Below are positions 1 to 62,909 of a DNA stretch of 62,909 nucleotides, one piece after another. The stretch's first letter is position 1. The number at the start of each line of letters is the position of its first letter. The stretch comes from an uncultured Candidatus Actinomarina sp. Its GTDB lineage: Bacteria; Actinomycetota; Acidimicrobiia; Actinomarinales; Actinomarinaceae. The DNA lies in contig CACNFT010000001.1 in NCBI GenBank assembly GCA_902619825.1, positions 72,620 to 135,528 on the forward strand, written 5' to 3'. The translations under genes and the position numbers were made by a program. The notes beneath the pieces are model-generated. The model made no database searches. It saw only the letters and a list, made by a program, of their open reading frames with translations, and was not told where the DNA came from.

Positions 1-1629
1 GAGGGCCTTTACAGTTTCTCTAGATATAATTCTTGAACCTATCGCAGCTTGAATTGGTATATCAAATTGTTGACGTGGGATTAGATCAGCTAATTTTTTT
101 ACCCTATTTCTCCCAACATATTCTGCACTGTCTTTTGAAAGAATCGAACTAAATGAATCAACCACCATACCATTAACAAGAATATCTAGTTTGACCAAAC
201 TGCCATCTTCAAATCCTAAAATTTTATAGTCAATTGATGCAAAGCCCTGTGAGATAGATTTAAGTGAATCATAAAATCCTGAGACTAGTTCTAGCAGAGG
301 TAGCTTATATTTAAGCTTGACCATTGTTGTACTTAAGTAAGTTAGGTCTTCCTGTATTCCTCTTTTATCATTTAAGAGTGTCAAAATTGCGCCAAGATAC
401 TCTTTTGGAAATAATAAATCTACTTCGCAAATTCTCTCTTGTAATTTTTTTATATCAGTATATTCATCAAGAATAGATGGGTTTCTTATAACTCTTTCTT
501 CGTCGTTATTCCTTATAAGCTTAAACTCTACTGATGGTGGGGTCACAATCAGTGATAGGTCGAATTCTCTCTCTAATCGCTCAATAACAATCTCTAAATG
601 CAAAAGGCCCAAAAATCCACATCTAAATCCAAATCCGAAGGCAGAAGAGGTTTCTGGTTCAAAGACAAAGCTTGCATCATTTAATACATATTTATCCAAC
701 GATTCCCTTAGTTTTGTAAAATCACCAGAGTCTGAAGGAAATATACTCGAAAAAACTGTAGGTTGAGATTCTTCATATTCTGACAATATTATTGGCTTCT
801 CATCTTCTCCAGTGACTAAAGTGTCCCCAACTCTTATTTGAGATAAATCTTTAGCACCAGTAACGATGTATCCAACTTCGCCAAAGTTTAAACTATCAGA
901 TTTCTGTAAGTTCAAATCAAAATATCCGATATCATTTGCGTCAAATTTAAATCCTGAATTAACAAGCTTTAAATTCATATCTTTTTTAATCTCGCCCCCA
1001 AATACTCTTACTGAAGCTACAACTCCTTTGTAAGAATCAAAGTATGAATCAAAAATTAGTGCATTTACCTTATCGGATTTTTCAATTGGAGCAGTTATTA
1101 AGTTTGGAATTTCTGATATAAGATCTTGAACTCCATCTCCAGTTTTTGCAGAAATATTAAAAATTTCTTCATCCTTAGAACCAATTAGATTGTGTATTTG
1201 TTGAGATACATTTGATATATCAGCATCAACAGAATCTATTTTGTTAATAACAGGAATAATATCTAATCCGGCTTCAATAGCTGCATAGGAATGTGCAAAA
1301 GTCTGAGCTTGTACACCTTTTGTTCCATCTACAAGTAATAATGCTCCATCACAAGCAATTAAAGCTCTAGAAACTTCATAAGAAAAATCTACGTGACCGG
1401 GTGTATCAATTAAGTTTATAATTAAATCATCAAAGATTAATCTGATCGGTTGAGATTTAATGGTAATACCTCTTTCTCTCTCAAGATCCATGTTGTCCAG
1501 AATTTGGTCATTATGATCACCAGGAGTAATTAATCCAGATAATTCGATAAGTCTGTCAGCTAAAGTAGATTTACCATGATCAACATGTGCAATAATCGAA
1601 ATATTTCTTATATTTTTATTTGTTAACAT
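1..1629 (-). CDS. lepA: Elongation factor 4 (LepA), 3' end cut by the window
   Basis: Translational GTPase that acts on the ribosome and is thought to back-translocate or aid assembly. About 543 codons are present and the frame is still open at base 1; the family is near 600 residues, so only the C-terminal tail is missing. Visible motifs: G1 AHVDHGKS at residues 14-21, the ERERGITIK switch region, DTPGHVDF (G3), NKID (G4), and the LepA-specific stretch with GFRCGFLGLLH. The ATG at 1629-1627 follows an AAAG. It is divergent from rpsT with a 39-bp gap, the common lepA/rpsT neighbourhood. Confidence 0.97.
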   Translation of the reverse strand, partial: MLTNKNIRNISIIAHVDHGKSTLADRLIELSGLITPGDHNDQILDNMDLERERGITIKSQPIRLIFDDLIINLIDTPGHVDFSYEVSRALIACDGALLLVDGTKGVQAQTFAHSYAAIEAGLDIIPVINKIDSVDADISNVSQQIHNLIGSKDEEIFNISAKTGDGVQDLISEIPNLITAPIEKSDKVNALIFDSYFDSYKGVVASVRVFGGEIKKDMNLKLVNSGFKFDANDIGYFDLNLQKSDSLNFGEVGYIVTGAKDLSQIRVGDTLVTGEDEKPIILSEYEESQPTVFSSIFPSDSGDFTKLRESLDKYVLNDASFVFEPETSSAFGFGFRCGFLGLLHLEIVIERLEREFDLSLIVTPPSVEFKLIRNNDEERVIRNPSILDEYTDIKKLQERICEVDLLFPKEYLGAILTLLNDKRGIQEDLTYLSTTMVKLKYKLPLLELVSGFYDSLKSISQGFASIDYKILGFEDGSLVKLDILVNGMVVDSFSSILSKDSAEYVGRNRVKKLADLIPRQQFDIPIQAAIGSRIISRETVKAL

Positions 1630-1668
1630 CTTTAATAAGTTATTATCTTATATACCAAGAGGTTTTAG

Positions 1669-1905
1669 ATGGCAAATATTAAATCCCAAAAAAAGAGAAT
1701 TAGACAAGACGAGAAGAAAAATCTTAGAAATAAGGACAAAAAAACAGCTCTAAGAACATCTATTAAAGCTATATTAAATTCAGAAAGTGATGTTGAAAAA
1801 GAACAGAAAGATACTGTAATCAGAAATTTAGATAGAGCTTATTCCAACGGAATAATAACTAAAAATTATAGAGATAGAAATAAATCCCGAATTTCAAAAC
1901 TGTAA
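1669..1905 (+). CDS. rpsT: Small ribosomal subunit protein bS20
   Basis: Primary 16S rRNA-binding protein of the 30S subunit. The 78-residue lysine/arginine-rich helical protein starts MANIKSQKKRIRQ and has the typical late segment LDRAYSNGIITKN. It is slightly short for the family (about 85-88). A purine-rich AAGAGG lies upstream of the ATG. It is divergent from lepA, and its 3' end overlaps the 3' end of the convergent holA-like gene by 12 bp, so the two messages are complementary there. No terminator hairpin is seen between them. Confidence 0.97.
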   Translation: MANIKSQKKRIRQDEKKNLRNKDKKTALRTSIKAILNSESDVEKEQKDTVIRNLDRAYSNGIITKNYRDRNKSRISKL

Positions 1906-2571
1906 TAGATTTTTTATAGAAACCACAAAACGTTTTGCATTTTCTTGATTAAATGAAGAATTAGTATTTAATTTTTCGATCTTATAAATCATACTTAAAG
2001 AATTTTCTAAATCTGTGACATTTAACTTCTCTCTTCTTTTTTGAGCAAGCTCATACTTGTAATCTACTTTTTCAGAAAGTACTTCTGCGACTTTTTTTTC
2101 ATCGTATTTATAAATTAATAACAATCTTTGAAGCTCTTTGTTAAAGTACGACAAGAATTGTCTAAATACTATCTCGTCATTACAGAAATTATCAATAATT
2201 TCATTTGTTAATTTTTTTTGCTTTGAAAAAATAATATTTACCAAGTCCCAGGGGTAAATCTCAGTACTTTTTTTGTTTTCTGGATAATGTGTTTCAATTA
2301 ATTCAGCAACAGCTGAGAATGTTTTTAAATTATTTTTTTTAACTTGAAAAATATACTTCTCATTAAAATCATAATTCATTTTTTTTAAATCACTGTATGT
2401 TACGAAACTATCTGATACAAATTGGAAATTATCACTTTGGAATAATGCTGCAGTATTGTTAGCGGTAAATTCTTCTTGAGAAATTGATACAATACTTCCA
2501 TCGAGATTTATTTCAGATTTTATTTGGTTGATATCTGAAATTAATTTTTCTGTAATTATTAATTTTGTCAC
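1894..2571 (-). CDS. Probable DNA polymerase III delta subunit (HolA-like), short
   Basis: Likely clamp-loader delta subunit, which opens the sliding clamp during replication. Identification rests mostly on position: in actinobacteria holA lies next to rpsT, and here it sits between leuS and rpsT. The 225-residue protein fits the middle and C-terminal helical parts (YPWDLVNIIF, then a Q/R/L-rich helix) but has no clear N-terminal AAA-like fold, and delta is usually 300-340 residues. The start is GTG, immediately after the leuS stop codon (TAAGTG), so translation is probably coupled. It could be a strongly diverged or shortened delta, or another protein. Confidence 0.5.
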   Translation of the reverse strand: MTKLIITEKLISDINQIKSEINLDGSIVSISQEEFTANNTAALFQSDNFQFVSDSFVTYSDLKKMNYDFNEKYIFQVKKNNLKTFSAVAELIETHYPENKKSTEIYPWDLVNIIFSKQKKLTNEIIDNFCNDEIVFRQFLSYFNKELQRLLLIYKYDEKKVAEVLSEKVDYKYELAQKRREKLNVTDLENSLSMIYKIEKLNTNSSFNQENAKRFVVSIKNLLQF

Positions 2572-5010
2572 TTATTGAACTATATTAATTAATTTATCTT
2601 TAATAAATATTACTTTTTTGGCATTTGAAAAATCAATATCAAAATTAGTAGTACAAATTTCTTTAACTTCATCTTCTTCAATTCCTGTGTTAACGATTAA
2701 TGCGTGCCTCTTCTTTCCATTTATTTGAATCACGAGTTCATAAACAGGATTCTCTAGTTTTGTTTCATCAAAGGTTGGCCATTTCTCCTGACTTATATCA
2801 CTATCAAAATAATCTTGGAATATTTCCGAAGCAATATGTGGGGACATTGGGTATAAAAGGATTAATATATTTCGTAAAATTGAATCTTTTAGATCTATCT
2901 GAATCGTATTATCTTCCTTTAGATAATTGCTTAAGTCATTGTTTAATTTCATAAGATCAGATACCGCTGTATTAAACTCAAATTTCTCAAGATGTTGAGT
3001 AATAGATTTTATTGTTTGATTAATTTTTCTCTCAATTTCTTCATCTTTTGAACTAAAAGTATCAGAGGTGTCTTTTTGGTCAATAATTTTGACCATATTA
3101 TCCCAGAACTTATTTAAGAATCTCTTAGTTCCTTCTATACCACCATCATTCCATTCAACACCATCGCTAGGTGGTGCCATAAAAAGAATATATAATCTTA
3201 ATGCGTCAGCACCATGAGTTGCAAAATATGATTCTGGATCAACAATATTTCCTTTTGATTTTGACATCTTTGCCCCACCAAAGTTAATCATCCCCTGAGA
3301 GAAAAGATTATGAAATGGTTCATCAATTTTCATAAAACCAAGATCCCTCAAGGCTCTTACAAAAAACCTTGAATAAAGAAGGTGAAGAATAGCATGTTCG
3401 ACACCACCTATATATTGATCAACCGGTAACCATTCATTTATAAAATCAGATTCGAAAGGTTCATTATCGTTCTTTGGGTCTAAGAATCTCATGTAATACC
3501 AGGATGAATCTACAAAAGTATCCATGGTGTCAGTTTCACGTAGAGCTTTCTTAGAACATTTTGGACAATCAGTTTCAACAAATTCTTTGCTCTTGGACAA
3601 GGGAGATCCATCTGTATTTATATAATCTTTAATTTCTGGAAGTAATACTGGTAAATTTTCATATTTTTCTGGTAATAATCCACAGTCTTCACAATTGATT
3701 AATGGAATTGGACAGCCCCAATACCTCTGTCTACTGATTAACCAATCTCTCAAACGATATGTTGTTTTTTCATCACCAATCTTATTTTTTACTAAAAAGT
3801 CATTTATCTTTTTACTTGCTTCTTCGTGAGAGCCTAAGTCATTGAACTCTCCAGAATTGATAAGGACTCCATTACCTGTAAAGGCTTCATTGTCTACATT
3901 TATTGTTTTTTCTTTATCTATAATTACCTGTCTAATTTCAATATCATATTTTTTTGCGAATTCATAATCTCTCTCATCATGAGCTGGAACTGCCATAATC
4001 GCACCAGTTCCATAATTCACAAGAACATAGTCAGCTATCCATAAAGGTACTTCCTCATTTGTGATGGGATTCATAACTTTCAAAGTGGTATCTACTCCAG
4101 TTTTTTCTTTTGTAATAGACATTCTCTCGAATTCTGACTTATTTACAATTGAGTCTAAATAATTTTGTATCTCATCATTTTTATAAGATTGCTCCATAAT
4201 TTGATTAATTAATTCGTGCTCTGGAGATATGACAGCAAAAGTCATCCCAAACAATGTATCAGGTCTTGTTGTAAAAACATCAAAAGTAAGGTCTGTTCCA
4301 ATTATGTTTAATTCAAATTGAGAGCCTTCAGATTTTCCAATCCAGTTTCTTTGCATCGTTTTCACGTTTTCTGGCCAGTCACCAATCTCATCAAGTCCTT
4401 GTAATAATTCTTCAGAATATTCGGATATCTTCAGAAACCATTGGTTTAAATTTTTTGGTTCTACAGCTGTATCACATCGCTCACAAGAGCCTTCTATAAC
4501 TTGTTCATTAGCTAGAACTGTTCTGCATGAATTACACCAATTTACTGGTGCGTCCTCCTTGTAAGCCAAATCATTTTCAAACAACTTTATAAATAGATAT
4601 TGAGTCCATTTGTAATAATCAACAGAGTGGGCTGCTACTTCCCTATCCCAATCATATAAAGAACCTAATCTGATAATTTGAGATTTCATATTAGCAATTC
4701 TTTCTTCCGTAAATTCTCTTGGATGAATACCAGTTTTAATTGCTGCATTTTCGGCAGGAAGGCCAAATGAGTCCCAGCCCATAGGAGATAAAACATTGAA
4801 GCCATTCATTTGTTTGTATCTAGTAATAACATCACCGATCGTATAGTTCCTTATATGTCCCATATGCAGATCTCCAGAGGGATATGGGTACATACAAAGG
4901 TTGTAAAATTTTGGTTTGTCAGATTTTAAATCACACTTAACAGTTTCACTATTTTCCCAGTGATCCTGCCATTTCTTTTCTATTTTTTTATATTCAAATT
5001 GACTGTTCAT
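2572..5010 (-). CDS. leuS: Leucyl-tRNA synthetase
   Basis: Class I aminoacyl-tRNA synthetase that charges tRNA-Leu. The 812-residue length is normal for the bacterial enzyme. The HIGH-type motif HMGH is at residues 49-52. The CP1 editing domain shows [12 protein letters not shown] and [16 protein letters not shown]. The catalytic KMSKS is in [11 protein letters not shown]. Two zinc-type cysteine pairs (CNSC...CERC; CEDC...CPKC) are visible. The start overlaps the 3' end of the glycosyltransferase gene by 17 bp, so it probably shares that transcript. No T-box or leader peptide is seen, since there is no 5' gap. Confidence 0.98.
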
Positions 5011-6118
5011 ATACTTTTACTAATTCTGGAAATATATTTTCCTTACTTGATTTTTCTAATTTCTTTTCAATATTAAACAATTTTTTCTGTATTAATTCAA
5101 TATTGTTTTCTAAATCTTGAATAGATGAAGCTATTGAATTCGACAATCCATTGACATCATCAAATAAATAACCTGAGTCTTCGTCAATATAATTTGTCAT
5201 TGGCAAAATATTTCTCGTTATGCAAATCTTTGAGAAACTCATGGCTTCGAGTAGTACCAAACCTAAACCCTCTGAAAATGATGGAAATACAAAAATGTCT
5301 ATATTATTAAAAAATTCTTCTCTATTTTCTATATATCCAAGAAAATTTACGTTTTCAATATTGTCTTTTTCAATCATATTATTTAATTTTTCTAAATACT
5401 CATCGGTCCCACTTCCAGCAATCATTAATTTAAAATCAAGTGATTTAAGCTCGTCTGAATTAAGTGCTTCAATTAAGTCTTCTATCCCTTTATTTACATT
5501 TAGTCTTCCAAGAAATCCAAGGGTTACTCTATCTTTTTTTACAATGGTTTCAGAATTTTTGATGTCTATCCAGTAAGGTATGACCACAACATTCAATTCA
5601 TGATTAAGATTTTCAATCCAACTTTTTACTTCCTCAGAAATCGCGATTATCGAAAAAGCAGATTGCCAATGTTTAGAGAGTTTCTTCATAAAGTATTTTC
5701 TTAGGTTATTGCTTAAACTACCTTTTTCTAAATATGTATCATATTTTCCATGAACACTTACAATCCATTTAATTTTTTTTGATAAATATTTTTTTGTTCT
5801 GTAGACCATATAATCGCTACGAGGTTGATGTGAATGAATAATATCAAATTTTTCATTGTTGAATTTTGAATACATAGAAAAATATGAAAATAAATTAAAC
5901 ATTCTCGGACCATTAAGTCTTGTAATGTTTATGCCATTTTTAAGTAGTTCGCTTTCTATTGAATATGATTCAGTGCTATCTTCACCAATAACAATTAAAT
6001 GGACATCCATCCCATCATTTAGCTGTGCATTGATTAGGTCCAACAAATGCGATTCAGCACCTCCCCTATTTAAAGAATTGATAACATGACAAATTTTCAT
6101 AATCTTGGCGTTATCCAT
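4994..6118 (-). CDS. Glycosyltransferase family 4 (GT-B fold)
   Basis: Transfers a sugar from a nucleotide donor to a surface glycan or lipid acceptor; the substrate is not predictable. The N-terminal [10 protein letters not shown] is the typical acceptor-side loop of GT4 enzymes, and [11 protein letters not shown] lies in the first Rossmann domain. The C-terminal domain has [18 protein letters not shown] and the EX7E-type motif [17 protein letters not shown]. The ATG at residue 7 (MKICHVIN, near 6100) is a better family start and would give only a few bases of overlap with the upstream gene. It is the last gene of the cassette that begins beside tRNA-Ala. Confidence 0.9.
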
Positions 6119-6744
6119 GTAGATTTTGGAGGAAACAGAGAGTCGTTTTCTACAATTTCAGATACTTTTATGGGGGTAAAATTTACAATTATTTCATCAT
6201 TAGTTTTATTTTCATCCAACGCTGAGCTTATATACTCATTAACGTAACAAAAATTTTTAAATTCATAAAGTTGATAAATATCCAAAATTTCCTTATTGAA
6301 AAACTTAACATCATCTACTGAAACAAAGAATTTTGAAGAGACATTGTTTGAAAAATTATAATTTTCAAGAATTTCCTCAAATTCTTTTTTTCTAATTATT
6401 AAACGTGATGGGTAAGAAAGAATTTCTACATCATCAATTGAAATAAGTACTAATTCAATTGATTTGTCAATATCATTTCTTTTCAAATATTCATATCGAT
6501 GATGCCCATCTAACAGAATCATTTTCTTTCCTTTTAAATCATTTATATTTTTGATATTTGTTATATTCATATCAATTCCAAATAAAAGTGGTTCAAAAGA
6601 TTCTTCCATGTTTTCAATTGGGGAATTTATTTCTTCATGGGTCATTATCTCGATAAAGTTAGTATTTGAAAAATTAATTTCAAGTTTAAGACCTTCAACG
6701 TCGTAGTTTTCAAATTGATAAACTGTGAAGTTATTATTTTCCAT
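6097..6744 (-). CDS. Short DUF1015-like protein (ParB/SerK-like fold)
   Basis: The motif LLDGHHRYEYL matches the DGHHR signature of DUF1015 proteins, a ParB/Srx-like family related to the free-serine kinase SerK. The C-terminus [12 protein letters not shown] matches the family ending. DUF1015 proteins are normally about 400 residues, so this 215-residue version is much shortened. I chose the ATG at 6744 (MENNNFTVY): the in-frame TTG at 6786 would lie deep inside serC. It directly follows serC, a pairing that supports a link to serine metabolism, but activity is not shown. Confidence 0.65.
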   Translation of the reverse strand: MENNNFTVYQFENYDVEGLKLEINFSNTNFIEIMTHEEINSPIENMEESFEPLLFGIDMNITNIKNINDLKGKKMILLDGHHRYEYLKRNDIDKSIELVLISIDDVEILSYPSRLIIRKKEFEEILENYNFSNNVSSKFFVSVDDVKFFNKEILDIYQLYEFKNFCYVNEYISSALDENKTNDEIIVNFTPIKVSEIVENDSLFPPKSTWITPRL

Positions 6745-7804
6745 TATCTGCAAAAAATTTGTCAATATATTCTGACAAGTAGTCAACCATTTCGTCTGTA
6801 ATTGAATTGTAAAGACTAATTCTTATTCCCCCCTGGCTTCTATGTCCATTCAGACCAAGTATTCCTTTTTCAGTTGCTTCTATAAGAAATTTCTTTTCCA
6901 AATCCTCATTTTTGAATTTAAAAATTATATTGGATCTACTTTTTGAATAGTCACTGACAGGTATTATTACAAAATCACCATAACTCTCTAATTGTTCATA
7001 TAGTCTTGATGATTGTCTAATTGATTTTTTTTCAAAATAGTTTATACCTCCCATTGCAATCATCCAATCGGTTACCAGCTTTAGGACATATATCGAAAAA
7101 GTAGGAGGTGTGTTCAACAAAGAATTCTTTTCCACCAATTGTCCAAGGTTGAGGTATCTAGAATTATCTTTTGAATTTAAATATTTTTCATCTCCAATAC
7201 ATATAGAGACTCCTGGAATGCCCATATTTTTTTGAGCTCCTGCATAAACATAAGCTAAATTGTCCCATTCAAAACTATAAGAACCAATATCTGAGGACAT
7301 ATCAATAAGTAATGAATCATGTTCAATTTTATTGAATTCCCTTAGTTGGACACCATTTATTGTCTCGTTTGAAGTTAGGTGCAAATAATCAACACCTTCG
7401 AGGTCCCAGGGTGTTTGAATATAATTTTCAATTTCATTATCGCTTACTTCAATTATTTTCGTATCTCTAATTTTTGAGAAATCTTCAACTGAGTACCTCC
7501 CCCATGTTCCTGTGACTAGACATCCTAAAAGTTTATTTTCTTTATCAAAGTTATTAGCGATAAAGGTATTCTGATATGTTGCTCCCCCTTGCAAGAGAAG
7601 AGTGAAATAATTAGATGGAATATTAAAAATATTTATCATATTCTCTTGAAGAGCGTTTATTAATGTTTCAAAGTCTTTAGATCTGTGTCCAATCTCTAGA
7701 ATTGACAAACCAGTTTTTTGATAATTAGCTATTGCCTCTTGGGACTTGCTGATAATAGAAGGATCTAATCTTGCTGGACCCGGTGAAAAATTATGTATTT
7801 GCAT
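6734..7804 (-). CDS. serC: Phosphoserine aminotransferase
   Basis: PLP enzyme that converts 3-phosphohydroxypyruvate and glutamate to phosphoserine in serine synthesis; it can also act in pyridoxal phosphate synthesis. The 356-residue protein begins HNFSPGPARLDPSII, has the phosphate-binding GGATYQ, the PLP lysine in AGAQKNMGIPGVSICIG, and the ending GGIRISLYNSI. All are SerC hallmarks. It overlaps the Wzy-like gene by 14 bp and the DUF1015-like gene by 11 bp. An amino-acid gene inside a surface-polysaccharide cassette is unexpected. It may feed serine to a glycan substituent, or simply be a relocated housekeeping gene. Confidence 0.95.
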   Translation of the reverse strand: MQIHNFSPGPARLDPSIISKSQEAIANYQKTGLSILEIGHRSKDFETLINALQENMINIFNIPSNYFTLLLQGGATYQNTFIANNFDKENKLLGCLVTGTWGRYSVEDFSKIRDTKIIEVSDNEIENYIQTPWDLEGVDYLHLTSNETINGVQLREFNKIEHDSLLIDMSSDIGSYSFEWDNLAYVYAGAQKNMGIPGVSICIGDEKYLNSKDNSRYLNLGQLVEKNSLLNTPPTFSIYVLKLVTDWMIAMGGINYFEKKSIRQSSRLYEQLESYGDFVIIPVSDYSKSRSNIIFKFKNEDLEKKFLIEATEKGILGLNGHRSQGGIRISLYNSITDEMVDYLSEYIDKFFADNGK

Positions 7805-9176
7805 TTATATCATCTTTCTTAAAAATCAAATTATACGCTACACCAATGATTAAGCCATAGAATGCATTGACTTCTTCAACTGGACTAATAAAGAAAAATA
7901 AAATAAAACTGGAAAAGAAAAACAATTTAAGTAACTCTTTTTTTTGAACAATAATGTTAAGGAATATTAAAAACAGTATAAGAGGAAAAATAATTCCGAA
8001 AGCTTGAGTATAAAACACAAACAAATTTTGAACATTTAGATCATATTTAAGTAGTGAATAATTACCAGTACCAAAATTTTGGGTGCTATATCTTTGGAGA
8101 AGATACTTAGGTAATGTCCTATTCGTAAAATACATTTCTTCATTAACTCTTACTGAAGAATAATCTTGATAATCAGAGTTAATATTGATAATGCTTTTAG
8201 GTGTAATATCTCTCAATGAGTTAATAAAAAAATTCAATACATTTAATCTGTCATTACCCAGACCCAATTCTTCAGTGTCTGAATTTACATCAATTTTTAT
8301 TTCACCAGAAGCATTCATTTTTTGAACATCTTCTTCATATTCAATACATTGCCTACTATCTGAATTTAAATTACATTCAAAAACTCCAAAATTAGACATT
8401 ACAAGTGAAATAACCAAAAACAATAAAAGCGATTTATTTAACTCTTTTGTTTTTAGATAGTTAAATAAGACGAACGTAAGAAAAAGCATACAAAATAGAC
8501 GCAAATAATTACTTCTTGATAAACCTAATGCAACTCCAGAAATTATGGATAACAAATAATTACTAGTTTTATATTTGTAAAGATACAAAACAACGAGTGG
8601 CATTAAAAAAGATATTAATAAAACTGGCTCTCTAAATGTACCCATTGCTCTGTGTGGTTCTGATAACCAAAAAGTAGATTGGTCGGAGTCTCCAAAAAGA
8701 TTAGTGTTTGATCTATTTCTTATAAATTCACTTAAGTCATAGATTTGGGCGATAAATATATAGATTGTCAAAGCTGACATTACTCCAATTAAATATTTCC
8801 AAGTATCAAAAAAGGACATTATTTTTTCATTTCTAAAGTAAGTCAATGAAAATAAAAGAACTATAACAAATGAGAATATGTTAAGTAATCGTAAAAAGAG
8901 GTATTGTATTTCTCCTTGTGAAACTTCATTGAAGAAAATATATATTATCTGTGGAATCATGACGATTGCAATCAATATTGAAACAATTACAAGATTTTTT
9001 GAGTCATAAAATAATTTGTATTTAGTTAAAGCAAACAAAAACAATATGGTCATACCTAACCATGGAATTGGTATGCCAAAAATTTGATAAGCATCCAAAA
9101 AAACGAGTAAAACAGAAACCATTAAAAACATAATTTCGTAAGTGTTTTGGCTTGATTGTTTATTTATCTGCATCAT
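7791..9176 (-). CDS. Polytopic membrane protein, O-antigen polymerase/ligase (Wzy/WaaL)-like
   Basis: 461 residues with roughly ten hydrophobic segments and a long polar loop (about residues 270-370) between late transmembrane helices. That topology is typical of Wzy polymerases and O-antigen ligases. No catalytic motif is clear, as is usual in these fast-diverging proteins. Its position between a Wzx-like flippase and a glycosyltransferase supports a role in polymerising or attaching a surface glycan. The name is inferred from topology and context only. Confidence 0.65.
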   Translation of the reverse strand: MMQINKQSSQNTYEIMFLMVSVLLVFLDAYQIFGIPIPWLGMTILFLFALTKYKLFYDSKNLVIVSILIAIVMIPQIIYIFFNEVSQGEIQYLFLRLLNIFSFVIVLLFSLTYFRNEKIMSFFDTWKYLIGVMSALTIYIFIAQIYDLSEFIRNRSNTNLFGDSDQSTFWLSEPHRAMGTFREPVLLISFLMPLVVLYLYKYKTSNYLLSIISGVALGLSRSNYLRLFCMLFLTFVLFNYLKTKELNKSLLLFLVISLVMSNFGVFECNLNSDSRQCIEYEEDVQKMNASGEIKIDVNSDTEELGLGNDRLNVLNFFINSLRDITPKSIININSDYQDYSSVRVNEEMYFTNRTLPKYLLQRYSTQNFGTGNYSLLKYDLNVQNLFVFYTQAFGIIFPLILFLIFLNIIVQKKELLKLFFFSSFILFFFISPVEEVNAFYGLIIGVAYNLIFKKDDINANT

Positions 9177-9200
9177 TCTTATGTTAATGTTGAGATTTAT

Positions 9201-10451
9201 TCAATTTGATTTTATTTTTATCAAATATATGGTGTATTCAAATAATTTTTGTAAAACCATTGCAGAGCTTAAAGCAATAGCGACTCCTATGGAGGAAAAA
9301 GAATCAGATAATAAGACTGCTAAAACGAGAAATACAAAAGAGTAAACAATTCGTCCATAAGCATGAAACTGGATTAAATCAGCAAACAATAGATACTGTC
9401 TTATCCAGAAACTTAACAAATAAGTAGTGAATCCTATTAACAACACCATCATTGGCTCAAATGAATTAATAAATTCCTCGTTACCAATAAATAAAATAAG
9501 ATTTCGTCCAAAAATGAAGTATATTCCAAATAACAATATTGAAATTGGTAACAAAATTTTCCTTAAGAAAGAAGTTATATTGAAATCTTTGTCCTCAGAC
9601 TTTAATTTGTTTTGTAGCCAAGGATTAAATGTAACAACAAGATAATTTATAGGTTCAACTAATCTTTTTGCAAATTGATATATTCCAACAGTCTGTATAT
9701 CAACGACTATAGCTAGTAAAATTACATCAAAATGTTGTGGTATAAGACCAATAATTTGGTCATATCTAATTTTTCCATAAGAAGATCTGATGGATTTTGA
9801 ATATGCTTTGAAATGTCGAATCTTGAAATCTGAAGAGTCGCGATATTTATTTGAGAGATATAAACCAAAAAGCCCAAAGGTAATTCCATAGATTGATTGT
9901 GCAATTAGATAGTTTTCTACACTTGGATCATTTAAAAGTAAAAATACTAATGCAATAAACCTAACTACTACACTGCTAATTTCAAGTATTGAGTATCTTC
10001 TTAAATCATTATGAAAAATCAGTATAGATTTACTTGTTTCTGAAAAAGTCTGAATAATTCTTGTAAGTAAATAAATTAATAGAACATTTGATAATGTTTC
10101 AATGCCAAAATAATCACCCAAAGATGAATTAATAATTATTGGATTTGTAAAAATTACAATACAAAGTAAAAAACTACCAATTCCGGTTAAGAAGTTGAAA
10201 AAGATAGATTCAAAATAAAAGTTTTTTCCATCCTTAAGAACAAGAAGATTTACATCACTATTTCTTGCATGTGAAGCACGAAAGATAAGACTTGGTACTG
10301 CAATTAAAAGTACTACTGCACCATATTTGGCAGGTCCGAGTTGGTTAACAACAAACGACACTTGGATTACAGAGATTATTGCAATGGCAGATTGTGAACC
10401 AATCAAATCTTTTGTTTGATTAAATATTTCTCTTATATATTTTAAGTTCAT
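9201..10451 (-). CDS. Polysaccharide flippase, Wzx/MATE-type
   Basis: 416-residue integral membrane protein with about 12-14 hydrophobic helices, in the style of Wzx/RfbX exporters that flip undecaprenyl-linked oligosaccharides across the membrane. The early segment ISVIQVSFVVNQLGPAKYGA is typical of this superfamily. The ORF is open upstream, but its first 17 codons are read through tRNA-Ala, so the real start is ATG 10451-10449 (MNLKYIREIF). It is the first gene of the cassette, 9 bp after the tRNA. Confidence 0.8.
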   Translation of the reverse strand: MNLKYIREIFNQTKDLIGSQSAIAIISVIQVSFVVNQLGPAKYGAVVLLIAVPSLIFRASHARNSDVNLLVLKDGKNFYFESIFFNFLTGIGSFLLCIVIFTNPIIINSSLGDYFGIETLSNVLLIYLLTRIIQTFSETSKSILIFHNDLRRYSILEISSVVVRFIALVFLLLNDPSVENYLIAQSIYGITFGLFGLYLSNKYRDSSDFKIRHFKAYSKSIRSSYGKIRYDQIIGLIPQHFDVILLAIVVDIQTVGIYQFAKRLVEPINYLVVTFNPWLQNKLKSEDKDFNITSFLRKILLPISILLFGIYFIFGRNLILFIGNEEFINSFEPMMVLLIGFTTYLLSFWIRQYLLFADLIQFHAYGRIVYSFVFLVLAVLLSDSFSSIGVAIALSSAMVLQKLFEYTIYLIKIKSN

Positions 10452-10460
10452 ATTTGTTTG

Positions 10461-10533
10461 TGGAGCTGAGGGGATTTGAACCCCTGACCCCGTGCATGCC
10501 ATGCACGTGCTCTGCCAACTGAGCTACAGCCCC
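10461..10533 (-). tRNA. tRNA-Ala (GGC)
   Basis: 73-nt cloverleaf. The acceptor stem pairs GGGGCTG with CAGCTCC, with discriminator A. The D-arm is in CTCAGTTGGCAGAGC, the anticodon loop is ATGGCAT with anticodon GGC, and the T-loop is GTTCAAATC. CCA is not encoded. It lies between rsfS and the flippase gene and marks the left edge of the polysaccharide cassette. Confidence 0.97.
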
Positions 10534-10546
10534 AATACAATTAAGG

Positions 10547-10903
10547 TTACCCGTATTGAAGCATTAGATTACTATCAAAAAATAAATCCTCTAGATTGTA
10601 ATATTCTCTTGCTTCCTCTGTGAAAAAGTGTATTCCGACACCTTCGAACTCAACTAATGCCCACGAGGAATCAATACCCTCAGAAAAAAAGTTTTTATTT
10701 TTTGATTTAACAAGATTTTTTAATTTTTTAACAGATGATACCATTTGGGTATTGGATGTAACATTACACATAATCACCACATCAAAGAAACTATTTTTTT
10801 CTACCTTAAATGCTTTTATGTTTGTACATTTTTGAGTGAGTAAAATATCTATGACGTTATCAAAGAAAAAATTGTTTGTAAATTCTGTTTTTCTTTCAGT
10901 CAC
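10547..10903 (-). CDS. rsfS: Ribosomal silencing factor RsfS
   Basis: Binds ribosomal protein uL14 and blocks 30S-50S joining when nutrients are scarce. The 118-residue protein has the family features: a central FFDVVIMCNVTSN segment, EGIDSSWALVEFEGVGIHFFTEEAREYY and the LEDLF ending. The position between nadD and tRNA-Ala is the usual actinobacterial place, although here a plus-strand K+ channel gene has been inserted between nadD and rsfS. Confidence 0.9.
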   Translation of the reverse strand: MTERKTEFTNNFFFDNVIDILLTQKCTNIKAFKVEKNSFFDVVIMCNVTSNTQMVSSVKKLKNLVKSKNKNFFSEGIDSSWALVEFEGVGIHFFTEEAREYYNLEDLFFDSNLMLQYG

Positions 10904-10949
10904 TTATAAATATGTTACCATGTAAAAAATAAAGACACTATTCTTAATA

Positions 10950-11360
10950 GTGAGGAGAGAGTTGACAAGAATTAAAAACCTTTTTGGCTTATTAGAAACA
11001 CTTTTTAACAGCAGGCGATTGAGAACCATACTTGCTGCTTTAATATTTTTTATTTTTCTATTTGGCTATCTTTTTTATGTATCAGAACCTGATGTAAGAA
11101 ACTTAGGTGATGGTATTTGGTGGGCTCTTGTAACTATTACTACTGTTGGCTATGGTGATATCACTCCAGTAACAACTTTAGGAAGAGTTGTTGCAAGTTC
11201 TCTTATGTTGCTTGGATTAGGATTAATTGCAACGATAACAGCAATCGTTTCAGCTAAATTTATTCAAAATTTTGTTGATCACCACACGAATGATGATGTT
11301 TTAGAAAAACTTGATGAAATGCAACTTGAATTGGATGATATAAAGAAAAAACTTCAATAA
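10950..11360 (+). CDS. Two-helix potassium channel protein
   Basis: Small pore-loop channel. Residues about 25-48 form the first membrane helix, followed by the pore helix and the selectivity filter TVGYGD (in ITTVGYGDITPVTTLGR), then a second helix (LMLLGLGLIATITAIVSA). The C-terminus (EKLDEMQLELDDIKKKL) is a short coiled coil likely to hold the tetramer together. No RCK domain is present. The start is either GTG at 10950 or TTG at 10962. The run AGGAGAG lies between them and sits rather close to the TTG, so the start is unsettled. The 3' end overlaps convergent nadD by 7 bp. Confidence 0.88.
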   Translation: MRRELTRIKNLFGLLETLFNSRRLRTILAALIFFIFLFGYLFYVSEPDVRNLGDGIWWALVTITTVGYGDITPVTTLGRVVASSLMLLGLGLIATITAIVSAKFIQNFVDHHTNDDVLEKLDEMQLELDDIKKKLQ

Positions 11361-11920
11361 AGATTGTTATCTTTTATATAATTTAAAACCTCTTTTGATA
11401 AATCGTCATCGTTTAACTCATTTCTTTTTAGTTTATTTCTTATAGTGCTTGAACTTAAGTTAACTTTTTCCCCATCAATAAGTGAATATTCAAATGGAAA
11501 GTACTCTTCTAAGGTCTTATTACTGTCTTCCCTTCTAAGTGCAATTAAAAAGTTAGTAAGCTCAGATAATTTACTGTGGTTTTTCCAAGTTTTTATATTC
11601 ATTGCCGTGTCAGAACCTAAGATAAAATACAAATCTTCCTTTGGATGGTCCAGTCGAAGTAAGGTTTCGTATGTATAAGAAGGATTTTCTTCAGATTTTT
11701 CAATATCGCTAATTTCAAAAAATTCAGATTCATTGATTAATATTTTTGTCATTTCAAACCTATGAAGAAATGATGTAGAATCTTTTTTTTGCCATGGATT
11801 TCCTGAAGGAATAAAAATTACCTTGTTCAGACCAAATTGAGATATTGACCTTCTGGCTATTTCTAAATGGGCACCATGAGGAGGGTCAAAGGTTCCCCCA
11901 AGTACACCAATCTTATTCAC
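11354..11920 (-). CDS. nadD: Nicotinate-nucleotide adenylyltransferase
   Basis: Adenylates nicotinate mononucleotide with ATP to give deamido-NAD in NAD synthesis. The 188-residue protein has the nucleotidyltransferase motif GGTFDPPHGAHLEIA at its N-terminus and the C-terminal LSSSTIRNKL (ISSTxIR motif). Its start overlaps the VWA gene by 4 bp. The proA-to-nadD order is kept from other actinobacteria, but with two extra genes between them. Confidence 0.95.
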   Translation of the reverse strand: MNKIGVLGGTFDPPHGAHLEIARRSISQFGLNKVIFIPSGNPWQKKDSTSFLHRFEMTKILINESEFFEISDIEKSEENPSYTYETLLRLDHPKEDLYFILGSDTAMNIKTWKNHSKLSELTNFLIALRREDSNKTLEEYFPFEYSLIDGEKVNLSSSTIRNKLKRNELNDDDLSKEVLNYIKDNNLY

Positions 11921-13278
11921 TTGAGATCTCTTTTAAAATCAATTGAGTTAACAAAGGCTTTCATTTGGTTATAGTTTCTAACTTCAGATGTATTATTCGT
12001 AACTCTATCAAATTTTCTAATTAAACTATCACCCGTGTTCCAGTACTTAAGTCTTTCAGGATTCAACCAATATATATTTTTGAAAGATTTACCAACCTCA
12101 TTTATAAGTTCTTCGTCTATATCACGATAATTATTTCTGGCATCTCCAATGACTATCAGACATTTATAGTTAGCATTACTTTTCTTTACCTTGTCAACTA
12201 GTTCTTCAAAAGTTCTTGAATAGTCAGAATGACCATCTTGTTTTACAAAGTTATTCCAATTCTTTAAGAATGATTCAATCTCGGTTTTTTTTAGCTTTTT
12301 GATATCTTTTGTTACTTCAGTAATTCCATCAATGAAAACAAAAGACTTTATCGAATTGAATCTGCTTACCATTCCATAGAGTAATGTAAGTCCAAAAAGA
12401 GAATATAGTGCCATTGATCCGCTGATATCACATAAAATTACAAGCTTTGGTTTTTTCTTATTCTTGGGTTTATAAATAATATTTTGGAGGACTCCACCAG
12501 ACTGGATCGACTTTCTTATAGTTTTTCTTAAGTTAAGATTTCCTTTGTTTGAGAATTTTATCTGCTTTTTAAATTTTATAGCTAGTTTGTTTCCAAGTGC
12601 ATACGTTTGTTCAAGTAGTTTTTTTCTTTCTTCACTATTTGCATAAAGATAATCTAACTCATTTAATTGATCTTTATTATCTAATTCAGAAGGTTGATAG
12701 GCATCTCTTGTTTTATTTCTCTCTTCTTTTAATAGCTCTAACAACTTTAAATCGAGAAAGTTTGAAAAGTTTTCTCTATTTAAATTATTTATTATATTCT
12801 TAAAAGAATCCTCAAATTGAACATCAAAAAGACTCAATATATCTTCATAGGCTTTCGTTTTCTTTAACTGATTTAGCCAATAAGCATTAGAAACGGGTCT
12901 AGAAAAGTCTAGATTTTCAAAATCTTGTAGTAATTCTATTGCTATTTTAGAAAAGTCAATGTCTCTGCTCTCGTTATTGATGAGAACATCTTGAAAATTT
13001 TCATTGAGATTATATTCATCAAAAAAATTAAATTCGAAGGATGTACTTTCTTCAACTTTTAAATTGAAATATTCTGAGATTAAATGTTTAAGTTTGTCTT
13101 TTTCATCTTTGTCTTTTGGAATTAAGAAAAAGAGATACCTAATCTTTTCTTCAAGGGATTGGATTTTTTTTGATTCTATGTATCCAAAATAAGTTTGGAG
13201 TTTATCAATAGATATAAAAAATTGTTGTTCTTTACAAAACTGTGAAAAAGAAACTATTTCATTCTTGAATGAGCTCAT
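11917..13278 (-). CDS. CoxE-like von Willebrand factor A domain protein
   Basis: About 453 residues. The C-terminal half is a VWA domain: the MIDAS motif DISGSMALYS (DxSxS) follows PKLVILC, and IGDARNNYRDID lies later. The N-terminal half is charged and helical. Together with the upstream MoxR ATPase this is the known MoxR-VWA pairing (CoxD/CoxE-type), used as a chaperone pair to insert metal or assemble complexes. No CO dehydrogenase or other client is encoded nearby, so the target is unknown. Several ATGs are possible within 12 bp; I used MSSFKNEI. It overlaps the MoxR gene. Confidence 0.8.
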   Translation of the reverse strand: MSSFKNEIVSFSQFCKEQQFFISIDKLQTYFGYIESKKIQSLEEKIRYLFFLIPKDKDEKDKLKHLISEYFNLKVEESTSFEFNFFDEYNLNENFQDVLINNESRDIDFSKIAIELLQDFENLDFSRPVSNAYWLNQLKKTKAYEDILSLFDVQFEDSFKNIINNLNRENFSNFLDLKLLELLKEERNKTRDAYQPSELDNKDQLNELDYLYANSEERKKLLEQTYALGNKLAIKFKKQIKFSNKGNLNLRKTIRKSIQSGGVLQNIIYKPKNKKKPKLVILCDISGSMALYSLFGLTLLYGMVSRFNSIKSFVFIDGITEVTKDIKKLKKTEIESFLKNWNNFVKQDGHSDYSRTFEELVDKVKKSNANYKCLIVIGDARNNYRDIDEELINEVGKSFKNIYWLNPERLKYWNTGDSLIRKFDRVTNNTSEVRNYNQMKAFVNSIDFKRDLK

Positions 13279-14089
13279 TTGCATTTTCAATTTGTTCTTT
13301 GTACTTCTCTTGATCAGACTTATCCTTTAAAAGTACACCTAAATTATCAATTGTGGACTTGTTTTTACTTAAAAAGTTATATTTTACCCACTCTACAGAC
13401 TCGATTAATGATGGGATTTTGTTTAAGTTGAGTTTCCTTACAAAAGAAATAAAAGAAGCATAGCTTTTTGCCTGAGCCTCTGATATTTCTTCGATACTGT
13501 TCATTAAAACTTTAGATTCAATATCAATTGAAGGGAAATCAAGATAGAAATAAATACATCTTCTCTTCAGGGCGTCTGATAGCTCTCTTGTTCCATTTGA
13601 AGTCAGGATAGTAATTCTATTATCATTTCCGTTAATTGTTCCAAACTCAGGTATAGTGACTTGATTTTCTGCAAGAATTTCAAGTAATAGTGCTTCAAAT
13701 TCTTCATCTGATCTATCTATTTCATCAATAAGAAATAGACTATCTTTTTCAGCAGTTAAAGCATTGAGAATAGGTCGCTTAATGAGATATTTTTCATCAA
13801 AAAGATTTTCTGCATTTTTATCTTGTTGAATACTTAAAAGTTGCTTTTTATAATTCCATTCATAAACTGCCTTATCTTCGTCAATTCCTTCATGACACTG
13901 AAGTCTTATCAACTCTAGATTGAAAAGTGATGAAATTGCTTTCGCCAAAAATGTTTTACCAGTTCCAGCAGGACCTTCAATCAATAATGGCTTCTTAAGA
14001 AATATTGCTGCATTAACGACATCTACAAGATCTTCATTAGAAAAGTAACTTACACTTTCCAAATCTTTAATGCTTACCTCTTTATTCAT
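13259..14089 (-). CDS. MoxR-family AAA+ ATPase
   Basis: 276-residue AAA+ ATPase. Walker A is GPAGTGKTFLAKA (near residue 40), Walker B FLIDEIDRSDEEFEALLLEIL, and sensor 1 ILTSNGTRELSDALKRRC includes the arginine finger region. MoxR proteins act with VWA partners, here the downstream gene, which it overlaps by about 20 bp. Its start overlaps the proA stop by 4 bp, so the pair is co-transcribed with proB and proA. Confidence 0.9.
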   Translation of the reverse strand: MNKEVSIKDLESVSYFSNEDLVDVVNAAIFLKKPLLIEGPAGTGKTFLAKAISSLFNLELIRLQCHEGIDEDKAVYEWNYKKQLLSIQQDKNAENLFDEKYLIKRPILNALTAEKDSLFLIDEIDRSDEEFEALLLEILAENQVTIPEFGTINGNDNRITILTSNGTRELSDALKRRCIYFYLDFPSIDIESKVLMNSIEEISEAQAKSYASFISFVRKLNLNKIPSLIESVEWVKYNFLSKNKSTIDNLGVLLKDKSDQEKYKEQIENANELIQE

Positions 14090-15327
14090 CCTCTGACAGT
14101 TCCTTTTCCATTAATTACGTATCTTTCTGTCGTCAATGCTTCTAAGCCCATAGGTCCTCTTACATGTAATTTTTGAGTACTTATTCCTATCTCAGCTCCA
14201 AAACCAAACATTTCTCCATCTGTAAATCTTGTTGAGGCATTTATAAATATCACAGATGAATCAATTGAGCTTGAGAATTTTTTGGCTATTTGTTCAGATT
14301 CAGTAAGAACCCCCTCTGTATGGCCAGAAGAAAATTTATTGACATGCTTTATTGCCTCATCTTCATTTTCAACTATTTTTATTGCTATTTTGAGATCCAA
14401 AAATTCAGTTGAATAATGCTCATCATTAGCAATTTCTAAATCTGGATAATCATTACTTGCTTTTTCATCAATAAAAACTTCAACAGAATTTTCTTTAAGG
14501 GCATTTATAATCTCTTCACCATTTTTGTTATAAACATGCTTATGCAATATTAAAGTTTCTAAAGCATTACAAACTCCTGGTCTTTGGACCTTTGAATTGA
14601 TAACTATAGGAACCATATACTCTTCTTTTGCATCTTCATGTATATAAAGATGTACGTTTCCATCACCATCTAAAATAAATGGAACTTTAGAGTTATTTAC
14701 CAATGTATCAATTAATCCTCTACCGCCTCGTGGAACAATCAAATCAATGTACTCGGTCATATTAATGAATTCGATTGTATCTTCTCTGTCTTTGCTCTCT
14801 ATAAGCTGTATGCAATTCTTGGACAAATTATTTTTTTCTAAAGCTTTTTGTAACGTATTTAATATTTTTAGATTTGAATCCAAACAATAACTTGAGCCAC
14901 GAAGGATAGATGCATTTCCTGATTTTAAACATAGACCTGAGACATCACTTGTTACATTTGGTCTTGCTTCATAGATAATCCCTATTACTCCAAAAGGTGA
15001 CCGTACTTTATTTATGTTCAATCCATCATCGGATGTCCAAGATTCTGTCACCTTACCAACTGGATCTTCAAGAGGTATTATCTTTTTTAATCCATCTGAC
15101 ATACCTTGAATTCTTTCTTTATTTAAAGTTAATCTATCGGTTAAAGCAGCAGTTAACTCTAATTGCTTAGCATTTTCTAAATCGATTCTATTTGCCTCAA
15201 TGATTTCATTAGCATCATTGATTAGTTCTGACGCCATGTCATTTAATACTTTATTTTTAGTATCTGTATCGATTGTTTTTAGCTCTTCAGCTGCCAAAAG
15301 AGCTTTTTTACCAATTTCTTTAAGCAC
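14086..15327 (-). CDS. proA: Glutamate-5-semialdehyde dehydrogenase
   Basis: Second step of proline synthesis: reduces glutamyl-5-phosphate to glutamate semialdehyde with NADPH. The 413-residue length is normal. Visible family motifs are SPFGVIGIIYEARPNVT, LILRGSS-like SILRGSSYCLDSN, the catalytic cysteine in QRPGVCNALETLI, and the ending LHVRGPMGLEALTTERYVI. It lies 39 bp after proB and overlaps the MoxR gene by 4 bp. Confidence 0.97.
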   Translation of the reverse strand: MLKEIGKKALLAAEELKTIDTDTKNKVLNDMASELINDANEIIEANRIDLENAKQLELTAALTDRLTLNKERIQGMSDGLKKIIPLEDPVGKVTESWTSDDGLNINKVRSPFGVIGIIYEARPNVTSDVSGLCLKSGNASILRGSSYCLDSNLKILNTLQKALEKNNLSKNCIQLIESKDREDTIEFINMTEYIDLIVPRGGRGLIDTLVNNSKVPFILDGDGNVHLYIHEDAKEEYMVPIVINSKVQRPGVCNALETLILHKHVYNKNGEEIINALKENSVEVFIDEKASNDYPDLEIANDEHYSTEFLDLKIAIKIVENEDEAIKHVNKFSSGHTEGVLTESEQIAKKFSSSIDSSVIFINASTRFTDGEMFGFGAEIGISTQKLHVRGPMGLEALTTERYVINGKGTVRG

Positions 15328-15366
15328 ATTACAAGAATAATTTGATTTGATGGAAAGTAAAATTTT

Positions 15367-16425
15367 TTAAAGAATTAATAGATTATCTTTGTGAATTACT
15401 ACAGTGTTTTCAGTCTCTTTTAAGTCTTGAATTTCTTTACTTGAAAAATTGACCACTCCCCTCGCAATTAATTCATTTTCTGAACTTTTCACTTCAACAC
15501 CAGAGTTTTCATCAAAACTTTTATTTATATTTATTACACCTTTTGAAAGAAGTGATGCATCAGCTTTAAGTGCTTCAATAGCACCATCATCTATTACAAT
15601 CTCGCCATCAATTGTCATACCAAAGGCAATCCAAAGTTTTCTTAATTTAATATTTTTCTTTGATGGCTTAATGATTGTGCCAATTTTTGAATCTTTTATA
15701 ACCTCATTAATACAATTCGGAGACCATGAAATAATCTGTGTTTCGATTCCAGAAAAACCTGCCATCTGTGCTGCCATAATTTTTGTTGAAAAACCCCCCA
15801 TACCTTTTCCAGATGAGGATTTAGGAATAAGATCATTTAATTCCTCAGAATTGTATTCAATATTTTCTATTTTTTTTGCTTTCTCAATCTTTTCAGGATC
15901 AGAATCAAATAGGCCTTCTTTATCTGTAATTACTACCAATTTGTCAGCTTTAAGTAAAATTGAGACAATTGCTGAAAGCCTATCGTTATCTCCGAATTTT
16001 AACTCTTCCGTTGCAACTACATCATTTTCATTAATCACTGGAATAATATTTTTTGATATGAGACCATTCAAAGCCTCTGTAGTGTTAATGAACTGGTTTC
16101 TGTCTTCCAGTACATTTTTTGAGATGAGAACCTGGGCAATATTTAATTGATGAGAATTAAATATTTCCTTGTATTTGTTAATTAGACTGACTTGACCAAC
16201 TGCAGATGCTACCTGTAACTCCTTAAGGTTTTTTGGTCGTTCTGATAGATTTAACTCATTCGCGCCAGACTGTACTGCACCTGATGTGACAATAGCAAAA
16301 TTGACACCTTCTTTTCTCAATTCATTTATTGAAAAAGCTAGTGAATCAATAACATCATCTCGAAGAACGTCTTCTTCAAACAAGGTGTTTGTGCCAATTT
16401 TTATAACTATAGTTTTATTACTCAT
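15367..16425 (-). CDS. proB: Glutamate 5-kinase
   Basis: First and feedback-controlled step of proline synthesis. The 352-residue protein has an N-terminal amino-acid kinase domain (IVIKIGTNTLFEEDV; ENDVVATEELKFGDNDRLSA; GKGMGGFSTKIMAA) and a C-terminal PUA domain (about residues 270-352, with ASLLSKGVI and ELIARGVVNFSS). It overlaps obgE by 8 bp. The obgE-proB-proA order is standard in actinobacteria. Confidence 0.97.
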   Translation of the reverse strand: MSNKTIVIKIGTNTLFEEDVLRDDVIDSLAFSINELRKEGVNFAIVTSGAVQSGANELNLSERPKNLKELQVASAVGQVSLINKYKEIFNSHQLNIAQVLISKNVLEDRNQFINTTEALNGLISKNIIPVINENDVVATEELKFGDNDRLSAIVSILLKADKLVVITDKEGLFDSDPEKIEKAKKIENIEYNSEELNDLIPKSSSGKGMGGFSTKIMAAQMAGFSGIETQIISWSPNCINEVIKDSKIGTIIKPSKKNIKLRKLWIAFGMTIDGEIVIDDGAIEALKADASLLSKGVININKSFDENSGVEVKSSENELIARGVVNFSSKEIQDLKETENTVVIHKDNLLIL

Positions 16426-17611
16426 AAGAAAATTCGTGTCCGTTTAAATCTACTATATCCCCTTTCTTAATTCCTTGATTTATTAATTCTTGAGATATGG
16501 AGGACTTTTCAAATCGGTATGAAATCTCATTCAATATTTCATGAGAATTTCCCTTAAGATTAGTAATTTTTTCTGCTTTTCTTCCTCTAATTTTCCAAAC
16601 ATCTTCATCTGCTTCAATGTCGAATTCATCGGCTTCAACAAAAATCTTCTCATAACTTTTGTTAACCCTATTAAGCTCTCTAAATGATATTTCATCCAAC
16701 TTTTGAAGTAATTCGCCTATTCCTTCTTCAGTAACAGTAGAAATGTTTAAATAGTTTTTTTCTATCTTATCTAAATCTGATTTATTGACTACTTTTAAAT
16801 TTTTAATATTTCTGAATTCTGGGTTATATGTCTCAATTTCATTTTCTAATAGCTTAATTTGTTCTTCGATGTTGTATCCGGAATTATCTGGATCTAGAAG
16901 AAAAATAATGAATTTTGTATTTTTTAAATGTCTAAGTACTGATTTACCTAAACCTGTTCCCTCAGCTGCTCCTTTAATGAGACCAGGTAGGTCACAGATT
17001 GTAACTATTTCTTTATTATTCTCGTATACTCCAAGACTTGGACTAACTGTTGTGAATGGATAGCTGTCGATTTTGGAATTTGAATTTGTTATTGTCTGGA
17101 TTAAAGAACTCTTACCAGCATTTGGTAGTCCAATTAAAGCTATATCAGTTAAAAGACTTAACTCGAGATCTAAAGTAACTTTTCTTCTTTTTTCACCGGA
17201 TTCACATATTTCTGGGTTTGGATTTCTTTTTGATATTAAATCTTTATTGCCTCTACCGCCCATTCCACCTTGACATATCTTGTATTCAACATTTTCATCA
17301 ATTATTTCAGCTAACAACTCTCCATCCGAAATAATAGATGTCCCAATAGGTATTTTTAAATACATATCTTTTCCATTGGGACCATTTTGTAAATTTTTTG
17401 ACGCATCTCCCCCGTTTTCTGCTTTAAATGATCCTTTTGACTTCAAGTTTGAGTAATCAAATACTCCAGAATCAGAAACAAAAATAATTGATCCACCTTT
17501 ACCGCCATTTGCACCATTTGGAGAGGTTTTACTACTTTTGGAACTGAAACTTACAGAGCCTGAACCACCACTACCTGATAACAGATTAATTTGAATTGTG
17601 TCAACAAACAT
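16418..17611 (-). CDS. obgE: GTPase Obg
   Basis: Ribosome-assembly and stress GTPase of the large subunit. The 397-residue protein shows the three expected domains: a glycine-rich Obg fold (residues 1-160), a GTPase domain (G1 GLPNAGKS, G3 DLPGLIKGAAEGTGLG, G4 NKSD) and a C-terminal OCT domain that ends KKGDIVDLNGHEFSY. It starts 4 bp after rpmA and clearly belongs to the rplU-rpmA-obgE operon. Confidence 0.97.
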   Translation of the reverse strand: MFVDTIQINLLSGSGGSGSVSFSSKSSKTSPNGANGGKGGSIIFVSDSGVFDYSNLKSKGSFKAENGGDASKNLQNGPNGKDMYLKIPIGTSIISDGELLAEIIDENVEYKICQGGMGGRGNKDLISKRNPNPEICESGEKRRKVTLDLELSLLTDIALIGLPNAGKSSLIQTITNSNSKIDSYPFTTVSPSLGVYENNKEIVTICDLPGLIKGAAEGTGLGKSVLRHLKNTKFIIFLLDPDNSGYNIEEQIKLLENEIETYNPEFRNIKNLKVVNKSDLDKIEKNYLNISTVTEEGIGELLQKLDEISFRELNRVNKSYEKIFVEADEFDIEADEDVWKIRGRKAEKITNLKGNSHEILNEISYRFEKSSISQELINQGIKKGDIVDLNGHEFSYE

Positions 17612-17615
17612 GACA

Positions 17616-17864
17616 TTACGGGATTATATTTACTAGTTTTCTTCCGTTTCGGGTTGAATATTTAACGGTTCCATTAACTTTGGCATAAAGAGTATCATCT
17701 CCACCTTTTTGCACATTATTTCCTGGATGAATTTTTGTTCCTCTTTGCCTAACAACGATAGAACCAGCAGAAATTTTTTGGCCATCAAAAACTTTTGTAC
17801 CAAGTCGTTTAGACTCTGAATCTCTTCCGTTCCTAGTTGAACCACCTGCTTTTGTTTTTGACAT
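17616..17864 (-). CDS. rpmA: Large ribosomal subunit protein bL27
   Basis: Its N-terminus reaches the peptidyl-transferase centre. The 82-residue protein starts [19 protein letters not shown] and contains [18 protein letters not shown], both diagnostic. It directly follows rplU (stop and start adjoining). The N-terminus is short, without the cleaved extension found in Firmicutes. A second reading frame overlapping it is not real. Confidence 0.98.
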
Positions 17865-18191
17865 TTATTCTTCTTCCTCACCTTTACCGGTTGAGATTGA
17901 TTTTACTTTTACAATTTTTATATCTTCACGATATCCTAATTTTCTTCTTATTCCAGATTTGTTTTTATAGGTAAAGATATTTAGTTTCTTAGACTTTTTT
18001 TCATCCAAAAGTTCAAAATTAACAGAATACTTTGAAAGTTTTTTTTCGTCTGTTATCAAAGAGCCTTTTCTAGTACTCATCAGTATTGGTGTTTTTGATT
18101 CTATATTAAAGTTGGCTGGCACGGTTAAAACGTCACCAACACTTACCTTCTCTTGAGAAGATCCTATTTTTACAACTGCATATTTACTCAT
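17865..18191 (-). CDS. rplU: Large ribosomal subunit protein bL21
   Basis: 23S rRNA-binding protein. The 108-residue protein begins KYAVVKIGSSQEKVSVGDVLTV and has the ending IFTYKNKSGIRRKLGYRE, as in the family, where the KNYRRKxGHRQ-type motif binds rRNA. It lies 7 bp after the RNase E/G gene, in the rng-rplU-rpmA order of actinobacteria. Confidence 0.96.
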   Translation of the reverse strand: MSKYAVVKIGSSQEKVSVGDVLTVPANFNIESKTPILMSTRKGSLITDEKKLSKYSVNFELLDEKKSKKLNIFTYKNKSGIRRKLGYREDIKIVKVKSISTGKGEEEE

Positions 18192-18198
18192 GACTCAA

Positions 18199-19668
18199 TT
18201 ACTCTACTACGGCTTCAGATTCAAGTAAATCAGTATCAACTGAATTATTGGAAAATATGTCACCAATGATTAGACCTCTACCATTACATTCTTCACATTC
18301 ATCAGAAAAGCTTTCAATAAGTCCTGCTGAAACATTTTTTCTAGTCATTTCAACTAACCCTAATCTAGATATATCAAATACTTGTGTTCTAGTTTTATCC
18401 TTAGCTAATTCCTGTTTGAATTTGCTAAGCAGTTCTTGTTGTCTCTTCTGTGTTTCCATATCAATAAAATCAATCACAATTATTCCACCAATATCTCTGA
18501 GTCTTAACTGTCTTGCAATCTCTTCAGCTGCTTCAAGGTTATTTTCAAAAACAGTTTGCTCAAGACTGTCTTTACCAACAAACTTTCCTGTATTCACATC
18601 AATAACTGTTAATGCCTCTGTTCTATCAATAATTAAATGACCACCGGATGGAAGCCATACCTTCCTATCTAGAGCTTTCTTAATTTGATCTTCGATATGA
18701 TATCTTTCAAAAAGATCTAGATCATCGGAGTATTTCTCAACTATTTCATTTAGTTCAGGTGAAGTGTCTGAAATATAGCTCTTTATGTCTTCAAATTTTT
18801 CATTATTTTCAATCAATAATTTTTTAAAGTTTGAGCTCAAGTGTTCTCTTATAACTTTTATTGATATATCTGGTTCTTCATGGATTAAAACTGGAGAACT
18901 ACCAGAGTCTTTTGAAGAAGTCTTTTCCCATTCACTGATTAATTTATCTATATCGTTCTTAAGTGATTCTTCGCTTACTCCCTCAGCTGCAGTCCTAACA
19001 ATTACACCAAATCCTTCTGGCTTAATTTTTCGTATTATTTTATCTAATCTATTGCGTTCCTCATCCGGCAATCTTCTTGATATACCTTTTGTGTTTGAAT
19101 TAGGAATTAGCACTAAATATCTACCGGGAAATGAGATTTGTCCCGTTAATCTTGCACCTTTTTCACCCATTGCATCTTTTACAACTTGAACTAAAATCTC
19201 TTGTTCTTGCTTTAAAAGATTCCCTATTTTTGAATTACGCTTTGCATTAGATACATCTGCGACATATAACACACCATTTTTCTCTTCACCTATAGATACA
19301 AATGCAGCTTCCATCCCAGGAAGTATATTTTTAACCTTTCCGAGATAAATATTTCCCACAAGGGATTTTGATTTAGCTTCAGCTGTATAATATTCAACTA
19401 ATGTTGCTCCTTCCAAAATTGCAATCTTAGAGGAACCGCCTTTAAAACTTATAAGCATTTGTTTTTTATCGACAAAAGGGACTGGTAAAGGAGTCTCTCT
19501 AAACCAAGTTTGACGATTAGATTTTCTGTAATCTTCTCTTTTATTTCTGGACTTTGAAGTACCAGATTTAATTTTTACTTTTTGTCCGTTATACCATTTT
19601 GTTTCGGTATTACTAAATTTGTCTTCGCTCTTTCGTACTACCTTCGATTTTTTGAAAATACCAAACAT
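18199..19668 (-). CDS. Ribonuclease E/G family endoribonuclease
   Basis: Cuts single-stranded RNA at AU-rich sites for rRNA maturation and mRNA decay. The S1 domain is at about residues 70-160 (GNIYLGKVKNILPGMEAAFVSIG) and the catalytic DNase I-like core carries RTEALTVIDVNTGKFVG and GGIIVIDFIDM. The Zn-link cysteines are in CEECNGRG. The length of 489 residues fits the short RNase G-type core without a degradosome scaffold. I chose ATG 19668 (MFGIFKKS), since GGAGG sits 5 nt upstream; the ATG four codons earlier overlaps that site. Confidence 0.95.
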   Translation of the reverse strand: MFGIFKKSKVVRKSEDKFSNTETKWYNGQKVKIKSGTSKSRNKREDYRKSNRQTWFRETPLPVPFVDKKQMLISFKGGSSKIAILEGATLVEYYTAEAKSKSLVGNIYLGKVKNILPGMEAAFVSIGEEKNGVLYVADVSNAKRNSKIGNLLKQEQEILVQVVKDAMGEKGARLTGQISFPGRYLVLIPNSNTKGISRRLPDEERNRLDKIIRKIKPEGFGVIVRTAAEGVSEESLKNDIDKLISEWEKTSSKDSGSSPVLIHEEPDISIKVIREHLSSNFKKLLIENNEKFEDIKSYISDTSPELNEIVEKYSDDLDLFERYHIEDQIKKALDRKVWLPSGGHLIIDRTEALTVIDVNTGKFVGKDSLEQTVFENNLEAAEEIARQLRLRDIGGIIVIDFIDMETQKRQQELLSKFKQELAKDKTRTQVFDISRLGLVEMTRKNVSAGLIESFSDECEECNGRGLIIGDIFSNNSVDTDLLESEAVVE

Positions 19669-19740
19669 TAAAACCTCCATAATTATGATGTGAAAATATA
19701 CTTAAAGACTTCATAGTCACAGAATAATACGCTTTAAATA

Positions 19741-20841
19741 TTAAATTGTGATGTTATTTTCTATAAATATTCTGTTTGTAATCCCAAAAATTACAGCTAT
19801 TGAGACCATAGATGATCCTCCTAAGCTTAACAAAGGAAAGGGTAAGCCAGTAACAGGGATTAAGCCAACGACAGTTGATATATTTATAATTATTTGAAAA
19901 GATAGTAGTGCAATAAAACCAGCAATCACAAACTTGTCAAAATCTGAGTTAGACACTGTCAAGATTCTTCTGAGCCTACTAAATAATAAACCCCAGAGAG
20001 CAAGTAAGAATAAAATTCCAAAAAAACCAAAATTGTACGCGTATGCTGCAAAGATAAAATCTGTTGTTTCAACTGGAACAAATATTTTTTCAATATTTTC
20101 GGCTGCAAAATATTGTCCAAATAGTCCACCACTAGAAATTAGTAACCGACTTTGAGATTGAGAGAAATCAAGCTCAGCAGAAAAAAACTCATTCAACCGG
20201 CTAATTTGGTATTGAGTGACAATGTTTATATTGTCAACTCTTGACCCTATTTCTAAAAATATAAAAAATAGAGATACCCCTGTTAATAAAAGGAGTGACA
20301 CATATCGTAACTTTATATTTGATAGAAGCAACATTGATAAAAAGACAAAAGAAATAATTAAAGCAGTTCCTAAATCTGGTTGAAAGTTTATAAGAAGTAC
20401 TGTTCCAAATATTAAAGCAATCAAAATTCCTTTGTTTAAGTTTCTTGAAAGGTAGTTAGCAACAAAAACAACAATGATTACTTTTGCAAATTCAGATGGC
20501 TGTATGTCAATTGGGCCAAGATCGAACCATCTACGTACTCCTAATCTTGGTTGTGTGAAATATAAAGAACCTAATAAACCTACAACTATAAAAAATAAAA
20601 TATTGGCATAATTTTGTAGATTATCAATAGATAAATATGTAAGGAGAAAAAATACAATAATTGAGGCTACTGAAAAAACTACTTGTCTAGTCAAAATATT
20701 ATCTACATCAAATTCAAGACCTTGAAAATCTGTAAGTGTATAAAGAGTAAACCATGATATGAAAATAAAAAAAAGGAATATCAATAAAATAAATATGTTT
20801 GTTCCCTGAGGTCCTAAAAGAGTAATTTTTCTTGCATTCAT
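19741..20841 (-). CDS. rodA: Rod-shape peptidoglycan glycosyltransferase RodA (SEDS)
   Basis: Polymerises lipid II during side-wall growth, paired with PBP2. The 366-residue protein has about ten membrane helices. Family motifs are QPRLGVRRWFDLGPIDIQPSEFAKV, NFQPDLGTAL and GLIPVTGLPFPLLSLGGSSM. It overlaps the PBP2 gene by 4 bp, which favours RodA over FtsW. It is the last gene of the mreBCD-PBP2-rodA run; a 72-bp gap separates it from the RNase E/G start. Confidence 0.95.
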   Translation of the reverse strand: MNARKITLLGPQGTNIFILLIFLFFIFISWFTLYTLTDFQGLEFDVDNILTRQVVFSVASIIVFFLLTYLSIDNLQNYANILFFIVVGLLGSLYFTQPRLGVRRWFDLGPIDIQPSEFAKVIIVVFVANYLSRNLNKGILIALIFGTVLLINFQPDLGTALIISFVFLSMLLLSNIKLRYVSLLLLTGVSLFFIFLEIGSRVDNINIVTQYQISRLNEFFSAELDFSQSQSRLLISSGGLFGQYFAAENIEKIFVPVETTDFIFAAYAYNFGFFGILFLLALWGLLFSRLRRILTVSNSDFDKFVIAGFIALLSFQIIINISTVVGLIPVTGLPFPLLSLGGSSMVSIAVIFGITNRIFIENNITI

Positions 20842-22676
20842 TCGGTAATCTCTCCATATCTTACAGGAGTTAGTTCGCTGCTGATTAAATGTTGAATTAT
20901 TCTTCTACTAATAGGTGCTGCGATTGCACTTCCTGAACCTCCCTCTTCTACAACAGTGACAACAACATGCTGAGGATTGCTGACAGAGTCAATACCAACA
21001 AACCATGAAGTATTATTTTTTTCTCCTGGATTTTGAGCAGTACCTGTCTTCCCACCAACATCATTTGCTTTTCTGCCCATTACTTCAAATGCTGCATATG
21101 CCGTTCCATTTTTGTTAGTTACCAAATTTAAATCATTTTTTAAAAAATCAATAAATTCGTCAGATACATTGTATTTTTTTAACTTAAAGTTATCAGAAGC
21201 TTCAAGATTGAGATAAGGACTAGATGAAGTTGAGGTAAGTAAAGTTTTATAGGCATTTGCTACTTGGATAGGTGTCACAGTTATTGCGCCCTGACCAATA
21301 ATTAAGTTCATTAGGTCACCACCCAGCCACCCCTCTGGTCTAACTAAATCAGGACGTGAGACTGTCCATTCTTCAAAAACTTCTCTATCAGGTATTATTC
21401 CATTTCTTTCAAACGGAAGATCTATATTTGTAAGTTCACCAAAACCTAGGTCTTTTGCGTAATTTTGTAAGATGGATTCATTTTGTGTACCTTCATAGGT
21501 TCTCCAGATATTTAGCGCTATATCCCAAAAGTATACATTGCATGATTGTTGCATCGCTGAACTTAAATTTACTCTTCCATGACCGTCTTCTTTCCAGTCT
21601 TGATACACTTGTTGAGAACCATCATCAAATCCAAATGATAAACTTCCCTTGCAATCAACTCTCCCTCTTCTTGAATTTAAGCCTTCTGGAAAAAGTCCTT
21701 CATTTTCTGCTAACCAATAGGATACAACTTTAAATACCGAACCAGGTGGATAGAGGCCCTGAATAGCAAAATTATTAAATGCTTGTACACGATTAAGTTG
21801 TTCGAAATCTTGATTTGAAATTCCATTAATGAACTGATTTGGATTGAAATCTGGCAGAGAAACCATGGAAACTATTGCACCTGTATTTACATCAATAACA
21901 ATTGATGCACTTCTAATTACTTCATCCTTTGTGTCTTCATTTTCATTTGCAAGTTCTATTCCCTGTAAAAGAGATTCTTTTACGATCTTTTGGGTTTCAA
22001 TATTTAGTGATATAGATATATCATTACCTTTTTGTGGAGGTGTGAACTCTAATATTTCACTTCCCTTAAAAATAATTTCCCCTGGGATGCCAGTTAATGT
22101 ATTTTCATAATATTTTTCAAGACCGTTTTTACCAACTTGTAATGTATTTTTGGAATGTGGAAATTCATCAAAATCATCAGAAGTAGGCTTTCCAACATAT
22201 CCGATAACGTGAGATGTTAAATTGTCATAATTATATTTCCTGATTGGAAAATCAAAGATTTCAAATGCATCCAACTCTAAAAGTTTCTGTCGTTCAAGTG
22301 CAGAAAAGGTAGATATATTTCCAACAATTTCAAGATTATTCCTATTTATAAATAGTTTGTTAAAATCATCTTGATCTAAATCAGGAAAATTATATTGTAT
22401 AAACTGTTCATAAATCTCAATATTATTGTCATCAATTTTCCTTAAATTTAGAAAAAGATGAGGTTCCATAGAAGAAGTAGCTAATCTTTCATTTTGGTCA
22501 TCAAAAATATCTCCTCTTGGTGCTGTTATATAAAATGTATCAGTAGTTTGGTTGTCTATTGCACTTAATGCTGTATCCCTTGATAAAACTTGTAAATCAA
22601 AAAGAAATGAAACTATGTATATAAAGAAACCAATTAGAAATAATGCAAAGAGGTTATATCTTTTGTTTAAGAACAT
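20838..22676 (-). CDS. mrdA: Penicillin-binding protein 2 (class B transpeptidase)
   Basis: Cross-links peptidoglycan in the elongasome. The 612-residue protein has one N-terminal membrane helix (about residues 7-27), a dimerisation/pedestal domain, and a transpeptidase domain with SxxK in PPGSVFKVVS, SxN in QQSCNVYFWD and KTGT in GGKTGTAQNPG. It sits between mreD and rodA, overlapping mreD by 23 bp and rodA by 4 bp. Confidence 0.96.
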   Translation of the reverse strand: MFLNKRYNLFALFLIGFFIYIVSFLFDLQVLSRDTALSAIDNQTTDTFYITAPRGDIFDDQNERLATSSMEPHLFLNLRKIDDNNIEIYEQFIQYNFPDLDQDDFNKLFINRNNLEIVGNISTFSALERQKLLELDAFEIFDFPIRKYNYDNLTSHVIGYVGKPTSDDFDEFPHSKNTLQVGKNGLEKYYENTLTGIPGEIIFKGSEILEFTPPQKGNDISISLNIETQKIVKESLLQGIELANENEDTKDEVIRSASIVIDVNTGAIVSMVSLPDFNPNQFINGISNQDFEQLNRVQAFNNFAIQGLYPPGSVFKVVSYWLAENEGLFPEGLNSRRGRVDCKGSLSFGFDDGSQQVYQDWKEDGHGRVNLSSAMQQSCNVYFWDIALNIWRTYEGTQNESILQNYAKDLGFGELTNIDLPFERNGIIPDREVFEEWTVSRPDLVRPEGWLGGDLMNLIIGQGAITVTPIQVANAYKTLLTSTSSSPYLNLEASDNFKLKKYNVSDEFIDFLKNDLNLVTNKNGTAYAAFEVMGRKANDVGGKTGTAQNPGEKNNTSWFVGIDSVSNPQHVVVTVVEEGGSGSAIAAPISRRIIQHLISSELTPVRYGEITE

Positions 22677-23124
22677 TTTTACCTATGGTAATGTTCAAAA
22701 TTCTAAATAAAAAGTAATTGACCAAAGATGAAATCAATATTTGATATAAAAACTCAGGGTTTAGATATTCCAATGAATATGTAAATTTATAAATAAAGAT
22801 TCCTACTGTAAATGTAGCAAGGTCCAGATACGTATTATCTTGTTGGTTTGCAACTATGAAGTTCATCAAAATAATTGTTATTAAAAATTTAGCACTTGAA
22901 AATCCTAGAATATTTGAAGAATATAGTGCGTCGTAATAAATACCAGCAACCAAAAATACAGATATGTAAAAATTAGAAAATCTTCGAGTTGAAATTACAA
23001 ACATTCCAATGAAAAAAGGCATTATTAAAAAATAATCAAAATTCAAAATTGTATTAATTAATAACTCAATAAACAACAAGAAAACAAAAGCAATTATTGA
23101 TAGTAGATTTCTAAGGTAAATCAT
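22654..23124 (-). CDS. mreD: Rod-shape protein MreD-like
   Basis: 156-residue membrane protein with about five hydrophobic helices and little conserved sequence, as usual for MreD. The call rests on size, topology and its place between mreC and the PBP2 gene. It overlaps mreC by 14 bp. MreD links MreC to the cell-wall synthesis complex. Confidence 0.8.
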   Translation of the reverse strand: MIYLRNLLSIIAFVFLLFIELLINTILNFDYFLIMPFFIGMFVISTRRFSNFYISVFLVAGIYYDALYSSNILGFSSAKFLITIILMNFIVANQQDNTYLDLATFTVGIFIYKFTYSLEYLNPEFLYQILISSLVNYFLFRILNITIGKNVLKQKI

Positions 23125-23914
23125 TGGTCTTAACTATATAAATATCAGTAAAGGAAAAACTTATTTCTTCTATATCTATATTTGAAGATATTTTATTGTC
23201 ATCAACTGTGATTTTTGCATCAGAAAGAGATACAATTGGGAATCTTCCTGGCTGATCAAATATAGAAGCCGTAAATATGAAGTCAATATTTGCGGTTAAT
23301 TCATTTACTGATGTTGTGTATACCGACAATTGGCTTCCATTGTTTTGTATTAAATATTCATTTCCAAACCTATCTAAACCTGGCATTGAAAAATCGACAT
23401 CGTCTAAAAAAACAATTTCAGAGTGGTTTTGAAAAATTTTATCTACGAATCCGACTACAAAGCCCTCTTCATTGATAACAATGTCGTTCTTTTCAAAGTT
23501 TTTATCATAACCTCCTGATACGAGATATTTATTTTCATTATTTTTAATGAATGCTGTAGTTTTTATATAAAAATAATTTGTGGAGTCAACAGATTCGATA
23601 AGATTTTTGTTAGCATCTAGTTCCTCTTTCAAGAGATCATTTTCTATTTTCAGTTTTCTTAACTCTAAAACTTCATTCTTGAGACGTATATTTTCATTTA
23701 TCAAATTATTTCTTGTTTGGAACAATTCAGTATCAAAAAATTCCAAATAATCTGGAAAATTTACACTAGAAGGAATCAGAAAATTCATTCTTTTTGAAAT
23801 AGTTGAGGATATTTCTTGATTTGAAAAAAAGTCCAAAACCATTACAGAAAAGGAAAACAATATAAAAATAACGTAAATTATGTAATTTCTTACTCTTAGA
23901 TTGCCATCTTTCAT
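23111..23914 (-). CDS. mreC: Rod-shape protein MreC
   Basis: 267-residue bitopic protein: one membrane helix (about residues 10-28), a coiled coil (ENIRLKNEVLELRKLKIENDLLKEE), then the extracellular beta-barrels, with YLVSGGYDKNFEKNDIVINEEGFVVGFVDKI as the family core. It activates PBP2-RodA. It starts just after mreB (2-bp gap). Confidence 0.93.
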   Translation of the reverse strand: MKDGNLRVRNYIIYVIFILFSFSVMVLDFFSNQEISSTISKRMNFLIPSSVNFPDYLEFFDTELFQTRNNLINENIRLKNEVLELRKLKIENDLLKEELDANKNLIESVDSTNYFYIKTTAFIKNNENKYLVSGGYDKNFEKNDIVINEEGFVVGFVDKIFQNHSEIVFLDDVDFSMPGLDRFGNEYLIQNNGSQLSVYTTSVNELTANIDFIFTASIFDQPGRFPIVSLSDAKITVDDNKISSNIDIEEISFSFTDIYIVKTNDLP

Positions 23915-23916
23915 AT

Positions 23917-24960
23917 TTAGTTAGGTTTTGGAGATAATTTGAGTACGGAATTGTAATCATCAAATCTCTCTAAACATATACCTGAACCTACAACGACTGT
24001 ACTTAATGGATCTTCTGTCATATTAATTGGAATACCAAGTTCTTCTGCTATCTTTCTGTCTAGTTGTTTGAGAAGAGATCCACCACCAGTCAACCATGCA
24101 CCATGTTTATCTATATCTGAAACAAGTGCAGGTGGTGTTTGAGAAAGAGAGATTCTAATAGCTTCTATTATATCTTGTACAACTGGACTTAATGCATTTC
24201 TAACATCTGATGCCTCTAATAAAACTTGTTTTGGTACACCTTTGACAATATCTCGACCTGTCACAGTTACTTGTGGCTCCTTATCAAATTGATATGCAGA
24301 CCCAACAGCATGTTTAAGAGATTCAGCTATCCCCTCATCGACTAACATTGAATGCTCTGCTCTTAACCACTCAATAAGCCTGTCCGTCATATCCTCACCA
24401 CCAACTCTTATAGAGTTCGCGTTTACTATATCTCCCATTGAAATTACAGCTATTTCTGTTGTTCCACCGCCAATATCGATGACCATATTTCCAAAAGGTT
24501 CATAGATCTGAAGGCCTGCACCTATTGAAGCTGCCATTGGTTCTTCTACTGTATATACTTCTGAAGCACCTGTTCCATGAGCTGCAGTTTCGATTGATCT
24601 TTGCTCAACACTCGTAACACCATTTGGAACACACATAACAATTCTTGGTCTTGAATATGACCTTCCTATAGCTCTTGTTAATAAAGTTTTTACAAGCTCT
24701 TCAGCCATCTCTATTTCAGAAATCACACCATCTCTTAGGGGTTTAACTAATTTAATTGAGTCAGGAACACGACCAACAAGTTTTTTAGCCTCTTCACCAA
24801 CAGTTAGGATTGAGCCATCCTCTTTATTTACCGCAATTAGAGTTGGTTCATCAACCATTACTCCAACGCCTTTGACGTATATCAAAGTATTGGCAGTCCC
24901 TAAATCTATAGCGATATCGTTGCCACCAAAAAGCGATCTTCTTAAATTAATTCCAGCCAT
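23917..24960 (-). CDS. mreB: Actin-like rod-shape protein MreB
   Basis: 347-residue bacterial actin that guides side-wall synthesis along the membrane. Phosphate 1 motif DLGTANTLIYVKGVGVMVDEP, phosphate 2 DIGGGTTEIAV and the adenosine motif LTGGGSLLKQLD are present. The membrane-contact loop and N-terminus (MAGINLRRSLFGG) are typical of actinobacterial MreB. It heads the mre operon, 44 bp after ndk. A full elongasome set implies rod-shaped or curved cells rather than cocci. Confidence 0.98.
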   Translation of the reverse strand: MAGINLRRSLFGGNDIAIDLGTANTLIYVKGVGVMVDEPTLIAVNKEDGSILTVGEEAKKLVGRVPDSIKLVKPLRDGVISEIEMAEELVKTLLTRAIGRSYSRPRIVMCVPNGVTSVEQRSIETAAHGTGASEVYTVEEPMAASIGAGLQIYEPFGNMVIDIGGGTTEIAVISMGDIVNANSIRVGGEDMTDRLIEWLRAEHSMLVDEGIAESLKHAVGSAYQFDKEPQVTVTGRDIVKGVPKQVLLEASDVRNALSPVVQDIIEAIRISLSQTPPALVSDIDKHGAWLTGGGSLLKQLDRKIAEELGIPINMTEDPLSTVVVGSGICLERFDDYNSVLKLSPKPN

Positions 24961-25004
24961 GTATATCTAGATTAATAGACTGAATAATCAAATTAAATAG
25001 AAAT

Positions 25005-25403
25005 TTAATTGTTAAAGAAAAGGCCTAATTCTCTCTCAGCACTCTCTTCTGAATCAGAACCATGCACTACATTTTCTTCTAGTTTGGTTGCAAAATCTGC
25101 TCTTATTGTGCCTGGGTCTGCATCAGCTGGATTTGTAGCACCCATTATTCTACGAACTTCGCTGACAGCATTTTCTCCTTCAACTTCCATGGCTACAACT
25201 GGACCACTTGTTATAAAGGAAACTAAATCTTGGAAGAATGGTTTATCTTTGTGTTCACCATAGTGTTGCTCAGCAAGCTCTGTAGTTATAGTCATCATTT
25301 TCATTTTTGTTATTTTAAATCCCTCTTGCTCAACACGGTCAATTACTTGTCCAACAATATTTCTTTTTACACCATCTGGTTTTACCATAAAGAAAGTTTT
25401 CAT
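25005..25403 (-). CDS. ndk: Nucleoside-diphosphate kinase
   Basis: Balances nucleoside triphosphate pools using a phosphohistidine. The 132-residue protein has FFMVKPDGVKRNIVG at the N-terminus, AMEVEGENAVSEVRRIMGATNP, and the active-site histidine in ENVVHGSDSEESAERELGLFF. It overlaps folC by 4 bp. The folC-ndk-mreB order is actinobacterial. Confidence 0.98.
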   Translation of the reverse strand: MKTFFMVKPDGVKRNIVGQVIDRVEQEGFKITKMKMMTITTELAEQHYGEHKDKPFFQDLVSFITSGPVVAMEVEGENAVSEVRRIMGATNPADADPGTIRADFATKLEENVVHGSDSEESAERELGLFFNN

Positions 25404-26554
25404 GAATATTCCTTTTTATATTTACCAACTAAATATAAACTTCCCGTCAATATAGATGGATTCTTTGAAGTATAAAAATCACCGATACTTACTACCTTAT
25501 AGGTAAGTCCATTTTCATTAAAATAATTCTCAAAATCTGATGTTTTAGTTTGTTCAAAGAATGAATCATTTTCAATAAGAAAAATTTGATTGAAATTCTT
25601 TGTGGAAATTTTTTTCATAAATTCACTAGTATTTTTTCCTTTTTTCATTCCAATGTATATATCAAAATCACCTATTGTATGGTTCTCCTCTATAAAACTA
25701 ACTAATGTCTCAAGGCTTGAGGCATTATGGGCTCCATCAATAATTTTTATAGGATTTTTTGAAACTTCTTCAAACCTCCCTGGAATTTTGGGATAACTTT
25801 CTACAGTACTGGTTTTGTCTTCATCAAAATTTGTAATGATTGATTCAAATATTTTTAATGCTGTTCCAAAATTTAGACTAATCTTGTTTTGGCTTTCTAA
25901 ATCATTCAAATATATATCTTTATCAGTTAAATCAAACTTATCGTGCACATAAGTTTTATGAATTTTATATAAATTAGAATCACCAAAAATAATACGTTTT
26001 GGATTGTCTGATATTTGGATTTTTTGATGGAAAATCTCTTCTAACGATTCACCTAACAAATCCATATGATCATAATTAACGTTTGTAATACAGACTGTAT
26101 CTACATTTAGTATCGAAGTAGTGTCATATAATCCACCAATACCTGCCTCTACAATAAAATAATCAGCTTTACTTTCTAAAAATAATTTACAACTTGTAAG
26201 AAAAAGTGTCTCGAAATATCCAAGTTCAATATTATTTTCAGATTCAAATTGTTTTAAATCATCCATGTACAATGAAATCTTTTCATCTGAAATAATTTCA
26301 TTATTTATCTTTATTCGCTCATTTACGTCAACTAAATGAGGAGAGGTAAATAAAACAGATGAGATATCATTTTTCATGAAAATTTCATTTAAATAAAATG
26401 CGGAGGATGTTTTACCATTAGTACCAACAATAGATATTGACTTTTCCTTTAAAATTTGAAGTTCGTTAATTTCAAAAAAAGAACCTAGAACTTCTAAATT
26501 TTTATTTCTTTTTCCTATTTTTGAATTTAGATATATATTGAATTCATCAGACAC
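25400..26554 (-). CDS. folC: Folylpolyglutamate/dihydrofolate synthase
   Basis: Mur-ligase-fold enzyme that adds glutamate to folates and may also make dihydrofolate. The ATP loop is VGTNGKTSSAFYLNEI. The folate-site segment FTSPHLVDVNERIKIN and the later KPxR-type region IPGRFEEVSKNPIKIIDGAHN are diagnostic. The 384-residue length is slightly short. It overlaps valS by 8 bp and ndk by 4 bp. Confidence 0.95.
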   Translation of the reverse strand: MSDEFNIYLNSKIGKRNKNLEVLGSFFEINELQILKEKSISIVGTNGKTSSAFYLNEIFMKNDISSVLFTSPHLVDVNERIKINNEIISDEKISLYMDDLKQFESENNIELGYFETLFLTSCKLFLESKADYFIVEAGIGGLYDTTSILNVDTVCITNVNYDHMDLLGESLEEIFHQKIQISDNPKRIIFGDSNLYKIHKTYVHDKFDLTDKDIYLNDLESQNKISLNFGTALKIFESIITNFDEDKTSTVESYPKIPGRFEEVSKNPIKIIDGAHNASSLETLVSFIEENHTIGDFDIYIGMKKGKNTSEFMKKISTKNFNQIFLIENDSFFEQTKTSDFENYFNENGLTYKVVSIGDFYTSKNPSILTGSLYLVGKYKKEYS

Positions 26555-29141
26555 TGAATTGATCCCGTGTCTGTTTTAGTAGCTCTATCTCGTTTTCTAC
26601 TTCAATAACATTTTGTTTTTCTTTTTCAATTAATTCTTCTTTTGCATTTTTGATAAATTTTTCATTTTCTAATCGAGAAATAGAGACAGCTAGTGTTTTA
26701 GAGAGATCTTCAATTTTCTTATCTAGCTTTTTAATTTCTAAATCAATGTCGATATAGTCCTCGGCTAGAAGATAAAATTTATAGTTTCCTGATTGAAAAA
26801 CAACTTGTTTTTTATTTTTATCCTCAGATGAATTAATATTTAATTCTACATTTCCAATGTTTTCAAGCTGTTTTGTAAACCAAGGGTTAACATCTTTACT
26901 TAAATTAAGTTTTAACATTTCTTTATTTTTTAATTGATAGGTAGTTTTGAAATTTCTTATTTGAGAAATAACTTCTTTCAAATTTTCAACGTCGTTAGTC
27001 TCGGGGTCCAACTTGTCCTCAACTTCAGGCCAAGTGTTATTTATTAAAAGATTATCCTCAAAGGTTGACCAAATTTCTTCAGTTATGTGAGGCATTGCCG
27101 GGTTCAATATTTTTATACTTTTTAAAAATGTAGTTCTAAGTACAAACATAGTCTCACCTTTTGTTTTCTCATCATCAATTAAGTTTTTGGAAAACTCAAA
27201 ATACCAATCAAATAAATCTGACCAGACAAAATTATAAATTAGCTTATATGCATCTGATATTTTATATTTTTCAAATAATTCATTAAATTCAGCTAAGACT
27301 TCATCAAATCTAGACGTAATCCATACGTTTTCCGGACAAGTTATTTTTTTAATTTCATCAGTTCTTTTTTCTTCTGGGGAGTACAAGTGAACAAACTTTG
27401 CAGCATTCCATAGTTTATTTCCAAATTTCTTTGCAGCAATTGTCCACTCTTCATCAAAGGGAACATCTTGTCCTGGAGCTGCTTTCTCTATCAATGAGAA
27501 GCGCAATGCATCTGCACCATGTTTTTCAGATAACTCCAATGGATCAATTGTATTTTTTAAACTCTTTGACATTTTTCTACCTTTAGAATCTCTTACCAGC
27601 CCATGAATCAATATATCCTTGAATGGGACATCATCATTAAAATTCAGACCCATCATAATCATTCTGGCTACCCAGAAAAAGATTATGTCAAAACCTGTTA
27701 CTAATAATGAGGTTGGATAGTATTTCTCTAAATCCGTACTTTCCTCAGGCCAACCTAGAGTGGAGAATGGCCATAATGCTGACGAAAACCAAGTGTCCAA
27801 AACATCTTTATCCTGTGATAATTTCAAATCATCTGAGAGTTCATATTTTGCTCTAACCTCTGATTCAGTCGTAGCTACATAGATATTTCCTTCCTCGTCA
27901 TACCATGCCGGAATCTGATGACCCCACCATATTTGTCTAGAAATACACCAATCCTGTATGTTGTACATCCACTCAAAATAAGTTTTCTCCCAATTTTTTG
28001 GAATAAACTTCATATTTTCATTCTCAACTTCAGCGATACCTCTATCAGCCAACTCTTTTGTCTTTACAAACCATTGGTCGGTGATCATTGGTTCAAGTAT
28101 GCTTTTTGATCTATCTCCTTTTGGTAATTGGATTACGTGATCATCAGCGGAGACAAGGAAGCCTAATTCAGATAACTCATTCACTATCTGGTCTCTTGCT
28201 TCAAATCTATCTAAATTTTTATAATTTTCTGGCATAAAATCATCATCAGACATTGTTCCATTTAACTTCATGCAAGATATGACTTCTAGATCATGTTTCA
28301 AGCCGATCTCATAATCATTAAAATCATGTGCAGGTGTTATCTTTACACATCCAGAACCAAATTCTTTATCTACATACTCATCGGCGATAATCGGAACCTC
28401 TCTATTCACAATTGGGATAATTGCTGTTTTTCCAATGAAGCTCTTATATCTTTCATCATCAGGGTTGACTGCAACGGCTGTATCAGCAAGAATAGTCTCT
28501 GGTCTAGTAGTAGCGATTGTAATAAATTCATCACCACATTTATATTTTACACTCCATAGTTTTCCTGTTTGTTCCTCAAGGTTGACCTCAAGGTCTGAGA
28601 CTGCAGACATTAGCTTTGTATCCCAATTAACCATTCTTGAACCTTTATAAATAAACCCAGAATCATATAGGGTTACAAAAACTTGTCTGACAGCTGCTGA
28701 TAAACCTTCGTCCATCGTGAATCTCTCTCGTGACCAATCACAACTCATACCAAGTTTTTTCATCTGTCCTGATATGTTTTCACCTGATTTTTCTTTCCAC
28801 TCCCATACTTTGGAAATGAAATTCTCACGACCAACATCTTCTTTAGATAGACCCTTCTCTAATAACTCGTTTTCGACAAGTAGTTGTGTAATTATCCCTG
28901 CATGATCGGTTCCAGGAACCCACAATGTTTCAAATCCCTGAAGTCTTTTTATTCGAACAATTACATCAATGATGGAATGCTCTAAAGCATGACCCATATG
29001 TAATGAACCAGTGACGTTCGGTGGTGGTATTACAATCGAAAACTGCTTATCTGATTCAACTGGTTTGAACTGATTTTTTAATTCCCACTCTGATTGCCAT
29101 TTTTGTTCAATGCTTAATGGCTCATATGAATCTTCAAGCAT
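26547..29141 (-). CDS. valS: Valyl-tRNA synthetase
   Basis: Class I synthetase that charges tRNA-Val, with an editing domain that removes threonine. The 864-residue protein has PPPNVTGSLHMGHALEH (HIGH), the editing motif TTRPETILADTAVAVNP, QDVLDTWFSSALWPFSTLGWP-type catalytic segment in ValRS form, and GRKMSKSLKN (KMSKS). A C-terminal coiled coil (about residues 795-860) is present. It starts 4 bp after clpX. No T-box leader fits in this gap. Confidence 0.98.
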   Translation of the reverse strand: MLEDSYEPLSIEQKWQSEWELKNQFKPVESDKQFSIVIPPPNVTGSLHMGHALEHSIIDVIVRIKRLQGFETLWVPGTDHAGIITQLLVENELLEKGLSKEDVGRENFISKVWEWKEKSGENISGQMKKLGMSCDWSRERFTMDEGLSAAVRQVFVTLYDSGFIYKGSRMVNWDTKLMSAVSDLEVNLEEQTGKLWSVKYKCGDEFITIATTRPETILADTAVAVNPDDERYKSFIGKTAIIPIVNREVPIIADEYVDKEFGSGCVKITPAHDFNDYEIGLKHDLEVISCMKLNGTMSDDDFMPENYKNLDRFEARDQIVNELSELGFLVSADDHVIQLPKGDRSKSILEPMITDQWFVKTKELADRGIAEVENENMKFIPKNWEKTYFEWMYNIQDWCISRQIWWGHQIPAWYDEEGNIYVATTESEVRAKYELSDDLKLSQDKDVLDTWFSSALWPFSTLGWPEESTDLEKYYPTSLLVTGFDIIFFWVARMIMMGLNFNDDVPFKDILIHGLVRDSKGRKMSKSLKNTIDPLELSEKHGADALRFSLIEKAAPGQDVPFDEEWTIAAKKFGNKLWNAAKFVHLYSPEEKRTDEIKKITCPENVWITSRFDEVLAEFNELFEKYKISDAYKLIYNFVWSDLFDWYFEFSKNLIDDEKTKGETMFVLRTTFLKSIKILNPAMPHITEEIWSTFEDNLLINNTWPEVEDKLDPETNDVENLKEVISQIRNFKTTYQLKNKEMLKLNLSKDVNPWFTKQLENIGNVELNINSSEDKNKKQVVFQSGNYKFYLLAEDYIDIDLEIKKLDKKIEDLSKTLAVSISRLENEKFIKNAKEELIEKEKQNVIEVENEIELLKQTRDQFSV

Positions 29142-29145
29142 AGAT

Positions 29146-30414
29146 TCAGGCTGGTTTGGAGTCTTTTTTGTCTTTACTTTGTTTTAAAACCATTTTTGGT
29201 TGGATATCATCAATTACATTTTCTTTATCAATTATGATTTTTTCAATATCTTTCCTTGAAGGTGCTTCAAACATTTCATCAAGAAGTAATTTCTCGATTA
29301 TTGACCTTAATCCCCTAGCTCCAGTTTTTCGTTCAAGAGCAAGTTCGGCCATTGCCTCAAGAGCACCGTCTGTAAACGTAAGCTCAACATCGTCCAACTC
29401 AAAGATTTTCTTAAATTGTTTAGTAATTGCATTTTTTGGTTCAACAAGTATTTTGATTAATGCTTCTTTGTCTAATTCATTAACACTTGTTACAACTGGT
29501 AGTCTTCCGATGAACTCTGGGATCAATCCATATCTTCTTAGATCTTTTGGTTCAACATTATCAAATATTTTGCTTTGATTAACTTTATCAATATTATTCA
29601 GGCTTGTATTGAACCCAATTGAGTTATCTCCAAGTCTTTTTCCAATTATTTGATCAAGACCATCAAATGCTCCACCGACAATAAATAAAATATTTGTTGT
29701 ATCTATTTGTAAATATTCTTGTTGTGGATGCTTTCTTCCACCTTGAGGAGGTACTTGCGCTGTAGTGCCTTCTAAGATTTTAAGTAATGCTTGCTGAACA
29801 CCTTCTCCTGAGACATCTCTTGTAATTGATGGATTATCAGACTTTCTAGTAATTTTATCAATTTCATCAATGTAGATTATTCCCTTTTCAGCCTTCTTGA
29901 TATCAAAGTCTGCAGCTTGTATCAAAGTTAAAAGAATATTTTCAACATCTTCACCTACGTAACCAGCTTCAGTCAATGTTGTAGCATCTGCTATGGCAAA
30001 AGGTACTTGTAGTATCTTTGCCAAAGTTTGAGCTAATAACGTTTTACCGCTTCCAGTTGGTCCAAGTATTAAAACGTTAGATTTTTGGATTTCAAGATCA
30101 TCATTTTTTGAGTCATCTTTATATATTCTCTTGTAGTGGTTATAAACAGCTACAGATAAAGTCTTTTTTGCTTCGGTTTGACCAATAACGAATTCGTTTA
30201 AAGCATGATCAATTTCTTTCGGAAGAGGAAGATGAGTTTCACTGGTAGCTTCTAGTGTTTCTACCTTTTCCTCTTCAATAATTTCAACACATAGTTCAAT
30301 ACATTCATCACAAATGTAAACACCTGGCCCAGCGATGAGCTTTATAACTTGTTTTTGTGATTTTCCACAAAAACTACATTTTAACGGATCAGTTGATGAT
30401 TCTTTACTAGCCAT
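29146..30414 (-). CDS. clpX: ClpX unfoldase of the ClpXP protease
   Basis: AAA+ unfoldase that feeds substrates to ClpP. The 422-residue protein has an N-terminal C4 zinc-binding domain (CSFCGK...CDECIELC), Walker A GPTGSGKT, Walker B IIYIDEID, the pore loop GYVGEDVE, the RKH-type loop region GRKHPQQEY, and the ClpP-binding IGF in NSIGFN. It lies 15 bp after clpP. Confidence 0.98.
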
Positions 30415-30429
30415 AACCTTACCCTGTTG

Positions 30430-31047
30430 TTATTTTTTGTCTGCTAACTCCCTTTGAGTTAGTACTTCATCTACTATACCGTATTCCAACGCTTCTTGCG
30501 CGGTCATCCAAAAATCTCTATCTGTATCAACTGAAATTTGTTCAATGTCTTTCTTAGTAAAATCTGCCAAAAGACCATTAATTTGATTCCTCATGTCTGT
30601 AATCAATTTTGCTTGAATTTCAATGTCTTTCGAGGTTCCTTCAGCCCCTCCTGCTGGTTGGTGCAACATAATTCTTGCATGTGGAAGTGAGTATCTTTTA
30701 CCTGGGGTTCCACCAGCTAAAATAACAGCACCAGCTGATGCAGCAAGTCCCATACAGACTGTTGCAACGTCTGGCTTAATGTATTTCATTGTGTCGTAAA
30801 TTGCAAACAATGATGTAATTGAGCCACCTGGAGAGTTTATATATACGTAGATATCTTTATCAGGATCTTCTGACTCTAGGTGTAAAAGCTGTGCCATAAT
30901 TAGGTTTGCGACTCCATCATCAATAGGAGTACCAAGAAATATTATTCTATCTTTTAAAAGCCTTGAATAAATATCGAAAGCTCTTTCGCCTCTATTTGTG
31001 TTCTCAATAACTGTAGGTACAACATAATTTGAAGGCTCTTTTTTCAT
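30430..31047 (-). CDS. clpP: ATP-dependent Clp protease proteolytic subunit
   Basis: Serine protease barrel. The catalytic serine is in [14 protein letters not shown], the histidine in [13 protein letters not shown], and the aspartate in the DTDRDFWM segment. I start it at [15 protein letters not shown]; the frame is open 25 codons further up but that part lies inside tig. Family proteins are about 200 residues, matching this choice (205). The start overlaps or abuts the tig stop. Confidence 0.97.
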
Positions 31048-31048
31048 G

Positions 31049-32365
31049 TTATTCTTCCTCTCTTGTATCTGTATCTTGATTGTACACATCTTGAAGATAT
31101 ACTTTTTCACCATTTTGGTCAACTGAGCTTCCGGACTTCAAAACATGCAACATAGCCTTATTTCTCAGTGATTCAGCCTCTAAATTTAATCTACGAGTAG
31201 TAATTTCAACTTCATCATCACTTTCCAGAGTCTTTAAATGTTCCTCGATAAGATCGGTGTCTTCTTTTTCCAATTTGAGATCTAAATCCTCAATAACCTT
31301 ATCCAATATAACTACCATTGTTAAATTTCTTGTTGCCTGCTTGTTCAAATCATCCCTTAAAGCTTCTTCAGTTAAGCCAGTGACTTGAAAATAGTCTTCC
31401 ATTTTTATATTATTTTGAGCTAACTCGGCAATAAAATTTTGAAGAATACTGTCCATTTCAGCAATCACTAATTGTTCGGGTAAGGCTATTTTGGCCTCTT
31501 CAATCAATTTATTTGTTAGTTCGGCTTGATACTGAGAAGCAACTTGTCTTTTTTTTATCATCTCGATATTTTTTTCTAGTTCTTCCCTTAAGTGTTTAAT
31601 ATCATCAAATTCTGTCGTGTCAGAAACCCATTCATCGGTAAATTCAGGAAGAATCTTTTCCCTTACTTCTTTCACTAAAACTGTTATCTCAACATCTTCT
31701 AGCTGTAATTGTGGAATATTATCGTTAAATTTAACAATTGCTCCTGGCGAAACGCCAATCAACTTTGAATCAAGCTGTTGGGTAAGCATATTTGTACCAA
31801 CTTCGTATAGGTAATCGTTGTATACAAAGTCTTTTACCTCTTCTCCATTTTTGCTTCCTGAAATATTGACCAATCCATAATCTCCATTATCTAGAGACCT
31901 TTCAACTTTTGATACTTCAGCAAATTGTGATCGGACTCTGTCAATCTGATCATCCATTTCTTCATCTGTAGGTTTTATGGATTCAACTTCAACTTCTTGA
32001 TCTAATTTAGGCAGTTTTGATAGTACAGGCCAAAGAGTAATTAGTACCTCAATCTCATAATTTTTATCTTTCTTATCTATCTTTTTAATAACTGGTCTTG
32101 TAGCTGGATTTATTTCTTCATCTTTTAAAATCGTGAAGAGATTTTCTGGAAGATACATCTCAATTGCCTCTTCATTGATTGCATCTTCTCCAACCTCTCT
32201 GGTAACTATATTTGCTGGTATTTTTCCAGGTCTGAACCCTTTAATATTTAAATTTTTTGATATTTTATTAATTGCTTCATTCTTGTACTGTTCAAGATCT
32301 TGGAAATCAACTTTTATATCAAGTTGTTTTTCAAAATCGCCCGCATTCTTTACTTTATATTTCAA
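31049..32365 (-). CDS. tig: Trigger factor
   Basis: Ribosome-bound chaperone and prolyl isomerase. The N-terminal ribosome-binding motif GFRPGKIP is at about residues 43-50, the FKBP-like domain follows (DYGLVNISG to [14 protein letters not shown]), then a long helical C-terminal domain. The 438-residue length is normal. The reading frame runs on into tRNA-His, but the real start is TTG at 32365-32363 (first residues [11 protein letters not shown]), with AGGAG 5 nt upstream. It heads the tig-clpP-clpX-valS run. Confidence 0.95.
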
Positions 32366-32383
32366 TTGTTCTCCTAAATAAGG

Positions 32384-32461
32384 TGGGGTGACCGACGGGA
32401 TTCGAACCCGCGACCTCCTGGACCACAACCAGGCGCTCTAACCAAACTGAGCTACGATCAC
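32384..32461 (-). tRNA. tRNA-His (GTG)
   Basis: The acceptor stem pairs GTGATCG with CGGTCAC, with discriminator C. The anticodon loop TTGTGGT carries GTG. The T-arm contains GGGTTCGAATCCC. A G precedes position 1 (32462), as needed for histidine identity. The 3' CCA is genome-encoded (32384-32386), unlike the neighbouring tRNAs. Confidence 0.97.
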
Positions 32462-32466
32462 CACGG

Positions 32467-32540
32467 CGCTCTCGATAGGACTCGAACCTATAACCTACAG
32501 ATTAGAAGTCTGTTGCTCTATCCATTTGAGCTACGAGAGC
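32467..32540 (-). tRNA. tRNA-Arg (TCT)
   Basis: The acceptor stem pairs GCTCTCG with CGAGAGC, with discriminator G. The anticodon loop CTTCTAA carries TCT, reading AGA/AGG. The T-arm contains AGGTTCGAGTCCT. CCA is not encoded. It lies 5 bp upstream of tRNA-His in the same direction. Confidence 0.96.
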
Positions 32541-32546
32541 CTCTCG

Positions 32547-32617
32547 AGCGGGTGAAGGGAATCGAACCCTCATAGCCAGCTTGGAAGGCTGGAGCTTTGC
32601 CATTAAGCTACACCCGC
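32547..32617 (-). tRNA. tRNA-Gly (TCC)
   Basis: The acceptor stem pairs GCGGGTG with CACCCGC, with discriminator T. The anticodon loop CTTCCAA carries TCC. The D-arm is short (TAGCTTAATGGCAAAGC). CCA is not encoded. Confidence 0.96.
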
Positions 32618-32622
32618 GCTAG

Positions 32623-32697
32623 TCGGGCTGGTGAGATTCGAACTCACGACCTCCTGCTCCCAAAGCAGGCGCTCTAGCCAAGCTGAGCCACAGCCCG
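32623..32697 (-). tRNA. tRNA-Pro (TGG)
   Basis: The acceptor stem pairs CGGGCTG with CAGCCCG, with discriminator A. The anticodon loop TTTGGGA carries TGG. It is the first gene of the minus-strand tRNA run Pro-Gly-Arg-His, upstream of tig. CCA is not encoded. Confidence 0.96.
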
Positions 32698-32707
32698 CAC
32701 GTCTAAT

Positions 32708-32741
32708 TATTGTTCCATGATAACGCTTTTATGGAAACAAT
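32708..32741. repeat. Inverted repeat between divergent tRNA operons
   Basis: ATTGTTCCAT and ATGGAAACAAT form an inverted repeat (one extra base in the right arm) around a 13-14 base centre, in the 95-bp gap between tRNA-Pro (minus) and tRNA-Lys (plus). There is no T-run in either direction, so it is more likely an operator or promoter-associated element than a terminator. Confidence 0.4.
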
Positions 32742-32792
32742 AAATCAAAAAATTTATAGTTAAGTATTATGAGTTAAGTTAATCTGTAAAAA

Positions 32793-32865
32793 GGGTCGCT
32801 AGCTCAATTGGCAGAGCAACGGACTCTTAATCCGCAGGTTCGGGGTTCAAGTCCCCGGCGACCCA
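32793..32865 (+). tRNA. tRNA-Lys (CTT)
   Basis: The acceptor stem pairs GGGTCGC with GCGACCC, with discriminator A. The anticodon loop CTCTTAA carries CTT, reading AAG. The T-arm contains GGGGTTCAAGTCCCC. CCA is not encoded. It is divergent from the Pro-Gly-Arg-His run. Confidence 0.97.
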
Positions 32866-32876
32866 CGCGACATTTA

Positions 32877-32959
32877 GCGGATGTGGCGGAACTGGTAGAC
32901 GCGCTAGATTTAGGATCTAGTGAGCTTTGCTCGTGGAGGTTCGAGTCCTCTCATCCGCA
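32877..32959 (+). tRNA. tRNA-Leu (TAG)
   Basis: Class II tRNA of 83 nt. The acceptor stem pairs GCGGATG with CATCCGC. The anticodon loop TTTAGGA carries TAG. The variable arm is long (GAGCTTTGCTC core). It lies 11 bp after tRNA-Lys, and its 3' end is close to the convergent thioesterase gene. Confidence 0.96.
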
Positions 32960-32966
32960 CAAATAG

Positions 32967-33458
32967 TTAGAAAACTTGAACAACAAGTTCAGTTGATGAA
33001 GCTGTAGCCAAAAGTTTTCCGTTCATATCTTTAAGCTCTCCGGATACAAAAATTACTTTTCTGCCAAGTTTATCTATCTTACCAGTGGCTACAATTTCAC
33101 CAGTTTCAACAGTAATCTGACTTAAATAATTTACTTTGATATCTGTTGTTAAAGCTATAAATCCTTTATCTAAATTACATTGTGCTGAGATGCTGTTGCA
33201 TGAATCTAAAAGTGTCGCTGCGAGTCCACCGTGAACACTACCAATAGGGTTATAGTGAAATTCTTCAGCTTTACAATAAAAAGATGCATGTCCATCCTCA
33301 TCTATTTCAATTTTTGTAAACCCCATTAATGACCCAATACCAGTTAGATTTGGTGGATACTCTCTCAACAACTTTCGACGTTCTTCTCTATCAAGATTTA
33401 ACAACTTTTCTGCGAAATCTTTTGGTGTCTCCCATGAGTGAGTTCTTTCATTCATCAT
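32967..33458 (-). CDS. PaaI-family hotdog thioesterase
   Basis: 163-residue single hotdog domain, likely hydrolysing an acyl- or aryl-CoA. The core motif NPIGSVHGGLAATLLDSCNSISAQC is the PaaI/4HBT signature (HGG plus the acidic residue in the following helix), followed by TDIKVNYLSQI and GKIDKLGRKVIFVSGEL. It overlaps the acs 3' end by 11 bp, so it is probably co-transcribed with acetyl-CoA synthetase. The natural substrate cannot be read from the sequence. Confidence 0.85.
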   Translation of the reverse strand: MMNERTHSWETPKDFAEKLLNLDREERRKLLREYPPNLTGIGSLMGFTKIEIDEDGHASFYCKAEEFHYNPIGSVHGGLAATLLDSCNSISAQCNLDKGFIALTTDIKVNYLSQITVETGEIVATGKIDKLGRKVIFVSGELKDMNGKLLATASSTELVVQVF

Positions 33459-35394
33459 CTGACTCTAACGATCTAGTTTGCAATTCTGAGACAATATCTG
33501 CGTTTGCCAATGTTGTAACGTCTCCTAGTTTTCTTTCCTCTGAAATATCTTTTAGCAATCTTCTCATTATCTTCCCACTTCTAGTTTTTGGAAGGTCGTT
33601 TGTTATTACAATGCTTTTTGGTTTTGCGATAGGTCCTATCTTATCACTTACATGTTGTCTTAAAGTAATTATCAATTCTTCATTTCCTTCAAATCCACTG
33701 ATTAAAGTAACAAAAGCAGCAATTGCCTCACCAGAAATTTCATCAGCTCTTCCTATTACAGCAGCCTCTGCAACAGATTCATGTGCAACAAGCGCACTTT
33801 CAACCTCAGCCGTTGAGATTCTATGGCCGGAAATATTCATAACATCATCAACTCTTCCTAAAAGCCAGAAGTATCCATCATCATCATATTTTGCACCATC
33901 TCCTGCAAAATACATACCGTCATACTTTGACCAATAAGTGTCGATATATCTTTTTTCATCACCAAATACTGTTCTAAGCATTGACGGCCAAGGTGTCTTG
34001 ATTGCTAAATATCCCCCTTCACCCTTTGATACTTCATTTCCATTTTCATCAACAACAACTGCATCTACGCCTGGCATTGGACCACATGCTGACCCCGGTT
34101 TAGTACTAGTAATACCTGGTAGTGGTGTAATCATTATTGAACCAGTCTCCGTCTGCCACCATGTATCTACAATTGCACATGATTCACTTCCTATGTTTTC
34201 GTGGTACCACATCCAGGCTTCTGGATTAATTGGCTCTCCAACAGTACCTAACAATCTGAGTGACGTTAGGTCATGTGCTTGCGGATGTGCAACTCCCCAC
34301 TTCATAAAAGCTCTGATTGCAGTTGGGGCAGTGTAAAAAATATTTACTTTATATTTTTCTACGATACTCCATAATCTTTTTTCATCTGGTGCGTTTGGTG
34401 CACCCTCATACATAACACTTGTTGTTTTGTTTGCTAAAGGACCATACACAATATAGCTATGACCTGTTACCCAACCACAGTCTGCGGCACACCAATAGAT
34501 GTCATCTTCCTTTACATCAAATACTGCAGAATGTGTTGTAGTAACACCAGTAAGATATCCAGCCTGTGTGTGGACGATTCCTTTTGGCTTAGCTGTTGTA
34601 CCTGATGTATAGAGGATATATAACATGTCCTCTGCGTTCATTACTTCAGGTTCACAATCAGCTTCCTGCTTATCTACAAGTTCGCTATACCAGTAGTCTC
34701 TGCCATCAACCATTGTTACTTCATTCTCAGTTCTCTTTACAACTATTACGCTATCTATATGATCGGTAAGCTTTAGGGAGTCATCCACATTCTGTTTTAG
34801 AGGAACAATGTCTCCCCTTCTCCATGCACCATCTGCTGTAATTACAACTTTTGCTTCGGCATCATTAATTCTGTCAGCTAGAGCTTCTGCAGAAAAACCT
34901 CCGAATACTACAGAATGGACGGCACCTATTCTTGCGCAGGCGAGCATGGAGATCACAATTTCAGGTGTCATACCAAGGTAAATTGCGATTCTATCACCTT
35001 TCTTAACACCAAGCTCTTTGAGGCCGTTTGAAAGCTTACAGACCCTCTCATAAAGATCTTGATAGGTTATTTCTTGAGAGTCTCCTGGTTCTCCCTCCCA
35101 GTAGAAAGCAATTCTGTCTGCATCAGTCTCTAAATGACGGTCAAGACAATTGTATGCGAGGTTGAGTTCTCCATCCTTAAACCATTTATAAAAAGGTGCA
35201 TCTGAGTCGTCCAAAATCTCTTTGGGTTCTTTGTACCAGGTGATTCTCTCTAAAGCTTGTTTTTGCCAGTAAGCGAGTCTGTCTTCATTGGCTAGATCAA
35301 ACCATTCTTGTGTAGCGTTTGCATTCTCTACAATGCTTGATGGAGGGTCAAAAGTTCTATCTTCTCCAAGTAAATTTTCAATTTTTTCAGACAT
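33448..35394 (-). CDS. acs: Acetyl-CoA synthetase
   Basis: AMP-forming enzyme that activates acetate to acetyl-CoA. The 648-residue length fits. Visible motifs are VVFGGFSAEALADRI, the P-loop YTSGTTAKPKGIVHT, WWQTETGSIMITPLPG (the tryptophan that limits the acyl pocket to acetate), and the C-terminal KTRSGKIMRRLL with the acetylatable lysine. It lies 31 bp after citramalate synthase, whose reaction also consumes acetyl-CoA. Confidence 0.97.
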   Translation of the reverse strand: MSEKIENLLGEDRTFDPPSSIVENANATQEWFDLANEDRLAYWQKQALERITWYKEPKEILDDSDAPFYKWFKDGELNLAYNCLDRHLETDADRIAFYWEGEPGDSQEITYQDLYERVCKLSNGLKELGVKKGDRIAIYLGMTPEIVISMLACARIGAVHSVVFGGFSAEALADRINDAEAKVVITADGAWRRGDIVPLKQNVDDSLKLTDHIDSVIVVKRTENEVTMVDGRDYWYSELVDKQEADCEPEVMNAEDMLYILYTSGTTAKPKGIVHTQAGYLTGVTTTHSAVFDVKEDDIYWCAADCGWVTGHSYIVYGPLANKTTSVMYEGAPNAPDEKRLWSIVEKYKVNIFYTAPTAIRAFMKWGVAHPQAHDLTSLRLLGTVGEPINPEAWMWYHENIGSESCAIVDTWWQTETGSIMITPLPGITSTKPGSACGPMPGVDAVVVDENGNEVSKGEGGYLAIKTPWPSMLRTVFGDEKRYIDTYWSKYDGMYFAGDGAKYDDDGYFWLLGRVDDVMNISGHRISTAEVESALVAHESVAEAAVIGRADEISGEAIAAFVTLISGFEGNEELIITLRQHVSDKIGPIAKPKSIVITNDLPKTRSGKIMRRLLKDISEERKLGDVTTLANADIVSELQTRSLESDDE

Positions 35395-35425
35395 TTTTTA
35401 ATTACCTAACGTAATTATAAAAATT

Positions 35426-36988
35426 TTATGATGAACTTTCCATAAAATAATAATTAAAGCCATCACATAAAGCATTCCAAGATGCATTAATTATATTTTC
35501 GTGAACACCAATAGTGCTCCAATTTATCTCGCCATCTGTAAATTCAACGAGAACTCTTGTTTTTGCCTCAGTTCCATCTGAAGAGTCAATGATTCTGACT
35601 TTATAGTCAGTTAATTTAATCTTATCTACATCCGGATAGTTTTTATTCAAGGCAGATTTCAAAGCTTTATTTAAAGCATCGACAGGACCAACTCCCTCTC
35701 CTGTTGTTACGAATCTTTCTTCATCTACAGATATTTTACAAACAGCTTCTGAAACAACGTTTTCAGAGTTTCTTCTTTCTGAATACACTCTGAAACTTTC
35801 AAAATCAAAAAAAGATGGCTCTTCTCCTTTGATCTTTTTCATTAATAAATATAGAGAACCATCAGCAGCCTCAAACTGAAACCCTTGATATTCAAGATCT
35901 TGTACTTGCTCAATAAGATTTTTTGCATCATCGTTTGTAAGTTCTATTCCAAATTCTTTTGCTTTAGTAATTACACTTGCTCTTCCAGCTAACTCAGAGA
36001 CAGTAGTTCTTGTGTAATTTCCTACCTGACTTGCGTTTATGTGCTCATAGAGAGTATTGTCTTTTGACATACCAGAAGCATGAAGTCCTGCCTTATGTGT
36101 GAAGGCAGATGAACCAACATAAGGATGTCTTGAGTCAATAGCGATATTTACTAATTCCGCAATGTGATTTGCTATAGGAGTTAGTTTTTCAAGTGACTCT
36201 TCAGGCACTGTCTCAAAGTCCATTTTTAAAGAGAGGTTAGGAATAAGAGTACAGAGATCTGCATTACCAGTACGCTCGCCATAACCATTCATAGTCCCTT
36301 GAACATGTTCCACACCGAGGTTTACTGCAGCTAAAGAGTTTGTAACTGCACATCCATTGTCATTTTGAAAGTGAACACCAAATGATTGATCGGGGTACTT
36401 TTCCACGATTGGCGTTAAAAGATCCGTGACCTCATGAGGAAGTGTTCCTCCGTTGGTGTCACAAAATATAAAACAATCAATTCCCTCTTTTACTACTGCA
36501 TCTAGAATTTTCAAAGTAGTAGCTGAATCCTCTTTCAAACCATCAAAGAAATGTTCTGCATCAAAAAATACTTTTCGTCCATTATCTTTTAGATATTTAA
36601 CGGTGTCTGTAGCCATTAGAATCGCACTGTCTACATCAGTCTCCAAAGCCTTTGTAATGTGGAGATTGGATGATTTACCTACAATGCAGACGTACTCTGT
36701 TTCAGAATCAATAAGTGCCTGTACTTGTGGATCGTCTTCAACTTTTACATTTAATTTTCTTGTAGAACCAAAACTAACTAATTTTGCATTCTCAAGCTTT
36801 AAATCTTTTTTTGATTTATCAAAAAACTCTTTTTCCTTAGGTGATGCTCCAGGCCATCCACCTTCAATATAATCAACACCCAACTCGTCAATTAACTTAG
36901 CAATAGCTAATTTATCCTTTACTGATGGGGAGATTCCCTCCTGTTGAAACCCATCTCTAAGTGTCGTATCAAATATGTCTATCTTCAT
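35426..36988 (-). CDS. cimA: (R)-citramalate synthase
   Basis: Condenses pyruvate with acetyl-CoA to citramalate, the entry to the threonine-independent isoleucine pathway. The 520-residue DRE-TIM metallolyase starts MKIDIFDTTLRDGFQQEG, with VHFQNDNGCAV and YGERTGNADLC in the barrel and a C-terminal regulatory LeuA-dimer domain from about residue 390. The start is ATG 36988, with GGAAGAAG upstream; an earlier in-frame ATG (37018) would be translated through the terminator hairpin and its U-run and is rejected. Expression is probably controlled by the leader-peptide attenuator just upstream. Confidence 0.93.
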   Translation of the reverse strand: MKIDIFDTTLRDGFQQEGISPSVKDKLAIAKLIDELGVDYIEGGWPGASPKEKEFFDKSKKDLKLENAKLVSFGSTRKLNVKVEDDPQVQALIDSETEYVCIVGKSSNLHITKALETDVDSAILMATDTVKYLKDNGRKVFFDAEHFFDGLKEDSATTLKILDAVVKEGIDCFIFCDTNGGTLPHEVTDLLTPIVEKYPDQSFGVHFQNDNGCAVTNSLAAVNLGVEHVQGTMNGYGERTGNADLCTLIPNLSLKMDFETVPEESLEKLTPIANHIAELVNIAIDSRHPYVGSSAFTHKAGLHASGMSKDNTLYEHINASQVGNYTRTTVSELAGRASVITKAKEFGIELTNDDAKNLIEQVQDLEYQGFQFEAADGSLYLLMKKIKGEEPSFFDFESFRVYSERRNSENVVSEAVCKISVDEERFVTTGEGVGPVDALNKALKSALNKNYPDVDKIKLTDYKVRIIDSSDGTEAKTRVLVEFTDGEINWSTIGVHENIINASWNALCDGFNYYFMESSS

Positions 36989-37000
36989 TCGTCTTCTTCC

Positions 37001-37026
37001 AAAAAAAAACCCCTGCAACGCAAGGG
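37001..37026 (-). terminator. Attenuator terminator hairpin upstream of cimA
   Basis: On the minus strand a 7-bp stem CCCTTGC / GCAGGGG (one G-T pair) closes a GTT loop and is followed at once by a run of nine T. It ends 12 bp before the cimA ATG, inside the 5' leader, so it would cut transcription before the gene unless disrupted. Confidence 0.85.
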
Positions 37027-37027
37027 T

Positions 37028-37048
37028 AACAACGATAAGTTCGTTGTT
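37028..37048 (-). promoter_or_regulatory. Leader hairpin between leader peptide and terminator
   Basis: The perfect 8-bp stem AACAACGA / TCGTTGTT has a 5-base loop ACTTA and begins two bases after the leader-peptide stop codon. Its left-arm CAACG can also pair with the CGTTG inside the terminator, so it could take part in a switch between terminator and antiterminator forms. The exact mechanism is inferred. Confidence 0.65.
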
Positions 37049-37049
37049 C

Positions 37050-37076
37050 TTAAATAATAATTATGAAATTAATCAT
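37050..37076 (-). CDS. Isoleucine leader peptide of the cimA attenuator
   Basis: Eight-codon ORF: ATG ATT AAT TTC ATA ATT ATT and then ATT TAA, encoding M-I-N-F-I-I-I-I. Five of eight residues are isoleucine, the end product of the cimA pathway, and four of them are consecutive. The stop codon is directly followed by a hairpin and an intrinsic terminator in front of cimA. This is the layout of classical ribosome-stalling attenuators such as ilvGMEDA, his and trp leaders. A promoter places the transcript start at or next to the leader ATG. Confidence 0.8.
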   Translation of the reverse strand: MINFIIII

Positions 37077-37082
37077 GAATTC

Positions 37083-37110
37083 ATAATAGTTTCGATAATT
37101 TGCTTGTCTA
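37083..37110 (-). promoter_or_regulatory. Predicted promoter of the cimA leader transcript
   Basis: Minus strand: -35 TAGACA (37110-37105), 16-base spacer, -10 TATTAT (37088-37083). Six bases (GAATTC) separate the -10 box from the leader ATG, so the transcript would begin at the ATG itself, giving a leaderless leader peptide. Confidence 0.55.
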
Positions 37111-37122
37111 CAAAAAATATAT

Positions 37123-37695
37123 TTATTCTTTAAATGTCTCTCTCAATAACGTGAACATTTTCTCTGTTGCGATTTTCCTGTGACTGATTTTTGTCTTCTC
37201 CTCAAAACTTAGCTCAGCAAGAGTTTTGCCATCTACCTCAAAAACTGGGTCATACCCAAATCCATTATCCCCTCTTGGTGATGTCGTAATGGTACCTGGT
37301 AGAATTCCCTCAGTATCTAAACGATTGTTCCCATCAAAAAAATACAACACTGTTTGAAAAAAGGCATTTCTATTTTCTTCATTTTCCAAATTATTAAGCA
37401 ATTTTTGAATATTGTCTTCGGCTGTTGCAGTTTCACCTGCATATCTTGCTGTTTTTACTCCAGGCTCATTATTTAGAGCCTCTACAAATAATCCTGAGTC
37501 ATCTGAGATAACAGGGACATTATGTTTTTCAAAAATCTCTTCTGATTTTTTCTGAGCATTACCAATGATCGTATCTCTATCTTCGACAACATCTTCTAAA
37601 CTATCATCGAAAATAATTTCAAAATCTGAATCTGAGAAGATTTGCTTAATTTCTTCGAATTTGTTTTTATTTTTACTGGCAAATAAAATTTTCAT
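37123..37695 (-). CDS. rdgB: dITP/XTP pyrophosphatase (RdgB/Ham1)
   Basis: House-cleaning enzyme that removes dITP, XTP and related bases from the nucleotide pool. The 190-residue protein has FASKNKNKFEEIKQIF, ISDDSGLFVEALNNEPGV, and GDNGFGYDPVFEV with SHRKIA near the end. It overlaps rph by 4 bp. The rph-rdgB pair is widely conserved. Confidence 0.96.
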   Translation of the reverse strand: MKILFASKNKNKFEEIKQIFSDSDFEIIFDDSLEDVVEDRDTIIGNAQKKSEEIFEKHNVPVISDDSGLFVEALNNEPGVKTARYAGETATAEDNIQKLLNNLENEENRNAFFQTVLYFFDGNNRLDTEGILPGTITTSPRGDNGFGYDPVFEVDGKTLAELSFEEKTKISHRKIATEKMFTLLRETFKE

Positions 37696-38360
37696 ACATT
37701 TTTCTGTACGTCGAAAACTTTATTTACCTCATCTTTAGTCATCTCAAAAAGCTTGTCTAAGTCTTCCTTTGAGAATGGTTTCTGTTCAGCAGTTCCCTGA
37801 ATTTCTAGAATTTCGAAATTGTCATTGAGAACTAGATTTAAATCCACTTCAGCACTTGAATCTTTTTCATAATCCAGATCTGCGATAAATTCTCCATCGA
37901 CAATTCCTACTGACAAAGCTGCAATCTGGTTCGTTAGTGGATTCTGTACTAATTTCTTTTGTTCAACGAGATTATTGAATGTTTCATTAAGAGCGATCCA
38001 AGCACCATTAATTGAGGCCGTTCTTGTGCCTCCATCAGCATCTAGCACATCACAATCAACGGTTACTAAAAAACCATTGAGTATTGCTAGGTCACAAACT
38101 GATCTGAGTGACCTACCTATTAATCTTGAGATTTCTTTTGATCTTCCACCTTCGAATGATTTCCTTGATATTCTCTGATCTGAAGATCCAGGCAACATAT
38201 TGTATTCTGCTGTTAACCAACCCTTATCAGAGTTTTCAAGCCATCTTGGGACCTTATCAGCAATGGAAACAGTAATCAAAACTTTCGTGTTTCCAGATTC
38301 ATAAAGCACTGAAGTGTTTTCTGAATTAATAAAATCTTTGGTTACTTTTATATCTCGCAT
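37692..38360 (-). CDS. rph: Ribonuclease PH
   Basis: Phosphorolytic 3'-5' exoribonuclease that trims tRNA 3' ends, which fits the lack of encoded CCA in most tRNAs here. The 222-residue protein has VLITVSIADKVPRWL, GWLTAEYNMLPGSSDQR, EISRLIGRSLRSVCDL and VDCDVLDADGGTRTASI. It is a little shorter at the N-terminus than the usual 235-240 residues. Confidence 0.96.
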   Translation of the reverse strand: MRDIKVTKDFINSENTSVLYESGNTKVLITVSIADKVPRWLENSDKGWLTAEYNMLPGSSDQRISRKSFEGGRSKEISRLIGRSLRSVCDLAILNGFLVTVDCDVLDADGGTRTASINGAWIALNETFNNLVEQKKLVQNPLTNQIAALSVGIVDGEFIADLDYEKDSSAEVDLNLVLNDNFEILEIQGTAEQKPFSKEDLDKLFEMTKDEVNKVFDVQKNV

Positions 38361-38371
38361 AAATCTATTTC

Positions 38372-39022
38372 TTAAGGTGATAGTCTAGTTATTTCCCATG
38401 AATTATCATTTTTAACATAAATAAAGCGATCATGGGTTCTGCTTCTTCTACCCTGCCAAAACTCCCAGAAACTAATATCAATTGCATAGCCACCCCAATT
38501 GTCTGGTCTTGGAATATCTTTTCCTTCAAATTCTATTTCCAACTCTTTAATCCTGTCTTCAACCGTTTCTCTTCCTTCAATTTCAGTGCTTTGACTTGAT
38601 GCAATAGCACTTAGTTGTGCTCCCCTCGGTCTTGAAGCAAAGTAGTTATCAGATACCTCATCGGATGTTTTAGAAACTACGCCCTCAAGTCGAATTTGGC
38701 GATGTAACTCAGGCCAAAAGAATAATCCTGAAATATTTGGATTGTTTTCCATTTCCTGACCCTTGCTACTTCCATAATCTGAGTAGAAAACAAGTTTGTT
38801 GTCGACAATATCCTTAAACAGTACGTACCTTGATCTTGGTGTTCCCTCTTCGCTGATAGTAGATATCGCCATTGCATTTGCTTCATTAACCTCTGCGTCA
38901 ATAGCAATTTGAAACCATACATTAAACTGCTCTAAAGGATTGGTATCTAGATCTTCGATATTTAGTGGTTTGTCTTCGTACTCAACCCTAATTTTTTTAA
39001 CTTTGTCAGATATACTGTCCAT
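38372..39022 (-). CDS. pdxH: Pyridoxine/pyridoxamine 5'-phosphate oxidase
   Basis: FMN enzyme that forms pyridoxal 5'-phosphate. The 216-residue protein has AMAISTISEEGTPRSRYVLFKD, the FMN-site YSDYGSSKGQEME, FFWPELHRQIRLEG, and the C-terminal GRRSRTHDRF with the ending WEITRLSP. It immediately precedes rph and follows aconitase in one probable operon. Confidence 0.96.
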   Translation of the reverse strand: MDSISDKVKKIRVEYEDKPLNIEDLDTNPLEQFNVWFQIAIDAEVNEANAMAISTISEEGTPRSRYVLFKDIVDNKLVFYSDYGSSKGQEMENNPNISGLFFWPELHRQIRLEGVVSKTSDEVSDNYFASRPRGAQLSAIASSQSTEIEGRETVEDRIKELEIEFEGKDIPRPDNWGGYAIDISFWEFWQGRRSRTHDRFIYVKNDNSWEITRLSP

Positions 39023-41284
39023 TTATTTTGATTTGATATAGTTCAATGCAGAACCAGCAAAAAACCAAGCAATCTGATCCTCAGATAGAGAATGATTTGC
39101 TTTGATTGTCTCTGTTTCACCATTTTCTTTTTCGAGGATAATCTCAATGGGTGTGTCAACTGCAATGTCTTTAAGACTGCCGATAGTCATTATGTCGAAC
39201 TGTTCAATCTTTTCATAATCGTTTTTGTCTTCGAAGACTAGAGGTAAAATACCTTGCTTCTTTAAGTTTGCTTCATGTATTCGTGCAAAACTTTTTACCA
39301 ACACGACCTTACAGCCTCTAAATCTCGGCTCCATTGCTGCGTGCTCTCTTGATGAGCCCTCACCATAGTTTTCATCCCCAACAGCTACCCAGCTAACATT
39401 CTTTTCGCTGTAATTCTTTGCTATGTTTGGTAATGTATCTACTTCCTTTGTGAGTATGTTTACACCATCACCTGCTTTTTCAGCAAATGCATTATTGACT
39501 CCATTGAACAAGTTTTGTGAAATATTTTCAAGATGGCCTCGGAACTGTAACCATTTACCAGCAGGAGAAATATGGTCAGTTGTACATTTTCCTTCTGCCT
39601 TCATTAAGACGCTCATTGAAACATAGTCTTCCTCATTTGGTGGAAGAAATGGGGTAAGTTTTTGAAGTCTATTTGATTCTGGATCAATTATTACTTCAAC
39701 ATCATCACCTGGTGTTGGTTGAATAAATCCCTCGAGTGTTTCTTCAAAACCTTTATCAGGTAATTCATCTGCAACAGGTGGGTTGAGTAAAATTTCTTCC
39801 CCATCTTGAGTAGTAAGAGTGTCGCTTAAGAAGTTGAAATCTAATGTTCCGCCAAGTGCTAAACCTATAACTGATTCAGGTGAACCAATAAATGATAATG
39901 TCTCTGCATTTCCATCATTTCTAGCAGGAAAGTTTCTATTAAATGATGAGACGATTGAGTTACTCTCCCCTTCTTTGATATCGTCTCTTTTCCATTGACC
40001 GATACAAGGACCACATGCATTTGCAAGAACAGTAGCTCCAATAGATTCTAAATCCTTTAAGTATCCGTCACGTTCTATAGTTGCTCTAGTTTGTTCTGAG
40101 CCAGGAGTAACCATCAAAGGGACTTTTGCCTTCAGACCGTACTTTGCAGCTTCTCTAGCAATAAAAGCAGCTCTACCAATATCCTCATATGATGAATTCG
40201 TGCAAGATCCAATCAATGCACTTGAGATTTTTACTGGATACTCATTGTCGTTTGCATCCTTTTTTAATCCAGAAATTGGTCTAGCTAAATCTGGTGTGTG
40301 TGGTCCAACAATATGAGGCTCTAATTCATCTAAATTAATCTCTATAACTTGATTGAAAAATTCTTCTGGATTTTCTAATACTTCATCATCAGCAGTGAGT
40401 AAATCCATTCTAGAGTCTGCCAATTCAGCTATTTCATCTCTGCCGGTAGCCTTTAGGTAAGCACTACCCTTTTCGTCATATGGAAATATTGAACAAGTTG
40501 CACCAATCTCTGCACCCATATTTGTTATAGTCGCTTTTCCAGTTGTTGAAATAGTTTTCGTACCCTCTCCAAAGTATTCAACTATTGCATTCGTTGCACC
40601 TTTAACCGTAAGGATTTCTGCAACTTTTAAAATAATGTCTTTAGGAGATGACCAGCCGCTCAAAGAACCAGTTAGCTTGACTCCAATCAAGCTAGGTATT
40701 TTTGTGTTGAAAGGCATACCAGCCATTACATCAACTGCATCTGCACCTCCTACACCAATTGCAATCATGGATAGACCTCCAGCGTTTGGAGTATGACTAT
40801 CCGTACCGATCATCATTCCTCCTGGAAATGCATATTGTTCTAAAACTACTTGATGGATGATTCCAGCCCCTGGTCCCCAAAAGCCTATTTCATATTTTTC
40901 CGAAGCAGTTCTAAGGAAGTCAAAAACCTCTTTATGAGTCTTGTTTGCTACTTGAAGATCACTAGCTGCTCCTTCATAAGCTTGAATTAAATGATCACAA
41001 TGTACAGTTGTTGGTACTGCTGTTTCTGGCAGGTCTGCTTGCATAAATTGTAAAAGAGCCATTTGTGCTGTTGCATCTTGCATTGCAACTCTGTCAGGCG
41101 CAAAGTCACCATAATCTTCCCCTTTATTTAAAGAAACAGAGTCAATATCTGTTGCATGACCAAAGAGAAGTTTTTCAGCCAGAGTGAGAGGAGCATTTTT
41201 CCTCTCTCTTAATTTCTTAATATTCTCAGTTAAATTCTCGTAAACTGAAGAAACTAAAGTTGCTGGTGTTACTGATAAATCCAT
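39023..41284 (-). CDS. Aconitate hydratase (mitochondrial-type)
   Basis: 4Fe-4S enzyme of the TCA cycle that converts citrate to isocitrate. The 753-residue length and sequence fit the mitochondrial AcnA-like branch. Cluster cysteines are in SALIGSCTNSSYEDIG and NACGPCIGQW. Substrate residues appear in IGTDSHTPNAGG and GEGSSREHAAMEPRF. It starts directly upstream of pdxH (1-bp spacing). A -10 box 7 bp before its ATG suggests a near-leaderless mRNA. Confidence 0.96.
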   Translation of the reverse strand: MDLSVTPATLVSSVYENLTENIKKLRERKNAPLTLAEKLLFGHATDIDSVSLNKGEDYGDFAPDRVAMQDATAQMALLQFMQADLPETAVPTTVHCDHLIQAYEGAASDLQVANKTHKEVFDFLRTASEKYEIGFWGPGAGIIHQVVLEQYAFPGGMMIGTDSHTPNAGGLSMIAIGVGGADAVDVMAGMPFNTKIPSLIGVKLTGSLSGWSSPKDIILKVAEILTVKGATNAIVEYFGEGTKTISTTGKATITNMGAEIGATCSIFPYDEKGSAYLKATGRDEIAELADSRMDLLTADDEVLENPEEFFNQVIEINLDELEPHIVGPHTPDLARPISGLKKDANDNEYPVKISSALIGSCTNSSYEDIGRAAFIAREAAKYGLKAKVPLMVTPGSEQTRATIERDGYLKDLESIGATVLANACGPCIGQWKRDDIKEGESNSIVSSFNRNFPARNDGNAETLSFIGSPESVIGLALGGTLDFNFLSDTLTTQDGEEILLNPPVADELPDKGFEETLEGFIQPTPGDDVEVIIDPESNRLQKLTPFLPPNEEDYVSMSVLMKAEGKCTTDHISPAGKWLQFRGHLENISQNLFNGVNNAFAEKAGDGVNILTKEVDTLPNIAKNYSEKNVSWVAVGDENYGEGSSREHAAMEPRFRGCKVVLVKSFARIHEANLKKQGILPLVFEDKNDYEKIEQFDIMTIGSLKDIAVDTPIEIILEKENGETETIKANHSLSEDQIAWFFAGSALNYIKSK

Positions 41285-41291
41285 CGTTTTA

Positions 41292-41297
41292 ATTATA
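41292..41297 (-). promoter_or_regulatory. Predicted -10 box for the aconitase operon
   Basis: TATAAT on the minus strand ends 7 bp before the aconitase ATG, so the transcript would start about one base before the start codon. The -35 match is weak (TTTTGG at 17-bp spacing). Confidence 0.45.
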
Positions 41298-41322
41298 TTC
41301 TCATATAGTTCTTACCAAAACC

Positions 41323-42780
41323 TTATCTGTACTCTGGACAAGTGGTTTGATAATCACAATTTGAACACCAATCACCCACATTATATGAAGGTGATAGTGA
41401 ATCATTAGGGTTCCAATTGGCAATTCTCTGGGCTTTATCCTCGAATTTTTTTATGATTGAATCAAACTCACTTTCTCCGAATTTTCTTTTCTTAAGTTTC
41501 CCACCATCTTTATTTGTATATATATGAAAAACGTAAACCTCATCCTCTTTGAGTAACAATTTTGCACCTAGTGCATATAATTCAGCCTCGGTAAGGTCAT
41601 CATTGCTTTCTTGTCCTGTTTTAAGTTCAATAACAAGACCTTTTCCTTTATATCTACCAACAAGATCAGCCTGGCCCATGAATGTTACTGCCACTTTATC
41701 CTCTCTTAACTCCATTTTTGAATTTGAGACTATTCCATCTTTTAATATGGAAAATCCAAGACCATACTCTGATAATTTAATTTCTAACTCGTTTTGATTT
41801 TCAACCTCATCATCTAAGGCTTGGATGAGTTCCTCATATTTTTTGAGTATCTGAGACGCAAATTTTTCCTCTTCATCAACAAGTAGCTTTTTTAATCTCT
41901 CAATTTCTTTATCTCCAAAGATATCTTTATTTTTTTCAAGCATCTTCTGAGAATATGAATGAAATTTTTGTCCAAGCTCTGCTTCAAATGATACATTTTC
42001 AATATCTTTTGGTATGGCATATTGTGCTCTCCAAGACGTCCAACGCTCGCAAGTCTCAAGATTTAACAAGTTTGACTTACTAATTAATATTCCCCTATTG
42101 TTGGACTTTGCTTCTTTTCCATCTACTACAGGATATTGACCACACCTTGATGGTCTAGAACACATATAGCAATGTAGTCCAGGGGTTGCTTGTTTTCTGT
42201 TTGTTTCAAATTCTTGAATAATATTGAAGTAGTTATCAATAATTTCTTTTGAATTTTCTGGTTCTTTTATCTCATCAAAATCATCGTGAATAAGTTGAGC
42301 TGTTAAAAATGTTTCACCCTCTAGCTTGGTTTCTGCCACAATAGCTCTATCTATATCCTCAATATCAGATACTCCTGCCTTGAGCTTGATATATTCAGTG
42401 TTGTCTTCATCTTCAAGTTGATATTGAAAGGATGTATACATACCCTTCTCTTCACCGTCAATCTCTCTTATGATTTCTTGTCTATAAAAATCGATATTGA
42501 CCTGAGGTAATGGTTTAGGAACCAAACTTCTAAATCGCTCAAAAAGATCAGACATAATTTTTCTTTGTAACGGGTCATAAAATTGAAAGTTTTCTTCTGC
42601 AACCTTAACCGCAACATCATCATTTGCTTCATTTAGTAGCCAGTCAGAAATAGCATTATGAACTCCACTCCATCGATCTAAACGAGAATTTGGTGTTAAG
42701 GTTTTTGGGCCGATAGATTGATGACAATCTGAAATTTTTTTAACTTCATACGTTTTATAGAACTTAATGCCCTGGCTCAT
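41323..42780 (-). CDS. PD-(D/E)XK nuclease with Cas4/AddB-like Fe-S cluster
   Basis: 485 residues. The nuclease core is at about 260-430: FHSYSQKM (helix with the histidine), then FMGQADLVGR (motif II aspartate) and GLVIELKTGQ (ExK, motif III). Cys244 (LETCERW) just before the core and the C-terminal CSNCDYQTTC (CxxCx5C) match the four-cysteine iron-sulphur staple of Cas4 and AddB nucleases. A further CYMCSRPSRC lies at residues 204-213. There is no helicase fused and no cas1/cas2 or CRISPR array nearby. A stand-alone repair or defence nuclease is likely. Confidence 0.75.
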   Translation of the reverse strand: MSQGIKFYKTYEVKKISDCHQSIGPKTLTPNSRLDRWSGVHNAISDWLLNEANDDVAVKVAEENFQFYDPLQRKIMSDLFERFRSLVPKPLPQVNIDFYRQEIIREIDGEEKGMYTSFQYQLEDEDNTEYIKLKAGVSDIEDIDRAIVAETKLEGETFLTAQLIHDDFDEIKEPENSKEIIDNYFNIIQEFETNRKQATPGLHCYMCSRPSRCGQYPVVDGKEAKSNNRGILISKSNLLNLETCERWTSWRAQYAIPKDIENVSFEAELGQKFHSYSQKMLEKNKDIFGDKEIERLKKLLVDEEEKFASQILKKYEELIQALDDEVENQNELEIKLSEYGLGFSILKDGIVSNSKMELREDKVAVTFMGQADLVGRYKGKGLVIELKTGQESNDDLTEAELYALGAKLLLKEDEVYVFHIYTNKDGGKLKKRKFGESEFDSIIKKFEDKAQRIANWNPNDSLSPSYNVGDWCSNCDYQTTCPEYR

Positions 42781-42819
42781 ACTCTAAAGATAATTCAAAT
42801 TTTCGTAAGAGCATGTATT

Positions 42820-43041
42820 TCAAACTTTATTTAAATCATATCTTGTGTAAATTATCAAATTTGAAAATACAATATTAATAAAAGTTTCTTTATCTTCATC
42901 ATCTAAATTTTCCTCATCATTTATACATTTAAAAATGTTATCGAGCATAGCTATAACTCTTGGATTATTTAATTCCCACATTTCAGACTGTCTACAAAGT
43001 TCTTTAACAACCTCAATGGGGATTTGATTATTACTCTCCAT
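42820..43041 (-). CDS. Small unknown protein
   Basis: 73 residues from ATG 43041 (MESNNQIPIEVV), acidic, predicted all-helical, with no recognisable motif. An in-frame start 33 bp upstream would lie inside the previous gene. It overlaps the upstream small gene by 11 bp, so the two are probably translated together. Function unknown. Confidence 0.55.
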   Translation of the reverse strand: MESNNQIPIEVVKELCRQSEMWELNNPRVIAMLDNIFKCINDEENLDDEDKETFINIVFSNLIIYTRYDLNKV

Positions 43042-43228
43042 TTTGATCATTAATTTGAATGTGAGTACTTCCATCCAAAAATGTCCCTAAAAGCTTTACT
43101 CTTAACCACCCATGTCTAGATTGTTGTATTTCCATATGGAAGTATGGCCTTCCAAGGTCACACTTACGTTTTAGTAGTTCTTGTATTAATTGATCAGTGT
43201 CAGCTTGCCACAATAGTGTTTGCATCAT
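43031..43228 (-). CDS. Small unknown protein
   Basis: 65 residues from ATG 43228 (MMQTLLWQADTDQ), with AAGGAG 4-5 nt upstream. The sequence ELLKRKCDLGRPYFHMEIQQSRHGWLRVKLLG looks like a small alpha/beta fold but matches no family I know. It is preceded by a good promoter that contains a perfect palindrome between its -35 and -10 boxes. Function unknown. Confidence 0.6.
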   Translation of the reverse strand: MMQTLLWQADTDQLIQELLKRKCDLGRPYFHMEIQQSRHGWLRVKLLGTFLDGSTHIQINDQNGE

Positions 43229-43244
43229 ATTGCTCCTTTTTACA

Positions 43245-43273
43245 TATATAGTTTTACGTAAGTCCGGACTCAA
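43245..43273 (-). promoter_or_regulatory. Predicted promoter with internal palindrome
   Basis: Minus strand: -35 TTGAGT (43273-43268), spacer of 17, -10 TATATA (43250-43245). The spacer and -35 edge contain the perfect 10-bp palindrome AGTCCGGACT (43261-43270), a possible operator. It drives the two small genes to its left. Confidence 0.5.
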
Positions 43274-43314
43274 TATTTCATACAAAGTGTTTTCGAATTA
43301 TGATGATTGAGTGT

Positions 43315-43336
43315 AAAAAGACAATATTGTCTTTTT
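43315..43336. promoter_or_regulatory. Perfect 22-bp palindrome in a divergent intergenic region
   Basis: The 11-base half AAAAAGACAAT is followed at once by its exact complement ATTGTCTTTTT, with no loop. It lies between the divergent small genes starting at 43228 and 43407. The absence of a loop argues against a terminator and favours a dimeric repressor site, though a T-run follows on the plus strand. A second, imperfect inverted repeat (TTTTTGG...CCAAAAA) lies just to its right. Confidence 0.5.
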
Positions 43337-43406
43337 TGGTCTTATTATTTAGACTCCAAAAATAATCAAAAGTTACTGAGGATATTTTTGTATATACTTG
43401 TAATTA

Positions 43407-43769
43407 ATGAATTGGGAAGAATACGCAAAAGATTTATTGATTTTTCAAGTTAAGGTGTTTTCACTACCAATAGCGGATGTTACAAAAATTAAGATTAATG
43501 AATTTAAGGATGAATTTAGAGAACTAAAAAAATGGCTTTCAAAAATTGAATGGGATGCTGAGGCACACGTTGAAAACTATTACGACGAAATGGGATTGAT
43601 TGTTGATAAGCTTGAAATACTACTTGAAGATGAAGAGTTAATATTTGGTAATACATTTGACGATATTTCAACGGGACCTGAAAATCAAGAAGTACCTGTT
43701 ACTTTAGGTGAGCTTTATGAGATGAATATTACAAATCAGCCACCAACGAGATTTTTTGAAGATTTGTAA
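43407..43769 (+). CDS. Unknown acidic protein
   Basis: 120 residues, rich in aspartate and glutamate and mostly helical, starting MNWEEYAKDLLIFQVKVF. There is no recognisable domain. TATACT lies 8 bp before the ATG and fits a near-leaderless promoter. Divergent from the two small genes; its 3' end faces the secreted-protein gene. A DNA-mimic or regulatory role would fit the charge, but this is speculation. Confidence 0.6.
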   Translation: MNWEEYAKDLLIFQVKVFSLPIADVTKIKINEFKDEFRELKKWLSKIEWDAEAHVENYYDEMGLIVDKLEILLEDEELIFGNTFDDISTGPENQEVPVTLGELYEMNITNQPPTRFFEDL

Positions 43770-43780
43770 GTTAAATTTTT

Positions 43781-44737
43781 TTATTTCTTTGGTAGAATAT
43801 TTTCACCTAAAGAAACTCTTTTTACAAAATAAGACATAAAAGCATAAACATTTTGATTTCCGCTAGCGTCATAATAATCATCATCGTAGTATTCAAAACC
43901 CCACCATTGATTATTTTGGTAAAAGACAGGTCCGAAAAGCATGAAACCTCCACCTGTATCTTCTATCCAGCAGTTGTAATCAACATTTAACAAATAATGT
44001 CTATCTGAACCGAACCTATTTGTAAAACCTCTTATTACAATCTCCTCATCAAGTTTATCGACATAAACTCCAAGAGGGTGAAGTTCATTAGAGTAGGATG
44101 CAATTACTGTTCCAGTAGTTTTCCGTATGCAATCATGTGTTTTATTTTTTACATTTACTTTTATATCTTCAAAATAAAATTCATGTTGAAAGTTTTGAGA
44201 TTTAATAAATTCCTCTTTAGTTAATTCTGGAAATGTTATCAATTTATCTTCCCATCCTTGGTCATACCTTTCCATTTCATGGATAAAATCAATAGTTTCT
44301 TCAGCATCATCCATATTTTCATAGCATGTTTTTGGCTGACCTTTATAAAAAATACAAAACTTACCGTCACTTCTCTTTAGTTGTTGCTCATATTCAATTG
44401 GTTTTGTAGAATTTAGTTTTTCAAGAAACTTTTTGTCAAGATACTCAAAAAATTTTACAGCATTTAAACCATCAGCTATCGAACTGTGACACTCAACTGC
44501 TCTAAAATCAGGATATTTTCTATCGCCAAATGAATTATAAAAAACACAGTAAGGATGAGAGCCATTTTTTTTATCTTCAACCAAAGCGAGTCCACTTTTT
44601 CGAAAAAGTTCATACCTTTGGATTGTTGTTGCAGGTGAAAAGTTTTGATCTTCTGATTGAACCTCGACTATTGGGAAAGAATCACTTTCAGTATTACAAA
44701 AAATTAACAAACATAAAAAAACTAAGTACTTTCTCAT
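43781..44737 (-). CDS. Exported protein of unknown function
   Basis: 318 residues from ATG 44737. The N-terminus MRKYLVFLCLLIFC is a signal peptide; LIFC is a poor lipobox, so lipidation is uncertain. The rest has six scattered cysteines (for example CVFYNSFGDRKYPDFRAVEC and KFCIFYKGQPKTC) in what may be two repeats of a C-V/I-F-Y-N/K motif. It overlaps the metallopeptidase stop by 4 bp (ATGA), so the pair is expressed together outside the cytoplasm. Confidence 0.7.
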   Translation of the reverse strand: MRKYLVFLCLLIFCNTESDSFPIVEVQSEDQNFSPATTIQRYELFRKSGLALVEDKKNGSHPYCVFYNSFGDRKYPDFRAVECHSSIADGLNAVKFFEYLDKKFLEKLNSTKPIEYEQQLKRSDGKFCIFYKGQPKTCYENMDDAEETIDFIHEMERYDQGWEDKLITFPELTKEEFIKSQNFQHEFYFEDIKVNVKNKTHDCIRKTTGTVIASYSNELHPLGVYVDKLDEEIVIRGFTNRFGSDRHYLLNVDYNCWIEDTGGGFMLFGPVFYQNNQWWGFEYYDDDYYDASGNQNVYAFMSYFVKRVSLGENILPKK

Positions 44738-46125
44738 TGTTGCATATCTATGTACTTTTCCCATCCATCCTGAACTACGTTACAGGCTAAATAAGGATCA
44801 TCTTTATAAGATTTAATTAACTCTTCGTCTAAATTGAAATAATCGACTGCCCAGTTTTCAAAACTTTTTCCCTCATATTCACTACTATCGGGGTGATACA
44901 AAAGTCGTAATTGCATCAAATCAAGATAATTAAAATAAGTATATGTGTCAGCAAAATCAGAATATGAAACAACTGAATCAATACATAAGTTGTGATTTAA
45001 CCCGAGAGCATGGCCGAGTTCATGAATAATTACATGAGATCTCCAGTCTTTATTTGTTATTGAGGCATCAACCCAGATGTAGTCATGGAAACCATAGTAA
45101 ATACCTGCGGCATAACCTTCGCAGCGATTGAATTTCTCTGAAACTAACCTATCACAAGGTGTGATATGAATTGGAAGGGTTACATCTCTCCCATCATCAG
45201 AAATTGTTATTTTTAAATTAGGGGCAACTACTTTTAATGTCTCTAATACATTTGCTACAGTCAAAAAATCACGTCTTGTTACGTCTCCAAATAAGCCAAT
45301 AACTATCTCTTTTTTAACATCTGGAAAATAAGTTGGATAATATATCCATATATCTTTATCTTCTAGTTCAGAATGTCGAGTCGATTTGTTTAATAGAACT
45401 ATTGCAGCTTCATGTACTCCAGGCAGTGTATTATTTAATAGTTTTCTGTTGTTGTCATATACATAATTTTCAATATACTCATTCTCGCCAATGTTGAATA
45501 TATTTGGATTTTCCTCAAAAACTGGTTCCAAAGTATCGTTTACGTAAAAAGGTACGTTTTTCTTGTAATTAACAAAATTGTCTTCGTTGATGCTCAATAA
45601 CAATTCAGTGAAGCATGTTTCTGAATCTTGGTTATTTGTACCATATCCTTTTAGAATGAAATCAATATAATATTTATTTTTATCTACTCGCTCATATATG
45701 TTTAAAGGTATCTCATGATACGAGTTATTCGACAAACCTATAGTTTTAAAATTATGAATTTTGAAGCCCCTATCTGGATAAAAGTCATCACCGCTGGGGG
45801 TAATTTGGAGTTGTATTTTGTTTACTCCAAACAAATTTGGGTTGTCATTGTAAGAAATAAACAACGTATTATTTTCAATGCTTGCATCAATTGTTGATAT
45901 AAAATCATCATTGCAAATCTCTGTGTTTTTTGGATTAAATTTTTCATCAGTTTCTTCAGTGATCATTATTTTTTCACCACTTCGATTTTCTACAATTACA
46001 TGCCCATCAGGAGGCCAGTTTTTTTGATTATTTGATACATTTAGTGACTGAAGAGTTATGGGAAGTTGCTGAAAACCAACAAATGTCCACCCTATAATCC
46101 AGACAAGAAGAAGGAACTTTTTCAT
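44734..46125 (-). CDS. Exported zinc metallopeptidase (metzincin-like)
   Basis: 463 residues. The N-terminal hydrophobic segment (residues 3-23) looks like a signal peptide or anchor. The zinc motif HVIIHELGHALGLNH is a perfect HExxHxxGxxH metzincin signature near residue 380. A cysteine-containing C-terminal tail follows. About 350 residues before the motif have no clear family match. It is translationally coupled to the exported protein downstream, which may be its partner or inhibitor. Confidence 0.8.
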   Translation of the reverse strand: MKKFLLLVWIIGWTFVGFQQLPITLQSLNVSNNQKNWPPDGHVIVENRSGEKIMITEETDEKFNPKNTEICNDDFISTIDASIENNTLFISYNDNPNLFGVNKIQLQITPSGDDFYPDRGFKIHNFKTIGLSNNSYHEIPLNIYERVDKNKYYIDFILKGYGTNNQDSETCFTELLLSINEDNFVNYKKNVPFYVNDTLEPVFEENPNIFNIGENEYIENYVYDNNRKLLNNTLPGVHEAAIVLLNKSTRHSELEDKDIWIYYPTYFPDVKKEIVIGLFGDVTRRDFLTVANVLETLKVVAPNLKITISDDGRDVTLPIHITPCDRLVSEKFNRCEGYAAGIYYGFHDYIWVDASITNKDWRSHVIIHELGHALGLNHNLCIDSVVSYSDFADTYTYFNYLDLMQLRLLYHPDSSEYEGKSFENWAVDYFNLDEELIKSYKDDPYLACNVVQDGWEKYIDMQQ

Positions 46126-46128
46126 GAA

Positions 46129-46284
46129 CTACAGCTCATCAATAAGTATCTCTAAACATGGTTCGCAGTGAGTCTGTAAATAAAAATCGGAAATAAATCC
46201 CTCACCACACAAACCACAAAGTAAATTCTGGATTTCATCCAATTGAGATTGGAACTTTATAATTAAATCATTATCAAATTCCAT
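46129..46284 (-). CDS. 51-residue zinc-ribbon microprotein
   Basis: ATG 46284 to TAG 46129, sequence MEFDNDLIIKFQSQLDEIQ, then LLCGLCGEGF, a spacer, and THCEPCLEIL. The two CxxC pairs (CGLC, CEPC) 17-18 residues apart form a likely zinc ribbon. It overlaps the 3' end of the SGNH hydrolase gene by 11 bp, which implies coupled translation, and ends 4 bp before the metallopeptidase start. Function unknown. Confidence 0.6.
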   Translation of the reverse strand: MEFDNDLIIKFQSQLDEIQNLLCGLCGEGFISDFYLQTHCEPCLEILIDEL

Positions 46285-46891
46285 TATTTACCCATCTAAC
46301 AATCTCTTTTGCAAATTTTTGCCCACCTTTATGACTTGGTTCTATGGGGTTAGCATAATCTTCAGATGTGACAAAAATTTCTCTTAACTCAAGCACCTCT
46401 ATGTTGTATTTGCTCCCGATCCTGTAAATAGAGTCATTAAAAAATGAGACCATCGATCTTGCTGATTCTGCAATAGAATCAAATTCCTCTGAACCAACTA
46501 AATCCCCTTCATATACTGTGCATAGAAGTGGAGTTGCCCTGTAGTCAGTTAGTTTCTGCACAATGGTCTCATAATTCTTGTTTATCGGTAATAACATTTC
46601 CCTTAATTGTTCAAGAACACGGTTTGGTGAATACCTTAAATCCTGAGTCAAGAAGCTGATATTGTTTAGAAGATCATTTCCACCAATAGACAATACAGTA
46701 TGAGTATCATCTTCAGATACGTGTTCAAGCTGGCTACTTAAAACATGATCTGTGGTTGCTCCATCAAGTGCTATTTGCAAAAATTCATCATTAGAAATGT
46801 GTTCTAAATGTTCAAGTACAGAGAACTCGTCAGATTCAACATAAACCTTATTGTCAATGATGGAATCACCTAAGAGTGTAACTTTGTTCAT
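46274..46891 (-). CDS. SGNH/GDSL-family hydrolase
   Basis: 205-residue esterase/lipase-like protein without a signal peptide. Block I is VTLLGDSIIDN (catalytic serine), block III is SIGGNDLLN, and the C-terminal histidine is in EPSHKGGQKFAKEIV. The usual block V aspartate (DxxH) appears as glutamate, ExxH. The start overlaps the upstream small zinc-binding gene by 4 bp. The substrate is unknown. Confidence 0.85.
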   Translation of the reverse strand: MNKVTLLGDSIIDNKVYVESDEFSVLEHLEHISNDEFLQIALDGATTDHVLSSQLEHVSEDDTHTVLSIGGNDLLNNISFLTQDLRYSPNRVLEQLREMLLPINKNYETIVQKLTDYRATPLLCTVYEGDLVGSEEFDSIAESARSMVSFFNDSIYRIGSKYNIEVLELREIFVTSEDYANPIEPSHKGGQKFAKEIVRWVNNGI

Positions 46892-47121
46892 ATTCCTCTG
46901 TGAACCCTGCCAATATGATAACCATCACAATATCTACATTTGTAGTCTTTTATGAGTTCTTTTGCTCTAAAAGAAGCAAGTCTTGCAGATTGTAATGCAA
47001 GTAAAGGATTGTCGTATTTAATTTTTCTTTTACAACTCCAACATTTATCACATAAACAATAAGAGTTTGAATACTCTGACCAGCAAATAGGTTGTTTAAG
47101 TGTGATACGTTGTCGGGGCAT
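46888..47121 (-). CDS. Small cysteine-rich (zinc-binding) protein
   Basis: 77 residues, basic, with CLCDKCWSCKRK and a later YKCRYCDGYHIGRVH. The spacing of CxxC pairs plus histidine suggests a zinc-binding module. It heads the minus-strand run hydrolase-microprotein-metallopeptidase-exported protein and is divergent from the Nudix gene. The operator repeats in the gap could therefore control both directions. Confidence 0.6.
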   Translation of the reverse strand: MPRQRITLKQPICWSEYSNSYCLCDKCWSCKRKIKYDNPLLALQSARLASFRAKELIKDYKCRYCDGYHIGRVHRGI

Positions 47122-47140
47122 TAATTCCTTTTTTAGTAAC

Positions 47141-47212
47141 TTTCACTATAAATATAGCGAATAATAGTGAAAAACACAATTAATAAATTATATTTTTAGT
47201 ACTTTACACTAT
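47141..47212. promoter_or_regulatory. Three operator half-sites (TTTCACTAT type)
   Basis: TTTCACTAT at 47141-47149, its exact reverse complement ATAGTGAAA at 47164-47172, and a variant TTTACACTAT at 47203-47212. The third overlaps the -35 region of the Nudix promoter. Repressors of the Nudix/NrtR family commonly bind such repeats next to their own gene, so autoregulation is plausible. Confidence 0.55.
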
Positions 47213-47232
47213 TAAGATAGTTTTTCTATAAT
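47204..47232 (+). promoter_or_regulatory. Predicted promoter of the Nudix gene (leaderless)
   Basis: -10 TATAAT at 47227-47232 and -35-like TTACAC at 47204-47209 with 17-bp spacing. Six bases separate the -10 from the ATG at 47239, so the mRNA would start at the start codon. No ribosome binding site is present. Confidence 0.55.
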
Positions 47233-47238
47233 TTGTAT

Positions 47239-48042
47239 ATGAGTAAAGGTTATCCCCTATCAATAAATGCAGTCAACGTGGTCTGCTTTAAAATCGACTG
47301 GACTGAGATGGATTTAAAAGTTCTCTTAATCAAAAGAAGTATCTCTCCACATAAAAATAAATGGTCACTACCTGGTGGGTTTGTAAACGAAAATGAAAGT
47401 ATTGAAGAGGCAGCACATCGTAAATTTGTGGAAGAAACAGGTATAGCCCCTGCATATATCAATCAGTTCAGAACGTATAGTGATGTATCGCGTGATAAAA
47501 GACCAGTAAAAAGTGAGAAGGTACGTGTTGTGACTACTGCCTTCAATGCAATCTATACAAGTACTGATGATCCGGTTATCTCTGAAGAAAGTTCAGAGTA
47601 CAAATGGTTTAAGATTCCACGAAGATATATTGACAGATCTATTCCGAAATTAGCTTTTGATCATTATAAGATACTAACTGATGCCGCAAACCGTTTAAGG
47701 GTAGATTTAGAATACAGTGGTCTTTCGACTCGATTTTTACCTGAACATTTCACATTAGGTCAAATTCAAGAAGTTTATGAAGTTATCTGGGAAGTAGAAC
47801 TAGATCCAGCTAATTTTAGAGATAAAATAACAAATATTGAAGGTTGGATAAAAGAATCTAAGTCTGGTCCTAAAGATGCCGAACCAAGAAGAGGAAAACC
47901 TCCAACATGGTATAAAGAGTTTGATATTCCACAATTTGAAAGGATGATAACTAATCCAAATGGTGCGGTAATTAGAGAAAAAGAGTCTGAGTATCAAAAG
48001 AATTTAGATAATTTAACTGAAGAAATTCCAATCATAAAATAA
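47239..48042 (+). CDS. NrtR-type Nudix regulator
   Basis: 267 residues from ATG 47239. The N-terminal Nudix domain has GGFVNENESIEEAAHRKFVEETG at about residues 46-68: the box fits except that the RE of the consensus REUxEE is RK, so one metal-binding glutamate is lost. The C-terminal domain (from about 155) has LPEHFTLGQIQEVYEVIWEVEL and FRDKI, the winged helix of NrtR regulators, which sense ADP-ribose-type ligands. A regulator with weak or no hydrolase activity is likely. Its target may be itself and the divergent genes. Confidence 0.8.
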   Translation: MSKGYPLSINAVNVVCFKIDWTEMDLKVLLIKRSISPHKNKWSLPGGFVNENESIEEAAHRKFVEETGIAPAYINQFRTYSDVSRDKRPVKSEKVRVVTTAFNAIYTSTDDPVISEESSEYKWFKIPRRYIDRSIPKLAFDHYKILTDAANRLRVDLEYSGLSTRFLPEHFTLGQIQEVYEVIWEVELDPANFRDKITNIEGWIKESKSGPKDAEPRRGKPPTWYKEFDIPQFERMITNPNGAVIREKESEYQKNLDNLTEEIPIIK

Positions 48043-48080
48043 AAACAATTCAATTCATTTTGATAGTTAAAATATAGACA

Positions 48081-48629
48081 ATGAATAAAAAAATTTACTC
48101 TATCGGACATGGAAGTACAGGAGTTAAAGATCAAAATTTAAACGAATTTATTGAAATTTTAAAACATTACTCTATCAAAACTCTCGTTGACGTAAGGTCT
48201 TATCCTGTTTCTAGCTTTGCTACATGGTTCAATAAGCCTTATCTGGAAAAAGAGCTTACTAAAAATAAAATCAAATATAGGTTTGCAGGTCAATTACTAG
48301 GTGGAAGGCCTGAAGGTGATGAGTATTATGATTTTGAGGGTTACGCTTTGTATAACAAAATGGCTGAATCCAAAAATTATCAAGAGGGCTTAGATCGACT
48401 AAAAGAAATTGCTATGACAAGTACAGCTGTAATGATGTGTAGTGAAAAAGATTTTAAGGAATGTCATAGAAGTCTATTAATCGCAAGAACTCTTGGAAGT
48501 GATTGGGAAATTAATCATATTTTAGGCATTAACAATATCGAACAGCATGTATTTGATGAAGCTATTCCCATTACTTTATCTGGTGAAGCAGAATGGAAAT
48601 CAGTATTACCAATTAAGCAGGAGAAATAA
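48081..48629 (+). CDS. DUF488 protein (first of two)
   Basis: 182 residues. The family motifs are SIGHGSTG at the N-terminus, TLVDVRSYPVSSFATWFN, and the cysteine pair in MMCSEKDFKECHRSLLI. DUF488 proteins are often encoded beside restriction or DNA-modification genes; their biochemistry is not established. It starts 38 bp after the Nudix gene and is followed by a second DUF488 gene 1 bp later. Confidence 0.88.
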   Translation: MNKKIYSIGHGSTGVKDQNLNEFIEILKHYSIKTLVDVRSYPVSSFATWFNKPYLEKELTKNKIKYRFAGQLLGGRPEGDEYYDFEGYALYNKMAESKNYQEGLDRLKEIAMTSTAVMMCSEKDFKECHRSLLIARTLGSDWEINHILGINNIEQHVFDEAIPITLSGEAEWKSVLPIKQEK

Positions 48630-48630
48630 A

Positions 48631-49113
48631 GTGAATTCTACTTTATACACAACAGGTTTTACAAAATGGGATGCTAAGCCTTTTTTTAGCTTTCTGAAAC
48701 AAAAAAAAATATTGTCTCTAATTGACATTAGAAGGTTTCCAAATTCGCAACTTTCTGGTTTCACAAAAAAGGGTAATTTTTGGTACTTCCTAGATGAACT
48801 ATCAGATTGTCAATATTATCATTTTGAAAATCTTGCTCCAAGCGCTGACGATTTTAAAGAATACAAAAAGCAAAATATAGATTGGGATACGTTTGCGGAC
48901 AGATATATTAAAAATATCTCATCTGAATATGCAGAGTATGAAAAAAATGAAATTCTAGAACTTCTAGACAAAGGTAATGTTATGCTATTGTGCTCTGAAG
49001 TTGACTATGAATTTTGTCATAGAAACCTTTTAGCTAATCATCTAATCGAAGCACACAACGACTTAGAGGTTATCCATACAAGCCATATGAGAGTCAGGCT
49101 AAATAAAAATTAG
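48631..49113 (+). CDS. DUF488 protein (second of two)
   Basis: 160 residues from GTG 48631, with AGGAGAA 8-9 nt upstream; the frame is open further up but that lies inside the first DUF488 gene. Motifs are LYTTGFTKWDAKPFF, SLIDIRRFPNSQLSGFTKKG and LLCSEVDYEFCHRNLLA. It shares the layout of the first copy but the sequences differ widely, so this is an old pair rather than a recent duplication. The 3' end overlaps the convergent dual-OB-like gene by 4 bp. Confidence 0.88.
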   Translation: MNSTLYTTGFTKWDAKPFFSFLKQKKILSLIDIRRFPNSQLSGFTKKGNFWYFLDELSDCQYYHFENLAPSADDFKEYKKQNIDWDTFADRYIKNISSEYAEYEKNEILELLDKGNVMLLCSEVDYEFCHRNLLANHLIEAHNDLEVIHTSHMRVRLNKN

Positions 49114-50000
49114 CCAAATTCTTTTGGGTTCCAAGAAGACCATGGAAATCCGTTACCTTGATTACAATTTTCAGATGAACAACGAAATTCTGGAAAATTG
49201 GGTTTGGGCTTATTTTTCCTATAATCAATAACCTCTGAATAACATAGATGACACCAAAAATATTCTTTTAAAAATAATTCTTTTGGATGGATAGTGTTTA
49301 TCTGTAACCACCTTCTACGTTTGAACTCTCTTGAAAGTCCTAGAGAAATTAATCCATTAATGTTATTAAATTTATCAAAACTAAAAATTTTTTTAATATC
49401 TTCTTTTTTTTTCGGCTGGAAATTGTTTTTTATATCATAAAACCGTATATCTGTAATAGGTAAATCTTTAATATACGATCGTTCACCTCCCCAAGCTTCG
49501 ATATGAAAATCACCTCTCCATTGTTTACCTTTTAAATTGATATTATTGATACGTCCTTTATAACTCCACAACGATTGCTGGAGTTTAGAAAATGGTAAAA
49601 CGCTTTTTGGTTTTCTAAAAAGAAATTCATAAGTGTTATCAATAATATGACAGCAATCCTTATGTTCATGATGTATTTTTTGAAAATCATAGATTAAATT
49701 TTCTATTGCATACGTTTTTTTTGATATTTTATAAGAGTATGTATTAAAATCTTCTTTTGAATTATCTTGGGAGTCAAAACTTCCTTCAAGATCATACGTG
49801 TCGTATAGATTAATCAAACCATGGTTATCAATATTCCACTTTTGATTATTTAATAACATTGGTCTTAACTCAACACTGCGTTTACCTCGTAGGCAACTTC
49901 CCATTTTTAGACTCTGAAATGATTCAATATCAATACCTGCTATGCAAATATATGGATAACTCATTCTTGTTAGGTGAGTAATTAAAATTTCTTTTTTAAT
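49110..50000 (-). CDS. Probable dual-OB-domain protein with ATT start
   Basis: The N-terminus, if begun at ATT 50000, reads IKKEILITHLTRMSYPYICIAGID, and ELRPM follows. This H-x-TRM...CIAGI pattern recalls the dual-OB proteins found in nucleic-acid conflict loci, a match made from memory. A CHLCYSEV...CSSENC zinc-ribbon-like set is at the C-terminus. AGGAG (50010-50006) is 5 nt before the ATT, while the first ATG (49964) has no such site and would cut into the motif. It lies between DUF488 genes and a DNA methylase gene. Confidence 0.55.
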   Translation of the reverse strand: MKKEILITHLTRMSYPYICIAGIDIESFQSLKMGSCLRGKRSVELRPMLLNNQKWNIDNHGLINLYDTYDLEGSFDSQDNSKEDFNTYSYKISKKTYAIENLIYDFQKIHHEHKDCCHIIDNTYEFLFRKPKSVLPFSKLQQSLWSYKGRINNINLKGKQWRGDFHIEAWGGERSYIKDLPITDIRFYDIKNNFQPKKKEDIKKIFSFDKFNNINGLISLGLSREFKRRRWLQINTIHPKELFLKEYFWCHLCYSEVIDYRKNKPKPNFPEFRCSSENCNQGNGFPWSSWNPKEFG

Positions 50001-50056
50001 GATTTCTCCTTAAAAATAGAGTATTAAAAATTAGAAAAAGGTTCAAATAAAGTTTA

Positions 50057-51067
50057 TTAAATCCTTTTTAAATCAAATTTTTCTTCAATATTTTGGAGTT
50101 CAAATGTAGAAACTAAAAGCTCTCCAATCTTTCCTCTGCCATCTTTTTTACTATTTATAGACTTGGAAACTAAGACCTCATAAGCATACAACTTTTCGTT
50201 TTGTAAAAATATCTCTCTTGCTAGTTGATTATTATTATTTGAAAGAATTACGTTATTTCCATCTTCTGCTAATTTTAAAAATATTTTTCCAAGTTCCACA
50301 TGGTCTTTATATTTAAACCCTTGTGAACTATAGTCAGTAAAATTTGATGTTTCTGAATTGGGTATATATGGAGGGTCTAGATAAATAAAGTGATTTTTCT
50401 TTTTAATGTTCTCAATTACTTCTTTATATGAACTACATGTTATTTGAGCATTTGATAAATAAAGGCTCGCATTAATAAGATTTTCTGTATCAACAATATT
50501 AACTTTTTTGTAACTACCAATCGGAACATTAAATTGATTATTACCATTCACCCTAAACATTCCGTTAAAACATAGTTTATTAATTGCTTGCATCAAAACA
50601 GCTGATCTGATTTTTTGTTTTTTAGTTTTTGGATTTATTTGAATATATTTTTTTTGATTTGTGGACTCCTCTGTCTCTGAAACTATTTTTTCTTTTACCC
50701 ATATTGAATTAAATTCACTAACTAAAGCTTTGTACTCCGAAACAGGTCTTTCTTTTTGAGATAGTAGTTTATTGAACTTAACCTCTATTTCCTCACACTG
50801 TTCAATAAAAGTTCCAAGATTCTTTCTATCTGAAATGATCTCATAGTAAGAAACAAGTTGGGGTATGGCATCATTCAAATAAGCTGAATCAATTAACCCT
50901 AAATCCTTTAAATGAAAAAAAATTGAACCTCCACCAAAAAATGGTTCATAGTAATCAAAAGTTTGGTTATTTTTGCTTTGAAGCAAAGACAAAGCATCTG
51001 ATATAAGATATTTTAGTTTTGTCTTTCCTCCAACCCACTTAAGCGTCGGTTTTGTAATATTAGTCAT
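50057..51067 (-). CDS. Dam-type DNA adenine methyltransferase
   Basis: N6-adenine methylase of the Dam/DpnM (alpha) class. Motif X is LKWVGGKTKLKYLI, motif I YYEPFFGGGSIFFHL, and motif IV DPPYIPNSETSNF (DPPY). FRVNGNNQFNVPIGSYK is the Dam-specific middle region. It is 336 residues from ATG 51067 (MTNITKPTLKW); the earlier ATG at 51124 reaches into the divergent gene. Recognition is probably GATC-like or a related short site, unproven. It is divergent from the ATPase-helicase operon, as if part of one modification-defence unit. Confidence 0.9.
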   Translation of the reverse strand: MTNITKPTLKWVGGKTKLKYLISDALSLLQSKNNQTFDYYEPFFGGGSIFFHLKDLGLIDSAYLNDAIPQLVSYYEIISDRKNLGTFIEQCEEIEVKFNKLLSQKERPVSEYKALVSEFNSIWVKEKIVSETEESTNQKKYIQINPKTKKQKIRSAVLMQAINKLCFNGMFRVNGNNQFNVPIGSYKKVNIVDTENLINASLYLSNAQITCSSYKEVIENIKKKNHFIYLDPPYIPNSETSNFTDYSSQGFKYKDHVELGKIFLKLAEDGNNVILSNNNNQLAREIFLQNEKLYAYEVLVSKSINSKKDGRGKIGELLVSTFELQNIEEKFDLKRI

Positions 51068-51122
51068 AGTCTTTACACATATTACTAGACAGATATGACT
51101 GAAATATTTAAAATAGGAAAAC

Positions 51123-51548
51123 ATGCTGAGTGACTATAGGTCTGAAATGATAGCTATTTTTGAAAATAATAACTATAAAGTACGTCCTATAAAAGATTCA
51201 TTTGATACAAGTTTGATGATAAATCATATTACTAGAAGAACTCCAAAGCAAAATATCTTTATAGCTATTAAAGAAAGTAAACCAGAATATTGCATAAGGT
51301 ACATGAGTCAAGAAAGTCCCTCTGGTACAGCTTGGATGAAAATTGATCTATACGCTAAAGAGCTCAGTCACTGGGTGCACAATATGGATTCTGTAGACAA
51401 AGCTCTTTTGTATTTGGGTGGGGAGTTTTGGCAAGATATAGATACAAAAAACTACTGGAACAAACTAGTAGAAGATTTGTCACTTCCTAGTGCTAATTTA
51501 AGTATTGTTGATAGTGATGGTTTAGTAAACTTATTGGAGAATAAATGA
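51123..51548 (+). CDS. Unknown first gene of the ATPase-helicase operon
   Basis: 141 residues, MLSDYRSEMIAIFENNNYKV at the N-terminus, mixed alpha/beta, with a central FIAIKES strand and a C-terminal helical part. I recognise no family. Its ATGA overlap with the MORC-like ATPase gene means coupled translation, so it is a likely component of the system, for example a specificity or adaptor subunit. It has a weak GGA upstream of the ATG. Confidence 0.7.
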   Translation: MLSDYRSEMIAIFENNNYKVRPIKDSFDTSLMINHITRRTPKQNIFIAIKESKPEYCIRYMSQESPSGTAWMKIDLYAKELSHWVHNMDSVDKALLYLGGEFWQDIDTKNYWNKLVEDLSLPSANLSIVDSDGLVNLLENK

Positions 51549-53215
51549 CTCAATTTCAACCTCAGTTAGGTAATGCTTTTTACAAAGCTCTAGGCGCTGA
51601 AGATATGGAGCCATTGCTAGCAATAAACGAAATCATTGCTAACTCCATCGACTCGTGGATAGAAGAGTATTGTGGTAAAAAAGCAAAACGTCCAAAACTA
51701 TCGATAGATATCAATATGTCAGCAAAACAAATAACTATTCAAGATAATGCTGGAGGAATGGAACCAGAGGAGTTAAAAAATGCCATGGGTTTTGCAAAAG
51801 TACAAAAAGAGCTAAGTGACTGTGCTGATGATTTAATGGGAATGTATGGATTTGGGCTTAAAGCTGCAACTGCAAATCTTGGAGGACATTTTGAGGTAGT
51901 TTCAAAAAGGAAAAATAAGGATCTCTGCCATGTGGTAATGCCTATCGACAAGATGGCAAAGGAAGTTAAGGCTGGAAAGTCTGGAATGCTCAGTGATATT
52001 GAAGAGAATGGGTACAACAAAAAAACAAAAATAAAAGATGTAGAAAAAGTATTTAATCCAGCTAAAACAAAGTCTGGTACATTTATTTATATTTCGCAGA
52101 TAAAAAGAACTAATTTTAACCCTGAATCAATAATGAACGAATTATGCTACGCATGGCATTTTTTCACCCAAGAAAATCATCTAGGACCTGCTGTAGAGAT
52201 AAAGTTCAACGGAGTAAAGATAGGTGAACCAGAGTGGGGTCGTGATCAAGGCGGACAAGTGCCTTACAGCTCCATAGATTTTGAGTTTCCGTTTTCTTGG
52301 AGAGAAAATACAGAAACAATTGAAACTAAGATTCAACTTTCGGTATGGCTTAATTATAAAGGTGGTCAATATCAAGCAGGTGGGTTGTCATTATATAGAA
52401 AACTACAAATGGTTTCTTATAAAGACCAAGAACTTGGCAAATGGTGGAGTAATGAAACAGCTACTGTAGAAGGTGTTCTAAGCACGGACTACTTAACACC
52501 TAATCAGAGAAAAGATGATTTAGATAGAACAACTAGGTTTTACAATGCTTTGCATAAAGCATTGGAACCAGTAATGAAAGGTGCGGCTAAATTCGTTGAC
52601 TCACAGCGTGGAGGCTTGGATGGAAAAGGGTTTTCTAGAATAGAAATGGCTAAGGATGAGTTCGAAATGGGAAAACTACTTGCATTAGGGTGGTGGAAAT
52701 ATTTTAATGAACACCCATTAATAGAAGTAAGTTCGAAATTTCCAAAAGAACTTGAAAAATTTTTAAAAGATAAACAGAGTACTCCAAGTGGTCCTGAAGA
52801 GCCTGGTCCTGAAGATCCTGGTCCTGAAGATCCTGGTCCTGAAGAGCCTGGTCCTGAAGAACCGGCTGTTGAAATTTTTGAACCTATCGATGAAAGCTCA
52901 TTTAATTTTGATGGTGAAACATATCAACTTCTCATACTCAAAGATAAAACTGATGGAAGTAGTTATGACTGGAAAAAAACTGGAGAACAAATTGAAATAT
53001 TTATTGATGATGAGGCTGACGGCATAAATAAAGAATTGGGAGGTATGCTGAAAAAAATGACAATTGACCCCGGAACGGGTAAGTGGGAAAAATTGTCTTT
53101 AAATTTAGTAAAAGAACACGTAATTCATCAATTTTTACTTAAAGAAAATATACAAAATGCGCGGGCATTTGCATATGCAAAATCTTGGATTGAGAACATT
53201 TATAAAAATGAATAA
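51545..53215 (+). CDS. MORC/MutL-like GHKL ATPase of a defence system
   Basis: 556 residues. The GHKL ATPase core is at the N-terminus: N-box INEIIANSIDSW (Glu29, Asn33), G1 box DNAGGM at 67-72, and G2 box GMYGFGLKAA at 99-108. A second S5-fold domain follows (to about 330; YRKLQMVSYKDQELG). A linker of five GPEE/DP repeats at about 416-440 leads to a C-terminal domain of about 115 residues. This layout matches prokaryotic MORC-type ATPases linked to restriction systems and the ATPase of Hma systems. GGAG precedes the ATG by 5 nt. Confidence 0.88.
   Translation: MTQFQPQLGNAFYKALGAEDMEPLLAINEIIANSIDSWIEEYCGKKAKRPKLSIDINMSAKQITIQDNAGGMEPEELKNAMGFAKVQKELSDCADDLMGMYGFGLKAATANLGGHFEVVSKRKNKDLCHVVMPIDKMAKEVKAGKSGMLSDIEENGYNKKTKIKDVEKVFNPAKTKSGTFIYISQIKRTNFNPESIMNELCYAWHFFTQENHLGPAVEIKFNGVKIGEPEWGRDQGGQVPYSSIDFEFPFSWRENTETIETKIQLSVWLNYKGGQYQAGGLSLYRKLQMVSYKDQELGKWWSNETATVEGVLSTDYLTPNQRKDDLDRTTRFYNALHKALEPVMKGAAKFVDSQRGGLDGKGFSRIEMAKDEFEMGKLLALGWWKYFNEHPLIEVSSKFPKELEKFLKDKQSTPSGPEEPGPEDPGPEDPGPEEPGPEEPAVEIFEPIDESSFNFDGETYQLLILKDKTDGSSYDWKKTGEQIEIFIDDEADGINKELGGMLKKMTIDPGTGKWEKLSLNLVKEHVIHQFLLKENIQNARAFAYAKSWIENIYKNE
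52790..52864 (+). repeat. Five 15-bp tandem repeats inside the ATPase gene
   Basis: Five consecutive units of GGTCCTGAAGANCCT (the last ends CCG) encode GPEEP/GPEDP. The first four differ at only one base, which suggests recent expansion. They form a flexible linker between the ATPase and the C-terminal domain, and the unit number could vary between strains without changing the frame. Confidence 0.95.
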
Positions 53216-53885
53216 CAAATTTAAACAAGCTTGGGAAGAACTATTAATATTAGAAAAATCTGAAAATCAAGAGTTGGCTGATTATGAAGATCAACTACTT
53301 GATATATTAAATATCCTTTTTAATCATTGGCCTGAGGGTGTTGACGATTTGTCTTTAGCTGACGAACTAAATACTACTGTCGCTAAAGTTACCGCTTTGA
53401 AGTTTTTAAGTTCTATAGAAGAAGATGAGTTGATTCCAGTTCTTAAAAAGTACAGAAACACTTCGCTTTTATATGAAATATTAAAAATACCTGAGCAAAC
53501 AAGAGATGTGTTTTTAAATAGAGCAGGAAGAGTTCGACATAATATTACAATGCTAGTCAAAATGGCTAATGATTTGTTTAATGGTTTAAGTGAAATTGAA
53601 AAAAATGAGAGTTCTAATCCTTGGATGAAAAAAATTAGTGTTATAGATAAAAGTATCTGGGGTGATATTGCTAATGAAGCAAAAGACTGGGGTATTAAAG
53701 AGCAAGATATTAAGAAAATTGAGAAATTTAAATCAGGTAGAAAAAAAACAATACAGGACTGGGAGTGGTTAAAAGATTTTGTTGAAATCCAGATAAATAA
53801 GAAAAATATAGCGCCAAAAAATATACATGGAGAACCTATGAATCATCACAAAGTTTTAATTGAAACATGGAAAAGAATAATCTAA
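53208..53885 (+). CDS. Unknown helical partner of the defence operon
   Basis: 225 residues from ATG 53208 (MNNKFKQAWEELLILEK), overlapping the ATPase stop by 8 bp. Predicted mostly alpha-helical with no known motif; the segment ADELNTTVAKVTALKFL may be a helix-turn-helix or a sensor domain. It ends one base before the helicase start. Its fixed place between ATPase and helicase suggests it is a subunit of that machine. Confidence 0.7.
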   Translation: MNNKFKQAWEELLILEKSENQELADYEDQLLDILNILFNHWPEGVDDLSLADELNTTVAKVTALKFLSSIEEDELIPVLKKYRNTSLLYEILKIPEQTRDVFLNRAGRVRHNITMLVKMANDLFNGLSEIEKNESSNPWMKKISVIDKSIWGDIANEAKDWGIKEQDIKKIEKFKSGRKKTIQDWEWLKDFVEIQINKKNIAPKNIHGEPMNHHKVLIETWKRII

Positions 53886-53886
53886 A

Positions 53887-56800
53887 TTGTCCTACAAAGA
53901 TTTACGCTTACGAAAAACAGTTGAAGGTAGTGGAAAATTACTTAACAATGTAATAAAACCCTCGCTCAAAGAAAACACAAAAACCTTTAGGGCTCTTACA
54001 GCTTATTACAGTATTGGATCTCTTGAAGCAATTGGAAAAACTCTTGACTATTTTTTAAGTAACGACGGAATAATTCAAATTGTTATTGGAGATCAAGTAG
54101 ATGACGAAAGGACACTTAAAGGGGCTAGTGAAGAACTTCAAAAAGAAGAAATTGTAATTTTTCAAAAAAAATTACAGGAGGATGTTGAACTTGTAAGAAA
54201 TGAAAATTCAAGGTTTACAATTGCGACAATTGCTTATTTGATTTTAGATGAAAAATTACAGCTTAAAGTCGCTAATTATAGAAATGGTGAGTTGTGGCAT
54301 CCAAAAATGTACCTTCTTGAAGATGGAGATGGGAACAAAATAGCCGCATCTGGATCTGGAAACATGTCAGAAAGCGGTTTTGAAAAAAACTATGAAATAC
54401 ATGATATTTTTACTAATTGGGACTTTGGTACCGAGTACTTTTCATCAGAAGATCCTTCAGAACCAACAAAGGAAGAAATTTTTTGGAGAATTTGGAATAA
54501 TAGTGATGAAAACACAGAGGTAAAGGAACTTGATAAAGAATACGCTCAAAAGCTCTTAGAAAGAATTGGTAATCCATCAAAAGAAGATGTTATTAAATAC
54601 GTAGATCAAAAAGTAAAAGATAACCAGAATGAAAATTTATTAAACTTTAAAAAAGATTTACAAACTTCTCCAATTTTCCACGAGTTTAATTTAGGTAAAT
54701 CAGCCCTATATCCACATCAAATAAATGCGGTACAAAAAGCGCTAAAAATGTGGCCAATCAGGATTCTCTTTTCTGATGAAGTTGGATTAGGTAAGACTTT
54801 AGAATTAGGAACGCTAATAGCTTATCTAATTAAAAACAATTTAGTAGATAATGTTTTAGTGTTGGCACCACCAACATTGACTGAACAGTGGCAAGATGAA
54901 ATGAAACAACACTTTGATCTAGACTTTGCAAGATATAACAGAACAAAAAAAAGTTGGGTCTATAAAGATGAAGAATTTGAAGGTATTAAAGAAAATTCTC
55001 CCTTAAGATACAACGATAATTTTCCCTCTTTAGCGATTATGTCTAAATCTATGGCAGTTCGATCAAATGAGCAACATATCTTTTTAGAAAACGATTCTTA
55101 TCCCGACTTTTTGGTAATTGATGAAGCTCATCATGCCAGAATGCACAGAGGTTATGATGGTTCAGCAAAGAAAACTAATTTTAGAAGAGTTGTGGAACAA
55201 ATCTCTAATGAAATCAAACACATAGCATTTGCAACAGCGACACCTATGAGAAAAAATATTGATGAATACTTCTTTTTATTAGATCTGTTGGGAGTGGAAG
55301 AGTTAATTAGTGAAAAAGATTATGAAAAATCTCTTTCTATAATAAATGATTTCTATACAGATAGAAATAACAAATTCAACTTAGATGACCTATCTCTAAT
55401 TAAAGATTTATTGATTAAAGTAATTGATAAATCAGAGGAACGTTTTTTTCACAATTCTCCAGAAATTTATAGCCTTGTAAACGAACTTAAAAACGGTGAG
55501 GTTGATAATACTTGGCTTTTTGAAAATAGTAAAAAATTAATTGAGTTTCATACGATTTATCATCCGACAAGAATTTTAACTTCAAGGAATGTTCAGGAAA
55601 ATCTTAATAAGTTTTCTGAGATTTATAAAATACCTAAAAGAACTCTAAGGCCATCTCCAATTCTTCCAATTGATATTTCAAATGAGCTTAATGACTTCTT
55701 TTCAAGCATTATGGAGTATGTAGATAGATTTTATCAAATAACTGAACTCGCTATTACCCCTGATAAGCAATTACCTCTTGGTCTTAGAAGACATTCTTTA
55801 CAAGAGAGATTCGCTTCAAGTTTTTGGTCGGCAAAAAAGAGTATCACAAACAGAAGAGAGCATCTTATTAATTCGCTTGAAGGCTTTAAAGAGAATAAAA
55901 TTACAAAAGAATTTTTTGAGAATTCTGATGAAAATGATGACGAAGATACAATAATTGCCGGATTAACAAAGAGCGAATTAGTCAGTGTTGACTGGGAAAA
56001 TGTAATTAAAAATTGTGAGTCAGAGATAAGAGCATTAAATACCTATGTTGACTTGGCAGAAATAGTTATAAATAGTACTCCTGAAGGTATTGATCCTGAC
56101 CCTAAAATTAATGAGACTGTCAGGTTATTTTCTGAACACATAGATAAAAATCCTGGAAAACCGTTATTAATTTTCTCTAAATATACAGACACTTTAAATG
56201 AAGTTGAACGAGCTGTTATTTCTTATTGTGAAACTAACGACATTTACATGGGTTATGCAAGTTATAGAGGAGACTATCGAAGAATTAAATACGCAAATGA
56301 CCGTGAACATAGAAAGGCTGAAAAGAGAGATATAACAAGAGCACTAAACAACGGGAGAATTCAAGTAATTTTTTGCAGTTCGGCGGCTAGCGAAGGTCTG
56401 AATTTGCAAGCAGCTTCTTACATGATTAACGTAGATGTGCCGTGGGTACCTAGTGATCTTGAGCAGAGGATTGGAAGAATTGCTAGGTTAGGTCAAAAAG
56501 AAGATGAGGTAGTAATTGATAATATTTGGTACCCATTCAGTATTGAAAGCAATATGTATAAAAGACTTATTGATCGTCAAAGAGACATGTCTTTTGCTAT
56601 TGGGCAATTTCCAGACTTGATTGCTGAGGCAATTAAGAATTTTGTAGATGACAAAGATGCAAAAAAAATTGAGAAAACGATTGATGAAATTAATAAAAAG
56701 AAAAATACCTATGAAATGAAGGTGTTAAATGAACTATGGATCCAGGATGGGAACGAGCCTCTTCATCCTTGGGGGAACGTGTTTAGAAAAGAAATCCTTG

Positions 56801-57252
56801 AAATTATGCAGAAACTAGATTTAAATACCGAAAGTATTGATTCGAACTCAGGCTCATTAGACATTCTACATTTTCATTTAACAGAGTTTGAAGAAATATT
56901 TAATCAAGAACCAAAAGAAGACGGTTCTAATGCAGATCTGTTAGGCATTTATTCTAATGAATATTTGGTAGGCTTTAAATTGTTGAAAGACGGTGAAGAA
57001 AATGGATTATTAATAAATCCTATCAATTTCCCACAAGTATTAGAAAGTCTCTTTTTTGGAAGTAGTTTATCTATAGAAACATATGACAAACAACTAGACA
57101 CTCTCAATAAATTATTTAACTTTTATTTAGATATAAAATACCCGAGCTTGCTACCAGTTCATCATTTAATTTCATTTATTGAAAACGAAATAAGTCAAGA
57201 ATCGTTTGATAGAGAATTGAAAGAAAAGGTAATAGGCAGGGTTACTCTGTAA
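53887..57252 (+). CDS. SNF2/SF2 helicase with N-terminal PLD nuclease domain
   Basis: 1121 residues, TTG start directly after the previous stop. Residues 1-250 hold a phospholipase D-like nuclease: HPKMYLLED (138-146, HxK) followed by SGSGNMSESGF. The helicase follows: Walker A DEVGLGKT (297-304), DEAHHARMH (motif II), FATATPMRKN (motif III), SSAASEGLNLQAAS (motif V) and QRIGRIARLGQ (motif VI). Such PLD-SNF2 helicases are effector candidates of MORC-type and Hma systems and of DISARM-like arrangements. Only a single HKD-type motif is seen, so the nuclease would need to dimerise. Confidence 0.92.
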   Translation: MSYKDLRLRKTVEGSGKLLNNVIKPSLKENTKTFRALTAYYSIGSLEAIGKTLDYFLSNDGIIQIVIGDQVDDERTLKGASEELQKEEIVIFQKKLQEDVELVRNENSRFTIATIAYLILDEKLQLKVANYRNGELWHPKMYLLEDGDGNKIAASGSGNMSESGFEKNYEIHDIFTNWDFGTEYFSSEDPSEPTKEEIFWRIWNNSDENTEVKELDKEYAQKLLERIGNPSKEDVIKYVDQKVKDNQNENLLNFKKDLQTSPIFHEFNLGKSALYPHQINAVQKALKMWPIRILFSDEVGLGKTLELGTLIAYLIKNNLVDNVLVLAPPTLTEQWQDEMKQHFDLDFARYNRTKKSWVYKDEEFEGIKENSPLRYNDNFPSLAIMSKSMAVRSNEQHIFLENDSYPDFLVIDEAHHARMHRGYDGSAKKTNFRRVVEQISNEIKHIAFATATPMRKNIDEYFFLLDLLGVEELISEKDYEKSLSIINDFYTDRNNKFNLDDLSLIKDLLIKVIDKSEERFFHNSPEIYSLVNELKNGEVDNTWLFENSKKLIEFHTIYHPTRILTSRNVQENLNKFSEIYKIPKRTLRPSPILPIDISNELNDFFSSIMEYVDRFYQITELAITPDKQLPLGLRRHSLQERFASSFWSAKKSITNRREHLINSLEGFKENKITKEFFENSDENDDEDTIIAGLTKSELVSVDWENVIKNCESEIRALNTYVDLAEIVINSTPEGIDPDPKINETVRLFSEHIDKNPGKPLLIFSKYTDTLNEVERAVISYCETNDIYMGYASYRGDYRRIKYANDREHRKAEKRDITRALNNGRIQVIFCSSAASEGLNLQAASYMINVDVPWVPSDLEQRIGRIARLGQKEDEVVIDNIWYPFSIESNMYKRLIDRQRDMSFAIGQFPDLIAEAIKNFVDDKDAKKIEKTIDEINKKKNTYEMKVLNELWIQDGNEPLHPWGNVFRKEILEIMQKLDLNTESIDSNSGSLDILHFHLTEFEEIFNQEPKEDGSNADLLGIYSNEYLVGFKLLKDGEENGLLINPINFPQVLESLFFGSSLSIETYDKQLDTLNKLFNFYLDIKYPSLLPVHHLISFIENEISQESFDRELKEKVIGRVTL

Positions 57253-57448
57253 CTAATCTTTTAGCTTCATCAGGATCAAATCCATTAGTTACAAGATCTT
57301 CTCTTTTTGTACAACCACGACAAGGTTGCTGCTCTGTAATATCTGTATATTCTTGATAAATTATTTTTGATTCAGAAATTTTTTCTAACCACTTGCAATC
57401 TCGAAATTTATGGTAAGTTTTTTCATTTGTTGTAATAAAATCAGACAT
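57242..57448 (-). CDS. Small metal-binding protein (Ada-like cysteine motif)
   Basis: 68 residues; YHKFRDCKWLEKI and QQPCRGC give a YHxxxCxxL...PCxxC pattern like the metal-binding knuckle of Ada-type domains. The C-terminus GFDPDEAKRLV is helical. The 3' end overlaps the helicase stop by 11 bp in a convergent arrangement. A DNA-binding or sensor role is possible; unknown. Confidence 0.55.
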   Translation of the reverse strand: MSDFITTNEKTYHKFRDCKWLEKISESKIIYQEYTDITEQQPCRGCTKREDLVTNGFDPDEAKRLVTE

Positions 57449-57492
57449 AGCTAAAGAGTATCAAATAAAATAAGATAGTAAAAGAATAAAAA

Positions 57493-58083
57493 ATGTTTAA
57501 AGAGAGATTTGGAAAGTTTATTGAAGAAAACTATGAAATTCATGAATTTGGAAATGCTTCAGCAATCTTCAAACACGATTATCCAACTGAATTTAATGAA
57601 TTAAAAAGCTCTCTAGAGAATTTTACTCTGAAGAAATCTAACTTAGTAGAAAAAGGGGGTGGAAAGTCAAAAATACCTCCTACTTTTGAGGATCCCTTGT
57701 ATAAAAATGGATGGATTGAAAAAAATTTTGATATCAGTATTTCACTTGATGGTGTTGAAAGCAAAATTGAGACACATAAAATTGACTGTTTTAAAAACAA
57801 AATAGGGATTGAAGTCGAGTGGAATAATAAAACAGAGTTTTATGATAGGGATTTAAATAACTTTAGGGTATTGCATAGTTTAAATGCTTTAGACTTAGGA
57901 ATAATCATTACAAGATGTGACGAGTTAAACGATATTTTCCGCACATTAGATATTTATTCAAAATATGGAGAATCCACAACAATTTTAAACAAACTGTTAT
58001 CTAAAGTTAGAAGTGGTTCACTCGGCGGTTGCCCGCTTTTAATTTTTGGAATTAAAAAAAGTCTATACAGAGATAATTTGTGA
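57493..58083 (+). CDS. BglII-family restriction endonuclease-like protein
   Basis: 196 residues. The segment NKIGIEVEWNNKTEFYDRDL with ALDLGIIITRCDEL matches the BglII-type nuclease core (IEVEWNNK with the metal-binding acidic residues, then the helix and LGIII strand). It follows the helicase operon and a divergent small gene, which favours a role in the same island. No cognate methylase other than the Dam-type enzyme is nearby; whether these two form a restriction pair is not known. The start at 57493 has a -10-like TAAGAT and a purine-rich AAAGAATAAAAA. Confidence 0.75.
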   Translation: MFKERFGKFIEENYEIHEFGNASAIFKHDYPTEFNELKSSLENFTLKKSNLVEKGGGKSKIPPTFEDPLYKNGWIEKNFDISISLDGVESKIETHKIDCFKNKIGIEVEWNNKTEFYDRDLNNFRVLHSLNALDLGIIITRCDELNDIFRTLDIYSKYGESTTILNKLLSKVRSGSLGGCPLLIFGIKKSLYRDNL

Positions 58084-58095
58084 GATAAAAAATAA

Positions 58096-58129
58096 TACTG
58101 GCTTCACAACATTAGTCATGAAGCCAGTA
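58096..58129 (-). terminator. Terminator between convergent genes
   Basis: An 11-bp perfect stem TACTGGCTTCA / TGAAGCCAGTA around a 12-base loop. On the minus strand it is followed by TTATTTTTTATC, giving an intrinsic terminator for the gene at 58135; on the plus strand a T-run is missing, but the hairpin could still protect or end the BglII-like mRNA. Confidence 0.75.
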
Positions 58130-58134
58130 CCGGC

Positions 58135-58680
58135 TCAGTATGAATCTATAATAAAATAGTCGCCACTAGGAATATTCCAGGCTTTAACTGCATCGAACCA
58201 TCTAAAATGTCCTTCAGCTTCATTGGTATCTCCTGCAAAAACTATTCCCGATACATATTGAAATAACAATGATGAACATTTTCCATTGACATGAGATTTT
58301 GATGATTTCATATCAACTGCCCTTATTAATTTTTCAATGTATTGAATAGTTTTTAAGGTAACTTGACCTCCCGCATTTTTTCTATTCAATCTTATATAGT
58401 CATTAATATTTGGCTTTGGTCTATTTAAACGTTGAGAAATTCTTATTGGAGCTAATATCGCGTTTGGATCCTTTAAGTCATCTAATTTTCCATCTATTTC
58501 TAAAGAAATTTGCATATCTTCTTTATTAAATCTCATAATTATCCAAATATCTTTACCAAATTTAGACGTACCGAGATATCTTCTACCATTAAAAGTATCT
58601 TTTTTTAACGCATTTGTTAGAAATTGCTCTTTTTTTCTTTTTTTAAGTTCTAACTTCTTGTTATCTATTTCTTTATTCAA
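58135..58680 (-). CDS. Unknown protein behind a hairpin leader
   Basis: 181 residues. I choose TTG 58680 as start because AAAGGGG lies 5-6 nt upstream; the frame is open 10 codons more, into the terminator U-run. The N-terminus is strongly basic (KKLELKKRKKEQFLTN) and the rest is alpha/beta, with FGKDIWIIMRFNKEDMQISLEID and a C-terminal GDYFIIDSY. No family is recognised. Its message would begin with two stem-loops, so expression may depend on antitermination. Confidence 0.6.
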   Translation of the reverse strand: MNKEIDNKKLELKKRKKEQFLTNALKKDTFNGRRYLGTSKFGKDIWIIMRFNKEDMQISLEIDGKLDDLKDPNAILAPIRISQRLNRPKPNINDYIRLNRKNAGGQVTLKTIQYIEKLIRAVDMKSSKSHVNGKCSSLLFQYVSGIVFAGDTNEAEGHFRWFDAVKAWNIPSGDYFIIDSY

Positions 58681-58708
58681 ATAATCCCCTTTCAATGTAA
58701 ATTTGCAC

Positions 58709-58740
58709 AAAAAAAAAGAAGCGAGAGATTTCCCGCTTCT
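58709..58740 (-). terminator. Intrinsic terminator in the leader of the 58135 gene
   Basis: Minus strand: stem AGAAGCG / CGCTTCT with a 10-base loop, followed by nine T. It lies about 30-60 nt after the predicted transcription start and upstream of the coding region, so it would end most transcripts early. Confidence 0.75.
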
Positions 58741-58745
58741 AAATT

Positions 58746-58767
58746 AAAAAAGCACACGGTTGTGTGC
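58746..58767 (-). promoter_or_regulatory. First leader stem-loop followed by U6
   Basis: Minus strand: perfect 6-bp stem GCACAC / GTGTGC, loop AACC, then six T. It begins about 4 nt after the predicted transcription start, too close for normal termination, so it may instead be a 5'-end stabilising hairpin. Confidence 0.7.
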
Positions 58768-58777
58768 GTTAGATTAC

Positions 58778-58806
58778 ATTATATCACAAAATGATTAAAA
58801 AATCAA
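58778..58806 (-). promoter_or_regulatory. Strong predicted sigma-70-type promoter
   Basis: Minus strand: -35 TTGATT (58806-58801), spacer 17, -10 TATAAT (58783-58778) with TGTGA just upstream of it. The start would be near 58771. It is the best promoter match seen in the window. Confidence 0.65.
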
Positions 58807-58845
58807 TTTTCAGCTGTTTGTGGCTAAGTTAGTATGTAATGATAT

Positions 58846-60591
58846 ATGGGGAAAGCGACATTTTTTGAGGGAGAGTATCCAGAATCAAATACTTCTGAAA
58901 AAAAGATTGCAGAAATTTTAAAAAAATTTACAAATGAATGGACAATTTTTCACTCTGTAAAAGTTCATGATCCCGAAACTGAAAAGCTAACAAATACAGA
59001 AATTGACTTCTTACTTATTCATCCTGCATATGGATTTATACAGATAGAGGTAAAAGGGAAAGGATACCAAACAGATGAGGAGGGTAATTGGTTTATAAAA
59101 AAAGGACCAAATAAAGAAAAAGTAGCTTCTCCAATCGATTCACTTGGTGAAAAACAATCTAAGATAATGAAAACTTTCCTATATCACAATAAATCTATAA
59201 AGGGAGTAGATCTTTTTAATGTAAATGTACCCATAATATCACTTATGTTTTGGACTGACTTAAAGCGTGAAGATCTACCAATTGCAGAAGTTTCAGAAGT
59301 AAATTCTTACTTTGTTGAAGATATATTTATTCCGGTTGAGAATCTTGAAGAAAATTTGTTACAAAAAATGCAGAAACATATAAAAGTTAATAAAAAAATA
59401 AAATTTGATAAAAACAAGTGGTTGTCTCCATTCTTAGGAAAACCATTTGTTACTACAGCTATTAATATTTTTAAACCATATCAGAAGAGTTATAAATTAA
59501 AGTCAGCAACAGGTAGAACCAGTAATGAATTAGAGCTTGCTACACAAGAACAGATTGAGCATTACAAGATACTAACTGACAGCAGTTACAAACGTCACCT
59601 TGTAAGTGGCCCTCCAGGAAGTGGAAAGACTGTGTTAGCTAAAGCTATAGCTAGGGAAAGAGCAGAAGAAGGTAAAAAAGTACTTTTTATGTGTTTCAAC
59701 AGGGCATTAGCTGATGAGATTGATTTTGAATTTAGGAAAGAAGAAAATATTGAAGTCATGTCTATGTGGAAGTATTTTAAACTACTTGGGATATCGTGGG
59801 AAGATACTGTTGAGCATGAGGGTAAGAAAATTGTACTTCAAAAACTACCTCCCCATATTTCATCAAAGTATATAGCGAAATTGTTAGAAGAAAAAATAAA
59901 TGATGCGGTAGATAATTTTAAATTTGACACTCTGCTTATTGATGAAGCGCAGGATTTTTCTGAAAAATATTGGGATTTTTTTAAATTACTTTTTGCTGAA
60001 AATCCTGAATCTGCTTGGTATTTATTTTTTGACACAAACCAAGCTCTTACGCACCCTGAATGGTCGCCTCCACTATTTGAAATACCTCATTCAAATTTAC
60101 CCTTGACTTATATATTGAGATGCACTGAAAACATATCTCATAAAGTACAGAATATATTTGAATCTAAGTTTGGCTTCAAGGGAATTACTGGAGAAGAACC
60201 TGAATTTTTAGTTGTAAATGAATCATCATGGGATAAATCTTTGGAAGAATTAGTGAAGCTATTAAAAAATCTTATAGACATTGAACATTTTTCTCCAAAA
60301 CAATTATCAGTGCTGGTGCCTCACTCACGAGATATAGATTTGGTAAAAGGTTATAAATATGATGAAGAAAGCTCTATTGAATCTAAAAAAATTAATGTAT
60401 CTTCAGTGTACAAATACAAAGGACTAGAAAATGATATTGTAATAGTCGTCATACCTAGCTGGGATTCATTAAATGCCGATTATATACTTCAACCCCTTAG
60501 TCTTGCCTATGTTGGCTTTTCGAGAGCAAAGACTAAATTATATGTCATAGGAGATAAAAAAATCCAAAAAGAAATAAATTGGAACAAATAA
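58846..60591 (+). CDS. NERD-domain UvrD-type helicase
   Basis: 581 residues. The NERD nuclease-like domain is at 15-180: EIDFLLIHPAYGFIQIEVKGKG carries the acidic residue and the ExK-like pair. An SF1 helicase follows: SGPPGSGKT (254-262), DTLLIDEAQDFSEKYW (motif II), PLTYILRCTEN (motif IV-like), and YKYKGLENDIVIVVI plus YVGFSRAKTKLYVI (motifs V/VI). Such proteins are common in defence islands. The ATG at 58846 has no SD; TGTAAT lies 5 bp upstream, which fits a leaderless start. Confidence 0.9.
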   Translation: MGKATFFEGEYPESNTSEKKIAEILKKFTNEWTIFHSVKVHDPETEKLTNTEIDFLLIHPAYGFIQIEVKGKGYQTDEEGNWFIKKGPNKEKVASPIDSLGEKQSKIMKTFLYHNKSIKGVDLFNVNVPIISLMFWTDLKREDLPIAEVSEVNSYFVEDIFIPVENLEENLLQKMQKHIKVNKKIKFDKNKWLSPFLGKPFVTTAINIFKPYQKSYKLKSATGRTSNELELATQEQIEHYKILTDSSYKRHLVSGPPGSGKTVLAKAIARERAEEGKKVLFMCFNRALADEIDFEFRKEENIEVMSMWKYFKLLGISWEDTVEHEGKKIVLQKLPPHISSKYIAKLLEEKINDAVDNFKFDTLLIDEAQDFSEKYWDFFKLLFAENPESAWYLFFDTNQALTHPEWSPPLFEIPHSNLPLTYILRCTENISHKVQNIFESKFGFKGITGEEPEFLVVNESSWDKSLEELVKLLKNLIDIEHFSPKQLSVLVPHSRDIDLVKGYKYDEESSIESKKINVSSVYKYKGLENDIVIVVIPSWDSLNADYILQPLSLAYVGFSRAKTKLYVIGDKKIQKEINWNK

Positions 60592-60592
60592 C

Positions 60593-62047
60593 CTAAAGTA
60601 AGCTTGCTAGCCAATCATGCAGTAAATATAAGTTTTTACAATCTGCTTTGTTATACTCAATGATTAAATCTTTTAATTCATATTCCTCATTAAAAAAATA
60701 ATCTTCAAAATACTGAATTGATTCCATTCCAGATTGTAGATCTTCAGTTCTATTTATACCTGCTAACTTTTCAACTGTTTTTAATGAGTAAGAACTTGCT
60801 CCAATCAACAATGAAGAATTGACTATTGTAAATAAGTCTATAAAACACTTTTTTTCAATAAGTTGCTCTAATTCCTTTTCATACACACCAAAGTTCTGAG
60901 CAGAACTTCTCAGAGAGGTAATTTCGTAACTAAAATAGTGATAAAACTTTGCATCAGGATATAGTTCTAAATGTTCAAGTAATTTTTCTATAAAGCTAAC
61001 AAAAGAATTTTTTTCTTCTTCTTCGTCATCAGACCAGTAGTAAGTGAAACTTTCATTTTTGTCATTACTCCAAATGCCATAGAGGTATTCAAAGTTTCTA
61101 CCAATTGTTAAAAACGGGTACCCCTCAAAATCGATATACAAGTCTCCTTTTTTAGGTTTTAGTAATCCATTTAAAGATGCATCTTTTATTTCGTATGAAA
61201 TTTTATTTTCAGTTGAGTCATTAAGAAGCTGGGCTAATTTTTTGTACTTAATAAATGTAGCCTCGCCCATGCCGTCAATTTTTTCTAAATTAGTATTTTT
61301 TAATTCTTCAACAGTTTTGATGTCATTGTTTTTTAATTTCTCAATCTGTTTAGCTTGAATTCTATATAAAAGTTCGAGGCCATTATCTCTAATCCAAATT
61401 TTTTTAGCTTCATCATCGTACTCTTGAAGTTCTTCCCCTTTCTTTGGGTATGGTGGTATTTCAGGATCATATGAATTGTTGAAGTCTATAAATTGATCTT
61501 TAAGTTCTGCATATATTTCCTTGTATTCATCAAACTCAACTTTATGCATTTGTAAATCTCCAAGAAACAAAAAACATTCCGTTACTTGTTTTTTGGTAAC
61601 TATTTCAAGAATTTCTTTGTATACAAATAGTTGTATAATATGTTCTGTTTTTATTGAAGATGAAAGCTTTGCATCAATAATGTGTAGATTATCATCTACT
61701 ATTTTTACAAAATCTAATCTACCAACAAAATCTTTTGAAGAAATATAGGGTTGAAAAATAACATCTGGATTTTTATCAAGTTCTTCTAAAAACACTTTGT
61801 TTGAAGAATCTTTATTAGACATATCAACAACATTTAAATTTTCTGAAATTCTATATTTGTCTTTTAGAACAACCTCATGCTCTTGTGCTTTTGTTAAAAG
61901 CTGTTTAGAAATTAATTTTGAAGCATTAATTTCTATTTTGTATTTGGCATCAATTTTTTTCTCATCTACAAGTTTGTTTGTCTTATTACACCAGTAGCTA
62001 AAAGGGGAATTATAGAATCTAATAAATTCTGTTACGCTATGAGGCAT
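60593..62047 (-). CDS. TM0106-family RecB-like nuclease with RNase H-like domain
   Basis: 484 residues. The N-terminal PD-(D/E)XK domain shows FVGRLDFVKI and LHIIDAKLSSS (D...DxK). A helix-hairpin-helix lies near residue 245 (NLEKIDGMGEATF). The C-terminal RNase H-like exonuclease domain has GDLYIDFEGYPF, FYHYFSYEITSLR, and YNKADCKNLYLLHDWL. Many relatives carry a helicase fused after this point; here the protein stops. It is convergent with the NERD helicase, so the helicase may be split or separate. The start overlaps the ATPase 3' end by 11 bp. Confidence 0.85.
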   Translation of the reverse strand: MPHSVTEFIRFYNSPFSYWCNKTNKLVDEKKIDAKYKIEINASKLISKQLLTKAQEHEVVLKDKYRISENLNVVDMSNKDSSNKVFLEELDKNPDVIFQPYISSKDFVGRLDFVKIVDDNLHIIDAKLSSSIKTEHIIQLFVYKEILEIVTKKQVTECFLFLGDLQMHKVEFDEYKEIYAELKDQFIDFNNSYDPEIPPYPKKGEELQEYDDEAKKIWIRDNGLELLYRIQAKQIEKLKNNDIKTVEELKNTNLEKIDGMGEATFIKYKKLAQLLNDSTENKISYEIKDASLNGLLKPKKGDLYIDFEGYPFLTIGRNFEYLYGIWSNDKNESFTYYWSDDEEEEKNSFVSFIEKLLEHLELYPDAKFYHYFSYEITSLRSSAQNFGVYEKELEQLIEKKCFIDLFTIVNSSLLIGASSYSLKTVEKLAGINRTEDLQSGMESIQYFEDYFFNEEYELKDLIIEYNKADCKNLYLLHDWLASLL

Positions 62048-62909
62048 TCAAATCAATTAAATTAACATCTTTCGATGTTTTGCTTAACGCTTCGGCAAAT
62101 ACCTCGTCATGTGTAAGAACAACAATTTGTGTTTCTGTTGCTAAGTCTTCTAAGACTTTAATAAAGCCTGCTTGTGAATTTCTGTCTAAATGATCTGATA
62201 TATCATCGTAGAATAGTGGAAATCTAAAATCTGAATTTTTAAAAGTTTCAAGTTGCACTGCCATCCTTACTGCTAGGGCAATTGCGGCTTGTTCTCCATC
62301 ACTGTGTAAGTGAAGCTCTTTATCTCTTGTATTTTCTTTAGATACTTGATATTTCACACTTAAAATATCTTCTTCTTCGTCAAACTCAACACCTGACAAA
62401 TTTGGATTAATTTTATTGATGATGGAATTTATTCTCTTTTTTAAATCAAGTGTTATATTTGCTGTGTTCTTCAATTGCTCATCAACTAAATAAAGCGCTA
62501 ATACTGTTGAAAGATATTGTTTTCTTGCTTCCTGCCACTCCCTCAAAATCTTATACTTTTCAGAAAGTAAATCTTCCTTTTTGTAATCCGGTTCTGTAAA
62601 TAAAGCACCTTCTAAACTGCTAAGTTCTAGTTTTTTATCTTCTCTTTTTGATATTGTCTCTTCTAGTTCATCGTCTATTTCATCAGAATTGACTAAAAGA
62701 GTATCAATAGTAAGTTCACTTGATAATATCTTCTTTGCAAACTGATCTTTTTCAGATTTCTTAAAAAAGTTAAGCTCATTATCATCGAATAAGGTTTCTA
62801 GTTGTTCTAGTACTAAAATCACACTTTCTATTTCATCAAGAGATTCTGCATCATATGTGCTTAGGATGTTCTTATTCATTTTTTCAGCGTCTGTTATATA
62901 TTTCTTGGA
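62037..62909 (-). CDS. SMC/RecN-like ATPase, C-terminal part only
   Basis: The frame is open to the window's edge (the codons upstream of the ATG at 62879 contain no stop), so the N-terminal Walker A half is outside. Visible are a coiled-coil stretch (KREDKKLELSSLEGAL...KILREWQEARKQYL) and an ABC-type head: SDGEQAAIALAVRMA (signature-like), FPLFYDDISDHLD (Walker B, where the usual second Glu is Asp) and VVLTHDEVFAEAL (switch histidine). Its companion downstream is a nuclease, as in many repair or defence SMC-nuclease pairs. Confidence 0.75.
   Translation of the reverse strand, partial: SKKYITDAEKMNKNILSTYDAESLDEIESVILVLEQLETLFDDNELNFFKKSEKDQFAKKILSSELTIDTLLVNSDEIDDELEETISKREDKKLELSSLEGALFTEPDYKKEDLLSEKYKILREWQEARKQYLSTVLALYLVDEQLKNTANITLDLKKRINSIINKINPNLSGVEFDEEEDILSVKYQVSKENTRDKELHLHSDGEQAAIALAVRMAVQLETFKNSDFRFPLFYDDISDHLDRNSQAGFIKVLEDLATETQIVVLTHDEVFAEALSKTSKDVNLIDLNAS

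Follow-up and report, generated by a model that had tools for sequence, protein, structure and literature searches.

How is a gene expressed when two hairpins, each followed by a run of Us, stand between it and a consensus-like promoter? The question is raised by a locus of Candidatus Actinomarina, a free-living marine actinobacterium with a streamlined and very small genome. The window analysed here, a stretch of 62,909 nucleotides, is part of a 408-kb contig in an assembly of 1.08 Mb and 13 contigs. Its sequence points to a real and unusual terminator-gated leader in front of a gene of an undescribed phage family, the function of which we infer.

Genomic context

The focal stretch lies inside an island that harbors a D12-class adenine methyltransferase, an HSP90-type ATPase, a phospholipase D/Snf2 helicase, a BglII-family restriction enzyme and a NERD helicase. 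This gene content justifies the label of defence island that the initial annotation had given to the surroundings of the gene. The divergent neighbour (58846-60591, plus strand) combines a NERD nuclease with a superfamily 1 helicase and resembles defence NERD-helicases. The convergent neighbour (57493-58083, plus strand) is the BglII-family restriction endonuclease, and no methyltransferase directly adjoins it. It is missing in a sister genome, where it falls in an alignment gap (57449-58087) of an otherwise collinear region.

To note, a block at 50057-57252 of the window encodes the D12 methyltransferase, a 141-aa protein, the HSP90-type ATPase, a 242-aa protein and the phospholipase D/Snf2 helicase. 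It is retained in the sister genome, the helicase and the 242-aa protein being far more conserved than the methyltransferase, and is a candidate for a defence system not yet described.

The promoter

The promoter (58778-58806, minus strand) reads TTGATT-17-TGaTATAAT: a -35 box TTGATT at 58806-58801, a 17-bp spacer and a -10 box TATAAT at 58783-58778, with a TG one base 5' of the latter that makes it an extended -10. The consensus-like promoter of the initial annotation is thus present in all its elements, and it is the same letter for letter in the sister genome. Five sites with 10/12 matches occur between 48 and 62.9 kb, and the focal one is the sole TG bearer among the sites listed. Over 400 kb of the host contig, no other TATAAT site has both a TG and at least 4/6 matches at -35. 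Of the 40 TATAAT promoters whose -35 is passable, a single one carries the TG extension and a single one is followed by terminators within 150 nt; in both cases it is the focal promoter. From its position, transcription is predicted to start near 58770. No second sigma70-like site was found between hairpin 2 and the gene start; a promoter for another sigma factor may lie downstream of the terminator.

An imperfect inverted repeat (window 58785-58822) overlaps the focal -35 and is unchanged in the sister genome. It could be an operator common to the focal promoter and the divergent NERD helicase gene.

The two hairpins and the predicted short RNA

Hairpin 1 (58752-58767, minus strand; -7.9 kcal/mol) begins at about +4 and folds six base pairs, GCACAC-AACC-GUGUGC, followed by six Us (58751-58746), exactly as first described. 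Its closeness to the 5' end may prevent it from terminating transcription. Hairpin 2 (58717-58740, minus strand; -13.7 kcal/mol) is an intrinsic terminator of the form AGAAGCGGGA-AAUC-UCUCGCUUCU. The initial annotation had recognized this terminator and had drawn it with seven pairs and nine Us; the stem extends to ten pairs, one of them G-U, and its U-run (58716-58709) counts eight Us past the stem, or nine with the final stem base. A terminated small RNA of about 62 nt (58709-58770, minus strand) is predicted from the positions of promoter and terminator.

Folding of the 63-nt leader yields -23.5 kcal/mol, whereas shuffled sequences give -8.2 ± 2.4 (z -6.3; 0 of 200 shuffles as good), and the 89-nt leader has a folding z-score of -4.95. 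In a set of 115 intergenic stretches that precede genes, the focal leader ranks fifth by this score, some of its neighbours in the ranking being terminators of upstream genes or the ilvB attenuator; z-scores below -3.3 are common, found in 11% of upstream regions. A strict scan of 400 kb of the host contig returned 49 terminator-like sites, and the single tandem pair on one strand is the focal one. The frequency of hairpin 2 and of the tandem pair differs from chance, unlike that of hairpin 1, whose arrangement beside a -10 was seen 3 times for 0-6 expected.

The latter count, together with the start of hairpin 1 at about +4, would fit a role of hairpin 1 as a 5'-end stabiliser, hairpin 2 alone being of importance, or a role of both in stabilising and insulating the mRNA. 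In the same contig, a livJ-like gene likewise shows a hairpin and TTTTTTAATTT directly after a -10-like sequence. This explanation is nonetheless improbable, as hairpin 2 with its eight to nine Us qualifies as a strong terminator under all criteria applied, which a stabiliser would not require. The hairpin and TTTTTTAATTT resembling hairpin 1 are located at L039:2040-2145 (contig C1:282040-282145), where the gene encodes a branched-chain amino acid binding protein.

Termination as the predicted default

The order of elements, a promoter, an intrinsic terminator and a gene without a promoter of its own, is that of an attenuator-type architecture, at the level of sequence only. We consider it probable that the locus is a self-attenuated, default-off, terminator-gated leader that yields an RNA of about 60 nt, the gene being expressed by readthrough. 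In such a mechanism, the strong extended -10 promoter would start transcription near 58770, and RNA polymerase would meet hairpin 1 and its six Us, then the strong terminator formed by hairpin 2 and its eight to nine Us. Most transcripts would end as the RNA of about 60 nt. Readthrough molecules alone would extend into the gene, which is equipped with a ribosome site and a terminator of its own, and this chromosomal copy of a family known otherwise from marine phages would be kept at low constant expression in its defence island. Suppressed termination, for example by phage antitermination or an altered polymerase, could raise expression of the gene. What we infer from these elements is an active promoter, efficient termination and accumulation of the RNA; induction by phage and a defence role are speculative.

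Constrained folding of the 63-nt RNA shows that a fold freeing hairpin 2 reaches -9.3 kcal/mol, as compared to -23.5 kcal/mol for the stable fold. No competing fold frees this hairpin, and termination should therefore be the default. An antiterminator/terminator switch was looked for and not found, the 63-nt RNA having no mutually exclusive fold; an alternative fold, less stable by 8 kcal/mol, is confined to the 89-nt RNA, which exists once the terminator has been passed. The focal leader does not contain an ATG frame that could encode a leader peptide. A GTG candidate was discarded, as it lacks a ribosome site and its frame is broken in the sister genome by the change of U6 to U7. Nor does the leader match any Rfam family at the gathering threshold, riboswitches and T-boxes included; at a permissive threshold the matches are weak, sub-threshold sRNAs, the best being sraA on the opposite strand.

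Leader terminators are in use in this organism, as exemplified by the textbook attenuator of ilvB (acetolactate synthase) on the same contig (L025:10200-10340, contig C1), which encodes the peptide MKKSVNLISLLVLVLM followed by a CCTCCCC/GGGAGG stem and nine Ts. Both leaders place an intrinsic terminator between promoter and gene, but in that of ilvB a Leu/Val/Ile-rich peptide is encoded ahead of the terminator, a frame of which the focal leader is devoid. The existence of this attenuator in the genome, and the focal anatomy of a strong promoter followed by default termination, fit a conditional version of the mechanism, in which a trans factor (a phage antiterminator, an RNA-binding protein, or a cold or stalled polymerase) blocks termination and switches on the gene in the course of infection. 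We regard this version as rather unlikely, given that the leader encodes no leader peptide, forms no competing structure as a terminated RNA, matches no known riboswitch and displays no recognised antitermination site.

With no alternative fold and no leader peptide, the simplest reading of the sequence is attenuation of a passive kind, in which the short RNA would be abundant and the protein scarce, with possibly more protein when termination fails. The initial annotation had hesitated between a small RNA with its own terminator and an attenuator opened by readthrough. The anatomy predicts both a short RNA and readthrough; of a regulated switch, the searches revealed neither a leader peptide, an Rfam family above threshold nor a competing antiterminator.

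Conservation of the leader

Among 42 genomes of the genus, the leader DNA is found in one other, the sister genome; other matches are short and weak. Promoter, leader and gene are all retained there, the encoded protein being 97% identical. No difference was seen in the promoter region, nor between hairpin 2 and the start codon. The leader differs by four substitutions and one U insertion: A to G and C to T in the 5' tail, C to A in loop 1, U6 to U7, and a G-U pair that becomes A-U in stem 2. None of these changes breaks a base pair, and the stem of hairpin 1 is unchanged. These data fall short of proving that the stems are under selection, as four changes do not suffice and the divergence of the leader (4 substitutions per 63 nt) is near the 6% observed at four-fold sites of the gene.

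Distant chromosomal relatives (43% and 41% protein identity) have different upstream stretches that do not contain the focal leader, and exact pattern scans of viral contigs did not retrieve it. Conservation and covariation of both stems, proposed from the start as a check, thus give a divided answer: pairing is kept in the sister genome through the G-U to A-U change, while the distant relatives and the phage copies are devoid of the leader. Such confinement to two close genomes is compatible with a functionless element, either chance hairpins or the decaying relic of a terminator in a streamlined genome. This is extremely unlikely in view of the folding z-score of -6.3, the uniqueness of the tandem pair in 400 kb, the intact promoter and ribosome site, and the pairs kept in the sister genome.

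The gene and its protein family

The gene (58135-58680, minus strand) comprises 181 codons from a TTG start at 58680, which lies beyond hairpin 2, in agreement with the initial statement that the gene follows only after the second hairpin. It is preceded by a Shine-Dalgarno sequence, GAAAGGGG, at 58694-58687 and followed by its own intrinsic terminator (58094-58131, minus strand; about 16-17 bp, -24.6 kcal/mol), in which the sister genome displays a pair-keeping change. Its description as an unknown gene stands: the protein has no family match in Pfam, NCBIfam, PADLOC or the sequences of the PDB. Searches of plasmids and phage records did not return a match either, nor did a sample of 395 further genomes of the phylum.

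Profile searches against the viral contigs of IMG/VR uncovered an unnamed family that is widespread in marine phages, with 52 viral loci. In alignment A4, which assembles 25 of these 52 loci and the chromosomal copies, seven residues are invariant: G32, R34, G37, T111, L118, W168 and Y175. The island gene is 20-36% identical to the phage members. Judging from this homology and from the seven invariant residues common to the alignment, the island gene is a true member of the family and has phage relatives. Unlike it, the marine phage copies reside inside phage operons without a leader. At many phage loci the start codon abuts or overlaps the preceding stop region, and these copies appear start-coupled to the preceding gene. 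The gate would thus be a feature of the chromosomal lineage.

An AlphaFold2 model of the focal protein, built from 29 sequences, has a mean pLDDT of 93.7 and no match in the PDB at E < 0.3. An earlier 9-sequence model had no match in the PDB or in a viral structure library. Islands also house the other Actinomarina copies, which adjoin or lie close to Cas4-like PD-(D/E)XK nucleases; these were identified in three separate islands (L013:13622-14353, L014:9303-10055 and L103:12153-12890). One further copy of the family belongs to a phage-like contig.

Comparison with RNA-toxin systems

Type III toxin-antitoxin loci combine a promoter, a structured RNA, a terminator and a gene in one unit, and the RNA neutralises the toxin (PMC5086642). 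The RCd22-AbiF system of Clostridioides difficile assembles a housekeeping promoter, a two-hairpin RNA, a Rho-independent terminator and a gene expressed by readthrough; its RNA neutralises the toxin, and its transcription start site is 168 nt before the abiF gene (PMC12373285). AvcID was compared as well; according to its paper, no terminator is predicted to separate RNA and gene (PMC10511110).

The focal locus presents the same order of promoter, two-hairpin RNA, terminator and readthrough gene as RCd22-AbiF, and, as in ToxIN, CptIN and TenpIN, RNA and terminator precede the gene in one transcription unit. The differences are several. The focal protein is not Abi_2/AbiF, the RNA is without the abiF motif (RF03085), its second hairpin is the terminator itself, and it measures about 62 nt as compared to about 100. 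With respect to ToxIN, CptIN and TenpIN, the focal locus is devoid of tandem repeats, and its protein falls outside these families and has no fold match. On these comparisons the locus resembles type III and RCd22-AbiF systems in layout only, and it is not filed with them because the repeats and the RNA motif are absent and the protein belongs to another family.

This layout, published for ToxIN-type loci (PMC5086642) and for RCd22-AbiF (PMC12373285), together with the position in a defence island and the structured stretches that also precede other island copies, would suit an RNA antitoxin module. Here, an excess of the 60-nt RNA would bind and restrain the protein, and the shut-off of transcription by a phage would free it. 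Such a module is unlikely: tandem RNA repeats were not found in the focal leader, neither an AbiF motif nor any other Rfam family matches at threshold, the protein is not ToxN, CptN, TenpN or Abi_2 by profile or fold, and phage family members are without such an RNA. Moreover, the leaders of the other island copies share no sequence, and z-scores below -3.3 are reached by 11% of upstream regions. A combined scheme is very unlikely: a new kind of RNA-gated defence module in Actinomarina islands, in which the 60-nt RNA both represses the gene and binds the protein until phage takeover of transcription, by antitermination or shut-off, frees this protein, whose fold would be new, to act against related phages.

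A cognate RNA for every island copy was also considered and is kept as a lead. The L013/L014 and L103 copies do follow strongly folded stretches, yet such z-scores are not rare ahead of genes, and conservation of the L013/L014 folded stretch extends to an upstream frame that is 98% identical. This 244-nt intergenic stretch (L013:12834-13077; L014 10595-10839, minus strand) is near-identical in the two genomes, and the family proteins downstream are just 64% identical. It has a z-score of -5.0, a long closing helix and no Rfam match.

Biological significance

The preferred reading thus remains a leader in which termination is the default state. The family to which the gene belongs, undescribed so far, is common to marine phages and to the defence islands of Actinomarina, and together with the gate it makes a clear experiment possible. 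If the gate works, a defence-island gene with phage relatives would be held off by termination, without a repressor, and phage antitermination could trip this control.
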